Below, in pieces: positions 1-50,753 of a DNA stretch of 50,753 bases. The stretch is from positions 1-50,753 of the forward strand of contig JAGNEJ010000028.1 of assembly GCA_018003315.1 (NCBI GenBank), read 5' to 3'. The first letter of the stretch is position 1. The number at the start of each line of letters is the position of its first letter. Source of the DNA: Verrucomicrobiales bacterium (GTDB lineage: Bacteria > Verrucomicrobiota > Verrucomicrobiia > Verrucomicrobiales > V1-33). The notes beneath the pieces are model-generated. The model was not told where the DNA came from. It saw only the letters and a list, made by a program, of their open reading frames with translations, and ran no database searches. A program made the translations under genes and the position numbers.

Positions 1-1098
1 CGCTGACCCCGGCGGCCTGGCTCCGCGCCCGCTGAGGCGACCCGTCCACGACTCGCACCGCCCGCCGCCCGCCCGCCGCCCGACGCCCACGGGGTTGGTG
101 CCAACATGGTCTGGTGAGACGCTTACGGTCAAATACTGGTGCAGAGTCACATCCGGGAAATCCCATGAGCCTGTTGCGGCGCGGCGGCGTTTGTAGGAGC
201 CGGTGAAGCGGGTGAATTGCGGTTGGTCAGGATAGGCAAATGCGAAGACGCGGCTGGCGAGTTGCCGGGTGCGCGATTCCACAAAAACTTCCGCTGGTGC
301 ATTAGGGTCAGGCGGACTGCCTGGCTTGCTCTCGGCATCTGCCGGGTCGGTGCCGGCGTTGATTTCGTCAAGGTCGGTGTAGCCGTCGTCGTCGCTGTCC
401 CAGAGCCAGGGATCGGTGAGGTAGTCGCGCATTTCCTCGTCGTCGAAGAGGCCGTCGGCGTCGCTATCGGGCCGCGTTTCCACGATGCGGATGAAGCGGC
501 GCTGGTTGACCCCAGGCGGCAGCGGCGGGTCTGGCGGGCGGCTGAGACTTTGGGGAATGACCTCTGCGGCGTGGTTCCTGATGGCTTCCTTTTTTCCCAG
601 CAGGAGATTGAGCCGGTCCTGTGCTTCCTGGGGCAGTTCATCAGGCACGTAGCTGGCGTAAAACGTTTGATACGGCAGGTTCCAGGTGAAGAAATCGAAA
701 TTCACGGGTGGGGAACTGTTGGCGTCCGCATACCACATGAGCGCCGGAAAGGGAAGCGGTTGGTCGCCGACGGTGACGGTGCTCCAGTCGTCGCTGACCA
801 CGGCGCGGTGGGAATTTCCGTCCTGGGTCCAGGAAATGAGGGTCTGGCCGTTTGGGAAAAACGAGAGGCTGAAATGCTGGCGCACGGTGTCTGGATTCGG
901 CGGCGTCCACGGACCGGAAACGCCCTGCGGCGGCGGGGTGAGGGAAAACAGATAACGCCGAGCATCGGCACCGGTGCCCAAATGTGTTTCCGGCTGTGCC
1001 GCCCAAGCAGCGAGATCGCTGGATTGCTCAATGGCAAAATGCCGGGCAAACTGCGTCGGCCAGACCAGAAAAACATCACCGTCCGACGTGGTCTCCAT
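1..1098 (-). CDS. Secreted-type protein with thrombospondin type-3-like calcium repeats (partial)
   Basis: The minus-strand frame is open from the window edge to 1098 and its C-terminus lies outside the window. Around residues 209-240 it carries two aspartate-rich loops, DSDADGLFDDEEM and DSDDDGYTDLDE, followed by INAGTDP. This is the pattern of thrombospondin type-3/EF-hand-like calcium-binding repeats found in exported bacterial proteins. The upstream part (WPTQFARHFAIEQSSDLAAW) resembles the beta-rich modules often placed before such repeats. The first ATG in frame is at 1098. The frame stays open further upstream to a TAA near 1205 and runs through a heptamer repeat that would encode a hydrophobic, signal-peptide-like stretch, but no ATG, GTG or TTG was seen there. 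The true start is therefore unresolved: it may lie in another frame, or the 5' end may be disrupted. The function is unknown; surface or adhesin-like is a guess. Confidence 0.6.
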   Translation of the reverse strand, partial: METTSDGDVFLVWPTQFARHFAIEQSSDLAAWAAQPETHLGTGADARRYLFSLTPPPQGVSGPWTPPNPDTVRQHFSLSFFPNGQTLISWTQDGNSHRAVVSDDWSTVTVGDQPLPFPALMWYADANSSPPVNFDFFTWNLPYQTFYASYVPDELPQEAQDRLNLLLGKKEAIRNHAAEVIPQSLSRPPDPPLPPGVNQRRFIRIVETRPDSDADGLFDDEEMRDYLTDPWLWDSDDDGYTDLDEINAGTDPADAESKPGSPPDPNAPAEVFVESRTRQLASRVFAFAYPDQPQFTRFTGSYKRRRAATGSWDFPDVTLHQYLTVSVSPDHVGTNPVGVGRRAGGGRCESWTGRLSGRGARPPGSA

Positions 1099-1141
1099 CC
1101 GTGCGGAGAACCCATCATCCGCCCGCAATACCGGCGTCAGG

Positions 1142-1185
1142 GAAGACAGAAGACAGAAGACAGAGAGCGGAGAGCGGAGAGCGGA
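1142..1185. repeat. Two adjacent heptanucleotide repeat trains
   Basis: GAAGACA occurs three times in a row (1142-1162), then GA, then GAGCGGA three times (1165-1185). Both units are 7 bases, so a change of one copy shifts any reading frame crossing them. The tract sits in the upstream extension of the minus-strand secreted protein. From 1186 to the ppk1 start at 1391 I see no gene. Confidence 0.85.
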
Positions 1186-1390
1186 GGTGGCGGCGGGATT
1201 TTGTTATGAGATGGCACGAAATCCGGAGGAAAGCAAGTGGACTGGTAGGCGCGATGCACCTGCCTGGCATTTGCCGCCAGTTCTTTGCATTTCCCTGTCA
1301 AATTGTGATACCAGCGACTGGTTCGGGTCAGATTTTGGACAAAGGCGGTTGCGCTCCCCGGTTCGCTTCCCACGGTAGGATGGTCCTGTC

Positions 1391-3478
1391 ATGCAATTTG
1401 ACCACGTTGATGGAGTCCCGTTCCGCAGCAAGGAAGCCAGTTGGCTTGCCTTCAACTCCCGCGTGCTTCAGGAGGCGGCAGACCCGTCGGTGCCGCTTCA
1501 GGAACGCATCAAGTTTCTGGGGATCTACAGTTCCAACCTGGATGAATTCTTTCGCGTCCGGGTGGCCACGCTGAAGCGCCTGACCCTGCTGGGCAAAAAC
1601 CTGCAGAAACTCAACCTCCCGGACCCGCGGCGCACGCTGCAACAGGTCAAGCGCATCGTGCGAACCGAGGCCGGCGAGTTCAACGCCGTTTACGAGCAGG
1701 TTCTGCACAGTCTGAAAAAGCGGGGCGTGCGGGTGATCGATGAAACTCAGGTGCCCCGGGAACTGCGCGGCTGGCTCATGAATTTTTTCCAGACCAGGGT
1801 GCGCCCGCGCATCATGCCGACGCTCATCCGGCACTACAGCCGCCTTTCCGACCTGCGCGATCATCCGATGTATCTGGCGGTGCGCCTCAGCCAGTCGGAA
1901 AACAGCATCCGCAGCACCCATGCGCTGATTGAAATTCCCAGCGGCGAGCTGCCCCGTTTTGTTGTGCTGCCCCAGCACAAGAAAAAAAACCTGGTGATGT
2001 ATCTCGACGACATCATCCGCTTCGGCTTGTCCACGCTGTTTGCCGGCTTGCCCTATGATCGGTTTGAAGCTTGGGCGGTCAAATTCACCCGCGATGCGGA
2101 AATGGAATTTGACGACGACATCACCGCGAGCCTGCACGACAAAATCGCCGAGGGGCTCAAGGCCCGGGAAACCGGCGCCGCGGTGCGCATGAACTACGAC
2201 AAGGCCCTGCCGCGCGATTTCCTGCGGCTGCTGCTTTCCAAACTCAAGCTCAAGGAGGAAGACACCCTGTTCCCCGGCGCCCGTTACCACAACCGCAAGG
2301 ACCTGCTGCAATTCCCAAAGCTCTGCGGAGCTAAGGACAGCGATCCGCCGGAGCCGCCCCTTCCCCACCCCCGGTTGAACAAGCCCGGCAAAAGCCTGCT
2401 GCGTGTCATCCAGAAGCACGACCTGCTGCTGCACCTTCCCTATCATTCCTTCACGAATTTTCTGGACCTCCTGCGCGAGGCCAGTCTCGACCCGCTGGTG
2501 CAGAGCATCCACATGACCCAGTACCGCGTGGCCCGCCACTCCTGCGTGGCCAAGGCGCTGGTCGCCGCGGTGCGCAATGGGAAGGATGTCACCATGCTCG
2601 TCGAACCGCATGCCCGCTTCGACGAAAGAAACAACATCGACTGGGCCAGCCATTACCAGGAAGCAGGCATCAAGGTCATTCTGGGCGTTCTCAACCTCAA
2701 AGTGCATGCCAAGCTCTGCCTGATCACCCGGATGGAAGGAGGCGAGCCGGCCTTCTACAGCGTGATCGGCACGGGAAACTTCAACGAGGACACCGCCACC
2801 CTCTACACCGACCACCTGTTCATGACCTCGGATCAGGGCATTGGGAAGGACCTGGCGCAAATTTTCACATTCTTCACGAACACCTACCAGGCTCCCCGCC
2901 TGAACTACCTGGTGGCCTCCCCCTTTCACCTCCGCCATGCCATCAAGTTCTGGATTCAGAATGAAATGGTCAACGCCCAGAAAGGCCGCCCGGCGGAAAT
3001 CCTCCTCAAACTCAACAACCTCTCCGACCTGGAAATGGTCCGCCAACTCGGCAAGGCCGCGGAGGCCGGGGTGAAAATCCGGATCATCGCCCGCAGCATG
3101 TTCAGCGTAGTCACCGGCGACGCCACCCATCCCTGCAACATCGAGGCCATCAGCATCGTGGACCGCAGGCTGGAACACTCCCGCATCTTCAGTTTCGCCA
3201 ACGGCGGACAGCCGAAAATTTTTCTCAGTTCCGCAGACTTCCTGCCGCGCAATTTCGACAGTCGTTTCGAAATCCTCTGCCCCATCTATGACAAAAAACT
3301 CCAGGGGGAATTGCGCGAGTATCTGGAAATCCAGTGGCGCGACAACCAGAAGGCCCGGGTCCTGGACCGCACGCTGGCGAACCGCTACAGTCCCGGCCGC
3401 GGCAAAAAAAAATTCCGCGCCCAGCAGGAAATCCGCAAGTGGCTGGCAGCCCGGCTCGGCGGCGACAAGGAAGCGTGA
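1391..3478 (+). CDS. ppk1: Polyphosphate kinase (PPK1)
   Basis: This enzyme reversibly transfers the ATP gamma-phosphate to inorganic polyphosphate. The 695 residues match the usual PPK1 length. The N-terminus has the family hallmark of an early WLAFNSRVLQEA segment and a SSNLDEFFRVR motif. The two PLD-like catalytic domains follow. The phosphorylated histidine is expected at H439 in KVHAK, and the second conserved histidine is H596 in RLEHSRIF. MTQYRVA and GTGNFNEDTA are also typical. The start at 1391 gives the expected N-terminus; only a weak ribosome site precedes it. The sensor kinase starts 100 bases downstream on the same strand and co-transcription is possible. A 616-codon antisense frame covers most of the gene and is treated as a shadow. 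Confidence 0.97.
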   Translation: MQFDHVDGVPFRSKEASWLAFNSRVLQEAADPSVPLQERIKFLGIYSSNLDEFFRVRVATLKRLTLLGKNLQKLNLPDPRRTLQQVKRIVRTEAGEFNAVYEQVLHSLKKRGVRVIDETQVPRELRGWLMNFFQTRVRPRIMPTLIRHYSRLSDLRDHPMYLAVRLSQSENSIRSTHALIEIPSGELPRFVVLPQHKKKNLVMYLDDIIRFGLSTLFAGLPYDRFEAWAVKFTRDAEMEFDDDITASLHDKIAEGLKARETGAAVRMNYDKALPRDFLRLLLSKLKLKEEDTLFPGARYHNRKDLLQFPKLCGAKDSDPPEPPLPHPRLNKPGKSLLRVIQKHDLLLHLPYHSFTNFLDLLREASLDPLVQSIHMTQYRVARHSCVAKALVAAVRNGKDVTMLVEPHARFDERNNIDWASHYQEAGIKVILGVLNLKVHAKLCLITRMEGGEPAFYSVIGTGNFNEDTATLYTDHLFMTSDQGIGKDLAQIFTFFTNTYQAPRLNYLVASPFHLRHAIKFWIQNEMVNAQKGRPAEILLKLNNLSDLEMVRQLGKAAEAGVKIRIIARSMFSVVTGDATHPCNIEAISIVDRRLEHSRIFSFANGGQPKIFLSSADFLPRNFDSRFEILCPIYDKKLQGELREYLEIQWRDNQKARVLDRTLANRYSPGRGKKKFRAQQEIRKWLAARLGGDKEA

Positions 3479-3578
3479 ACTGCCCGAATCCGTTGTCTGA
3501 GCGGGCGTGGGGGTGCGGCAGCGTCAGGACGAAGCACTTTTTGTTCCAGGACCGGAGGGCTGGTGTATCGTGCCGGAC

Positions 3579-6314
3579 ATGAGGAAAGCCGATCAGAAGC
3601 AGGATGCGTCCGGGGACGTCCACTGGCGCTCGTCGCTGGTGACGCGGCTGGTTGGCCTGTGGGCGCTGTTAGTGGCTGGGCTGGTGGCGCTGTTCGGCTA
3701 TCTTGTTTACCGCGGCGGGCAGCAGTCGCTGGTGACCACCTGGGAGGAGAATCTGCGGCATGATGCCCGGATGCTCCGGGTCAAGCTGCAGGCGGCCATG
3801 TCGGATGTGACCCAGGATGTCAGTTACCTTTCGAATACGCCGATGGTGCGCAAATTTGTCCAGCAGTCGCACCAACCGGAGGAAGACCACTGGCGTGGCC
3901 TGGTGGAACAGGACTTCCATGCGCTCCTGCAGGGCAAGGTGCATTATTTTCAGGTGCGGCTCATCGGAATGGCAAACAACGGCAAGGAAGTGGTGCGGCT
4001 GGACCGCACCGAAAATGGAATCGAAGTGTCACCTCCGGAACGCATGCAGGTCAAGGGAGACCGGGACTATTTCCAGGAAGCTGTGCAGGGGCCGACGGAT
4101 ACCGTACAGTTGAGTGACATCAATCTGAACCAAGATTTCGGCCTGATCACCGAACCGCACATCCCCACGCTGCGGGCAGCCAGACAAGTGCGGACGGAGG
4201 ACGGGAGGCTGTTTGGCATTGTGATCATCAACGTGGACCTGCGAGGGCTGTTTGAGGAAATGAAGACCCTGACCACTTCCGGCGTGGAACTGATGCTCGC
4301 CACGCTGCAGGGTGACTATCTGATCCATCCGGATGCCGCACGGCGCTTCGGGACGGATTTGCGCACCGGCTACAGTCTGGCGAAAGATCGTCCGGAAGCG
4401 ATGGAGCCGCGTCTGTCGCAGACGGCATGGCTGGCAAATGGAACCGAGGGGGAACTGGCGCTGGCCTCGCATTTCCCCCTGACAGAATCCTCCGGGAGGA
4501 GCCTGCGGCTGGTGGTAAGCGCACCAGCCAAGGCCTGGCTGGGCGGACTGCGCCGGGCGCGGAATGAGGCCGTGCTGTTTACGGCGCTGGCGGCCGTGGC
4601 GGGCTTTGCCGCAGCGCTGTTTTTTGGCCGGTGGCTGGCCTCGCGTCTCCACGGTGTCACCGCAGCCATCCGTCGGTATGAAGCCGGTGCAGATGTAGCC
4701 CACCTGCCGCCGCCTGGCGAGGATGAACTGGGGAGGCTTTCCGCCTCCTTCCGCGACATGGCGGCAAAAGTGCGCGAGCAGGTGCAGCGGCTGGAAGCGG
4801 CGAAGGCGGAAGCGGAGGATGCCACGCGCACCAAGGAGGAATTCCTCGCAGTCATGAGCCATGAAATCCGCACACCGATGAATTCCGTCACGGGGCTGAT
4901 CCATGTTCTGGAGCGCAACCAGCCCGCCGCCCACCAGCAGCCGGTGTTGCGGTCCTTGAAAGCCGCCGCCGCCAATCTGCTGGCGCTGGTCAACGATGCC
5001 CTCGACTACACGAAACTGAAGGCAGGCCGCATTGATTTTGTCCGCAATTCCTTCTCATTGGCCGAATTGCTCAACAATCTGGCGCTGCCGCTGAAATCCT
5101 CCGCACTCCAGAAAGGCCTGACCTTTGGGGTGTCCCTGGCGCCGAATCTGCCGGTCATGGTGACCGGTGATGCCGTGCGGCTGACCCAGATTCTGAACAA
5201 CCTGGTCAGCAATGCGATCAAGTTTACCGACCACGGGCGGGTCTGGCTGAGCGTGAACGCTGCCGACAGCGGCCAGGTGTGTTTTGTGATTGAGGACACC
5301 GGCATTGGCATTCCGGAGAGTGAACAGGCGAGGGTGTTCGCTCCCTTCGAGCAGGTGCGCACGCCCGGGGGGCGCAAATTCGACGGCACCGGACTCGGCC
5401 TGAGCATTGCCCGAACGTTGGTGGAGATGCAGGGGGGCTCGGTTTCCCTCTGGAGCAGGCCGGGCGAGGGATCGCGCTTTACGGTCACCCTGCCGCTTCC
5501 CTCCGCAGGAACGGTGCTGGCGGAACCCTCGGGGGCGATGCAGGCTTCCGTTCCTGATTTCCGCGGCCGCCGGGTGCTTTACATCGAAGATGTGGCCTCC
5601 AACCGCGAAGTGATGAGCGCCCTGCTGGAGGAAACGGGTGCGGTGCTCGACTTCGCAGAAACGGGTGCCGAAGCGCTGGACCGGCTGGACAGGAACCTGC
5701 CCGAATTGGCATTGGTGGACCTCCAATTGCCTGACATGACCGGCATCGAACTGGCTGCCAGAATCCGGCAGCGGCATCCCGCGCTCCCCATGCTGGCAGT
5801 AACGGCCCAGGCGGGAGCAACGGTGGCGGGCGAATGTGCCGCCGCAGGCATTTCCGGCGTAGTGCTCAAGCCCATCGATCCCGTGCGCCTTCACGATCTG
5901 ATGCAGCGGCATTTTTCCCCTCACATGATTTCCGCGGAGCCGTCGGAGAAGGTGGCGGAAATCGCCCCGCTGGAACCAGCCGAGTCTCCAAGAAAACGGC
6001 TGTTTGCGGTATTCCCAGGGCAGCCGGAACGGGTGCAACGGGTGCTCGAAGCCTTGGCCAGGGAATTCCGCCAGCATGAAGCGGCCCTCGCGGCTGCCTT
6101 TTCCAAGCACGATGCGGCAGCCGTTCGTCGCCTGCGCCACCAACTGCACAGTGCCCTGGTGCAACTGGATCTGAGCGCACTGCACACGGCGCTGGACGAC
6201 GTTGTGAGTCCGGAGGGAGTGCTCTCGCCAAACCCCGCCATGCGGGAAGCCTGTCAGGCCGCGCTGGCTGCGGCTGCGGCCTCACTGGAAAGCGCCGTGG
6301 CCGAGGTCTGCTGA
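3579..6314 (+). CDS. Hybrid sensor histidine kinase with periplasmic sensor, HAMP, REC and HPt-like domains
   Basis: This is a membrane-bound phosphorelay kinase of 911 residues. Transmembrane segments at about 22-44 and 329-350 enclose a roughly 285-residue periplasmic region whose layout resembles a double Cache sensor. A HAMP linker is followed by HisKA with the phospho-acceptor H428 in SHEIRTPMNSVTG. The ATPase domain has an N box (LTQILNNLVSNAIKF) and the G motifs DTGIGI and GTGLGLSI. A receiver domain has D714 in LALVDLQLPD. A C-terminal helical segment with RHQLHSALVQL looks like an HPt domain with H854 as acceptor, although the usual LKG after the histidine is replaced by LHS. I chose 3579 over an in-frame start at 3507 because it leaves a short charged N-terminus before TM1. 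No separate response regulator is nearby. Confidence 0.9.
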   Translation: MRKADQKQDASGDVHWRSSLVTRLVGLWALLVAGLVALFGYLVYRGGQQSLVTTWEENLRHDARMLRVKLQAAMSDVTQDVSYLSNTPMVRKFVQQSHQPEEDHWRGLVEQDFHALLQGKVHYFQVRLIGMANNGKEVVRLDRTENGIEVSPPERMQVKGDRDYFQEAVQGPTDTVQLSDINLNQDFGLITEPHIPTLRAARQVRTEDGRLFGIVIINVDLRGLFEEMKTLTTSGVELMLATLQGDYLIHPDAARRFGTDLRTGYSLAKDRPEAMEPRLSQTAWLANGTEGELALASHFPLTESSGRSLRLVVSAPAKAWLGGLRRARNEAVLFTALAAVAGFAAALFFGRWLASRLHGVTAAIRRYEAGADVAHLPPPGEDELGRLSASFRDMAAKVREQVQRLEAAKAEAEDATRTKEEFLAVMSHEIRTPMNSVTGLIHVLERNQPAAHQQPVLRSLKAAAANLLALVNDALDYTKLKAGRIDFVRNSFSLAELLNNLALPLKSSALQKGLTFGVSLAPNLPVMVTGDAVRLTQILNNLVSNAIKFTDHGRVWLSVNAADSGQVCFVIEDTGIGIPESEQARVFAPFEQVRTPGGRKFDGTGLGLSIARTLVEMQGGSVSLWSRPGEGSRFTVTLPLPSAGTVLAEPSGAMQASVPDFRGRRVLYIEDVASNREVMSALLEETGAVLDFAETGAEALDRLDRNLPELALVDLQLPDMTGIELAARIRQRHPALPMLAVTAQAGATVAGECAAAGISGVVLKPIDPVRLHDLMQRHFSPHMISAEPSEKVAEIAPLEPAESPRKRLFAVFPGQPERVQRVLEALAREFRQHEAALAAAFSKHDAAAVRRLRHQLHSALVQLDLSALHTALDDVVSPEGVLSPNPAMREACQAALAAAAASLESAVAEVC

Positions 6315-6331
6315 GGTTTGCGCCGCACAGC

Positions 6332-7576
6332 CTACTGCGGGGGCTGCACGGTGAGCCGAGGAGCACCGGCCGAGTCGGGCGTCCGCTGCTCCGCCTGCCG
6401 CTGCATCTCGAATGCGGTGCCGATCGAATGATAGGGAGCCAGTTCAAAGCGAACAGAATCGGTAGTCAGCCTGGATGCGGGGAGGAAGGATGCCGGGTCC
6501 GCAGCCAGCGGGTCCCGCAAGCCGTAAATGACCAGTTTTCCACCGAGGTGTTCCGTGCTGGAGACGACAATGCCCGGCTGCTGGCGCAACGCTGCCACCA
6601 ACTGGCGCTCCCGCATCCCTTGTTTCAGCATGGCTCCGCCCCAGACGCCCAGGGCGGTGACGACAGCCGCAGCGGCAAGTCCCGCAAACCAGCAAAATTT
6701 CCGCGGCGGAGCAGACTCGACCAACACTTCGCGCAGCAACCGCTGCAATTCCGCGCTCTCGGCTGGACGCAGATCGCGCATGTCCGGCTCCTGGCCGAAT
6801 TGCTCCTCGATCATCCGCAGCACCGCAGCGGCATGTTGCTGGACTTCAGGCCTGACGCTACCATTGGCACGCAATCGCAAGGAAAAATAGTCGCCGGTGA
6901 TCTGGAGCGATTTCTTTGAAAAGTCCGCTTTCGCCCTGATCGGACGGGCGTGGTGCAAAGCCTCAGGATTGACCGCCGCCATCAGGACCATGCTGCCGCT
7001 GTAATCCAGCAGTTGGGCCGTTTCGACCACAAAGCGGCAGGTCTTCTGGAACACGAGGTCCTCATAGGGAATGCCCCTGCTGGAGGCGACCAGGCGCCAC
7101 CACAGCGCGCGAACCGGCATGAGCCGGTGCAGCAGCGAGTCGAATCGTTGAATGATGCGGGTGCCGAGTTCCGCGACGGATGTCTTTGCCGACTGAAGGA
7201 AAACGGAAGAAAAAAGCCGTCCCAGCGCCTCGGGATGCTGCGCCATCCGGTGCTTGACTCCTTCCTCCACCGGAGCGGCCAACGCCGCGCCCACTTCCTC
7301 CCACGGCGCGTCCTCCCGATGCTCCAGTTGCCGAAGCCAATCCAGCGCGGCCGGACCGGCATTGAGCAAAAAATCGTCCTTCTGGTCGAGCAACACCTGG
7401 ACCATTCGCTGGTGCTGTTCCCGCAGCAGATGCTCCAGGTTTTCCAGCCGTTTCTCCAGTTTCCGGATGCTCACCTGCTCCTGCCCAACCACCAGGCTGC
7501 GCAGCAGGTCGAAATCGCCTCCTGAGTGCTCCCTTCCGGGAGTTTCGGTTTCCACCCCTGTCAGTCGAAAGGTCAT
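6332..7576 (-). CDS. Unrecognised single-pass membrane protein with OmpA-partner-like C-terminus
   Basis: The 414 residues begin with a probable coiled coil (about 30-65: EKRLENLEHLLREQHQRM), then a long mixed helical region, one transmembrane helix at about 294-316, and a C-terminal extracytoplasmic module. The segment LRQQPGIVVSSTEHLGGKL, followed by YGLRDPLAADP, recalls a BON-like module seen ahead of OmpA domains in some cyanobacterial-type proteins; that resemblance is from memory and weak. The gene lies 27 bases downstream of another coiled-coil gene on the same strand, so the two form a pair. It converges on the sensor kinase with 17 bases between stops. A role in linking a cytoplasmic coiled-coil partner to the envelope is possible but unproved. 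Confidence 0.7.
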   Translation of the reverse strand: MTFRLTGVETETPGREHSGGDFDLLRSLVVGQEQVSIRKLEKRLENLEHLLREQHQRMVQVLLDQKDDFLLNAGPAALDWLRQLEHREDAPWEEVGAALAAPVEEGVKHRMAQHPEALGRLFSSVFLQSAKTSVAELGTRIIQRFDSLLHRLMPVRALWWRLVASSRGIPYEDLVFQKTCRFVVETAQLLDYSGSMVLMAAVNPEALHHARPIRAKADFSKKSLQITGDYFSLRLRANGSVRPEVQQHAAAVLRMIEEQFGQEPDMRDLRPAESAELQRLLREVLVESAPPRKFCWFAGLAAAAVVTALGVWGGAMLKQGMRERQLVAALRQQPGIVVSSTEHLGGKLVIYGLRDPLAADPASFLPASRLTTDSVRFELAPYHSIGTAFEMQRQAEQRTPDSAGAPRLTVQPPQ

Positions 7577-7603
7577 GGCATCCCCAATACGACGATTTCA
7601 AAA

Positions 7604-8260
7604 TCATGCCGGGAGCACCAGCGGACGCAGCACCGGTGTCGCCTCCCTGGCAGGTGGCACCTCCGCCGGTTTCATCGCGCCGCGCATCCGCTCAGAGGCC
7701 TGGCGGAACAGCTCGGTCAAACCTTCCACCGTTGGCATTGTCGTGCGCATTCGAGCCAGTTCCGAGGACAGATTTCTTCCAAGATCCAGCAGTTCCTTTC
7801 GCAACATAAAAACATCCTGTTGCTGCCTGACAATCAAGGTATCAAGCTCTCTTTTTACTTCAATCAATCGCGCCTCGCATTCGCTGAATCGATTTCCGTT
7901 TTCTCCCTTCATCAGTTCCCTCGCAGTGGCTTCCGCCGAGAGCGCCTGCACCATCCCGGTTTCCATCCGGACCGCTTCCCTTCGGAGGCCTGCTTCCAAG
8001 GCCGCCGCTCGCTCACCCAGGATGGTTTCCGCTTTCTCCACTCGCTGCGTCAGGGATTCCTCCGCCTTCCGGATCCGCTCCTGCAGTTCACCCATGCGCG
8101 TGCCCAACAACAATTCCCGCACCGCTTCCATCGCATTGATTTCCTGCGCAAGCTTCTGCGTGTCAGCCAGGGGGCTTTCCGCCGGCCCGGGTCCGCCCGC
8201 TCCATATAGGTTTCCGGCTCTCGGTCCCATTCCGCTTTCGGGTGCATTGATATCGATCAT
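7604..8260 (-). CDS. Unrecognised coiled-coil protein
   Basis: The 218-residue soluble protein has no signal peptide. Residues from about 35 to 160 are rich in E, R, K and L with heptad character (ELQERIRKAEESLTQRVEKA), indicating a long coiled coil. The C-terminus is rich in P and A. The start at 8260 follows an AT-rich stretch (8261-8340) that stands out from the GC-rich surroundings and probably carries the promoter of this two-gene unit. The following gene also starts with a coiled coil and has one membrane anchor, so the two products may interact. No function can be assigned. Confidence 0.7.
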   Translation of the reverse strand: MIDINAPESGMGPRAGNLYGAGGPGPAESPLADTQKLAQEINAMEAVRELLLGTRMGELQERIRKAEESLTQRVEKAETILGERAAALEAGLRREAVRMETGMVQALSAEATARELMKGENGNRFSECEARLIEVKRELDTLIVRQQQDVFMLRKELLDLGRNLSSELARMRTTMPTVEGLTELFRQASERMRGAMKPAEVPPAREATPVLRPLVLPA

Positions 8261-8492
8261 AATTCAAATTGGTTTGAAATACGATAATCTCTATAATTAC
8301 TTTGGTTAATCAAGCGAAATTGTTTTGATTTCCGTGATTTTTGATAAACGGATGGAAGCTCGCCGCATTAGACCGGAGGGGGCCGGGCAATTTGAGACGG
8401 CACGAAATGAAACGTTCGCGAACAATTTCTGCAAATCCCCTTGCAAATCCCCGCCGACTCCCATATTCGCCACCGTTCGCTGAACATCCGAT

Positions 8493-8578
8493 GGGTAGAT
8501 GCCCGAGTGGCTAAAGGGGGCAGACTGTAAATCTGCTGGCTTACGCCTACGGTGGTTCGAATCCACCTCTGCCCACCA
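8493..8578 (+). tRNA. tRNA-Tyr (GTA)
   Basis: The acceptor stem GGGTAGA pairs with TCTGCCC (one G-T pair). The anticodon stem GCAGA/TCTGC holds the loop CTGTAAA with anticodon GTA. A long variable arm and the T arm GGTGG/CCACC are present, as expected for a class II tyrosine tRNA. The 3' CCA is encoded, and a run of T follows at 8581-8586. Confidence 0.97.
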
Positions 8579-8676
8579 TCTTTTTTGCTTCAGGACAATT
8601 CCGTGAACCGTTTGCCCCGCTCTCCGGCAAATATCGGTTGCATTTGATCCCTTGGCCCCTTTATTGGAGCATCTAT

Positions 8677-8691
8677 TGAGATTCAGTCTCA
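8677..8691 (+). promoter_or_regulatory. Fur-like box ahead of the feo operon
   Basis: TGAGATT-C-AGTCTCA is a 7-1-7 inverted repeat with one mismatched pair. It resembles the Fur consensus half-site TGATAAT. It ends 12 bases before the first feoA start codon, where bound repressor would block a promoter or the start region. Iron-dependent repression of feo is the expected logic; binding is inferred. Confidence 0.55.
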
Positions 8692-8703
8692 TCGAACTGC
8701 ATT

Positions 8704-8949
8704 ATGTCATTTCAGAGCGAAGAATTCGACTGCCTGAAACTTTCCGACGCTCCGGCGGGAAAGAAGCTGCGCGTCTTCCGTCTGCATGGGATGGAGGCGA
8801 CGTGCCAGCGGCTGAGGGAAATGGGATTTTGTGAGACGGCAGAAGTGAAAATCGTCCAGAAGAGCGGCGCGGTGATCTGCCAGGTGTGCGGATCACGGGT
8901 GTGTCTGAACCCGCAAATGGCTGGTTCCATCCTGGTGAAGGAAGGTTGA
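8704..8949 (+). CDS. feoA: FeoA-domain protein, first copy
   Basis: This is an 81-residue cytoplasmic SH3-like FeoA protein thought to assist the FeoB ferrous iron transporter. The pattern VFRLHGMEATCQRLREMGF, with a closing MAGSILV strand, is the FeoA signature. Unlike the second copy it carries three cysteines in a short stretch (ICQVCGSRVC), which could bind metal or sense redox state. Seven bases separate its stop from the next feoA start, so the genes are one operon. The Fur-like box lies just upstream. Confidence 0.85.
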   Translation: MSFQSEEFDCLKLSDAPAGKKLRVFRLHGMEATCQRLREMGFCETAEVKIVQKSGAVICQVCGSRVCLNPQMAGSILVKEG

Positions 8950-8956
8950 GACCCGC

Positions 8957-9193
8957 ATGGATCCGGTGAGAATGCTGGCAGAGTTGGAAACCGGACAGTC
9001 GGCACGCATTGTGCGTCTGCCGGCAGGAGACGCAGGCATGACCCGGCTGCGGGAAATGGGATTGCTGCCGGGAACGAAACTGGTGCTCATCAGGCGGGCG
9101 CCTCTGGGTGATCCCATCGAGATTTCCATCCGCGGCGCCCTGTTGTCGCTGCGCAAACGGGAGGCAGAACTCATCGAAATAGAACCCGCCTGA
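8957..9193 (+). CDS. feoA: FeoA-domain protein, second copy
   Basis: This 78-residue FeoA protein has the family core RLPAGDAGMTRLREMGLLPG, followed by LVLIRRAPLGDPIEI and ISIRGALLSLRKREA. It lacks the cysteine cluster of the first copy and looks like the canonical FeoA. Its stop lies 10 bases before feoB, so translational coupling is likely. Two divergent feoA genes side by side suggest specialised roles, for example one structural partner and one sensor, but that is inference. Confidence 0.92.
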   Translation: MDPVRMLAELETGQSARIVRLPAGDAGMTRLREMGLLPGTKLVLIRRAPLGDPIEISIRGALLSLRKREAELIEIEPA

Positions 9194-9203
9194 GCAACAC
9201 TTC

Positions 9204-11303
9204 ATGGATTCCCCCTCCCCCGTCCGACAGAGTGAAGAAGGGCTTGTGTATGCACTGGTTGGCAACCCCAACTGCGGCAAAACCACCCTTTTCAATGCGC
9301 TCACGGGATTGAAGCAGAAGGTGGGCAACTACCCTGGAGTGACGGTTGAGAAAAAGGAAGGCGAACTGTTTTCTCAGCATGGACTGCGGCTGAAGGTCAT
9401 CGACCTGCCGGGAGCGTACAGTCTGAATGCCCGCTCTCCGGATGAAGCGGTGCTGCGGGATGTCCTGTTGGGGCGGCGGGCGGACACGCCCCGACCGGAC
9501 CGGGTTATCTGCGTTGTGGATGCGAGCAATCTGGAGCGCAATCTCTATCTGGTTTCCCAGATCGTGGAATTGAATCTGCCGATTATTCTGGTTCTGAACA
9601 TGGCGGATCTGGCGGAAAAGAAGGGCATCCGCCTGGTGCCGGCGGAACTCTCCGAAAAACTCGGCTGTCCGGTCGTCCCCATGGTGGCCAGCACGAAGAA
9701 AGGTCTGACCGAATTGAAGGTCACCATGAGTCGTGTGGAACTGGCGGCGCCGAAGAATTTTGCCAAAGTCATTCCACCGCGCCTTGAGGAGGCGCTTTTG
9801 CGCAGCCGCGATGAACTAACGAAAGCCGGGGTGGTCAGTCCGAATGCCTCGCTGCTCAAACCGCTTTATCTGCTCTCCGGACACGATCCCACCAACACCG
9901 GCTTGAGCGACAAGGATGCCGCCGCCTTGGAACAGGCCCGCACCTCGTTGAACGCCGCTTTCCCCGGCTGGGAAGACACGCTGGTGGCGGACCGTTACGA
10001 CGCCATCCACGCACTCTGCGCCGGAGTCATCCACCGTCCCGACGAAGACACCCGCACGCTGACCGACCGCATCGATTCTGTGGTCCTGCACCGCATCTGG
10101 GGGTGGGTTTCCCTGCTGCTGGTGCTGGGCGGACTCTTCTACCTCATTTTCAGCGTCGCCGAGGGGCCGATGGGATGGATCGATGCAGGATTCCAAAAAC
10201 TCAGCGTCTGGATTGGAGGAATGATGAGCCCGGGCGATTTCAGGGATCTGCTCATCGATGGAGCCCTGGCCGGAGTCAACGGAGTCATCGTGTTTTTGCC
10301 GCAGATTCTCATTCTGTTTTTCTTTATCGGGCTGCTGGAGGACACGGGCTACATGGCCCGGGTGGCCTTCATCATGGACCGGCTCATGGGCAAGGTGGGA
10401 CTGAACGGAAAAAGCTTTCTGCCCCTGCTCAGTTCGTATGCCTGTGCGGTGCCCGGGGTCATGGCTGCGCGGACCATCGACAACCCGAAAGACCGCCTCA
10501 TCACCATTCTTGTGGTGCCCCTGGCGAGCTGTTCGGCGCGGCTTCCCGTTTACACCCTGCTGATCGCCGCGCTTTTTTCCTCAGAAACCGTGCCCGCAGT
10601 GCCCAAGGCGCTGATCATGCTTTCCATGTATGTTCTCGGCACCCTCGGTGCATTTTTCTTTGCCTGGCTGTTCAAGAAAAAACTGATGCCCGGCGCCACC
10701 TCCCCGCTGATCCTGGAGCTGCCCACTTACAAAAGGCCGTCGCTGGTCACGGTGGTGCAGCAAATGCTCAACCGCACCTGGATGTTTGTCCGCCGCGCCG
10801 GCACGGTGATTCTCGGCTTGTCCATCCTGCTCTGGGCCGCCTCCACCTTTCCCAAGTCGGATGCGGATGCCCCCAAATCCGAACAGCTCGCCACCAGCGT
10901 TGCCGGCAGACTGGGCCACCTCATCGAGCCGGTCATCAAGCCCCTCGGCTATGACTGGAAAATCGGCATCGGCCTGGTTTCTAGTTTTGCCGCACGGGAG
11001 GTCTTCGTCAGCAGCATGTCCGTCATTTACGCCGTCGAGGCCGAGGATGATGAAAACATGGGCCATCTGATCACCCGCCTGCGGGATGAAAGGTGGCCGG
11101 ACGGACGCCTCATCTATACTCCCGCTGTCTGTCTGAGCCTGATGGTGTTTTATGTCTTCGCCATGCAGTGCCTGAGCACCATCGCCGTGGTGCGGCGCGA
11201 GACTGGAGGCTGGAAATGGCCGCTTTTTCAGCTCGGCTACATGACCGGCACCGCCTATCTTCTGGCGCTGCTGGTTTACCAGATAGGCAGCCGCATCTCC
11301 TGA
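9204..11303 (+). CDS. feoB: Ferrous iron transporter FeoB
   Basis: FeoB is an inner-membrane Fe(II) transporter with an N-terminal GTPase. G1 is GNPNCGKT (residues 20-27), the switch region contains YPGVTVEKKEG, G3 is DLPGAYSL and G4 is NMAD. The membrane part starts near residue 295 and includes a Gate segment with a conserved cysteine (LLSSYACAVPGVMAART) and a second Gate-like region (CSARLPVYTLLIAALF). At 699 residues it is shorter than the E. coli protein but within the family range. It sits third in the feo operon, and a small Cys-rich membrane peptide begins 5 bases after its stop. Confidence 0.97.
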   Translation: MDSPSPVRQSEEGLVYALVGNPNCGKTTLFNALTGLKQKVGNYPGVTVEKKEGELFSQHGLRLKVIDLPGAYSLNARSPDEAVLRDVLLGRRADTPRPDRVICVVDASNLERNLYLVSQIVELNLPIILVLNMADLAEKKGIRLVPAELSEKLGCPVVPMVASTKKGLTELKVTMSRVELAAPKNFAKVIPPRLEEALLRSRDELTKAGVVSPNASLLKPLYLLSGHDPTNTGLSDKDAAALEQARTSLNAAFPGWEDTLVADRYDAIHALCAGVIHRPDEDTRTLTDRIDSVVLHRIWGWVSLLLVLGGLFYLIFSVAEGPMGWIDAGFQKLSVWIGGMMSPGDFRDLLIDGALAGVNGVIVFLPQILILFFFIGLLEDTGYMARVAFIMDRLMGKVGLNGKSFLPLLSSYACAVPGVMAARTIDNPKDRLITILVVPLASCSARLPVYTLLIAALFSSETVPAVPKALIMLSMYVLGTLGAFFFAWLFKKKLMPGATSPLILELPTYKRPSLVTVVQQMLNRTWMFVRRAGTVILGLSILLWAASTFPKSDADAPKSEQLATSVAGRLGHLIEPVIKPLGYDWKIGIGLVSSFAAREVFVSSMSVIYAVEAEDDENMGHLITRLRDERWPDGRLIYTPAVCLSLMVFYVFAMQCLSTIAVVRRETGGWKWPLFQLGYMTGTAYLLALLVYQIGSRIS

Positions 11304-11308
11304 TTCCC

Positions 11309-11461
11309 ATGTCTGAAACCGCTCAAACTCTGGCGGCAGCCGCCGTCATCCTGATCACCCTCGTTTGCTTCGCCTGGAGAATGGCCCGCAACAAACGCGG
11401 CGGCGGCGGCTGCAGCGGTGGCTGCGGATGCGGATCGAAGTCAAAACACCCGCCGCACTGA
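11309..11461 (+). CDS. FeoB-associated Cys-rich membrane peptide
   Basis: This 50-residue peptide has one transmembrane helix (about 8-23), a basic stop-transfer segment (RMARNKR) and a glycine/cysteine tail, GGGGCSGGCGCGSK. Hydrophobic helix plus CxxxCxC tail just after feoB is the pattern of the FeoB-associated Cys-rich membrane protein family, whose role is uncertain; metal binding at the FeoB exit or assembly is suspected. Start codon ATG is 5 bases after the feoB stop, so it is almost certainly co-translated. Confidence 0.85.
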   Translation: MSETAQTLAAAAVILITLVCFAWRMARNKRGGGGCSGGCGCGSKSKHPPH

Positions 11462-11605
11462 TGCCGGTCCTTCACGGATCGGCTGCGACGGCACACCGGT
11501 CCGGCTTCCCTTGAGGCGGGAAAAAAATTCCTGTGATTCGCCGATTGCGACCGCCGGAAATGGCTTACATTGCGCTCCGCGATTTCCCACCCCCTGCCTC
11601 AACCG

Positions 11606-14600
11606 ATGGAATTTGACCGCGCCGTACAACATTTTCTAGCGAGATTTCCTGACACCATCCACAAGGAGGCCGAACGGTTGCGCCAACAGGGAGCGATCAA
11701 GCAGATTTTCGGCGGTCCCCAGTTTGTTCAGGCGCGCATCGAAGATGGTGCGGATGTTTACCGGGTGACCTTCCGCAAGGAAAAGCACGGATGGGAATAC
11801 ACGCTGCGCGGCCCGGAGCCGGAACATCCGGCAGTGGTCTGCGCGGCCATGCTGGAGCGGGTGGACCGCGGCGAGGCTCTGCCGGATTCTCCCAATGAGG
11901 TGGACAACCTTTCGCTCACTGCCATGCTGGAGGAAAAACTGGGGCGAGGGCTGAATCCCGACGAGGACCGCTATGTGGAAAAACTGGAACGGCGCTACAA
12001 AAAATACACGCTGGAGGATGCCATCCACGACACCGACCTGGTGCGTTTGAACTCCAAATGGCCAGTTGAGGGGTTCGAGCCCATCACCCTGTGGCCCGAA
12101 CCTCCCGCCAACATCATTGAGTTCTGGAACTACATCGCCAGCGCCTTCGAGAAAAAGAAACTCGCCTTCCCTGCTTTCATGGCCGTCATCACCGACAAGG
12201 AGGCGACCAAGGAAAAGCTTTCCACCTGGGAGCAGGAGCGGGAGGCGGAGTTCTGGATGGGTCGGCTGGAACATTTGCTGACGAAACCGGAAGTGATGCC
12301 ACATCCGGCGCAACTGCGCCTGAGGGTCACCACCCGGGAAGCGCGTCTGCAATTCCGCAATGCCAGCGGCACCTTTGAATCCATCCCCAACGATGTCGAG
12401 GCACTGCGCCTGGCCAACCTGATTGCCAGCGGCGAATGGCGCCTTGATGCCGTTTCCCATCTGCTGTGGACGCTGTGGACGGACTACGGACATGAGGGGG
12501 AGCCCCCGGTGGCTTCCCTGCGCTTGGACGCTCCGGGAGCGGCAGCGCTGCTGGGCTCCATCTTTCGTCAGCAAACACTGGTGCCAATTGTGATCACATT
12601 GGACGAAGTTCCGTTTCACCGTGCCGTGGATCCGCTCCGCTGGCACTGCACCGCTTCCGAAAACGGTGCCGCCGCCACGGGACATTACGTCCTGCAACTT
12701 CTCATGCCGGACGGAGAGCCGGTCCCATACGATCTGGCCGTGCTGCCGGGAGCAGAGACGCTCTACTTGTCCGATGATGCCGTGTTCCGCGGGCCACCGG
12801 CCTGGACTGACAGCGTGGAGGTGCCCCCGCGGGTCGAAGTGCCCAGCCGCATTCTGGAGACTGAACAGGGCCTGCAGTTCCTGCTCCGGCTGGGCGCAGA
12901 ACCGCCGGAAGCGCTCCGCCTCATGGCCACGGAGGTTTGCCTGCTACCCCATTTTTCCTTCCGACTGGCGAAACGCGGCAGCGCTGACAACGAAGTGGTG
13001 CTTGCCGAAATCAGCGCACGGGACCACGCGGGCACTCGCGTTGAGCTTCTGGAAAAGGATGCGTGGCGGATCGTGGAAAACCAACCACTGCCCCCCGGCA
13101 AACTGGCCGTGGTTGACCGCTCCAAATTGCGAACCCTCCCGAAACTGCTGGAGGAAATGGCCTTCTGCTGGGACGGCCCGCAAAAATGCTTCCGCACCAG
13201 AGTTGTCAGGACGTTTCCAGAAAAATTCACCGCCTGGCTGGCCGCCCTGCCCGCTGATGCCATCGTCACTCTGGACCAGGACCTGACCAGCCTGCGCAGC
13301 GACCCCGTGCAGGCCACCGTGCGATTTGAGCTGGCGGAGTCGGAGGAAATCGACTGGTTCGACCTGAAAATCCTCGTCGATGTCCGGGGCCTGGATCTTT
13401 CCCGGACGCAGATCCGGGAGCTGGTGTCCGCCCGCGGGGGATATGTCAGGATGCCGGATGGGAAATGGATGCGCCTCAGCCTGACCCTAACGGAGGAACA
13501 GCAGGCGTCCATTGCACGTCTGGGCCTGGACGTGTATGACCTCAGCGGGGAATCCCACCGCGTGCACACCCTGCAGCTGGCAGACCCGGGAGCGAAGGAG
13601 ATCTTCGACGAACGCGCCTGGGAACGCATTTGCAGCCGGGCCAATTCACTGAAGCTGCAGGTGCGTCCCGCCGTGCCGCCGGAACTCAAACTGGCGCTGC
13701 GCCCCTATCAAATCGAAGGTTTCCACTTTCTGGCCTATCTGACATCCAACCGGTTTGGCGGCCTGCTGGCCGACGACATGGGCCTGGGGAAAACTGCTCA
13801 AAGCCTCACCTGGCTGCTCTGGCTGCGGTCCCGCTGGAAGGAACTCAACGCCGACAAGGTGGAGCTGGTCTCCGTGCCTCCGGCCCTGGTGGTGGCCCCG
13901 AAATCCGTCCTCGATGTGTGGGCCAACGAGTGCCGGAAATGGGCTCCGCACCTCCGGGTCCAGGTCATCCGCAACAAGGAGGATCTGGACATCGCCGTGC
14001 TGGGACGGGACGTGGACGTGCTGGTGATGAATTACAGCCAGCTGCGGGTGAACGTGGAGAAACTCAAGGAGGTCCAGTGGCTCAACGCCATTCTGGACGA
14101 AGGCCAGCAGATCAAGAATCCTGACAGCATGGCCGCCCGGGCCGCGCGGGAACTCAAGGCGGAACACCGGCTGGTTCTCTCGGGCACTCCCATTGAAAAC
14201 CGGCTGCTGGACGTGTGGTCGCTCATGGCCTTCGCCATGCCCGGAGTGCTGGGGAACCGCAAATCGTTCCGAGACCGCTTCGACCGCCGCAAGGACCCGC
14301 AGGCGCAAATCCGGCTGTCGGCGCGGCTGCGCCCGTTCATTCTGCGGCGAACCAAGGGCCAGGTGGCGCTGGACCTCCCCCCGCGCACCGAGGAGGACGT
14401 CATCAGCAAGATGGAAGACGCCCAGGAGGAGATGTACCAGGCCGAACTGGGCCGAATGCAGCGGCTGCTGCTGGGGTTTGAATCGGATGCCGCCCTGCGC
14501 AAAAACAGCTTCGTGGTGCTTCAGGGGCTCATGCGGCTGCGGCAAATCTGCTGCCACCCCGCGCTGCTGGATCCCACCAAGGACGACTCGACCAGCGCCA

Positions 14601-15106
14601 AAATGACCGCGCTGTTCTATCTCCTGGACCAGCTCCGCGACGAAGGGCACAAGTGTCTGGTTTTTTCCCAGTTTGTTTCCATGCTGGAGATCATCCAGAA
14701 ACGCCTGGTGGAAGAGGACCGCCCGCATTGCATTCTGACCGGCCAGAGCAAGGACCGCGGTGCCATCGTCGAAGGATTTCAAACCACCAAGGATCCAACC
14801 GTGTTTCTGCTCAGCCTGAAGGCCGGGGGAAGCGGCTTGAACCTGACCGCGGCCAGTTACGTGATTCTTTACGATCCGTGGTGGAATCCGGCGGTGGAAA
14901 ATCAGGCCATCGACCGGACCCACCGGATCGGCCAGACGAACCCCGTCATTGCCTACCGCCTGCTCATCCGCAACAGCGTCGAGGAAAAAATCCGCCGCCT
15001 GCAGCAGCAGAAACAAATGCTGTTCACCGGCGTTCTTGGCGAGGAAAGCTTCTCTTCGAATCTCCAGCTTTCTGACCTGCAGTTTCTCTTTAATCAGGAG
15101 GAATAA
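11606..15106 (+). CDS. SNF2-family DEAD/DEAH-box helicase
   Basis: This 1,166-residue protein has a C-terminal SNF2 ATPase core and a roughly 690-residue N-terminal region of unknown fold. The core shows Walker A in LLADDMGLGKTAQS (about 720), DEGQ in motif II (about 830), LSGTPIENRLLDVW in motif III, and the helicase C-terminal motifs GGSGLNLTAASYVILYD and DRTHRIGQ. Bacterial SNF2 proteins of this form are ATP-driven DNA translocases, and some belong to defence or repair loci. No methylase, nuclease or other defence gene adjoins it here. I chose the ATG at 11606 (MEFDRAVQHF) over 11570 because the preceding residues look non-coding. It is likely transcribed alone after the feo operon. Confidence 0.92.
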   Translation: MEFDRAVQHFLARFPDTIHKEAERLRQQGAIKQIFGGPQFVQARIEDGADVYRVTFRKEKHGWEYTLRGPEPEHPAVVCAAMLERVDRGEALPDSPNEVDNLSLTAMLEEKLGRGLNPDEDRYVEKLERRYKKYTLEDAIHDTDLVRLNSKWPVEGFEPITLWPEPPANIIEFWNYIASAFEKKKLAFPAFMAVITDKEATKEKLSTWEQEREAEFWMGRLEHLLTKPEVMPHPAQLRLRVTTREARLQFRNASGTFESIPNDVEALRLANLIASGEWRLDAVSHLLWTLWTDYGHEGEPPVASLRLDAPGAAALLGSIFRQQTLVPIVITLDEVPFHRAVDPLRWHCTASENGAAATGHYVLQLLMPDGEPVPYDLAVLPGAETLYLSDDAVFRGPPAWTDSVEVPPRVEVPSRILETEQGLQFLLRLGAEPPEALRLMATEVCLLPHFSFRLAKRGSADNEVVLAEISARDHAGTRVELLEKDAWRIVENQPLPPGKLAVVDRSKLRTLPKLLEEMAFCWDGPQKCFRTRVVRTFPEKFTAWLAALPADAIVTLDQDLTSLRSDPVQATVRFELAESEEIDWFDLKILVDVRGLDLSRTQIRELVSARGGYVRMPDGKWMRLSLTLTEEQQASIARLGLDVYDLSGESHRVHTLQLADPGAKEIFDERAWERICSRANSLKLQVRPAVPPELKLALRPYQIEGFHFLAYLTSNRFGGLLADDMGLGKTAQSLTWLLWLRSRWKELNADKVELVSVPPALVVAPKSVLDVWANECRKWAPHLRVQVIRNKEDLDIAVLGRDVDVLVMNYSQLRVNVEKLKEVQWLNAILDEGQQIKNPDSMAARAARELKAEHRLVLSGTPIENRLLDVWSLMAFAMPGVLGNRKSFRDRFDRRKDPQAQIRLSARLRPFILRRTKGQVALDLPPRTEEDVISKMEDAQEEMYQAELGRMQRLLLGFESDAALRKNSFVVLQGLMRLRQICCHPALLDPTKDDSTSAKMTALFYLLDQLRDEGHKCLVFSQFVSMLEIIQKRLVEEDRPHCILTGQSKDRGAIVEGFQTTKDPTVFLLSLKAGGSGLNLTAASYVILYDPWWNPAVENQAIDRTHRIGQTNPVIAYRLLIRNSVEEKIRRLQQQKQMLFTGVLGEESFSSNLQLSDLQFLFNQEE

Positions 15107-15354
15107 TCTCCTTCCGGACGGAAAATGCCACACCTGTAAGCAATCCCGCCGTCATGCAAGCCTGGTAGCAGGGAACGTCTGCTCCTTGGTGCGCCGAGGG
15201 GGTGCTGTTGGTCGAACTTCAATGGCAGGCGACCGGGATGCCAGAAGGAACGGACTGCGGTCACCGGGTTCTCCGCAGGGACTGATGACGAAATTTCATG
15301 CGTGGCTGGATTCGTGCTTGTCAATGCAGGCAGCGCCCTGCAAAAGAGCCAGCG

Positions 15355-16650
15355 ATGATCCCATCCGAACGCCTCCGGGTTCTCCTCTCGCGCAGCGGGA
15401 TGCTGCTGGTGCTTGCAGCCCTGGCGGCATTTTTCAGCATCGCCACCGTCGCCGACCAGCCCGCGGAAGGACGCGCCGGCGCCCAGCAGTTGTTTTCCTG
15501 GCTGGATGCCGCTCCGCCAGGCCCGCTCCTGCTGGCAGCAGGGGAAGGTCCGGCGGATGAAGAATTTGTCAGGGAAATGCTGTCGCGGGCGCCGTCCGGC
15601 CACACCGTGACCGTGGTGCGCAATGCCGCGGCGGCGAAATCCGCCCTGGAGGCGCAGCCGGAAGCCATCGCCGCCTCCGCAGCCGCAGCCGCCTGGCTGG
15701 TGTTTGATCCGGTGCGCGACCGGGTACGCACCCCGCGGACCTACCGGTTTCCTAACTTTCTGAAATTCGAAAACCTGCGCAACATTTCCAGCCAGATTGC
15801 GATCATTGCCATTCTGGCCGTGGGGATGACTCTGGTGATTCTCACCGCGGGCATTGACCTTTCCGTCGGCAGCGTGGTGGCCCTGTCGGCGATGACCACG
15901 GCGTGGCTCATCGCCCATGTGGGCGGCGGGACTGCGGCCAGCACGGGAAGCCTGCTCCTTGCAGCGGCAGGCGGCGTGGGCATCGGCGCCTTGGCCGGCG
16001 CGCTCAACGGCGGTTTGGTGGCGCTGTGCCGGGTGCCCTCGTTCATTGCCACCCTGGCCATGATGCAGGTGGCGCGCGGACTTTCCTTCAAGATTGGCGA
16101 CGGCCAGTCCATCAGCCGCATGCCGGAAAGTTTTGGCGTTCTGGGGCGGAAATTCACCCTGGGACTGCCGAACATGACGCTGCTCATGCTGGGCCTTTAC
16201 GTGGTGGCACATGTTTTCATGACTCGAACGGTTCGCGGACGGCACATTTACGCTCTGGGGGCAAATCACCGCGCCGCCCAATTCTCCGGCATTTCCCTGG
16301 CAGGCACGCGATTCCAGGTTTTCCTGACCGCTGGACTTCTGGCCGGACTGGCGGGGGTGGCGCTGTGTTCCCAACTGCTCAGCGGCGATCCCAAATACGG
16401 GGAAGGCTATGAACTGCAGGCCATCGCCGCCGCGGTGGTGGGGGGCACTTCCCTTTCCGGCGGACGCGGCACGGTTTTTGGCACGCTCATCGGGGCATTC
16501 ATCATCGCGGTGCTCGAAAATGGTCTGAACATGCTGCAGGTTGACGAATACAACCGCCGCATTGTCATTGGCCTGGTCATTCTGGCCGCAGTGCTGGTGG
16601 ACCGCTTCGGTCCGGCCCGCAAACGCTCCTCCAACCTCTTTGTCGCATGA
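15355..16650 (+). CDS. RbsC-type sugar ABC transporter permease with extra external domain
   Basis: This 431-residue permease of the ribose/galactose class carries the family signature ILAVGMTLVILTAGIDLSVG (about 152-171) and a late GGTSLSGGRGTVFGTLIGA. The first helix is at about 14-32. It is followed by a polar insertion of about 95 residues before the normal second helix near 145; ordinary RbsC/MglC proteins have only a short link there. The insert (for example LLLAAGEGPADEEFVREML and HTVTVVRNAAAAK) looks like alternating strands and helices and should face the periplasm. The stop overlaps the next start (ATGA). No ATPase gene adjoins, so it may use the ATPase at 27.1-28.6 kb. A 6-bp hairpin (15325-15342) lies 12 bases before the start. 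Confidence 0.88.
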   Translation: MIPSERLRVLLSRSGMLLVLAALAAFFSIATVADQPAEGRAGAQQLFSWLDAAPPGPLLLAAGEGPADEEFVREMLSRAPSGHTVTVVRNAAAAKSALEAQPEAIAASAAAAAWLVFDPVRDRVRTPRTYRFPNFLKFENLRNISSQIAIIAILAVGMTLVILTAGIDLSVGSVVALSAMTTAWLIAHVGGGTAASTGSLLLAAAGGVGIGALAGALNGGLVALCRVPSFIATLAMMQVARGLSFKIGDGQSISRMPESFGVLGRKFTLGLPNMTLLMLGLYVVAHVFMTRTVRGRHIYALGANHRAAQFSGISLAGTRFQVFLTAGLLAGLAGVALCSQLLSGDPKYGEGYELQAIAAAVVGGTSLSGGRGTVFGTLIGAFIIAVLENGLNMLQVDEYNRRIVIGLVILAAVLVDRFGPARKRSSNLFVA

Positions 16651-17591
16651 AAACCATCCTGACCCTGCTCGCCGCCGCTGCATTCCTCACGGGATGCAAA
16701 AAAGATTCCGTTGGCCCTGCTGCTGGCTCCACTCCGGCGCGAGGAGCCATCGGCCTTTCCGTGCTCACCGCCACCAACCCGTTTTTTGTCACCATTTCCG
16801 ACACCATGAAGGACGAAGCTGCCAGGCACGGCTACGAGGTGATCATGGTTTCCGGCGAAAACGACTCCCAGAAACAGGCCAGCCAGGTGAAGGACTTCAT
16901 CACCCGAAAATGCGCCGCCATCGTCCTGACACCGTGCGATTCCCGTGCCATCGGCTCCGCCATCCGCGAAGCCAATGTCGCCGGCATTCCGGTGTTCACC
17001 GCGGACATCGCCTGCTTTGATGCGGAGGCCAAGGTGGTCAGCCACATTGCCACGGACAACTACGGCGGCGGCAAGGAGGCTGCCCGCGGCATGATCGAAG
17101 CCCTCGGCCCCGCGGGCGGATCCATCGCGGTGCTGACGTATGATTCCGTGGAATCCTGCGTGCTGCGGGTCAAAGGATTCAAGGAAGTGCTCTCGGAACA
17201 CAACGCCGGCAGTGCACCAGGCAAAATCACCATTGCCGCCGAACTGCCCTGCAACGGATCCCGGGAACCCGGTGCCAAGGCTGCGGAGGATGCCATCAAT
17301 GCCCACCCAAACCTCGCCGGCATTTTTGCCATCAACGATCCTGCGGCTCTCGGAGCCCGCGCCGCCCTGGAAAAAGCGGGGAAAACCGGCATCAAGATCA
17401 TTGGATTCGACGGGCAGCCCGACGGCCTTGCCGCCATCCGGGAAGGAAAAATTTACGCCGACCCGGTGCAGTTTCCTGACGAGATCGGACGCAAGACCGT
17501 GGAAGCCATCGTCAAACACTTCGCGGGCGAAACCGTGCCGCCGGAAATCCTCATCCCCACCAAGCTGATCCGCCAAGCCGACGCCAAATAA
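16647..17591 (+). CDS. Sugar-binding lipoprotein of the RbsB type
   Basis: This 314-residue periplasmic-binding-protein-like lipoprotein has its lipobox ending at C17 (FLTGC). The mature part begins IGLSVLTATNPFFVTISDTM, typical of RbsB-class receptors, with the two-lobe pattern continued by VVSHIATDNYGGGKEAARGM and IFAINDPAALGARAALEKAG. It overlaps the permease stop by 4 bases and is translationally coupled to it. The substrate is probably a pentose or similar sugar, which the sequence cannot define. The expected third partner, an RbsA ATPase, is missing. It converges on menB 22 bases away. Confidence 0.93.
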   Translation: MKTILTLLAAAAFLTGCKKDSVGPAAGSTPARGAIGLSVLTATNPFFVTISDTMKDEAARHGYEVIMVSGENDSQKQASQVKDFITRKCAAIVLTPCDSRAIGSAIREANVAGIPVFTADIACFDAEAKVVSHIATDNYGGGKEAARGMIEALGPAGGSIAVLTYDSVESCVLRVKGFKEVLSEHNAGSAPGKITIAAELPCNGSREPGAKAAEDAINAHPNLAGIFAINDPAALGARAALEKAGKTGIKIIGFDGQPDGLAAIREGKIYADPVQFPDEIGRKTVEAIVKHFAGETVPPEILIPTKLIRQADAK

Positions 17592-17613
17592 GCGTTCGGC
17601 GGCGGGCGATTGG

Positions 17614-18432
17614 TCAGGGAAAGCGGGGGAATTTCGAAAAGTCCGGCGGGCGTTTTTCCACAAACGCCTGCTTCCCCTCCTTCGCCTCTTCGCTCATGTA
17701 GTAGAGCAGAGTGGCATTGCCCGCCAGGTCCAGCAGTCCCATCTGCCCATCGCAGTCGGCATTGAGCGCCGCTTTCAGGCAGCGCAGGGCCAGCGGACTG
17801 TGGCGCAGCATTTCCTGACACCACTGCACGGTTTCCTCCTCCAGCCGGTCCAGCGGCACCACGGCATTGACCAGCCCCATTTCCATGGCCTGCTGCGCGT
17901 CATACTGACGGCACAGATACCAGATTTCCCGCGCCTTTTTCTGCCCGACAATGCGCGCCAGGTAGCTGGACCCCAGGCCGCCGTCGAAACTTCCCACTTT
18001 CGGCCCGGTCTGTCCGAAGCGCGCATTTTCCGCCGCAATGGTCAGGTCGCAGACCACATGCAGCACATGGCCGCCGCCAATGGCATAGCCGGCGACCATC
18101 GCCACCACGGGTTTGGGCAGGCTGCGAATTTTTTTCTGCAGGTCGAGCACGTTGAGCCGCGGCACGCCATCCTGCCCGACGTAGCCAGCATGGCCGCGCA
18201 CCTTCTGGTCACCGCCGGAACAAAAGGCATCCGGCCCCTCGCCACACAGAATCACCACGCCCACGTCCGCATCCTCATGCGCCAGATCAAAGGCCCGCAG
18301 CAACTCCTGGACGGTCAGCGGGCGAAAAGCATTGCGCACCTCTGGACGATTGATCGTGATTTTCGCAATCCCCGTCCCCGAGGTTTGGTACTTGATGTCA
18401 GTAAAAGTCGCGGTGTCGTTCCATTGAATCAT
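17614..18432 (-). CDS. menB: 1,4-dihydroxy-2-naphthoyl-CoA synthase
   Basis: MenB closes the second ring of the naphthoquinone in menaquinone synthesis, converting O-succinylbenzoyl-CoA to DHNA-CoA. The 272-residue crotonase-fold protein carries the MenB-specific run [20 protein letters not shown], then [17 protein letters not shown], as well as [11 protein letters not shown] and [19 protein letters not shown] chose the ATG at 18432 ([10 protein letters not shown]), the usual N-terminus; the upstream extension is not protein-like. Other men genes are not in the window. Its presence indicates menaquinone as respiratory quinone, which matters for interpreting the chorismatase at 23.4 kb. Confidence 0.97.
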
Positions 18433-18584
18433 GCCCCTACCACGGCGCAATTCCCCCGCCCTGCAACCGGGAAATGGCCGAACGCAGGAAGGAACTCCCG
18501 CCTTGAATCTTGTGCAGCGGAACGTGAAGCTCCGCGGTCGTGATTTTTCCCCGCACCCATCGCCCACCGTTCGGCACCTGAGCC

Positions 18585-19889
18585 ATGCGCCCCTCGTCCC
18601 TGCTGCTCTGGTTGATTGGAGGATGGACGTTCATCGGCCTCGGCGCCTCGTTTTTTGAGAGCCACTTTCTGCTCTGGATGCTGACCGGGGTGCTGCTCGG
18701 TGTTGCAGCCCTCGTGGATCTGGTGGTGCTGCTGGCGGCGGCCAACGTGGAGGCAAAACGCTCGGCACCCTCCCGCATGGCCGTGGGCGAATTGCAGGAA
18801 GTGGAACTCTCCCTGCACCACCGCCACTGGCATCCGGTCAAGGTGCAGTTGTTTGACGGTCTGCCGGAAACGGTGGAGTCGGAGGACATGCCGTGGACCG
18901 GAATGATTCCGCGCCACAAGGTCCTGCGGGTCATTTACAAAATCAAACCCCTGCAGCGCGGCCCGCAGCGCTTTTCCAGTGCGCATCTGCTCCAGCAGTC
19001 GTTCCTCGGCTTCTGGATGCGCAGCGCACGCTGCGCAGAGGAGCAGGAGGTGAAGGTGTATCCCAACTACGAACCGGTCATCCGCTTCAGCCTTCTAGCC
19101 ATGAACAACCGCGCCGCCCAGATGGGTATCCTGGCGCTGAACCGGCCCGGCGTCAGCAAGGAATTCCACCAACTCCGCGACTTTCAGGAGGGTGACATTC
19201 TCTCCCAGATCGACTGGAAGGCGACCAGCCGGCGCCTCAGTCTCATTTCCCGGGAATACCGCCAGCAGCGCGACCAAACGATCCTGTTTGCCGTCGATTG
19301 CGGACGGCGGATGCGCGCCATGGATGGCACGCTCACCCAGTTCGACCACTGCCTAAATGCCATCCTGCTGCTGGCCTACATTGCCATGCGCCAGGGCGAT
19401 TCGGTGGGCGTGCTGGGTTTCGGAGGCACCAACCGGTGGCTGGCTCCACTCAAAGGAGGGCATCTCATGCCGGTGCTGCTGAACCACCTCTACGACTATC
19501 AAACCACTCCGGAACCAACCGATTTCAACGAAGCGACCGAACGGCTGATGGCCCGCCAGAAGCGCCGCTGTCTCGTGATTTTCCTGACAAACCTCCGCAG
19601 CGAAGACGCCTCCCACCTCATTGTGCCGCTGCAAATGCTGAAACGCAGGCATGTGGTCCTGGTGGCCAGTCTGCGGGAAAAGGAGGTCAGCGAACGACTC
19701 AGGGCCCCGGTGGGCAAACTGGATGACGCCCTAACCTGCGCAGCCACCCACCTCTACATGGAGGACCGCAACCGACTGTTCCGCGATCTGCGGGACCACG
19801 GCATCCTGACGCTGGACGAAACTGCCGGCGACCTCCCCGTCGCCCTCGCCAACACCTATCTGGAAATCAAAAAGGAAGGCCGGTTGTAG
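18585..19889 (+). CDS. DUF58 protein (vWA-like), membrane-associated
   Basis: The 434-residue protein starts with two transmembrane helices (about 5-22 and 28-50) and has the DUF58 hallmark [20 protein letters not shown] followed by TSRR. A von Willebrand A-like part follows (FAVDCGRRM, then [18 protein letters not shown]). DUF58 proteins usually sit beside MoxR AAA+ ATPases and transglutaminase-like genes; neither is here, so this is an orphan. It reads away from menB and converges on the amidase. The function is unknown; assembly or surveillance of an envelope complex is the usual suggestion for the family. Confidence 0.88.
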
Positions 19890-19924
19890 GGCGGTGCCAG
19901 CGCAGGAAATTTCGTGCGGTGGCC

Positions 19925-20665
19925 TCAGATGCGGGGGACATTTCCCGCCACGATCCGATCGTAGTTGGCTTTGACCCGTCCCAAAAACCAGGACCATTTC
20001 CGGCCAGGGCGTCCGCCTTCGAGCAGAAAGTGCGGACAATTTTTGTGCAGCGGGCTGGTACCATGGCGCGGCCAGTACCAATGGGGCACCACGTTCCTGA
20101 GTGGTATTTTGTATTGGTACATGAGAAAGGCAGCCAGTTTGGCGGTTCGTTCGATGGTTTGCGGGACGCTGTTGCCGCGGTGCTCGCACATCTCGATGCC
20201 GACGGAGTAATTGTTGCCCGCTCCGTCGAAGTCCGCATGTTCCCCTTGTTCGCGAGTGGGGATGTGCTGGATGGCCACGTCATCCTGTACGGTGAAGTGC
20301 CAGGCCAGAAACCCGATCCGATTGCCCCCCCGTCGCTTGTGGGCGCGCAGGGCGCCGACTTTCAGCGCCCGGGCGTGGTCATAGGCGCTGCCGGTGGGAT
20401 TTTCCGTGGCGTGAATGGTGATGAAGCGCGGATACATGGGCCGGTATTTAACCCGCCCGTATCGGCCGGAAGGAATGAAATCCTGCCGCAGCCGGATTTC
20501 CCGCAGCATCTGTTCAGGGGTGGCCGGGCCGCCGGTCGCTCCAATGGCGGATTCCCAGGAGCGCTGTTTTTCGGAGGATCTGCAGCCGGTGAAGGCCAGG
20601 AGAAAAATGCTTCCGAGGGTGGCGAGGGCGGCGACAGGTGGCAGCAGGGATTTGAAATTCCGCAT
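19925..20665 (-). CDS. N-acetylmuramoyl-L-alanine amidase (Amidase_2 type) lipoprotein
   Basis: The 246-residue protein has a lipobox ending at C28 (LAFTGC) and an Amidase_2/PGRP-like zinc amidase domain. Its visible motifs are FITIHATEN (first zinc histidine region), AWHFTVQDD, YSVGIEMCEH, and a late PHWYWPRHG with KNCPHFL, which matches the HxxxxxxxCPH-type second zinc site. It should cut the amide bond between MurNAc and the stem peptide from the outer or inner membrane leaflet. The ATG at 20665 gives the signal peptide. It is the last gene of the long minus-strand run, 40 bases after the Roadblock-like gene. Confidence 0.88.
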   Translation of the reverse strand: MRNFKSLLPPVAALATLGSIFLLAFTGCRSSEKQRSWESAIGATGGPATPEQMLREIRLRQDFIPSGRYGRVKYRPMYPRFITIHATENPTGSAYDHARALKVGALRAHKRRGGNRIGFLAWHFTVQDDVAIQHIPTREQGEHADFDGAGNNYSVGIEMCEHRGNSVPQTIERTAKLAAFLMYQYKIPLRNVVPHWYWPRHGTSPLHKNCPHFLLEGGRPGRKWSWFLGRVKANYDRIVAGNVPRI

Positions 20666-20705
20666 GGTTCTGGTTAGGATTGGGAGGGATGAATGGGATG
20701 GGGGC

Positions 20706-21485
20706 TCACCAGCGCTCAACGCGCACCGGTCCAGTGGGGGATTTGCCGTCGGTTTCCACGGTGCGTTTGAGCGCCCGGCGCAGCCGGTCCCCCGTGGTGG
20801 CGGAAAGCACTTCCGGGCTGACGACACCAAGGCAGAATTGGCCGTATTTGGTTTCCGTGTGGATGACGCAAAGCTTCCCCTCCTGCGCCAGGTCCATGTG
20901 GAGGATGCCGTCCGCGGTGGTCGGCATGTGGAGAGCAGCGCGGCGCGCGGCCTCCGACATGCTGATGGCGGTGGCCATCAACTGGGGCGAGGGCTCATTG
21001 TCGGAGACGGGACACCCGTGGCTGTCGAGAATGAAAATGGCATCCGCCGGGACATGTTTTTGCAGATAGTCCATGAGTGCCCGGATGCGCGTCCCCATGG
21101 GGCCGAGCGGCGGCGTAAAATACGGAATGCCCCGGCGGGTCAGCAGGCTTTCCTGATCCTGTGCCGACGCACCAGTTACGGCGGTGGCGGTCGTCGCTTC
21201 CGTCTGACGCAGCATGCCGCAGGTGTTGAGGCGGCGTTTGACCTCCTCCAGGGTTTGTCGCAAGCGCCCTGATTCCACGGCAGGCGGAGGAGCCGCAACG
21301 GATTGGATGTCTCCTTCGGAAGAAGCCGTCAGAAAATCCCCAAGTTTCACCGCAGCCGAGGGCTCGGGTTCTGTCAGGGCGGCAAATTCCTCGGCGAGCG
21401 ATGCCGAGTCGGGAGTCAGCTCCCGCACAGCACCGGCAACGGCCTCGGCGTCAATCCATGAGGCGAGTGTATTCGGACGTTTCAT
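20706..21485 (-). CDS. Possible Roadblock/LC7-like protein partnered with ParA
   Basis: The 259 residues have no signal peptide. The first half is acidic and low in hydrophobics, probably disordered, with a helix (RLRQTLEEVKRRLNTCGML). The C-terminal ~110 residues alternate strands and helices: ADAIFILDSHGCPVS, a helix AISMSEAARRAALHM, then LHMDLAQEGKLCVIHTE, YGQFCLGVVSPEV and a final helix TTGDRLRRALKRTVE. That order fits a Roadblock/LC7 fold, as in MglB, but I recognise no diagnostic residue. The start at 21485 overlaps the ParA gene by 35 bases, so the two are coupled. It could regulate or localise the ParA ATPase. Confidence 0.65.
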   Translation of the reverse strand: MKRPNTLASWIDAEAVAGAVRELTPDSASLAEEFAALTEPEPSAAVKLGDFLTASSEGDIQSVAAPPPAVESGRLRQTLEEVKRRLNTCGMLRQTEATTATAVTGASAQDQESLLTRRGIPYFTPPLGPMGTRIRALMDYLQKHVPADAIFILDSHGCPVSDNEPSPQLMATAISMSEAARRAALHMPTTADGILHMDLAQEGKLCVIHTETKYGQFCLGVVSPEVLSATTGDRLRRALKRTVETDGKSPTGPVRVERW

Positions 21486-22260
21486 CGGCAGGTGGGTTGA
21501 GTCGCATTCGGGTTTCGAGTTCTGCGGCGAGTTGATCAAAAACCAGCGCGGCGGCGGGTGGGTTGCGGTAAAGCAGTCCGAGCGGCACTCCGGCGCTGCT
21601 GGCCTTCAGAAAGGCGGGATCCCGCGGCACCATGGTGTTGAGCAGCAGCTTGCCAGGCAGCAGGGCGCGCACCTCGCGGATGATCTGCTGCGCCTCCGGA
21701 GATTCCTGCTGCACCATCGTGAGCAGGATGCCGGCCAGTTCGATCCGGGCACCCTTTTGCCGGAGGTGTCGCAGCGCTTCCAGAATCTGAGGGATGGACC
21801 GCAACCCCAGGGGTTCGGCCTGCTGGGGGAGCACGGCGAAGTCGGCCACATGCAGCACATCTCCAGAAAACCCGGTCAGCCCCGCAGGGGTGTCAAACAC
21901 CACCAGGTCGAAATGCCGCTGCGCCACTTCGTCGAGCACCCGGCGCACCGTGGCCACTCCATCCACTCCCTCGGGCAACAGCCGGAAAAAACTGTGCGCC
22001 TGCCCAGCGGGCAAAATTTCCAGTTCCGGCAGGCGGGTCGGCAACACCATCGGCAGCACTAGGGCCCCGGAGTTGGCCGCATCGTAAAATCCCGGACATT
22101 TCCGGGCCTTCTCGGAAAGGGACAAGCCGACGGACCCCTGCGGATCCGTGTCGATGAGCAGCACATGCCAGCCGCGCCTGGCCAGCGAGTAGGCCAGGTT
22201 CACCGCGGCGGTCGTTTTGCCCACTCCGCCCTTCTGACTGGTTATTGCTAGGGAAATCAC
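21451..22260 (-). CDS. ParA/MinD-family ATPase
   Basis: The 269-residue protein opens with the deviant Walker A motif of the ParA family, QKGGVGKTTAAVNLAYSLA (signature K10, catalytic K15), followed by LLIDTDPQGSVGLSLSE and the Walker B-like LVVFDTPAGLTGF. There is no N-terminal DNA-binding extension, as in chromosomal or cargo-positioning ParA proteins. No ParB or parS-like gene adjoins it. Instead the next gene, overlapping by 35 bases, encodes a possible Roadblock-like partner, then a cell-wall amidase. Positioning of an envelope machine rather than DNA segregation is therefore plausible, but this is inference from context. Confidence 0.93.
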   Translation of the reverse strand: MISLAITSQKGGVGKTTAAVNLAYSLARRGWHVLLIDTDPQGSVGLSLSEKARKCPGFYDAANSGALVLPMVLPTRLPELEILPAGQAHSFFRLLPEGVDGVATVRRVLDEVAQRHFDLVVFDTPAGLTGFSGDVLHVADFAVLPQQAEPLGLRSIPQILEALRHLRQKGARIELAGILLTMVQQESPEAQQIIREVRALLPGKLLLNTMVPRDPAFLKASSAGVPLGLLYRNPPAAALVFDQLAAELETRMRLNPPADETSEYTRLMD

Positions 22261-22383
22261 GCGTCGGTCAGGAATTTAATGGAACGGAACAAATGTGCAT
22301 CCGCGAATTTTCCATTCTTCCGGTGGAAGCATTCTTTATTCTGCAGGAGTGCCGCAAACGCAAGCGGCAGCGTCCCGCGCCGC

Positions 22384-22872
22384 TCAGGGCGTACGATCCT
22401 TGCTCCGATTTCCCGCCGCCCAGGCACCTGCCAAAGCTGCCGCCGCCCCGCCCAGCAGGCACCAGCTTCCGGACTTGATGGTCACTTTTTTCCACAGGCT
22501 TTCGTAGGCCATGCCTCTGGACTCGTTGCGTTCCTTCTGGCTTTGATCCAGATCCTTGAGGTCATTCCAGAGTTCGATGAACGGCCCTGCGGCAAGGCCC
22601 GCCATCAGACCGGCCAGCAGCAGGGGCAGCCGCGCCCAGTGCAGGCCCAAAGCCAGAAGCGCCGAAACCATCCCGGCCACGGAAATCCACCGGATGAAAA
22701 CCGGCATCTGCAGGTTGTAGTTGGCGAGCGTTTGATCGTCGAGCAGGGGGGCATTGATCATGGGCAGCAACTCCCCTTTTCCCCAGGGAAGCCCCACGGA
22801 CAAACAGGCAGCAAAAAATCCCCCCATTGCGAGCAGGGGACCGATGGGACGAGGCAACTTCGGCAGGTTCAT
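22384..22872 (-). CDS. Small four-helix membrane protein, unrecognised
   Basis: The 162-residue protein shows hydrophobic segments at about 12-29, 62-78, 80-97 and 134-153. A polar, charged loop (LKDLDQSQKERNESRGMAYE) lies between the third and fourth. The start at 22872 is 62 bases after the Rrf2 gene stop, and the ParA start follows 123 bases after its own stop. I do not recognise a family. Its place between the regulator and the ParA gene suggests it may be a membrane partner of that system. Confidence 0.7.
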   Translation of the reverse strand: MNLPKLPRPIGPLLAMGGFFAACLSVGLPWGKGELLPMINAPLLDDQTLANYNLQMPVFIRWISVAGMVSALLALGLHWARLPLLLAGLMAGLAAGPFIELWNDLKDLDQSQKERNESRGMAYESLWKKVTIKSGSWCLLGGAAAALAGAWAAGNRSKDRTP

Positions 22873-22934
22873 GCGGAGCAATAGAAACCGTCCCCGCAAA
22901 TTGCCAACCTGACATTTCGCCGCCGGCGGGATGG

Positions 22935-23390
22935 TCAGATGTCGAACGACAGTTCGGAGCGGTGCTCCCCGGCGATCACGTCGGCGATGGTGGTCTGCCC
23001 CAGAAATGCATTCACCTGACGCTGGAGGTCCGTGAACGTCCGTCCGATGCCGCACCCGCCAGGGGCCCCGCATTCGCAGGTGCCGTGACCGAATTTTTCC
23101 GGGTCCGGCCCGGTGCAGGAAATGGGCTCGAACGGCCCGTCGATGATGCGGATGACCTCGGCCAGCGGAATCTCGGCCGGTTTGCGGTTGAGTTGATAGC
23201 CGCCGCCCAGTCCGCGTTTGCTGCGGAGCAGATCGGCCCGGCGCAGTTCCAGTAAAATCTGCTCCAGAAACTTCGCCGGAATGTGCTCCGAACCGGAAAT
23301 TTCCTCGATCAGGAGGATCGCCCGCGCCGGGCGGCGGGCCAGTGCGCACAGGGCCCGCATCGCATACTCGGCTTTTTTTGAAATGCGCAT
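22935..23390 (-). CDS. Rrf2-family transcriptional regulator
   Basis: This is a 151-residue winged-helix repressor. The N-terminus MRISKKAEYAMRALCALAR and the wing region RSKRGLGGGYQLNR are family hallmarks (compare IscR, NsrR, RsrR). Four cysteines, C92, C105, C107 and C113, lie in the cluster region. Rrf2 proteins normally use three cysteines for an Fe-S cluster, and the CEC pair here is unusual. It starts 22 bases after the chorismatase stop and is probably co-transcribed with it. Redox, iron or nitric oxide control of the preceding genes or of the feo operon is possible; no target site was identified. Confidence 0.9.
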   Translation of the reverse strand: MRISKKAEYAMRALCALARRPARAILLIEEISGSEHIPAKFLEQILLELRRADLLRSKRGLGGGYQLNRKPAEIPLAEVIRIIDGPFEPISCTGPDPEKFGHGTCECGAPGGCGIGRTFTDLQRQVNAFLGQTTIADVIAGEHRSELSFDI

Positions 23391-23412
23391 AGCGGAGAAA
23401 TTTGATCGCCTT

Positions 23413-24342
23413 TCAAACGCCCGTGAGTTCAATTTCCACATCCAGACAAGGCCGACAAATGTCGCACCGCAGGAAGGTGGCGGACTCCGCGAGCCGTTCC
23501 GCGCCATGCTCGCACAGGTGGGCGCAGACCTGCGGGAAGTCTGCGGCGTGGCGCAGATAAACCCGGGCCTTCCACGCCGGGGCATCCGGGCCGAATGGGT
23601 CCGGGATGCCCATGCGTTCGCTGATCAACCGCAGGTTGTTGCAGGTCACCGCGCACTGCAGGCGCAGGTCGTCGCTGCCAATGGTTTCGTGTCCCTTGAT
23701 GCTGGCCGTGCCGGAGATGAATGCCTGCGGCCCACCCGCACGCTGGCGCAGGGTGCCGCGCGAAAAGCTGGGACTCTTCGGCCCATACCGTTCCGGATAG
23801 GTCCAGGCGGGCGTTTGCTCGGGATTTTCCAGGCAGATTGCCGGGTCTCGACCTGCGGCAAACAAAGTGACCAGCGAGGAGTCCGCCATTCCGACTGCCG
23901 AAGCTGCGGGGAGCTTCCCCTGCAGATCGCTGCCAAAGTGCTCCTGGAACGCCCGCCAGCGTCCGACGTTGAAGCGGTGGTAATTTTCCAGCCCGCCCTC
24001 GACGTGGTTGATCTGCGGGACGTAATTCCAGATGCGGTAAAGCGTGTGCCCGCCCAAGGAATCCAACAGCCGTGAATACATGCGCCGGGTGACGTCCTCC
24101 AGCGTCGTGACCGAGCACGGTTCGACGAGCACACCAGCCACGCCATCCGGCCCGCGCAACAGAAACTGGCTGGGCTCCGGCATTTCCACCGCGGCACCCT
24201 GCACTGCCAGCCATTCTTCAGCCGGTCCGGCTAGGTGCGGGAGATTCAAGTCCACTGTCAACCCTTCAGGACCGTGCGACACGCGGGTGTCGGGCCTTCC
24301 GAAACGGATGTGCAGGGTTTGCGTGGCTTGTGCCAGGGTCAT
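23413..24342 (-). CDS. Chorismatase-family enzyme (FkbO/XanB2-like)
   Basis: The 309 residues match the chorismatase family of the RidA/YjgF-like fold. Members hydrolyse or rearrange chorismate to dihydroxy-dihydrobenzoate or to 3- or 4-hydroxybenzoate. Family segments are WNYVPQIN (105-112), GGLENYHRFNVGR, PAASAVGM, LFAAGRDPAICLENPEQTPA, SFSRGTL and FISGTASIKGHE (208-219), whose glutamate is the expected catalytic residue. The C-terminus ends with ICRPCLDVEIELTG, again typical. XanB2-type members supply 3-hydroxybenzoate for xanthomonadin-like aryl polyenes. The gene is 85 bases downstream of a halogenase-like flavoenzyme and 22 bases upstream of an Rrf2 gene. The sub-type, and so the product, cannot be decided from the sequence alone. 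Confidence 0.85.
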   Translation of the reverse strand: MTLAQATQTLHIRFGRPDTRVSHGPEGLTVDLNLPHLAGPAEEWLAVQGAAVEMPEPSQFLLRGPDGVAGVLVEPCSVTTLEDVTRRMYSRLLDSLGGHTLYRIWNYVPQINHVEGGLENYHRFNVGRWRAFQEHFGSDLQGKLPAASAVGMADSSLVTLFAAGRDPAICLENPEQTPAWTYPERYGPKSPSFSRGTLRQRAGGPQAFISGTASIKGHETIGSDDLRLQCAVTCNNLRLISERMGIPDPFGPDAPAWKARVYLRHAADFPQVCAHLCEHGAERLAESATFLRCDICRPCLDVEIELTGV

Positions 24343-24427
24343 GCGGAGAGTAGTTCGATTAAGCGGGATTTTCCCCGCCTGTCAATGCGCATGGCATTCG
24401 ATTTCCGTCCGCCAAAAAATTCACCGC

Positions 24428-25987
24428 TCATTGCAGCGGACTGACAGGTGGCTCCGTGACCGCCGCCGCGTTGGCACCCGTGGTCTGGTGCGAGGTTTTC
24501 GGAGCGGGCAAAAAAAGCCCCTGCGCCTCCGCCTTCAACCATTGCCAAACGCCCTGGCGCAGCACCCGGAGCATCTTCCAGTCGGGGGAAAAACCCTGCC
24601 GCAACAGCAGACGGCGGCCCAGGTTGTTTTTGCCATACACGCCTGCCGCCCAGCGTTTTTTGGCCAGGTGCACCAGCCTGCGGTTGTAAAACGCCATGAA
24701 TCCGGCAAAGGCAGCCCCCCATTTTCCATGATAGGGCAAATAGAGCCATTCGGGTTTGCCCACGTCATACACCAGCCGGGCCGGACCGATGAAATAGGTG
24801 CTGATGTCCAGCAGGAAGGCCGCCCACATCAGATCCATGTCGCCAAGGTAGTGGTATTTGTCTTGATAGAGGGCGCGATACCAGCGGAAGTAACTGGTGG
24901 CGAAGCGTCGGTTGAAATCGGCAACCTGCTGCCGGGTGCACCGGCCCCGGTGGTCGTCGGCAATGATTTCCACGGCCACCATGATTCCGTGGGAGCAGTA
25001 ATCCAGCCCCTGGCTGTAGAGCGGATCCATGAACCCTGCCGCGTCACCGCAGATGATCCATCCGTCGCCGGCCACTTCCGTGGAATAGTAGGGCAGGTGG
25101 GAATACATCCGGGTGTCCTGCGGAATCGGGGTCGCCTCATGAAACAATTCCCGTCCCACCGGATGCCCAAGCAGGTGGCTGGTGAGTCTCGCAGTCAGAC
25201 TTGGGCCGGACGGCAGTTCAAAGAGCCGCGGGTCCCAGGTGATGCCTGCGCTGACATCGCCATCCTTCAGCGGGATGATCCAGCACCACCAGCCTCGACC
25301 CATCAGGTGGTTGGTGGCCACATGCCGCGGACAGGGCAGCGCCGCAGCATACGCGGGGAAACGTCTCGCAAGCGATTCGCTGTCCAGGTTTTTCACCCCC
25401 TGATAACGCACCCAAATGGAATTGGTCGGATGCTCGTCCAGTTTGCGCCAGGTGTTGCGCTGGCGGGCCAGCAGTGCCGCTTTTCCGCTGGCATCGAGCA
25501 CCCAATTTGCCCGCACCTGGCGCGTCTCCTCCCCGCAGCGCACTTCTAGCAGATTGTTGCCGCGTCCGCCCAGTTTCAGGGAGCGGACCGTGGCTGGCTG
25601 CCACAGCACGCATCCTGCCGCTACGGCCTGTTCCAGAATGTGAGGGTCCAGCTTGGCGCGGTCGAGTTGAAATGTCGGCAGGCGGCTCTGGTAATACGGT
25701 CCCACTTCGCCGCACCGCTCGAAACATTCGTTTTCCGGCTCCGTAAACCAGAGCCGCAGTCCGTGCTTAACCAGATGGTTCTGCGAGAGGTAATCGTAAA
25801 GCCGCAGTTCCCGCGTCAGGAAACATCCCGCCACCTCAGAAGTGGACTCGCCCACTTTGCGGTCCGGTTCGGCGGAGCGTTCCACCACCAGCACCCGCAG
25901 TTCCGGATGCGCCCGCTTCAACAAAAGCCCGGCGGAAGCCCCCGTAAACGCCCCGCCCACAATCACGACATCAACTTCGGTCATCAT
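24428..25987 (-). CDS. FAD-dependent oxidoreductase related to flavin-dependent halogenases
   Basis: The 519-residue protein has an N-terminal FAD site (VVIVGGAFTGASAGLLLKRA, a degenerate GxGxxG), then KVGEST, a second flavin motif GDAAGFMDPLYSQGLDY (314-330), and WCWIIP at 234-239. The last fits the WxWxIP motif of flavin-dependent halogenases, which is thought to suppress monooxygenation. Length also fits. Related proteins accompany chorismatases in xanthomonadin/aryl-polyene loci. Halogenation is not certain, because many family members in pigment clusters have unproved activity. The start at 25987 lies 33 bases after the sugar permease stop; the chorismatase follows. Confidence 0.85.
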   Translation of the reverse strand: MMTEVDVVIVGGAFTGASAGLLLKRAHPELRVLVVERSAEPDRKVGESTSEVAGCFLTRELRLYDYLSQNHLVKHGLRLWFTEPENECFERCGEVGPYYQSRLPTFQLDRAKLDPHILEQAVAAGCVLWQPATVRSLKLGGRGNNLLEVRCGEETRQVRANWVLDASGKAALLARQRNTWRKLDEHPTNSIWVRYQGVKNLDSESLARRFPAYAAALPCPRHVATNHLMGRGWWCWIIPLKDGDVSAGITWDPRLFELPSGPSLTARLTSHLLGHPVGRELFHEATPIPQDTRMYSHLPYYSTEVAGDGWIICGDAAGFMDPLYSQGLDYCSHGIMVAVEIIADDHRGRCTRQQVADFNRRFATSYFRWYRALYQDKYHYLGDMDLMWAAFLLDISTYFIGPARLVYDVGKPEWLYLPYHGKWGAAFAGFMAFYNRRLVHLAKKRWAAGVYGKNNLGRRLLLRQGFSPDWKMLRVLRQGVWQWLKAEAQGLFLPAPKTSHQTTGANAAAVTEPPVSPLQ

Positions 25988-26020
25988 GGAAAAATTCAGT
26001 CAGAACAACGAAACGCCTGC

Positions 26021-27052
26021 CTACACCGCCCGCTCCCTGGCGCGTCGTCGGGCGGCATTGCGCCGCAGCAGTTCGTCCACGATGACTCCGAGCAAAATGA
26101 TGGCACCAACCACGAAGTATTTCCATTCGTCCTTTACTCCCAGCGTCAGCACCGCCTTTTGCGCGGTCTGCACCAGGGCCGCTCCCAGCACCACGCCTGC
26201 CATCGAGCATTCACCGCCGCGCAGGCTGGTCCCGCCCAGCACTGCGCCGGCAATGGCAAACAATTCATAGCCATTGCCGAAATTGGATGCCAGCACGCTG
26301 TTGATCTTCAGGGCAAACATGAACCCGCCGAACGCTGCGATCATGCCACAGAGCACATAGGCCACGATTTTGACCCGGTCAGTGCGAATGCCGGAAAATG
26401 TGGCGGCGCTTTCATTTCTGCCCAGCGCCAGCAGGTGCCGTCCGAACGGGGTGCGGTGCAGCAGCACGGACACGACTGCCGCCAGCAGCAGCAAAATCCA
26501 CAGCGGCATGGGCACGCCCAGCCAGGTGCCGTTGGCCAGGAATTTCAGATCGGTGAACCCGGTGCCGAATCCCCAGGAGTCATCGCGCGCCACCCAGCGG
26601 GCGACACTGCGGTAGAGAAACATGCCGCAGAGCGTGACCAGAAACGGCTGCAGCGAGAGTTTGGTGATCAGCAGTCCGTGAAACAACCCGATGAGCCCAC
26701 CCAGCGCCACCACCAGCAGAATCGCGCTGCCTACCGGCATCGGCTCGGCCAAAAGCACGTAGTCGCCGACTTCCAGTTTCAGTCCAGCCACCACTGCCTT
26801 GGGCACAATGACCGCGGACAGCGCAATGATCGATCCGGTGGCAAGATCAATGCCCCCGGTGGCCATGACCACCGCGGCCCCTACGGCGATGATCCCGTAG
26901 AGTCCGGCATACTGCGCATTTTCCAGCAGCGAGGCGCTGCTCCAGAACGCGGGATTCGCAGCCCCAGTTCCCAGGAAAATGAGCAGCAGCAGCGTGGCGA
27001 TGCCGAGCGTTTTCTGATGCTGGCGCCAAACGGATTGGAAGAAGCTGGACAT
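26021..27052 (-). CDS. RbsC-type sugar ABC transporter permease
   Basis: This 343-residue inner-membrane permease is of the ribose/xylose/galactose class. It has about eight to ten helices and the signature GIIAVGAAVVMATGGIDLATG followed by SIIALSAVI, plus a late AGAVLGGTSLRGGECSMAGV. Unlike the permease at 15.4 kb it has no large insertion after the first helix. It starts 15 bases after the ATPase stop and is the third gene of a complete binding-protein/ATPase/permease operon. The tail is very basic (RRNAARRRARERAV). Confidence 0.95.
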   Translation of the reverse strand: MSSFFQSVWRQHQKTLGIATLLLLIFLGTGAANPAFWSSASLLENAQYAGLYGIIAVGAAVVMATGGIDLATGSIIALSAVIVPKAVVAGLKLEVGDYVLLAEPMPVGSAILLVVALGGLIGLFHGLLITKLSLQPFLVTLCGMFLYRSVARWVARDDSWGFGTGFTDLKFLANGTWLGVPMPLWILLLLAAVVSVLLHRTPFGRHLLALGRNESAATFSGIRTDRVKIVAYVLCGMIAAFGGFMFALKINSVLASNFGNGYELFAIAGAVLGGTSLRGGECSMAGVVLGAALVQTAQKAVLTLGVKDEWKYFVVGAIILLGVIVDELLRRNAARRRARERAV

Positions 27053-27067
27053 GTCAGGGAGAAATGC

Positions 27068-28567
27068 TCAGGCCGCCTGCGCAGAGCCGGTAGCCAGGCG
27101 CGTGATCGCTTCCTCGCTCATCGCGGTGCGGTCCAGTTCACCCGCCAGCCGGCCTTCGTGGAACACCAGCACCCGGTCGGCCACGCGCAGGAGTTCCTCC
27201 AGCTCACTGGAAATGAACAGCACCGAGGCTCCGTCCACCGCCAGCCTTTCCACCACGGCATAAATTTCGCTCTTGGCGCCGATGTCCACTCCGCGGGTGG
27301 GTTCGTCGAGCAGAAACACCCGCGGATTGAGCACCAGCCATTTGGCGATCGCCACCTTCTGCTGGTTGCCGCCGGAAAGCTGGCCGACTTCCTTGCGCAC
27401 ATCGGTGGTGCGTATCCGCAGCCGTTCGCGCATCGCCTCGGCATCGCGGGTGATCGCCGCTTCCTTCACAAACCCTCCAGCCGCATAGAGCCGGGACATT
27501 CCCGGAAGGGCGATGTTTTCGGCGATGGCCAGATCCAGAAAAACGCCCTGCGCCTTGCGGTCTTCCGGCACAAAGGCCAGGCCGGCGGAGATGGCGTCGC
27601 ACGGCGAGGTGATCTTCACTTCCGCTCCGTTCACCAGCACCCGGCCCGCCACGGCGCGGTCGATTCCAAACAGCGCCCGGGCGATTTCCGTGCGGCCCGC
27701 ACCCACCAGGCCGGCCACGCCCACCACTTCTCCCTGGCGCAGGGAGAAGCTTACCGGTTCGTTGGGAAAACGCGCAGTGCGCAGGCCCTCCACGGAGAAA
27801 TTCACCTCTCCGGCAGGCGATGCCGTTTTGTCAGGGATCTGCAAGCCGCGCCCCACCATCAGGCTGACGATTTTTTCCCGAGCAATGTCCGCGCCGACGA
27901 GTTCCCCGCTGTTTTTGCCGTCGCGCAGCACGATGACCCGGTCGGCCATTTCCATGACTTCAGCCATGCGGTGAGAAATGAAGACGACGCACAATCCCCT
28001 GTCGCGAAGCTGACGCACCAGGGCAAACAGTTTCCCGGTTTCCCGCTGCGACAGGGAGCTGGTAGGCTCGTCCATGATGAGCAGCCGGGCATCCTGCGAA
28101 AGCGCCTTGGCAATTTCCACCATCTGCTGGTGGCCGATGGACAGGTCGGACACCGGCGTTTCCGGGCCAAATCCCACTCCCAGATCATCGAGGATCATTT
28201 TCGTCCGCCGGTTCATTTCCGACTGCCGCAAAAACCCAAACCGCCCCGGCTCCCGACCCAGAAAAACATTCGCGGCTACGCTCAGGTTTTCCGCGAGATT
28301 CAGTTCCTGATGGATGAAGGCAATGCCCAGTGCCGTTGCCGCCCGGACATCGCTGACCGTCACTTCCTTTCCATCCGCCAGCACCGCGCCTTCATCCGGC
28401 GGATGGACGCCGGCCAGGCATTTCATCAGCGTGCTTTTGCCCGCCCCGTTCTCCCCCATGACCGCCACCACTTCACCGGGAAAAAATTGCGCACTGACAT
28501 TGTTCAGGGCGTGGACGCCGAGGAAGCGTTTGTGAATGCCGCGGGCTTCGAGCAGGGGCGTGGCCAT
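27068..28567 (-). CDS. RbsA/MglA-type sugar ABC transporter ATPase (two domains)
   Basis: The 499-residue ATPase has two fused nucleotide-binding domains. The first has Walker A GENGAGKST (38-46), signature LSIGHQQMVEIAKAL and Walker B LLIMDEPTSSL. The second has the usual degenerate P-loop GLVGAGRTEIARA, signature LSGGNQQKVAIAKWL and Walker B VFLLDEPTRGVDIGAKS. It powers uptake with the downstream permease and is the only such ATPase in the window, so it might also serve the ATPase-less system at 15.4-17.6 kb. I chose the ATG at 28567 (MATPLLEARGIHKRF), the family N-terminus; the longer frame upstream is spurious. Confidence 0.96.
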   Translation of the reverse strand: MATPLLEARGIHKRFLGVHALNNVSAQFFPGEVVAVMGENGAGKSTLMKCLAGVHPPDEGAVLADGKEVTVSDVRAATALGIAFIHQELNLAENLSVAANVFLGREPGRFGFLRQSEMNRRTKMILDDLGVGFGPETPVSDLSIGHQQMVEIAKALSQDARLLIMDEPTSSLSQRETGKLFALVRQLRDRGLCVVFISHRMAEVMEMADRVIVLRDGKNSGELVGADIAREKIVSLMVGRGLQIPDKTASPAGEVNFSVEGLRTARFPNEPVSFSLRQGEVVGVAGLVGAGRTEIARALFGIDRAVAGRVLVNGAEVKITSPCDAISAGLAFVPEDRKAQGVFLDLAIAENIALPGMSRLYAAGGFVKEAAITRDAEAMRERLRIRTTDVRKEVGQLSGGNQQKVAIAKWLVLNPRVFLLDEPTRGVDIGAKSEIYAVVERLAVDGASVLFISSELEELLRVADRVLVFHEGRLAGELDRTAMSEEAITRLATGSAQAA

Positions 28568-28601
28568 GGGCAGGTGCGCTGGTTCTCCGCCGCGTCTGCG
28601 C

Positions 28602-29636
28602 TCAGGACTCTCCTTCCTTGCGCAGAGCCGCCAGCTTGGTGCGGTATTCCTGCAGTCCTTCCTTGCGGATGATGAGCGCCGGCACTGGAAATGCCTTGTC
28701 TGCCGGAATCTCCAGCTTTTTGCCATCGGCCAACTCCTTCAGATACTTCATCGACTGATAGCCGAACTCAAACGGCTGCTGGACAATCGTTCCTTCGCAG
28801 GTGCCGGCTTCAATCGCATTGAGCGTGTCCTCCTCCTCGTCGAATCCAAAGACTTTCACCTGTCCCAGTTTTCCTGCGCTCTTCAGGCCGTTGAGACACT
28901 GCGGCGTATTGTAGGACCACAGGCCGCCCACCGCCTTCAACTGGTCGCCAAAGCGCCGCACCGCCGCCTCCACATTGGACTGAGCCGCCGCCCGGTCCGT
29001 GGTGTCAGTCATCGTGTCCAGCAGCGTGTATTTGCCCAGCGTCACCGGCTGGCCGTTGGGTGCGTCCTGCACCGCCCCGTCGCTCAGCTCCTGGATGATC
29101 CCCTGGCGGCGGTCTTTGGCATTCTGCGCATCCAGACTGCCCACGAACAGCACCAATCCGCCCCCGTCCGGAAGTTTTTCCTTCACCAGTTTCGCCATCA
29201 GCTTCCCCGCTTCCAGGTTGCTCGTCCCCACGTAAAACAGCCGGTTGCTCGCCGGGGCATCGCTGTCGTGGCAGATCAGCGGCATCGCCGCCGCCACCTT
29301 GTTCAAAATCTCCGTCTGGTTTTTCGGATCGCATGGGCTGATGGCCACACCCTTGTAGGTAGCCGCATTCTGCAGAATGTTTTCCAGAATGCGGTTCTGC
29401 TCCTCCACCGAACCGGTCGGCGGGGTGATCAGTTCTCCCGACAGCCCGAAATCCTTCTCCGCCTTCTTGATTCCCGCTTTCGCATAACTCCAGAACGGAC
29501 TGGCGTTGTTGATGACAAATGCAAACTTCGGCCCGGCAGGCTGCGCCGCGGACCCGGCTTTCTTTTTGCAACCAGTCAGCAGCAGCACCGCACAGCCTGC
29601 GGCAAATGAAGTGGCAAGAAAATGGGATCGCGTCAT
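28602..29636 (-). CDS. Sugar-binding lipoprotein of the RbsB type
   Basis: The 344-residue receptor has a lipobox ending at C23 (LLTGC) and a mature start FAFVINNASPFWSYAKAGIK, typical of RbsB-class receptors. KGVAISPCDPKNQTEILNKV and LICHDSDAPASNRLFYVGTS follow. The last segment resembles binding proteins for ribose-like or xylose-like sugars, but substrate cannot be read with confidence. It is the first gene of the transporter operon, 34 bases upstream of the ATPase. Its promoter should lie in the 351-base gap before tRNA-Glu. Confidence 0.93.
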   Translation of the reverse strand: MTRSHFLATSFAAGCAVLLLTGCKKKAGSAAQPAGPKFAFVINNASPFWSYAKAGIKKAEKDFGLSGELITPPTGSVEEQNRILENILQNAATYKGVAISPCDPKNQTEILNKVAAAMPLICHDSDAPASNRLFYVGTSNLEAGKLMAKLVKEKLPDGGGLVLFVGSLDAQNAKDRRQGIIQELSDGAVQDAPNGQPVTLGKYTLLDTMTDTTDRAAAQSNVEAAVRRFGDQLKAVGGLWSYNTPQCLNGLKSAGKLGQVKVFGFDEEEDTLNAIEAGTCEGTIVQQPFEFGYQSMKYLKELADGKKLEIPADKAFPVPALIIRKEGLQEYRTKLAALRKEGES

Positions 29637-29987
29637 GGCTGGCGACTATTAGGCAGTTTGCCCCCTCATGAAAAGAAAAAATCTCTTCTTCCGCGCCGCT
29701 TGCCAGGGTTTTCGAGCATCCGCCCCTTGGCTGCGTTGTTCTCGGCTTGATGATCTTGATGTCGCAACTGGCCGAGGGGTTCGGTTCGGTTTTTTTGCGC
29801 ATTGCCTCAGACATGCGCCACGGTGTCCGGTTTGCTTGCGGCAGCCACGACGCTCTGCCCCTGCTCCGGCACGCTTTTCCGTGTCATGTTGGGTGAGGCA
29901 ATGCGGATTCCATTTTCCCGCTGGAAAATTGCTTGCAAAGCGCACGGTGCCACGCATGGTGCCCACTCCGATCAGCCCAGCAAGAAT
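29637..29987. other. Intergenic gap, presumed promoter region of the sugar transporter operon
   Basis: No convincing gene is present; short frames on both strands have non-protein-like composition. The region must contain the promoter for the minus-strand transporter operon and perhaps that of tRNA-Glu. A small inverted repeat TTGCTTGCAA is visible near 29928, but it lacks the central CG of LacI-family operators and I do not assign it. Confidence 0.5.
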
Positions 29988-30062
29988 GACCTCTTCGTCT
30001 AGCGGTTAGGACACGGCCCTTTCACGGCTGTAACACGGGTTCGATTCCCGTAGAGGTCGCCA
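29988..30062 (+). tRNA. tRNA-Glu (TTC)
   Basis: The acceptor stem GACCTCT pairs with AGAGGTC. The D arm contains TCGTCTAGCGGTTAGGACA, typical of tRNA-Glu. The anticodon stem CGGCC/GGCTG encloses CTTTCAC with anticodon TTC. The T arm CGGGT/CCCGT region and an encoded CCA end are present. A patch of decayed genes follows directly, so this tRNA is a possible old integration point. I found no repeated copy of its 3' end downstream. Confidence 0.96.
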
Positions 30063-30178
30063 TACTGCAAATCAACGAGTTGCGATATCCGGAGTGGTGA
30101 TCGCTCTCAATATGACTCTCAACAGGTCAATCCAAGTCATCCTGGTATAATGTGTAGAGCGGCGGGGGCGATGGATCC

Positions 30179-30702
30179 GAATTCAGGACTCTGCCTCTGC
30201 TTGATGCCACCATTGCCCGCCTGGTGACGCTGCCCGTCTTGGGCGCCTGACCGAATCATTGAGGCCAATTTTCGGACAGCGCCCCCCCCCGGCTGAACGC
30301 TCCCCGCGCCGACATCCACCTCCGCCTCCACAAAACGCATCGCGGCCCGCCGTAGCACACTCCCGCCAAGTCGCCAACCGCCACGGTCGAGTAATCCAGC
30401 CCATATCACCAGCGATCCTCCGCCATCGAACGTCTACTGCATTCAAGCGCACGCAGCCCGCACGGAGAAAATAATTGGGACCCCGGTTTGCAGCGGCACC
30501 GTCCCACCAGAAGAAAGTCACCGAATTTGACGCCGTCGGTGCGGACAGCGAGATCGATCCACGGCACCGGAGAGACGACAAACAAAATGGGATTGAGAGT
30601 GACTGCATTGAGCGTGTCTGATCCGTAGGCAGAGGTTTCCTCCTGCGACCAGATCCTAACCCGGCGGAGCCGGAACCAAGAACTTGCCGTGTATGGTGGC
30701 AT
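30179..30702 (-). pseudogene. Decayed minus-strand gene with at least one frameshift
   Basis: Reading from an ATG at 30702 (MPPYTASSWFRLRR), a protein-like frame gives SAYGSDTLNAVTLNPILFVV and then WIDLAVRTDGVKFGDF. At about 30510 the sensible reading moves to another frame, giving FFWWDGAAANRGPNYFLRAG and then IAGDMGWITRPWRLATWREC. Further on, a nine-C run (30282-30290) crosses the region and coding character fades. Codons in the first two parts favour G or C at third positions like genuine genes here. I do not recognise the family. A sequencing error rather than true decay is possible at a single shift. Confidence 0.4.
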
Positions 30703-30708
30703 GGCTGC

Positions 30709-31278
30709 ATGAATGCACCTCATGCCTGCGCGCAGGCGGGATTGCTGGAGCGCTATGCCAACCAAGTCGAAGGAACTCTCGGTTGTTTGGAGCGTGTCGT
30801 CATCACCGGGACTCTGGTGGAGGTTGCCCATGCGGGCGCTGTCACCGACCGCCTCGCGCACGAAGGGATCCTGTGTTTTGACATCAAGGAGTTCGCCGAT
30901 CCGCTGCGCAGGCAGATTTGTGAGCGCGCCAAGTCTCTCGCCACGGACGCCGGCTTGGAGGTGGAGTTCATCCGGCGAAAAAACTTCCGCAAGGACGAGC
31001 GCGTCGCCGCCATCCTGGAGAAGCGCGGGCGGCACCCGGGGCTCGTTCATGCGTTCAGTGCCATGGAAAATTGCGCCACCTTCGAGCCCTGGCATGATCG
31101 TCAGAGCGGCCGTACCGGTGTGCGCGCCACCAGCGGAAAGTGCCTGCACTTTTACCTCTACTTCATGCATGCAGGACTCGGGCTCATTTATGTGAGGGTG
31201 CAGACCTGGCTGCCGTGCCGCATCCAAATTTACTTCAATGGTCACAACGCTCTTGCGCTGCGACTGGGCATGGAATGA
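30709..31278 (+). pseudogene. N-terminal fragment of a conserved family of unknown function
   Basis: The 189-codon frame encodes a well-formed start MNAPHACAQAGLLERYANQV, then CLERVVITGTL, HPGLVHAFSAMENCATFEPW and TSGKCLHFYLYFMHAGLGLI, ending in YFNGHNALALRLGME. I recall this pattern as the first part of a widespread uncharacterised family whose members are normally more than twice as long. Here a TGA ends the frame just after the conserved part, and no continuing frame was found downstream. Truncation is therefore likely. It starts 6 bases from the divergent decayed gene. Confidence 0.6.
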
Positions 31279-31406
31279 CCCCTGTAGATTGATGCCCAGG
31301 AATTCATCCGCGGCCAGCCAAGGAGTCTCCCTATTTCAGGTTCCGCGACCTGGTTGGCAGTGCGGGCATTGCTCCAGTCACGCAGCAGTGGGTGCCCTCC
31401 CGTGCA

Positions 31407-31625
31407 TCAAGGTTGGTTCCGGACTGGGGTGCGGTTGCGTTGGGAGGCGGTTTTGCCGCGAAGGCTCTGGATGGGAATCCCTCGGAGATTGGCGATGCGG
31501 AGGGCTTCCAGGATGTCTTCGCGGTCCCAGTACTGGGTTTTTTCCAGGCTTCCTACTTCCCGCAGGGGCTGCAATCGATCCGGGTTGGTCGCGGAGGGCG
31601 GGGTCAATGTTGTTGGTTTTACCAT
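31407..31625 (-). CDS. Small hypothetical protein, possibly a remnant
   Basis: A 72-residue frame from the ATG at 31625 has an AGGAC-like ribosome site 9 bases upstream. It encodes a hydrophilic protein with a plausible helical segment, VGSLEKTQYWDREDILEALR, and a basic tail. Third codon positions are mostly G or C, as in neighbouring genuine genes, which is why I prefer it over the plus-strand overlaps. No family is recognised. Given the decayed surroundings it may be a piece of a larger lost gene. Confidence 0.35.
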   Translation of the reverse strand: MVKPTTLTPPSATNPDRLQPLREVGSLEKTQYWDREDILEALRIANLRGIPIQSLRGKTASQRNRTPVRNQP

Positions 31626-31751
31626 GACTGCGTCCTGCATGTTTGTTGAGGACGCGGCACATTTACTCTCGGTTCGCCCCAATGGCTAAAAGCGACGCGT
31701 CACGATTTTGTCACATTCCGGAGGCGCAAGAATTGGCACTGGAAAAGAAAA

Positions 31752-31777
31752 ACGAGCCCCGGCATGCCGGGGCTCGT
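31752..31777 (-). terminator. Rho-independent terminator of the LysM gene
   Basis: A perfect palindrome, ACGAGCCCCGGCA with its complement, forms a very stable hairpin. On the minus strand it is followed by GTTTTTCTTTTCC. It lies 36 bases beyond the stop of the LysM gene and faces the right way for it. Confidence 0.85.
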
Positions 31778-31813
31778 CCACAGACTCAACACACGAAAAA
31801 TACCGCACCTGCT

Positions 31814-32980
31814 TTATCCCATGCCGGGGGACTGCCGGGTGCCGTTGCGAATTCTTTCCCGCGGCACAAAAATGGAGTCGTTTGGTTTCAGTTCGCCCGC
31901 GGCCTTGCTCGGGTTGGTCGCTTTCAGCTTTGGCACAGTGGTAAGAAACTCGCGGGCCACGGAGTCCCAGGTATCGCCGGGTCCCACGTCGTACTGGAAG
32001 GTGGGATCCTGGCCTGTTGGGGTGGAGAGGAGATCGGAGGTGGTGTTCGTCTTCTCCATTGGCTGATAATTGACCTCCTTGGCGACTGGCGAAGACTTGC
32101 GCGCGGCATTGTGCAGGCTCTGCGCGTCCTCGGGTGGCGGTTGTTGGGAGATTTCCGATTTGGAGGGAATGGTGTCCTGCATCCGGCCATTGCGAACGGG
32201 GATGACAATGATCATTCCTTCCCGCAAGGCATTGGGGTTCACACCGGGGTTGGCGGCGGTGAGATCTTCAACGCTCACTTTGTATGTCCGGCTGAGTGAA
32301 TAAAAGGTCTCCCGTCCGGTAATTTTATAATTTTCCCTTGCCGTTTTTCCTGACCGGCTGGCGGTCGAACCGCCGTCCTTCGTGCGGGACTGGCTGCCAG
32401 GCACCCGCAGGACTTGGCCAATCCGAATGGTTTGATGGATGCTCGAAAATCCGTTGGCTTTTGCCAGAGCGGCGGGGGTGGTTTTCAGGCGATTGGCAAT
32501 TTTGGTGATGTTGTCTCCGCTGCGCACGGTGTAGCTGGAAACGGCTTGGCGTCCTGCAGGGGCCTCCCTTGGTGTCGCGGTTCCCTGGGGTCCTTGAACT
32601 CCCTGAGCGGGCTTTCCGGGGATGATCAGTTGTTGTCCCGCCCGCAGGTCGCGTTCATTCTTGATGTTGTTGATCCGCATCAATTCCGACACGCTGACTC
32701 CGGTGCGTTCTGAGATTCCAATAAAGGTGTCCCCCCGTTTCACGCTATAGGCCAGAATTCCGATTTTTGGGGCGGCATTGCCCGGGCGAACTTGTTCCGG
32801 AAGCGTGTTTGTCTGGTTTTCCAGATCGGTGATTCGGTTCTCGTGATTGTCCAATCGGCGTCCGTAGAGTTGCAGCAGGCTGCTTTTGCTTTCGCCTGTC
32901 TTCGGAGCCGCCAGAGAAATCCCCATGGTGAAAATTGTCACCAAAAGGCTTGATCCAACCAGAGAGCATTGATATTTCAT
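31814..32980 (-). CDS. Exported protein with four LysM domains
   Basis: The 388-residue protein starts with a signal peptide (MKYQCSLVGSSLLVTIFTMG, cleaved near ISLA) and a short coiled coil (RRLDNHENRITDLENQ). Four LysM repeats follow. Their cores are YSVKRGDTFIGISERTGVS, YTVRSGDNITKIANRLKTT, YKITGRETFYSLSRTYKVS and YDVGPGDTWDSVAREFLTT. LysM modules bind peptidoglycan glycan chains. No catalytic domain is attached, so it is a binder, scaffold or activator. It is divergent from an amidase gene only 32 bases away, suggesting shared control and a joint role in wall cutting. Start 32980 is chosen for the signal peptide. Confidence 0.92.
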   Translation of the reverse strand: MKYQCSLVGSSLLVTIFTMGISLAAPKTGESKSSLLQLYGRRLDNHENRITDLENQTNTLPEQVRPGNAAPKIGILAYSVKRGDTFIGISERTGVSVSELMRINNIKNERDLRAGQQLIIPGKPAQGVQGPQGTATPREAPAGRQAVSSYTVRSGDNITKIANRLKTTPAALAKANGFSSIHQTIRIGQVLRVPGSQSRTKDGGSTASRSGKTARENYKITGRETFYSLSRTYKVSVEDLTAANPGVNPNALREGMIIVIPVRNGRMQDTIPSKSEISQQPPPEDAQSLHNAARKSSPVAKEVNYQPMEKTNTTSDLLSTPTGQDPTFQYDVGPGDTWDSVAREFLTTVPKLKATNPSKAAGELKPNDSIFVPRERIRNGTRQSPGMG

Positions 32981-33012
32981 AGCGAGAAAAATTCTAGATG
33001 AATTAACGAAAA

Positions 33013-33873
33013 TTGCAAGAAAAACAAAATCATCCGGAAGATTTTTTTGAAAATCCATGGCTCTCGGAGATTTCCTGGCCGCGGATTGGAATTTTCTTGG
33101 CCATTTTCTGTGTTTTCTGGTTTAGTTTGTGGAACTTGCTGCATGTTTTTACGCAACATGCTCCTCCTTCAAAATGGGGTGCCCGGAGCGTCGTTCCTTC
33201 GGAAAACCGGGTGAATACGGTCCTGACGAGCGTTCCCACCGGCCCACTGGCGATCGTGGTGGATCCCGGCCATGGGGGAGAGGATGGCGGCACGCAGGGG
33301 CACGATATTTTGGAAAAAAACGGAACTTTAGAAATTTCCCTGACCTTGGCGCGGGAACTGAGGAAGCGGGGCCACGTGGTGGTGATGACGCGGGAGATCG
33401 ACGAAACGGTGTCGCTTTCGGCCCGGAGGGATTTGGCCAATGCGGCCCGGCGGCATTGCTTTGTCAGCATTCACCTGAACCACGGCGATGCCCGGGCCAG
33501 CGGCATTGAGACCTTTTACGGATGGCCGAAGCGCCCGGAATTGGTGGCTGCGCTGCGAACCCAATATGCGGTTGGGACGGACGCCCCGTTCGCAGACGAG
33601 CGGGGTCGATTGCTGGCCGAAGCCGTGCAAAAGGGCGCCCTGGCTGCGACCGGTGCGCAGGAAAGGGACATCCGCAACGAGCGGCAGATCCTGGTGCTCA
33701 ACTCGGTGCATTGTCCGTCCGTGCTGGTGGAATGCGGGTTTGTTTCCAACAAATCCGAGGCCGCCCGGTTGAAAACGGAGGCCTACCGGCAAAAACTGGC
33801 GAGTGGAATTGCGGATGGCATCGAACAATTTTTAAAGGAATCCGCATCGGATCCTCGCTACGGGATTCATTGA
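33013..33873 (+). CDS. N-acetylmuramoyl-L-alanine amidase (Amidase_3), membrane-anchored
   Basis: The zinc amidase is of the AmiC/CwlD type. The N-terminal helix at about 25-45 anchors it to the membrane. The catalytic domain shows [13 protein letters not shown] (first zinc histidine), a glutamate-containing [25 protein letters not shown] (zinc histidine) and [14 protein letters not shown] (catalytic glutamate). The only usable start is TTG at 33013, because no ATG or GTG lies in frame before the helix; the codon and weak ribosome site suggest low expression. Stop is 71 bases before pyrG. The divergent neighbour is a LysM protein. Confidence 0.92.
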
Positions 33874-33944
33874 ATGCCGTAATTGCCGGGTGTTTTTCAG
33901 ATGCCTGCTTGCATTTCAGTCGCAGCGCTTCACCGTGCGGCCCC

Positions 33945-35549
33945 ATGAAGTATATTTTCTTCACGGGCGGAGTTGTGAGTTCGCTGGGCAAGGGGTTGAC
34001 GGCGGCGTCGCTGGGAACCCTGCTGGAACGCCGGGGGCTGAAGGTGATCCTGCAGAAATTTGACCCCTATCTGAATGTGGATCCGGGCACCATGAGCCCC
34101 TTCCAGCACGGGGAGGTGTATGTGCTGGATGACGGGGCGGAGACGGATCTCGATCTCGGTCATTACGAGCGTTTCACCAGCGGCAACCTGTCGAAGCTGA
34201 ACAACCTCACTTCCGGCCAGGTGTATGAAACGGTCATCAAAAATGAGCGGGAGGGCCTGTATTTGGGGCAAACGGTGCAGGTCATTCCCCATGTGACCGA
34301 CGTCATCAAGCGGCGCATTCGCGATGTCAGTGAGCAGATGGGAGGCGATGTCATCATCACGGAGATCGGCGGCACGGTGGGGGACATCGAAGGGCTGCCG
34401 TTCCTTGAGGCCATGCGGCAGTTCAGCCTCGAAGTGGGGCCGCGCAATGTTCTCTTCGTCCATGTCACGCTGGTTCCCTTCATCAAAGCCGCCGGCGAGT
34501 TGAAAACCAAACCCACCCAGCAGTCGGTCGCGAAACTACGGGAGATCGGAATTCAGCCGCACATCATCGTCTGCCGAAGTGAGGAACCGGTGGAACGCGA
34601 CGTGCGCGACAAGATCGCCCTCTTCTGCAACGTTGCGCCCCAAGCGGTGATCGAGGCCCGCGACGTCAAATCCTCCATCTACGAGCTGCCGCTCATGCTC
34701 CATGCAGAACATTTCGATGAACTGGTCTGCGACTATCTCGGACTGGACGCCCGCGAACCGGATTTGGGAAGCTGGAAAGCCTTCGTGGATCGCATCCTGA
34801 ATCCGACCCACAAGGTCAAGATCGCGGTGGTCGGCAAATACATCGAGCTTCAGGATGCCTACAAGAGCGTTTACGAAGCCCTGACCCATGCCGGAGCGGC
34901 CAATGACTGCCAGGTGCGGCTCATCAAGGTGGATGCGGAGGACCTGGAGCGCGGCGATCCCGTGCAGCAGTTGGGGGACTGTCAGGGGGTGCTCATTCCC
35001 GGCGGGTTTGGAGACCGGGGCGTGGAGGGAAAAGTCAGGGCGGCGCAGCATGCACGGGAGCACGGCATTCCCTATCTGGGGCTGTGTCTGGGCATGCAGA
35101 TCGCCACCATTGAGTTCGCCCGCAATGCCTGCGGCCTGAGCGGTGCCAACAGCGCGGAGTTCGATGCCGCCACGCAGCACCCAGTCATCCACCTCCTGGA
35201 AGAACAGAAAGATGTCAAGGACAAGGGGGCTTCCATGCGCCTGGGCACTTGGACCGCCCGGTTCAAGCCCGGCAGCCTGGTCAGCCGACTTTACGGTAAG
35301 GAGGAGGTCAACGAACGCCACCGCCACCGCTACGAATTCAACATGGCCTACCGCGCACAGATGGAGGAGAAGGGGTTTGTCATTTCGGGCACCAGCCCGG
35401 ATGGAGCCTTGGTCGAAGTCATTGAAATCGCAGACCATCCGTTTTTTGTCGCCAGCCAGTACCACCCGGAATTCCTCAGCAAACCCAATTCGCCACACCC
35501 CTTGTTCCACGGGTTCATCGCCGCCGCCCTGCGCAAGACCAAACGCTGA
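33945..35549 (+). CDS. pyrG: CTP synthase
   Basis: PyrG makes CTP from UTP, ATP and glutamine. The 534 residues are the family length. The synthetase domain begins [17 protein letters not shown] with its P-loop and has [20 protein letters not shown]. The glutaminase domain has the nucleophile C381 in GLCLGMQ and the triad histidine in YHPEF. I chose the ATG at 33945 since the frame upstream reads through the end of the amidase gene. Five bases separate its stop codon from aroB, so the two form an operon. Confidence 0.98.
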
Positions 35550-35553
35550 CTCC

Positions 35554-36636
35554 ATGCGCACGGTTTCCGTTCCGCTGTCCACCCAGTCCTACGAAGTCCG
35601 CATCGGACGCGGCTTGCTGCAATGCACGGGAGATGCCGCCCGGGAGCTTTTCCCGGAGGGGAAATCCTGTGCCGTGGTCACCGACACCAACGTCGCGCCG
35701 CTGCATGGGCAGTCCGTCATGGACAGCCTGCGCACAGCGGGGTTTGCGCCGCTGCTGATTTCGGTTCCCGCTGGCGAGCCGTCCAAATCCTTTGTGGTGC
35801 TGGAGCAAATCGTGCGTGAAATGATCCGCGCCGGACTCGACCGCGGCGCTTTCCTGGTCGCCCTCGGCGGCGGTGTGGTGGGCGATCTTGCCGGATTCGC
35901 CGCTGCCATCCACTTTCGGGGCATTCCCTGCATGCAACTGCCCACCACCGTGCTGGCCCAGGTGGACAGTTCGGTGGGCGGGAAAACTGGGATCAACACT
36001 CCGGAAGGCAAAAACCTGATCGGAGCCTTCCACCAGCCGCGACTGGTGCTTGCCGATACCGCGGTGCTCGAAACCCTGCCCCGGCGCGCCTTCAACGAGG
36101 GATTTGCCGAGATCATCAAACATGCCGCCATCCGGGATGCCGCGCTCTTTCCCCTCATCAACGCCGTGGCTGACGGCGCGGGCGACTTGGACGAACTCAT
36201 CGCCCGCAACGTGGCCATCAAGGCGGATATTGTGGCGGCCGATGAATATGAACGCACCGGTCTGCGCGCCCTGCTGAACTTCGGCCACACCATTGGGCAT
36301 GGCATCGAAGCCTGTGCCGGCTACGGAGAACTGCTCCACGGCGAAGCCATCGCCCTGGGAATGCGGGCCGCCCTGCATCTCTCCTGCCGGCTCAGCACCC
36401 TTGCCGAAAGCGATGCGGAGATGATCCTCGCGGCACTTCGCCGGTTTGATCTGCCGCTGGCGCTTCCCGACTCCATTTCCACCGCCGATGTCCTCGAGAA
36501 ACTGTCCCGGGACAAGAAATTCCACCGTGGTGCGATCCGCTTTGTGCTCCTGCGCAAGGCGGGGGACGCCTTTGTCAGCGGAGATGTCACTCTTGCCGGG
36601 CTGACAGGGGCCATCGAAATGCTGCGCCGCCCCTGA
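35554..36636 (+). CDS. aroB: 3-dehydroquinate synthase
   Basis: AroB converts DAHP to 3-dehydroquinate in the shikimate route, which leads to chorismate. That is the substrate of the chorismatase at 23.4 kb and the precursor of MenB's pathway. The 360-residue protein has the NAD-binding GGGVVGDLAGFAAAIHFRG, QVDSSVGGKTGIN, the metal-site residues in FAEIIKHA, NFGHTIGHGIEA and LLHGEAIALGMRAA. The start follows the pyrG stop by 4 bases. It converges on pbpC with 19 bases between stops and no terminator that I can see. Confidence 0.98.
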   Translation: MRTVSVPLSTQSYEVRIGRGLLQCTGDAARELFPEGKSCAVVTDTNVAPLHGQSVMDSLRTAGFAPLLISVPAGEPSKSFVVLEQIVREMIRAGLDRGAFLVALGGGVVGDLAGFAAAIHFRGIPCMQLPTTVLAQVDSSVGGKTGINTPEGKNLIGAFHQPRLVLADTAVLETLPRRAFNEGFAEIIKHAAIRDAALFPLINAVADGAGDLDELIARNVAIKADIVAADEYERTGLRALLNFGHTIGHGIEACAGYGELLHGEAIALGMRAALHLSCRLSTLAESDAEMILAALRRFDLPLALPDSISTADVLEKLSRDKKFHRGAIRFVLLRKAGDAFVSGDVTLAGLTGAIEMLRRP

Positions 36637-36655
36637 GCGGTCTCGGCAGCGGCAC

Positions 36656-38968
36656 TCACAGTTTCCTGACGGAAATCCAGGTCTTGCGCACGGTGCCGCT
36701 GGCCTTGTCGCGAACCTGGAGTTCGTGGCGACCTTCGGTTAGGATGGCGGCAGGAGATGGCGCCGCGGAAACGGGCAGGGTGGGGGAAGACCATTCGACG
36801 GTGTCGTCCGGGAGGCTGCAGTGCAGGGGCAGGCGGCGTCCGTCACCGGGCAGGTCCGGATCCAGCAGGAACGCGGCCCCGGCCAGCGGCGAAAGGATGC
36901 GCAGCCCCTGTTCCTCGCCAGCCGCCGCGGAACCGGGAGGCGCAATCGCCGCCTGACCGCCCAGCCAATTGTCAGGACCGGCCAGCCAGGCAGCATAAAA
37001 GCGCGTCAGGAGCACTCGCCCGCTGGCATCGTACCGTTCAGGGGGCGGAGCGGTGGGAGCGGCTTCCTTGCGGAATTTTTCGACGATCGGATGGCGTTGA
37101 CCCGCGAGATTTTCCGGGACGGGCAGCCCGGTCAGGGAATCGACGGAAACTTCCCGGATCGCCTCGGGGACCGGATACCAGGACTGGCGGTGGCGGGTGT
37201 CAAGAAAGGTGAAAATGTCCCGGAAAATGGGACCTGCTCCGGAAACCCCGGAGACTCCCTGCATGGAGGCGCCGTCGAAGTTTCCCACCCAGACGCCCAC
37301 GGTGTATTCCGGGGTATAGCCGACGGTCCAGTTGTCCCGGTAACCGGTGCTGGTGCCGGTTTTCACCGCCACGGGAAAGGGCAGGCGCAGCGGGGATTGC
37401 GTTCCAAAACTGCGCACCCTGGCATCATTGTCAGCCAGAATATCGGCCAGCAGCCAGCAGCACTCGGGATCAAAAACCCTGACAGGAACCGCGGATGAGC
37501 CAGGGGCCGTGAAAAACTTGATTGGTAGAAAGCTGCCCAGCCGCCCCAGGCAGGCATAGGCGTTGGCGACTTCCAGCAGGTTGACTTCGCCGCCGCCAAT
37601 GGTCAGTCCCAACCCGTATTCCTCGACGGGGCGTGTGAGTGTCGTCACCCCGCAGGCAGCGAGCGCTTCGATCAACGCCTCCGGCCCTCCGACTTTCTCA
37701 AGGGTGCGCACTGCCGCCAGGTTCAGGCTGTTGGCCAGGGCGGTGCGAATGCTGACTGGGCCGTAGGTGCGTCCGGAATAGTTTTTGGGCCTGTAAAGCC
37801 CCGAGGGCGTCATGAATTCCGCAGGCAGATCCGGAATGATGGTGGCGGGGGAGTCGCCCGCCTGCAGGGCCAGCAGATAGGTGAAAGGTTTCAGGGTGGA
37901 GCCCGGGGAGCGCCGGGCGGTGGCGCCGTTCACCATGCCGCTGCCAGCGTCGGCATAGTTCCGGGAACCTGTCAGGGCGAGGATGCCGCCGGTGTGGTTG
38001 TCGATGATGACCACTGCCGCCTGGTTTACGTGGTGGCTGCGCAGCCGTTCCAAGCGTCCGGTCACCGTGAGTTCACAGAATTCCTGGGTGTCCAAATCCA
38101 GGGACGTGGTCAGCGTGCCGTTGGTCGGCACGTCCGGCTGCTGGAGCAGCAGATCCACGAAATGCGGGGCCTGGAATTGTCCGAAATCCCTCACCAGGTG
38201 CAGCTTTTCCTGCGCGGCCCGCTGGCGGTCCGCAGCGGACAGAGTGCCCGTGGCTTCCATGCGTTCCAGCACCCAGCGCTGGCGCTGTTTGGCCCGGTCG
38301 AAATGGCGGTAGGGGTTCAGCCGAGTGGGAGCCTGTGGCAGGCCGGCCAGCAGGGCGCATTCCGCGGGGCTGCAGTCGGCCACCGGTTTGCCGAAATAGC
38401 CTGCCGCGGCAGAGGCGCAGCCGGTGCGGAGGTTGCCGTAGTCGAGCCGGTTGAGGTATTCCTCCAGAATGCGCTCCTTGGTCCAAGTCATTTCAATGCG
38501 CCGGGCCGTGAAGATCTCAACGCATTTGGTCCAGAGGGTGCGGGGGCGTGGATGGACAATTTTTACCAGTTGCTGGGTGATGGTGGATGCCCCGGAGACG
38601 CTGCGGCCTTTGGAAAGTCCGTCGCGCGCCGCACGCATCATGCCGAAAAAATCCACCCCTCCATGATGCCAGAACCGTTTGTCCTCGGCGGCAACCGTGG
38701 CATCCCGCAGGGCCGCGGGAATCTTCCCCAGCGGAGTGCTTCCCACCATGCGTTTTCCATTCGCCAGCAGGCGGCGCAGTGATTTGCCGGTGCGGTCGGT
38801 GATGTCCAGCCCCGGCTGGGGCGGAGCGTTCAATTCCGCTGGCCAGGGCACCAGCCAGGGAAGCCCGAAGTAGCCGAGCACCCAGAGGACGATCAGCCAC
38901 CCAGCCCATTTCACCAGCCGCCGCCGTCGCAGCAGCAGCCGGGGGCGGGATTTCTTCTCCTCGGTCAT
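36656..38968 (-). CDS. pbpC: Penicillin-binding protein 1C (glycosyltransferase/transpeptidase)
   Basis: The 770-residue class A PBP of the 1C subgroup has a basic cytoplasmic start, one membrane helix (about 20-40), and a GT51 domain with E95 in AAEDKRFWHHGGVD and GASTITQQLVK. The transpeptidase domain has active-site S357 and K360 in SPGSTLKPF, SLN in ALANSLNLAA, and KTGTSTGY. A C-terminal BiPBP_C-like beta domain (LQVRDKASGTVRKTWI) closes it, as in PbpC. PBP1C usually pairs with an alpha-2-macroglobulin gene; none is here. The ATG at 38968 is preferred to 38989. A secreted orphan lies 47 bases upstream on the same strand. Confidence 0.95.
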   Translation of the reverse strand: MTEEKKSRPRLLLRRRRLVKWAGWLIVLWVLGYFGLPWLVPWPAELNAPPQPGLDITDRTGKSLRRLLANGKRMVGSTPLGKIPAALRDATVAAEDKRFWHHGGVDFFGMMRAARDGLSKGRSVSGASTITQQLVKIVHPRPRTLWTKCVEIFTARRIEMTWTKERILEEYLNRLDYGNLRTGCASAAAGYFGKPVADCSPAECALLAGLPQAPTRLNPYRHFDRAKQRQRWVLERMEATGTLSAADRQRAAQEKLHLVRDFGQFQAPHFVDLLLQQPDVPTNGTLTTSLDLDTQEFCELTVTGRLERLRSHHVNQAAVVIIDNHTGGILALTGSRNYADAGSGMVNGATARRSPGSTLKPFTYLLALQAGDSPATIIPDLPAEFMTPSGLYRPKNYSGRTYGPVSIRTALANSLNLAAVRTLEKVGGPEALIEALAACGVTTLTRPVEEYGLGLTIGGGEVNLLEVANAYACLGRLGSFLPIKFFTAPGSSAVPVRVFDPECCWLLADILADNDARVRSFGTQSPLRLPFPVAVKTGTSTGYRDNWTVGYTPEYTVGVWVGNFDGASMQGVSGVSGAGPIFRDIFTFLDTRHRQSWYPVPEAIREVSVDSLTGLPVPENLAGQRHPIVEKFRKEAAPTAPPPERYDASGRVLLTRFYAAWLAGPDNWLGGQAAIAPPGSAAAGEEQGLRILSPLAGAAFLLDPDLPGDGRRLPLHCSLPDDTVEWSSPTLPVSAAPSPAAILTEGRHELQVRDKASGTVRKTWISVRKL

Positions 38969-39015
38969 GGATTGTGCGGCCGAATACAAACCTCCTGCGG
39001 ACCACCAGCCGGTAG

Positions 39016-40638
39016 TTAGTCGGTCGTCGCCGGGTATGCGAACTCCACCTTTTTCCCGTCCTGGGTCTTCACCGTGACTTTGCCGCCGGCTCGTTGAATG
39101 CTCAGTTCCCGGTAGGTTTCACCCGCAACGGGATCGACATCGAAAAGAAACCCGCCTTTGATCAGCTGGGCGTAGTTGACTTCTTTATCCTTCGGGTGGT
39201 CGAGAAAGTAGGCTTCTGCGGCAAAGGCAACCTGCTGGAGGTTGGCTTCGATTTTCTGCTCCGGGGTGGTTTTTTCGTTGGCGTCCGGTTCCTCCGGCAT
39301 TTCCTCGGCATGGGCCTGCTGCGCCATTTCGATGCCGGCCTGCTGCCGAATGGTTCCGAAAGCCATGGCTCCCAGCATCATTGGATAGGACATCATGGTG
39401 GCCAGGGTACCCTTGTGGGAGTCAAACGAGTTGGAAGTGAACAGCACCCCATCGGGCAAATTCGCCCGCACGCTGGCCATCGGGTCTTCGCCCTTTGGCA
39501 GGTACATTTCCCAAGCCTTCAGCATCGTTCCCCGCATCTCCGGAGGACCTGCCTCCTGGGCGATCACTTCGAGGAACTTCCACAACTCCTTCATGGCTTC
39601 GGAAGAGACATAGGAAAGCCCGTTGCCCTCGCCGGGCAGTCCAGTGGTCGCCTTTTTGAAATCCTCATCGCCAGCCACGGTGGAGGCGCCGGAGAGGCAT
39701 TTGGCAATGTATTCCGGACGCGATCCCAGCAGCACCCGGTTGTTTTTTTTGTCATGGTGCAGCGTCGGCTTGTAAATCTCGAACCCCTCGGGCAGTTCCT
39801 TTTTCAACTCCATGGACTCAAAGTCCTCGCCTGTTTTGATTTCGAACTCCGCATCCGGCATGTCGGAGAGTACTTGTTTCAACGCATCGAAAAGCCAGCC
39901 GCTGCCGTCGAGGCAGAGCACCGCGTCCACCATGGGCAGCGGATTGGGAGGACCTTCGATGTCGAGTTTGACGGCCGGATCCACGGAGGCAATGAACGTC
40001 AGTTTGGTGTCGAGTTTGCCGATGAATTCCCCCACGGTCATCTCGAGCGGAGCCATGGGCTGCTGCAGCGCTTCGTCGAATTTTTCCTGCAGGTCCTCGT
40101 CTTCGATCTGCCCCAGGAGGTTTTTGGCAATCTCCAGCACCACGCTCAGTTTCAGGTCCTCCTCCACCACGATGTCGGCACCCGCCGGCGCGAGTTTGGG
40201 TGAAGTGAAGGCCGCGGGCTTGTCGCCCAGGATTTTGAAAATGCCCGCCCGTCCGCCCGGAGTCGCCAGAAAGGCGCGGTTGTGGAACAGGTTCCCATTC
40301 TTCCGGGAACTCATGCCGGCTGCTTTGATGCAATCCAGTCCCAGTTCATTGGCGATGCCGGCGGCGGTGAGTTTTTCCGGAATTTCGCCGTTGGACTGCT
40401 CCCGGGCAACGCTGAGAAACTGATCGATGGTTTCGGTCAGTTTCTTGATGTCACCGTCAATGTCTGCATAGGCGTAGAATACGCCGCCAAGTTCCAGATG
40501 TTTGGCGACCGACTCGAAATGTGCGGAGGCATCCTCCGGTTTCACCTTGCCCTCCTGCGCCCGGCAGGGAGCGGAAAATGGGGTGGCAGCGGTCAATGCC
40601 AGTGCGAGAACGAGCGAAAGTCGATGGGTGGTCTTCAT
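39016..40638 (-). CDS. Large secreted protein of unknown function
   Basis: The 540-residue protein begins with a clear signal peptide (MKTTHRLSLVLALALTAATP, cleavage near CRA-QEG). The mature part is acidic and mixed alpha/beta, with no catalytic motif that I recognise. Near the C-terminus, QKIEANLQQVAFAAEAYFLD and a following strand-rich tail resemble the pseudopilin-type head found in many planctomycete and verrucomicrobial exported proteins. The 47-base gap to pbpC suggests an operon, so a role at the cell wall or periplasm is possible. The family is not recognised. Confidence 0.8.
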   Translation of the reverse strand: MKTTHRLSLVLALALTAATPFSAPCRAQEGKVKPEDASAHFESVAKHLELGGVFYAYADIDGDIKKLTETIDQFLSVAREQSNGEIPEKLTAAGIANELGLDCIKAAGMSSRKNGNLFHNRAFLATPGGRAGIFKILGDKPAAFTSPKLAPAGADIVVEEDLKLSVVLEIAKNLLGQIEDEDLQEKFDEALQQPMAPLEMTVGEFIGKLDTKLTFIASVDPAVKLDIEGPPNPLPMVDAVLCLDGSGWLFDALKQVLSDMPDAEFEIKTGEDFESMELKKELPEGFEIYKPTLHHDKKNNRVLLGSRPEYIAKCLSGASTVAGDEDFKKATTGLPGEGNGLSYVSSEAMKELWKFLEVIAQEAGPPEMRGTMLKAWEMYLPKGEDPMASVRANLPDGVLFTSNSFDSHKGTLATMMSYPMMLGAMAFGTIRQQAGIEMAQQAHAEEMPEEPDANEKTTPEQKIEANLQQVAFAAEAYFLDHPKDKEVNYAQLIKGGFLFDVDPVAGETYRELSIQRAGGKVTVKTQDGKKVEFAYPATTD

Positions 40639-40862
40639 GTGGTGGGGGAGAAATATATCGAAGCAATCCGGCTGCGCGACTGGAATTGCTCCAGGAAAAT
40701 GCGATTTTGTGAATTGCCGCTGCGATGCGGAGCGCGGGTGGATTTTCCTGCTTTACACCCCTGCCGAACTGTTCTCAGTGTGGCTCCCCTCCGTCAGACG
40801 AAAACGGGGCCTGCATTTCCCGGAGGTGGCCTTTGTCACCGTCCGCAATCCATTCGAAAACC

Positions 40863-42305
40863 ATGAGCAAAAAAAGTGACTTCGGACTCATCGGCCTCGC
40901 CGTGATGGGTCAAAACCTCGTTCTCAATGTCGAAAGCCGCGGCTTCCAGGTCAGCGTCTTCAACCGCACCACCAGCGTCACCGACGAATTCATCGCCAAA
41001 CACCCTGGCAAAGCCCTCGTGGGCTGCCATACGCTGGAGGAATTTGTCCAGAGTCTGGCCACACCGCGCAAAATCCACATCATGGTCAAATCCACCGCGG
41101 TGAAGGACAGCGACCGCGACGCTGTGGATGCCGTCATCGAGCAGCTCATCCCGCTTTTGGACAAGGACGACATCGTCATCGACGGCGGCAACAGTTTCTA
41201 CCAGACCACCGAACGCCGTGACGCCTACCTGGCCTCCAAGGGGCTGCGTTTCATCGGCGCGGGCGTTTCTGGCGGCGAAGAAGGTGCGCGCAAAGGCCCG
41301 AGCATTATGCCCGGCGGCCCCGCCAGCACCTGGGAGGTGATGAAGCCCATCTTTGAAGCCATCGCCGCGAAGGTGGACGGCGAGCCCTGCGTCATCCACA
41401 TCGGCCCCGGCGGCGCGGGCCATTATGTGAAGATGATTCACAACGGCATCGAATACGGGGACATGCAGCTCATCTGCGAAGCCTACAACATTTTCAGGCA
41501 CGCCGGCTTCACCACCGGCGAAATGGCCGCCATCTTCAACGAATGGAATCAGGGGGACCTGCTCAGTTATCTGATTCAAATCACCGGCAAAGCCCTGGAG
41601 CAGATCGATCCTGAAACCGGCAAGCCCATCGTCGAACTCATCGTCGATAAAGCCGGCCAGAAAGGCACCGGCCAGTGGACCCTGCTCAACGCTGCGGAAA
41701 ACGCCGTCGTCATCAGCACCATCAACGCCGCCGTGGAGGCGCGCATCCTTTCCTCGCAGAAAAAACAGCGCGTCGCCGCCAGCACCCAGCTCACCGGCCC
41801 GAAGGTGAACATCACTATTGAGCGCAAGGAACTCGTGAAAAAAGTCCACGACGCCCTCTATGCCTCCAAAATCATCAGCTATGCCCAGGGGCTCGATTTG
41901 ATCAAAACCACCGGCGAAAAGAAAAACTGGGGCCTCGATCTCGGACGTATCGCCGCCATCTGGCGCGGCGGCTGCATCATCCGGGCCAAATTCCTCAACC
42001 GCATCACCGACGCCTACCGCACCAACCCGCAGTTGCAAAATTTGATGCTCGATCCGTTCTTCAAGGAGGTGCTGACCACGGCGCAGCAAAGCTGGCGCGA
42101 AATTGTCGCCCTCGCCATGCTCAACGGCATCCCCGTCCCCGCATTCTCCGCCTCCCTCGGCTACTACGACAGCTACCGCGCCGCGCGTCTGCCCGCAAAC
42201 CTGCTCCAGGCTCAGCGCGACTTTTTCGGTGCGCACACCTACGAACGCCTCGACAAGCCCGAAGGTCAGTTTTTCCACACGGACTGGCCGGAAGTGATCG
42301 GTTAG
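40863..42305 (+). CDS. gnd: 6-phosphogluconate dehydrogenase, decarboxylating
   Basis: Gnd oxidises 6-phosphogluconate to ribulose 5-phosphate in the oxidative pentose phosphate pathway. The 480-residue protein has the NADP site GLIGLAVMGQNLVLNVESRG, GAGVSGGEEGARKGPSIMPG, and the substrate and catalytic segment IGPGGAGHYVKMIHNGIEYG. The C-terminal helical domain includes WRGGCIIRAKFLNRI. The ATG at 40863 gives the normal N-terminus. The 224-base gap upstream is divergent from the secreted protein and should hold both promoters. Confidence 0.98.
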   Translation: MSKKSDFGLIGLAVMGQNLVLNVESRGFQVSVFNRTTSVTDEFIAKHPGKALVGCHTLEEFVQSLATPRKIHIMVKSTAVKDSDRDAVDAVIEQLIPLLDKDDIVIDGGNSFYQTTERRDAYLASKGLRFIGAGVSGGEEGARKGPSIMPGGPASTWEVMKPIFEAIAAKVDGEPCVIHIGPGGAGHYVKMIHNGIEYGDMQLICEAYNIFRHAGFTTGEMAAIFNEWNQGDLLSYLIQITGKALEQIDPETGKPIVELIVDKAGQKGTGQWTLLNAAENAVVISTINAAVEARILSSQKKQRVAASTQLTGPKVNITIERKELVKKVHDALYASKIISYAQGLDLIKTTGEKKNWGLDLGRIAAIWRGGCIIRAKFLNRITDAYRTNPQLQNLMLDPFFKEVLTTAQQSWREIVALAMLNGIPVPAFSASLGYYDSYRAARLPANLLQAQRDFFGAHTYERLDKPEGQFFHTDWPEVIG

Positions 42306-42328
42306 CCGCCATGCGGTTCCGCTTGCCT

Positions 42329-42359
42329 CTGTCAGAATTTTCGGGCTGAGTTCTGACGG
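42329..42359 (+). terminator. Possible stem-loop terminator after gnd
   Basis: GTCAGAA (42331-42337) pairs with TTCTGAC (42351-42357), extended by two more pairs, around a 13-base loop. No T run follows, so this is either a weak terminator or an mRNA 3'-end hairpin. Confidence 0.3.
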
Positions 42360-42472
42360 GCAGGTGCCGGTGTCCGATCCCGCCGCCGTGGCGTCACAAG
42401 CCGGCACATCTTCCGTGAGTAAAATGGCAAGTGGGGCCTTGAATCTTGGCCCGGCGGCGGCATGGTCCGGCC

Positions 42473-43864
42473 ATGTTTGGAAATCTGACGGACAAATTGG
42501 AAGGCGTTTTCAGGAAACTGCGCGGGCTGGGTAAAATCAGCGAAGGCAACGTGGAAGAGGCGCTGCGTGAAGTCCGGATGGCGCTGCTGGAGGCGGACGT
42601 GGATTTCCAGGTCGCCAAGGGCTTCATCGCCCGGGTGAAGGAGAAGGCACTGGGCGTGGAGGTTTTGAAGAGCATCACTCCCGGCCAGCAGATCGTGAAA
42701 ATTTTCCACGATGAACTGACATCGCTGCTGGGAGGGGATGCGGCTCCATTGGAACTGAATCCGCCGGGACGCATTCTGATGGTGGGACTCAACGGCGCGG
42801 GAAAAACCACCACTTCGGCCAAGCTGGCCTATTCGCTCAAAAAGCAGGGCCGCAAGCCGGTACTCATTGCGCTGGACCTCTACCGTCCGGCGGCCATCGA
42901 GCAGTTGGCAACGCTGGGCAGGGAAATCGACGTTCCGGTGTTCCGTCCGGAGCCGGGTGAAACCAGCGTGCTGAAAGCCGCCAAAGCCGCAGCGAAATGG
43001 CTGGAATCGCAGCCGCACAACGTGGAAATTTTCGACACTGCTGGACGCCAGGAGGTGGACGGAGAGCTGATTGCCGAGCTGAAGGAGGTGCGAAGTTATC
43101 TGGACCCAAAGGAAGTGCTCCTGGTGGTGGATTCCGCAACCGGCCAGCAGGCAGTCAAAGTGGCGGAAACGTTCAATGAGGCAGTGGGAATCACCGGACT
43201 GGTCCTGACAAAACTCGACGGTGATGCTCGCGGCGGCGCGGCGCTTTCCATGCGCAGCGTGACCCTGCGTCCGATCAAGCTCATCGGCGTCGGTGAAAAA
43301 ATCGACCAACTGGAAACATTTGTGCCCGACCGCCTCGCGCAGCGCATCCTGGGCATGGGCGATGTCGTCGGGCTGGTGGAAAAGGCCGCGGCAGCGATCG
43401 AGGAAAAGGATGCCATGGACATGATGGCGCGGCTGGAACAGAACAAATTCGACTTCAACGATTTTCTTGGCCAGATGAAGATGATGCGGAAAATCGCCGG
43501 CGGCGGCGGCATGATGGGATTGTTAAGCCTGCTGCCCGGCGTCGGCAGCAAGCTCAAGGAAGTGCAGGGCCAGATTGATGAATCCAAAATCAAGCGCACC
43601 GAAGCCATTGTGCTGAGCATGACGCCAAAGGAGCGCGCCCGACCGGAAATTCTCAATGCACGGCGGCGCAACCGCATCGCTCGCGGCAGTGGCAACTCCC
43701 TGACCGAGGTCAATCAGTTCCTGAAGCAGTTCGGAGCCATGCGCGACCTGATGCGCAACAAGAGCAAGATGAAAAAGATGATGAAGGCGATGGGTGGTCC
43801 CGGTGGCATGCCCGGGATGCCAGGCATGGGCGGTCCAGGCGGATTCAAATTTCCGGGGCGCTAG
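42473..43864 (+). CDS. ffh: Signal recognition particle protein Ffh
   Basis: Ffh is the GTPase and signal-sequence-binding subunit of the bacterial SRP. The 463-residue protein has the N domain, a G domain with GLNGAGKTTTSAKLA (about 104), DLYRPAAIEQL, DTAGRQEVD and TKLDGDARGGAAL, and a Met-rich M domain (MMRKIAGGGGMMGLL, then RRRNRIARGSGNSLTEVNQF). The G1 loop and DTAGRQEVD differ slightly from the commonest GLQGAGKTT and DTAGR(L/M)xxD forms. The tail is a Gly-Met-Pro repeat. The usual neighbour rpsP is absent; rpmB follows after 307 bases. The start is chosen at MFGNLTDKLE. Confidence 0.97.
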   Translation: MFGNLTDKLEGVFRKLRGLGKISEGNVEEALREVRMALLEADVDFQVAKGFIARVKEKALGVEVLKSITPGQQIVKIFHDELTSLLGGDAAPLELNPPGRILMVGLNGAGKTTTSAKLAYSLKKQGRKPVLIALDLYRPAAIEQLATLGREIDVPVFRPEPGETSVLKAAKAAAKWLESQPHNVEIFDTAGRQEVDGELIAELKEVRSYLDPKEVLLVVDSATGQQAVKVAETFNEAVGITGLVLTKLDGDARGGAALSMRSVTLRPIKLIGVGEKIDQLETFVPDRLAQRILGMGDVVGLVEKAAAAIEEKDAMDMMARLEQNKFDFNDFLGQMKMMRKIAGGGGMMGLLSLLPGVGSKLKEVQGQIDESKIKRTEAIVLSMTPKERARPEILNARRRNRIARGSGNSLTEVNQFLKQFGAMRDLMRNKSKMKKMMKAMGGPGGMPGMPGMGGPGGFKFPGR

Positions 43865-44171
43865 CCCAAGGTTTCTTGCTGCGCGCCGGGAACCGCCCAT
43901 AAAGCCTTGAAACCGGCCCAGAAGGCACTGCAAAATCGTCAGGGAGCGGTTTTGGTCCGAAACGGACGAGTGGTGCTCGGCAAATGCGCATGCTGCCGCG
44001 CGGGACCGGACCGGATGCGCGGCGGGATCGGCGGGAAAACTGTGTCGTTTGATCGCGCCGCCCTTCACTTTTGGCGATTCGGATTTTCTTGAGGAATTGC
44101 TTGACCGCCCAGGGAAAGCCCCTTACTTACCGCTCCCAAATTTTCAGAACCCAGCAACCATTTCGATTACC
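43865..44171 (+). other. Gap between ffh and rpmB
   Basis: No gene is supported here. A TTGACC (44101-44106) followed 17 bases later by TACTTA could be a weak promoter for rpmB, which otherwise has no obvious ribosome site. I see neither a terminator for ffh nor an SRP RNA. Confidence 0.35.
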
Positions 44172-44435
44172 ATGGCCCGAGTATGCATGATTACAGGTGC
44201 GCGTCCTTACAGGGGACGGCAGATCACCCATAGTGGAAAGTCCAAGAAAGAAGGTGGCATCGGTCTGAATCACGTCAAAAAGTGTAACCGTACCTTTTCG
44301 CCGAATCTCCGGGACAAGAAAATTTGGGTGCCTGAACTGGGCTCCTTCGTCAAGGTTCGCATCACCGCCCGGGCTCTGAAGACCATCACCAAAAATGGAG
44401 CATTTGCCACTTTGAAAAAGGCTGGTTTGCTGTAA
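44172..44435 (+). CDS. rpmB: 50S ribosomal protein L28
   Basis: The 87-residue basic protein starts MARVCMITGARPYRGRQITH and continues with NRTFSPNLRDKKIWVPELG and VRITARALKTITKNG. These are the L28 signatures. It lacks the zinc-binding CxxC pairs found in some L28 forms. The ATG at 44172 is the only sensible start. The small conserved gene begins 57 bases after its stop and both probably share the terminator at 44716. Confidence 0.97.
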   Translation: MARVCMITGARPYRGRQITHSGKSKKEGGIGLNHVKKCNRTFSPNLRDKKIWVPELGSFVKVRITARALKTITKNGAFATLKKAGLL

Positions 44436-44492
44436 TTTCCCTCAGTCCACTCCATCACTCCGCTCAAATTCACCCAAACACGACCAACGATC

Positions 44493-44693
44493 ATGGCATT
44501 CAGCGTCAAAAGCAAAAAGTCGGGCAAGGAATATTTCCTGCATCTTAAAGCGCAAAAGCGTGCGGATGGCGGCGTCACCAATTTGTATTTTTTTGCTGGT
44601 GAGAAAAAGGAGGGCGTGCTGGATGCCCTGCCTGCAGGCTACAAGGTCATCGAGAATGAGCGCACGGGCCTGCCCATGCTGAAAAAGGCATAA
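44493..44693 (+). CDS. Small conserved protein of unknown function
   Basis: The 66-residue protein is basic and strand-rich: MAFSVKSKKSGKEYFLHLKA, LYFFAGEKKEGVLDALPAGY, and a tail KVIENERTGLPMLKKA. The SKKSGKxYxLH and LYFFAG pattern is one I associate with small conserved verrucomicrobial proteins of no known role. It lies between rpmB and a strong terminator, so it is expressed with a ribosomal protein and may be ribosome-associated. That inference rests only on context and charge. Confidence 0.8.
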   Translation: MAFSVKSKKSGKEYFLHLKAQKRADGGVTNLYFFAGEKKEGVLDALPAGYKVIENERTGLPMLKKA

Positions 44694-44715
44694 GTTCCGA
44701 AATGCTACCTTCGCC

Positions 44716-44754
44716 GCCTCTCGTTCCCTGGCGAAGGGACGAGAGGCTTTTTTT
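44716..44754 (+). terminator. Rho-independent terminator after the L28 unit
   Basis: GCCTCTCGT and CCC pair with GGG and ACGAGAGGC across a 7-base loop, with a single bulged T. Seven T residues follow (44748-44754). The stem is strong and textbook. Confidence 0.93.
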
Positions 44755-44790
44755 GTGCCAACGCATCCCATTGAATCTCCTTTCACATCC

Positions 44791-45813
44791 ATGTCCAAGT
44801 CCCATCATGTAGCTGTTGTCGGCGCCACTGGTGCCGTGGGAGCGGAAATGCTCCGCTGTCTGGAAAGCCGCCAGTTTCCGGTGAGCCAGATCCGCCTGTT
44901 GGCTTCTGCCCGTTCCGCAGGAAAGCGGCTCCAATTCAAGGGAAGCGACATTGCGGTCGAGGAACTGACGGAACATTCGTTTGATGGAGTGGACATTGCG
45001 CTGTTCAGCGCAGGCGGAGGCATTTCGAAGCAGTTTGCTCCCGCGGCCGTCCGTGCTGGAGCGGTAGTGGTGGACAATTCATCGGCCTTTCGAATGGATG
45101 ATGCGGTGCCTCTGGTGGTTCCGGAGGTAAATGCTGCGGATGTGCGGGCGCACCGGGGCATCATCGCCAACCCAAACTGCACCACTGCCATTTCGGTGAT
45201 GGCGCTTTTCCCGCTGCATCAGGCATTTGGATTGCGCCGGATCTTCGCATCGAGCTACCAGGCCGTTTCAGGCACTGGTGCCCAGGCGATCGACGAGCTG
45301 GCGACCCAGACCCGGGAATGGGCGGCACAAAACAGGGAATGGGACGCGGCCCGGCTGGAATCCGAACCGAAAGTGTATCCCTATCAGATTGCGTTCAACG
45401 CACTGCCGCAGGTCGATTCCTTTCTGCCCACTGGCTATACCAAGGAGGAAATGAAGATGGAAAACGAAGGCCGCAAGATCATGCACCATCCTTCATTCCG
45501 TGCTTCGGTCACCTGTGTGCGGGTGCCGGTGTTCCGGGCTCACAGCATTGCGATTTCTGCGGAATTTGAGCAACCCGTCAGTGTGGAGGCCGCCCGCGAA
45601 GTGCTGGCCAAGGCCCCTGGGCTGGATGTGCTCGACGATCCAGCGCAACGCCTTTATCCGGTGGCCTTGAACGTGGCGGGGAAGGACAACTGTGCGGTTG
45701 GACGAATGCGGATGGACTGTGCCATGGAAAACGGGCTGGCCTTCTGGGTGGTGGGCGATCAACTGCTCAAAGGCGCTGCACTCAACGCGGTGCAGATTGC
45801 GGAACTTCTGTGA
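44791..45813 (+). CDS. asd: Aspartate-semialdehyde dehydrogenase
   Basis: Asd reduces aspartyl phosphate to the semialdehyde that feeds lysine, diaminopimelate, methionine and threonine synthesis, and so supplies wall peptide. The 340-residue protein has the NADP site VAVVGATGAVGAEML, the nucleophile C130 in NPNCTT, SYQAVSGTGAQAIDEL, and a late KDNCAVGRMRMD. The ATG at 44791 gives the normal start; an upstream GTG lies inside the terminator's trailing edge and is rejected. A half-size permease gene follows 47 bases downstream. Confidence 0.97.
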   Translation: MSKSHHVAVVGATGAVGAEMLRCLESRQFPVSQIRLLASARSAGKRLQFKGSDIAVEELTEHSFDGVDIALFSAGGGISKQFAPAAVRAGAVVVDNSSAFRMDDAVPLVVPEVNAADVRAHRGIIANPNCTTAISVMALFPLHQAFGLRRIFASSYQAVSGTGAQAIDELATQTREWAAQNREWDAARLESEPKVYPYQIAFNALPQVDSFLPTGYTKEEMKMENEGRKIMHHPSFRASVTCVRVPVFRAHSIAISAEFEQPVSVEAAREVLAKAPGLDVLDDPAQRLYPVALNVAGKDNCAVGRMRMDCAMENGLAFWVVGDQLLKGAALNAVQIAELL

Positions 45814-45860
45814 GGCGCCGGGAGGCTTGTCAGGAAGAGGAACCTGTGCAGGTTGGGTGA

Positions 45861-46274
45861 ATGATGAAATTCGCCCTTGTTGGACTGTGCATTGGACTGC
45901 TCACCGGTGTCATTGCGGCGCTTTGCGGCGTTGGTGGCGGGATTTTCATGGTGCCGGCGTTTGTGCAGTTTCTGGGACTAACGCAAAAGCAGGCGGTGGC
46001 CACCTCTTTGGCGGTCATCGTGCCGACGGCGCTTTCCGCGACCGTGGTGAATGCAAGAAATGACCTGGTGGTGTGGCCGGTATTGCTGGCGACCTCGCTG
46101 GGGGCTGTGGTCACTGCCTGGTTGATGGCGGAGAAACTGAAGTCCCTGAGTGATGCCACCCTGACACGGATATTTGCGGTGGTGGTGGTGGTCATGGGGG
46201 TCCGCATGTGGTTCGCGGTGCCCGGTGACCAACGGCCGACTTCCCAGCCTTCCACGGGAAACAAAGCTGCCTGA
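45861..46274 (+). CDS. Half-size TSUP (TauE/SafE) family membrane protein
   Basis: The 137-residue protein has four hydrophobic segments. It carries the TSUP hallmark GVGGGIFMVPAFVQFLG, then TQKQAVATSLAVIVPTALSA. Full TSUP transporters have about 250 residues built from two repeats; this gene holds one repeat and would need to pair with itself or another copy. Half-size TauE/SafE genes are known. The family exports or imports sulfur-containing or other organic anions; the substrate is unknown here. Two adjacent ATG codons (45861 and 45864) serve as possible starts. Confidence 0.85.
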   Translation: MMKFALVGLCIGLLTGVIAALCGVGGGIFMVPAFVQFLGLTQKQAVATSLAVIVPTALSATVVNARNDLVVWPVLLATSLGAVVTAWLMAEKLKSLSDATLTRIFAVVVVVMGVRMWFAVPGDQRPTSQPSTGNKAA

Positions 46275-46298
46275 GCCGCGCGGATTGCCCCGAGTCCC

Positions 46299-48098
46299 CT
46301 ATTCAATCGTGACCGGATCGCCGATTTGTGCGAGACTGAAAAATGCCTGGGCCTCGCCTTTTGGCAGGCGGATGCAGCCGTGGGAGGCCGGTCTGCCGGT
46401 GACCACTCCTGCATGCAGGCCGAAATCCTTGCAGCTCAGCCTCATGAAATACGGCATGGGCACCTTGTAGATGCTGCTTTGCCATTCCGTCTGCTTGTCT
46501 GAAATGACATACTGTCCGGTTGGTGTGGAAAACCCCTTGCGACCGGTCGAAATGTTGGTGCTGCGCACCGCTCGTCCGTCCTTGAAGAAAGTGGCTCTCT
46601 GCCGGCCCAGGGAGACGACGATCCGGACGTCGCGCCCCGAATCCGGGTCGCGCCCCAAGAGCAGCTGGGCAGCGGAAATCTGGCCCTGTTCGCAGGCAAA
46701 ATTCACCGCGAAGCGTTTCCAGCTCTTGGTGGTCAGGCCGCGCTTGGCACCGTGTTTCAACAGCAGGCGGAGGACTTCGACATCCCCCTTTGCCGCTGCC
46801 AGCATGAGCGGGGTCAGGCGGCTGTCCTTGAGCAGCCACTTCTTGAAGTAGTCGCTGGTGATGAGCGCATGAAATTCCGGCTGAGGCGGGGAGGCGAACG
46901 GCGTGTTGGAGTCCCAGCCGAGTTCCAGGAAATGCTCAAGCATGGGGACTTGCCGCATGGCCATTGCGAGGTTGAATGCGGCTTGACCTTCCAAGCCTGG
47001 CGCATCCAGTCTGGTCCCGTGGCTTGTCAGGAATTTTACCAGGTCGAGGTCCTTTTTGCGCACGGCGGCCACCAGGGGCACGTCGCCGTCAGGGAGGGGG
47101 GCGCTGGTGTCGGCGCCGTGTGTGGCCAGCAACTGCATGACTGCAAGGTCCCGTGTCGCAAAGGCCGCGGCAAAGCAGGGCCGCGCATCGCCTCCATTTT
47201 CCAGCAGCAATGCAGTCATTGGCAGGTCGCCATTCTTCACTGCCAATGCCAGGGGAGTCACCTGATCCAAATTGGGCCGGTTTGGTTCCGCGCCGCCACC
47301 GAGCAGCAGTCGCGCCATTTCCACGTTTCGGTGGCGCACGGCAAATGACAGGATGTTAGCCATGGGGGAACCGCCCATTTTTGGGGCCCTGGCACCCTGG
47401 GCAATGAGGCTCCTGGCGACTTCAAGATGTCCGAGCTTTGCTGCAAGATAGAGTCCCGTTTCGCCGCTGGCCGTCGTAAATTCCGCCGGCACGCCCCGGC
47501 TCAACAGCAAGTTGGTGGCGGCCGCATCCCCATTTTCGACGGCTGCCAGCAGGGCGTCTGGAAACAGGGGCGATGCCTTCGGGCAGGCGGAGATCATCCC
47601 GGCGGCCAGGTCCGGTTCGTGCTGTCGCAGCACTGCCGCAATGATGCTTCCACCTGGGTGGCCGGATTTTTCGGGATTGGCACCGCGCTGGAGCACCTGC
47701 TGGGCGATTTTTGGAAGTTTTGCTTCCACGGCGTGGCTGAGCGCGGTGCGTCCGGCGGCATCGGTCTGGTCGATGGCCTCTGGGGGCAATAGTTCCAGCA
47801 GCCGCGGGGTGGCCGGGCTGTTGTTCCGCACGGCGGCGATGAGCGGCGTGTCCCCCTGCGCATCCGGCTGGGTCAGCGAAATGTCTGCCTGGTGGAGGAG
47901 TTCCAGCGCGGCAGCATTTCCGCGCCGAGCAGCATCGACAACGGCGGCGGGATCGGTGTGGATGCCGAGTTTTTCGAGAGACGCCCTGGCTTTTTCCACG
48001 GGCGGGCTGCAATTCGCCAGGACACAGCAAAGCACGAACCACAGCAGAAACGCATTCGGTGGGTTGCGGACAAAAAAATGCGGGTGGTTTTGGCTCAT
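46299..48098 (-). CDS. Ankyrin-repeat lipoprotein fused to an L,D-transpeptidase (YkuD) domain
   Basis: The 599-residue protein has a lipobox ending at C30 (VLANC), so it should be a lipoprotein facing the periplasm. Residues of about 40-460 are a run of ankyrin repeats, seen as DAQGDTPLIAAVRNNSPAT, GETGLYLAAKLGHLEVARSL, RHRNVEMARLLLGGGAEPNR and DSRLTPLMLAAAKGDVEVLR. From about 490 a YkuD domain runs VRIVVSLGRQRATFFKDGRA, H562 in FGLHAGVVTG, and SHGCIRLP with H573 and nucleophile C575. It should make 3-3 crosslinks or attach proteins to peptidoglycan, with the repeat array as a binding arm. Ankyrin plus LDT in one chain is unusual. Start 48098 gives the signal peptide. Confidence 0.93.
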   Translation of the reverse strand: MSQNHPHFFVRNPPNAFLLWFVLCCVLANCSPPVEKARASLEKLGIHTDPAAVVDAARRGNAAALELLHQADISLTQPDAQGDTPLIAAVRNNSPATPRLLELLPPEAIDQTDAAGRTALSHAVEAKLPKIAQQVLQRGANPEKSGHPGGSIIAAVLRQHEPDLAAGMISACPKASPLFPDALLAAVENGDAAATNLLLSRGVPAEFTTASGETGLYLAAKLGHLEVARSLIAQGARAPKMGGSPMANILSFAVRHRNVEMARLLLGGGAEPNRPNLDQVTPLALAVKNGDLPMTALLLENGGDARPCFAAAFATRDLAVMQLLATHGADTSAPLPDGDVPLVAAVRKKDLDLVKFLTSHGTRLDAPGLEGQAAFNLAMAMRQVPMLEHFLELGWDSNTPFASPPQPEFHALITSDYFKKWLLKDSRLTPLMLAAAKGDVEVLRLLLKHGAKRGLTTKSWKRFAVNFACEQGQISAAQLLLGRDPDSGRDVRIVVSLGRQRATFFKDGRAVRSTNISTGRKGFSTPTGQYVISDKQTEWQSSIYKVPMPYFMRLSCKDFGLHAGVVTGRPASHGCIRLPKGEAQAFFSLAQIGDPVTIE

Positions 48099-48369
48099 GC
48101 GGCAGGATTGGGATGCGATGGCGGGCATCCGATTCCATCAGGCGGGGCTGATGTTATAGGCGGAGGCTGGGGGGAATGCAACGGGATTGCGTGTTCGGGG
48201 CCAGGTTCGTCCCGCCGGAATCCCACCCAAGCGTGGAGGCCGCCGGATGCGGGTGCGGGGGCGGATGCGGGGCGGGGGAGGTGCGGCCAAAGGGTTTGCG
48301 GTTTTCCCGCTGGCGGGCAGGTGCAGGCTGGTTTTACCTGACGGTGGCCGTTTCAAATTTCCACGCTCC

Positions 48370-49641
48370 ATGAGTCTAGCCGTCGTCATTCCTTCGTACA
48401 ATCACGCCCACTACATCGGTCTGGCGCTGGAGTCGGTGTTGCGGCAGACGCGACGGCCGGACCGCATTGTGGTGATCGACGACGGTTCGAAGGACCATTC
48501 GCTGGAAGTGCTGGAACCCTTCAAGGCGCGCGGCGTCGAGGTGCTTGCCCGGGAAAACCGCGGCGCGCATTTCACCATCAATCAGGCGGTGGAACTGGCT
48601 GCACTGGACTGTGAGTTCATCAGCATCCTCAATTCCGATGACCACTACCATCCCGAACGCTTTGCCCGGCTGCTGCCGCTGCTGGAGCAGGACCCGGGAA
48701 AAAGTGTGGTGTGCAGCGGCATCCGGGTCATCGACGGCCAGGATGCGGACATTTCAGCCGACGAACCGCGGGCGAAGTGGTTTCGAGCCATCTGGAGCTG
48801 GAAGGACAAGGAAAATCCCGATCTCTGCGAGTGGCTGGGCATGGCAAATTTCCCCGCCACCACCAGCAATGTCATTGCGCGGCGTGAATTTCTGCTGCGA
48901 TTTCCGTTCCGGCCCTATCGGTTTAACCACGATTATTACTTTCTGGCCCAGGCGGTGTTGCGCGACCAGATGGCGGTGCTGCCGGAGCCGCTGGTGAACT
49001 ACCGGGTGCACCTGACCAATACCATCAACACCGCACCGGCCCCCCTGATGCGGGAAATGCTGCGCATGCACCTCGATTTGCTGCATGACCTGGCACCCGA
49101 ACTGGTGGAGGATGGCTCCCTGCGGGAGCGTCTGGGGCGGTATCTGCGCAGCAGTTGGAACAATGTGAGCGCCCTGCATGCCGGGCTGCTTCAAGTGTTG
49201 CTCGCCGGGGCTGCAGCCCGACTGACGGAGGGAGAGATTGAGCGGATGGTCGCTGCCATTACCCTGGAAACCTGGCCAGAGGTGGCGGAATTTCCGAACA
49301 AGGCCCTGGTCAACGCCCATGGCGGCACCACGCCCCTGGGGGTGGAATCCGGACTGGCGGAGAAATTTGCCGCGCAGCGACGGGAACTGATGGAGCGTCG
49401 GGCTGGGGAAAAAGCCTGGAAGGAACTCGCCCGGATGGAGCAGACGGTGGCGGATTCCCGGTGGCTGGCGCTGGGCCGCCTGCTGGGGGTGAAATTTTCT
49501 GCAGCCGGTCCGACCGGAGAAGCGCGGGTGGCGGCATTGCGGAAGGGACTGGAGGCCAGCCGGTGGGTGCGCCTGGGGGGGCGGCTGGGTTCGGCTTCGG
49601 TCAAAAACTTGCAGCAGCGGAAAGCGGGACGGTCAGGGTGA
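48370..49641 (+). CDS. Family 2 glycosyltransferase
   Basis: The 423-residue cytoplasmic glycosyltransferase has a GT-A fold. It starts MSLAVVIPSYNHAHYIGLAL, then DRIVVIDDGSKDHSLEVLE, and has the metal-binding NSDDHYHPERF as the DXD-like motif. The GT domain covers about 230 residues; the remaining ~190 are helical and unrecognised. It stands alone, with no polysaccharide locus in the window, so its acceptor is unknown. I chose the ATG at 48370 because the upstream frame is low-complexity GC-rich DNA. Confidence 0.93.
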   Translation: MSLAVVIPSYNHAHYIGLALESVLRQTRRPDRIVVIDDGSKDHSLEVLEPFKARGVEVLARENRGAHFTINQAVELAALDCEFISILNSDDHYHPERFARLLPLLEQDPGKSVVCSGIRVIDGQDADISADEPRAKWFRAIWSWKDKENPDLCEWLGMANFPATTSNVIARREFLLRFPFRPYRFNHDYYFLAQAVLRDQMAVLPEPLVNYRVHLTNTINTAPAPLMREMLRMHLDLLHDLAPELVEDGSLRERLGRYLRSSWNNVSALHAGLLQVLLAGAAARLTEGEIERMVAAITLETWPEVAEFPNKALVNAHGGTTPLGVESGLAEKFAAQRRELMERRAGEKAWKELARMEQTVADSRWLALGRLLGVKFSAAGPTGEARVAALRKGLEASRWVRLGGRLGSASVKNLQQRKAGRSG

Positions 49642-49798
49642 GGATCGAAGCGCTGTGCGGATGGTGTCAACCCACGGACGCAGCCGTTGCCCCCCCATGC
49701 CTCAGCCCGTCTCCTTCCCTCTCATTTCTGCGAATTTCCGGAGCGATACCGTGTCGTTTTCCGCCATTCCTATCCAAAAAATCCCTCCAAATCGAACG

Positions 49799-49827
49799 TT
49801 CAAAACAATCAAGAATACTTAAATAAT
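49799..49827 (+). promoter_or_regulatory. Probable sigma-70-type promoter of the barrel gene
   Basis: TTCAAA (49799-49804), a 17-base spacer and AATAAT (49822-49827) form a good match in an AT-rich patch that contrasts with the GC-rich flanks. Transcription would start about 110 bases before the gene, leaving a long leader. Confidence 0.45.
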
Positions 49828-49865
49828 GAATAGACAAATTTCATTTTTTAGGGTTTGAAATCCCC

Positions 49866-49912
49866 AGCGGGAGGCAGTAGCGACCCCGCTCAAGCAAGAT
49901 ATATCCTGCTTG
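49866..49912 (+). promoter_or_regulatory. Leader hairpins ahead of the outer-membrane protein gene
   Basis: Two adjacent stem-loops lie in the inferred leader. AGCGGG (49866-49871) pairs with CCCGCT (49885-49890). CAAGCA (49891-49896) pairs with TGCTTG (49907-49912), with two further pairs inside. An A-rich, unstructured stretch without a clear Shine-Dalgarno follows up to the ATG. This resembles the stabilising leaders of abundant porin mRNAs, but may be a regulatory RNA element. Confidence 0.4.
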
Positions 49913-49939
49913 AACCAAACAAAAAACAAAAGCAACACC

Positions 49940-50563
49940 ATGAAAAAACTGACGTTGAACCTCGTTGCGCTGCTTGCCGCTGGAACCGCTCTGGCCGGCA
50001 CCGCTCCTGCACCGGCACCACTGCCGCCACCACCGCCCGCATCCGGTTCACTGTTGAACTACAACGGATTGGAACTCGGCTGGTTGCACACCGAATGGGA
50101 TAGCAGCTTCCTCGACTCTTCGGACGGTGCCTACGGCTCCCTGACCTGGTCTCCGTTCGAGCATCTCTACCTCACCGCTGGCGGTGCTTGGGAATCTGTG
50201 GACACCTCTTGGGACAGTTCTGACCTGTGGCTGGCCAATGTGGGCGTGGGCGGCTACCTGTCTCTGACCAGCAACATTGACTTCGTGACCGAAGCGGGTG
50301 TGCTCTTCTACGGTGTGGACAACAGCCCGCTGGGTGACGACAACGATGCCAACATCTATGTGCGCCCGCACTTCCGCGGTCGCTGGGGTCGTTTCGAAAC
50401 ACATCTGGGCGCCACCTGGTCGAACATTGATGACATCACCAACGAATGGTCTGGATTCGCCCGCTTCTACTTCGAAGTTTGGGAGAACCTCGACGTCGTC
50501 GGTGGCATCAGTGCCGGCACTGAAGAATACACCATCAACGCCGGCATCCGCCTGCGTTATTGA
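49940..50563 (+). CDS. Small outer-membrane beta-barrel protein
   Basis: The 207-residue protein has a signal peptide ([20 protein letters not shown]), a short Pro-Ala linker ([13 protein letters not shown]), then about 175 residues of alternating hydrophobic/polar strands with many aromatic residues ([34 protein letters not shown]). The chain ends INAGIRLRY, an aromatic C-terminal residue as in outer-membrane barrels. Size fits an eight-stranded OmpA- or OmpX-like barrel. A DNDAN-type loop could bind calcium. It is monocistronic, between its own promoter and a strong terminator, and probably abundant. Confidence 0.88.
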
Positions 50564-50597
50564 TCGTTCCGCCCAAACGGACATTCCCAGCAATTCG

Positions 50598-50632
50598 AGA
50601 GCCGGTGCGGTGACGCACCGGCTCTATTTTTT
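50598..50632 (+). terminator. Rho-independent terminator of the barrel gene
   Basis: AGAGCCGGTGCG pairs perfectly over 12 bases with CGCACCGGCTCT around the loop GTGA, then ATTTTTT follows. The strand and distance (35 bases past the stop) fit the barrel gene. Confidence 0.95.
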
Positions 50633-50633
50633 A

Positions 50634-50753
50634 GTGCGCCCGGCAGGGCGCATTCACTTGACGGTTCAAGTCCGTCGCACACCCGGCAAGGGGAAGTGCT
50701 AGCTGAAATCCAAGGGCGTCAGTCGCGAGGCTGAGTCTGGAGGAAGGAAGAGG
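50634..50753 (+). mobile_element. 5' end of a group II intron (cut by window edge)
   Basis: Directly after the terminator's T run the sequence begins GTGCG, the conserved 5' end of group II introns. It continues with CCCGGCAGGGCGCA and later stretches (CACACCCGGCAAGGGGAAGT, then GCTAGCTGAAATCCAAGGGC and GTCAGTCGCGAGGCTGAGTC) that I recall from domain I of bacterial group II introns. Insertion immediately downstream of a Rho-independent terminator is typical of class C introns. The reverse-transcriptase gene and 3' end would lie beyond the window. Confidence 0.65.

Follow-up and report, generated by a model that had tools for sequence, protein, structure and literature searches.

The adjacent genes of a chorismatase and a halogenase-like flavoenzyme in a draft genome of the order Verrucomicrobiales form, in our reading, the starter-unit module of an aryl-polyene pigment pathway of the xanthomonadin/arcuflavin type, with the remaining pathway genes dispersed across the genome. 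We put the probability of this reading at about 0.85, and that the pair belongs to an aryl-polyene pathway at all is very probable indeed. The reading is built on the presence of the genes, their motifs, their co-occurrence with the pathway and their clustering in related genomes, all of which were directly observed. The estimates for pathway membership, for 3-hydroxybenzoate (3-HBA) as product and for halogenation are judgements and were not computed. Protective pigments of the outer membrane, aryl polyenes are encoded by clusters that rank among the most widespread biosynthetic clusters of bacteria.

Gene organization of the window

The window, i.e. the whole stretch of 50,753 nucleotides that was analysed, is contig C61 of the focal genome, a draft of 5.09 Mb in 155 contigs with a contamination of 2.56%. 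Three genes on the minus strand are transcribed in the order flavoenzyme, chorismatase and Rrf2 regulator. The flavin-dependent-halogenase-like flavoenzyme (24428-25987, minus strand, 519 aa) scored 51.5 bits with Pfam Trp_halogenase (cut-off 21), the FkbO/Hyg5/XanB2-family chorismatase (23413-24342, minus strand, 309 aa) 69.6 bits with Pfam FkbO_Hyg5-like_N (cut-off 27) and the Rrf2-family transcriptional regulator (22935-23390, minus strand, 151 aa) 118.8 bits with Pfam Rrf2 (cut-off 30). An earlier note on this DNA had described the two enzyme genes as adjacent on one strand, with the motifs FISGTASIKGHE in the chorismatase and WCWIIP in the flavoenzyme, and with an Rrf2-type regulator gene 22 bases further on. 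The open reading frames were confirmed with a gap of 85 bases between the two enzymes, both motifs are present in the translations, and 22 bases indeed lie between the chorismatase stop (23413) and the ATG of the Rrf2 gene (23390), whose product is above the Pfam cut-off.

MenB (17614-18567, minus strand) was assigned by reading the translation only. A sugar-type ABC transporter consisting of binding protein, ATPase and permease (26021-29636, minus strand) shares the strand of the flavoenzyme and ends 33 bp ahead of it, and co-transcription is possible; in relatives the transporter was not seen beside the pair, and it was set aside as a member of the unit. A scan for promoters and terminators revealed no clear signal exceeding shuffles. 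No polyketide genes were found near the pair within its 50-kb contig, and the absence of a ketosynthase from the window, as had been claimed, agrees with the positions of the five ketosynthase matches of the genome on contigs C37, C2, C55, C76 and C21.

Family and predicted product of the chorismatase

Membership of the chorismatase in the FkbO/Hyg5/XanB2 family is supported by the family domain Pfam PF21168, scored above its curated cut-off (69.6 against 27 bits), and by the closest solved structures, Hyg5 (5ag3) and FkbO (4bps). The Hyg5 structure was matched at 2.6e-30 using the single chorismatase sequence as query and at 3.9e-85 using the chorismatase family profile, which itself included Hyg5 and FkbO segments. 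With the NCBIfam model TIGR04444 of the FkbO/Hyg5 subfamily the chorismatase scored 171 bits, under the cut-off of 325, and by its sequence it is placed as a relative outside this named subfamily model. A scan of genome contigs with the chorismatase gave matches from Verrucomicrobiota, Cyanobacteria and Acidobacteria; three cyanobacterial chorismatases (L156, L166 and L168, 36-40% identity to the query) adjoin weakly AMP-ligase-like sequences.

Alignment revealed that residues G211, C296 and E303 of the chorismatase correspond to G240, C327 and the catalytic E334 of Hyg5, while FkbO has Ala at both sites corresponding to Gly211 and Cys296. The diagnostic residues of CH-II enzymes (Hyg5 type, with 3-HBA as sole product) are Gly, Gly and Cys at positions 164, 231 and 318 of nat-Hyg5 (PMC7170507), together with the catalytic Glu. 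The CH-II Gly at Hyg5 G173 is Ala149 in the chorismatase and in nearly all verrucomicrobial relatives, and the product type is uncertain because of this position. From the Hyg5-like Gly, Cys and Glu, 3-HBA is predicted as a probable product, and likely the main one, while a mixture of 3- and 4-HBA, as made by XanB2-type (CH-III) enzymes, would be possible given Ala149. The chorismatase is accounted for by its link to polyene genes, and ubiquinone supply was set aside as the reason for its presence.

A second, longer chorismatase-like protein of about 440 aa is encoded on contig C29 of the focal genome (G000; L117:8363-9691). It has an additional N-terminal part and a Rid-type C-terminal domain and scored 164 bits with TIGR04444; such longer proteins are widespread in the order, frequently without the short chorismatase.

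Halogenase features of the flavoenzyme

The flavoenzyme carries K74 in the motif KHGLRLW, WCWIIP at W234-P239 and FMDPLYSQG at 319 (FxDPxxSxG). In an alignment of 36 members K74, W234, W236, I238, P239, D321, P322, S325 and G327 were invariant, and the family conserves the lysine motif as KxG[LM]R[FLM]W together with WxWxIP and FxDPxxSxG. The catalytic lysine of flavin-dependent halogenases (PrnA K79, BrvH K83), which the earlier note had proposed to look for, is thus in place as K74 and invariant in the 36 homologues; its local motif KHGLR is the counterpart of K83-LGIR in the brominase BrvH, as read from a published mutagenesis primer. The FAD-binding motif GxGxxG was not found in the flavoenzyme, which has GGAFTG (GGAxxG), with A13 conserved in at least 90% of the family. 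The site after DPL is Tyr324, where Trp halogenases have their catalytic Glu (PrnA E346); the missing Glu, like the altered FAD motif a point against the proposed role, is not decisive, because CmlS, PltA, CndH and CtcP have Phe at this site in printed alignments.

Comparison of the flavoenzyme family profile with solved structures gave 127 bits for CmlS, 113 for CndH, 112 for PltA and 111 for CtcP, the halogenases of the CmlS/CndH/PltA/PltM type spanning 76-127 bits, while the geranylgeranyl reductase 3oz2 reached 36 bits, Trp halogenases at most 33 bits and the peptidyl tryptophan dihydroxylase chain 7ctq 30 bits. Fold ranking of an AlphaFold2 model (pLDDT 91) placed Bmp2 (Z 33.2) and PltM (32.8) best, with 3nix at 32.0 and 3oz2 at 25.4. 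Clustering with geranylgeranyl reductases had been named as one result that would refute the proposal of the earlier note; both profile (36 against 127 bits) and fold (Z 25.4 against 33.2) group the flavoenzyme with the halogenases and rule out a geranylgeranyl reductase.

That the flavoenzyme truly halogenates is slightly favoured over even odds. Within the same pathway it could act as a non-halogenase, hydroxylating or oxidising the aromatic head group or the polyene in the manner of QhpG-type monooxygenases of the same superfamily, a serious contender that we rate somewhat below an even chance. Among NCBIfam models the monooxygenase QhpG scores best (87 bits, well under the cut-off of 240), slightly over CmlS (82 bits), the FAD motif is altered at A13, the fold score of the unassigned flavoprotein 3nix is close to those of the halogenases, and a core step is suggested because the flavoenzyme accompanies the pathway almost universally. 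Arcuflavin, the pigment of a strain bearing the arcA-arcB halogenase-chorismatase pair, is C41H52O4 and halogen-free (PMC3949708), so halogenation may not be the role of the flavoenzyme. Against a non-halogenase stand the preference of the profile for CmlS, CndH, PltA and CtcP over 7ctq and the conservation of the K74 motif, WxWxIP and FxDPxxSxG alike.

The gene pair in related genomes

The pair is adjacent and in the same order in genomes G028 (same genus) and G036 (same family), and a PagL-like gene follows it. In both it is flanked by genes for an acyltransferase, a polysaccharide deacetylase, a methyltransferase, a family-2 glycosyltransferase, a FabA/FabZ-type dehydratase, an AMP-ligase, a ketosynthase (KS) and a chain-length factor (CLF). 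The G036 locus additionally holds a second halogenase-like flavoprotein, an LPG_synthase_TM protein and an acyl carrier protein (ACP), and no match to an ACP was found on the G028 contig. This gene set is largely that of the flexirubin, xanthomonadin/arcuflavin and E. coli aryl-polyene clusters. In aryl-polyene loci the second halogenase-like flavoprotein (L119:6710-7966, Trp_halogenase 101.6 bits) adjoins the LPG_synthase_TM protein and the ACP.

Among 28 genomes having both enzymes, the two genes lie at most 210 bp apart on one strand in 7 and 2.6-5.3 kb apart in 4 more. Conservation of the pair in relatives, on which the earlier note had made its proposal depend, was therefore found. A PagL-like gene (lipid A 3-O-deacylase family) follows the chorismatase in four relatives (L098:8968-9558, L083, L093 and L109), while the window has none at this place, which is occupied by the Rrf2 gene. 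No Rrf2 homologue adjoins the pair in the loci of relatives and Rrf2 was rejected as a conserved partner; the sole other Rrf2 match, in L201, is separated from a chorismatase by about 6.5 kb. The regulator belongs only possibly to the unit of the pair. Plasmid-borne relatives, a Caballeronia chorismatase and a Janthinobacterium flavoprotein, sit in other contexts.

Dispersal of the pathway genes in the focal genome

A search of the focal genome for ketosynthase, carrier and AMP-ligase genes, as had been suggested, revealed homologues on contigs C55, C28 and C101, respectively. The first is a fused KS-CLF in one ORF of 779 aa (L016:9875-12214), its KS and CLF parts showing 58% and 43% identity to the G036 proteins; the ACP (71% identity) and the AMP-ligase (46%) are accompanied by homologues of the dehydratase on C84 (58%), the family-2 glycosyltransferase on C120 (53%) and the deacetylase on C16 (45%). 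The focal genome contains chorismatase, AMP-ligase, ACP, KS, CLF and dehydratase, i.e. the gene set by which an aryl-polyene pathway was recognised. Long open frames suggest a KS-CLF fusion in several other genomes of the order as well.

The genes are clustered in G028 and G036, whereas in the focal genome physical clustering was not found and the genes are spread over at least seven contigs. This dispersal is almost certainly no artefact of the draft. An assembly or binning error that broke up a single true cluster might be suspected from the 155 contigs and the 2.56% contamination, and we consider it highly improbable: each piece is flanked within its own contig by unrelated genes, e.g. uvrC (assigned by reading) adjoining the KS-CLF, the window extends 23-25 kb on either side of the pair, and distances of 0.26, 0.55, 0.93 and 3.3 Mb separate the flavoenzyme from the CLF in four genomes of the order that each consist of a single contig. 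Flavoenzyme and CLF were within 20 kb of each other in at least 19 of 96 genomes, a lower bound in view of the many fragmented drafts among the other 77.

Co-occurrence across the order

Analysis of 289 genomes of the order indicated that the aryl-polyene CLF is present in 97 of the 103 genomes with the flavoenzyme and in 15 of the 186 without it. It was likewise present in 37 of the 42 genomes with the chorismatase, and the five lacking it are mostly incomplete or fragmented. At the family level chorismatase and aryl-polyene KS are found together in five genomes and are both missing from seven, while a single one (G059, 68% complete) has the chorismatase without the KS. The genomes are not independent and Fisher values overstate the strength of these associations; the pattern is still clear. 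The flavoenzyme and the chorismatase are not an obligate unit: the chorismatase occurs in 14 genomes that lack the flavoenzyme, and the flavoenzyme in 75 that lack the short chorismatase. Other starters probably exist in the latter, since they are so many.

These data bear on the suggestion of the earlier note that the two enzymes alone make up a small undescribed pathway. Such a self-contained route would start at chorismate and end in a free hydroxybenzoate, halogenated or oxidised, that serves as diffusible signal or antimicrobial under the control of Rrf2 and independently of polyketide synthesis. It would account for the 50-kb contig devoid of polyketide genes around the pair and for the Rrf2 gene 22 bp past the chorismatase, and free 3-HBA itself is a diffusible factor in Xanthomonas according to a statement quoted in PMC3949708. 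What makes it very unlikely is the close association of both enzymes with the aryl-polyene CLF, their place among clustered aryl-polyene genes in G028 and G036, the absence of Rrf2 from beside the pair in relatives, and the KS-CLF, ACP, AMP-ligase, dehydratase, glycosyltransferase and deacetylase of the genome itself. The suggestion of a pathway of two enzymes was thus not upheld.

Proposed pathway and its implications

In the starter-module reading each catalytic step, the formation of a pigment at all and halogenation are predictions. The chorismatase would convert chorismate to 3-HBA, perhaps also 4-hydroxybenzoate, with release of pyruvate; the AMP-ligase (C101) would activate the hydroxybenzoate and the ACP (C28) would carry the activated unit. 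The fused KS-CLF (C55) would then extend the starter and the FabA/FabZ-like dehydratase (C84) would introduce the double bonds. The flavoenzyme would modify the phenolic head group; its most likely role is that of a halogenase dependent on FADH2, with the ring as substrate either free or bound to the carrier.

This is a known kind of pathway in a new setting, the Verrucomicrobiota, and its unusual point is the dispersed layout, which recurs in genomes of the order that consist of a single contig. Should scattering be the rule in Verrucomicrobiales, programs that look for clusters would under-count the pathway, and co-occurrence would be the better guide. Most of the 112 genomes that have the CLF also encode the halogenase-like flavoenzyme, and this tight link to the pathway makes the role of the enzyme directly testable. 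A broader view, which we hold to be doubtful, is that aryl polyenes with a modified and possibly halogenated head group are common products of Verrucomicrobiales, made from genes dispersed over the chromosome, sometimes with a fused KS-CLF; the flavoenzyme would then catalyse a core step found almost universally in the pathway, by a chemistry so far undescribed for these pigments, and these pathways would mostly be missed by cluster-based mining.

Comparison with known systems

The chorismatase shows a clear sequence match to the CH-II enzyme Hyg5 (PDB 5ag3), with G240, C327 and E334 conserved; it differs in the third diagnostic Gly (G173, here Ala149) and in scoring under the NCBIfam cut-off, and its proposed starter would serve a type II system, in contrast to the type I PKS supplied by Hyg5. 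An aryl-polyene cluster was predicted by antiSMASH in a yellow isolate of the Verrucomicrobiota (PMC9865893). In the yellow-pigment cluster of Lysobacter enzymogenes the chorismatase homologue ORF5 is required for normal pigment and can be replaced by fed 3-HBA (PMC3691225). That cluster, as drawn, starts with a BadM/Rrf2-family regulator (ORF1; PMC3691225), and the pair in the window precedes an Rrf2 gene; unlike the system proposed here, it is a single cluster without halogenase. The xanthomonadin cluster of Xanthomonas contains xanB2 and a halogenase, and its product is brominated (PMC3691225, PMC3949708); the likeness lies in the chorismatase providing 3-HBA as ring precursor and in the halogenase of the Xanthomonas cluster.

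In Azoarcus sp. BH72 the halogenase gene arcA adjoins arcB, coding for a XanB2-type chorismatase that yields 3- and 4-HBA, and pigment formation requires both of the two arc loci, which are unlinked (PMC3949708). Common to both systems are a halogenase-type flavoenzyme adjoining a chorismatase, unlinked loci, and an acyltransferase, a glycosyltransferase, a deacetylase, an AMP-ligase, an ACP and a dehydratase; the outer-membrane protein gene arcC stands where verrucomicrobial relatives have the gene of a PagL-like outer-membrane enzyme. The Azoarcus genes occupy two loci in a member of the Proteobacteria, while those described here are found in the Verrucomicrobiota at no fewer than seven places, with KS and CLF fused.
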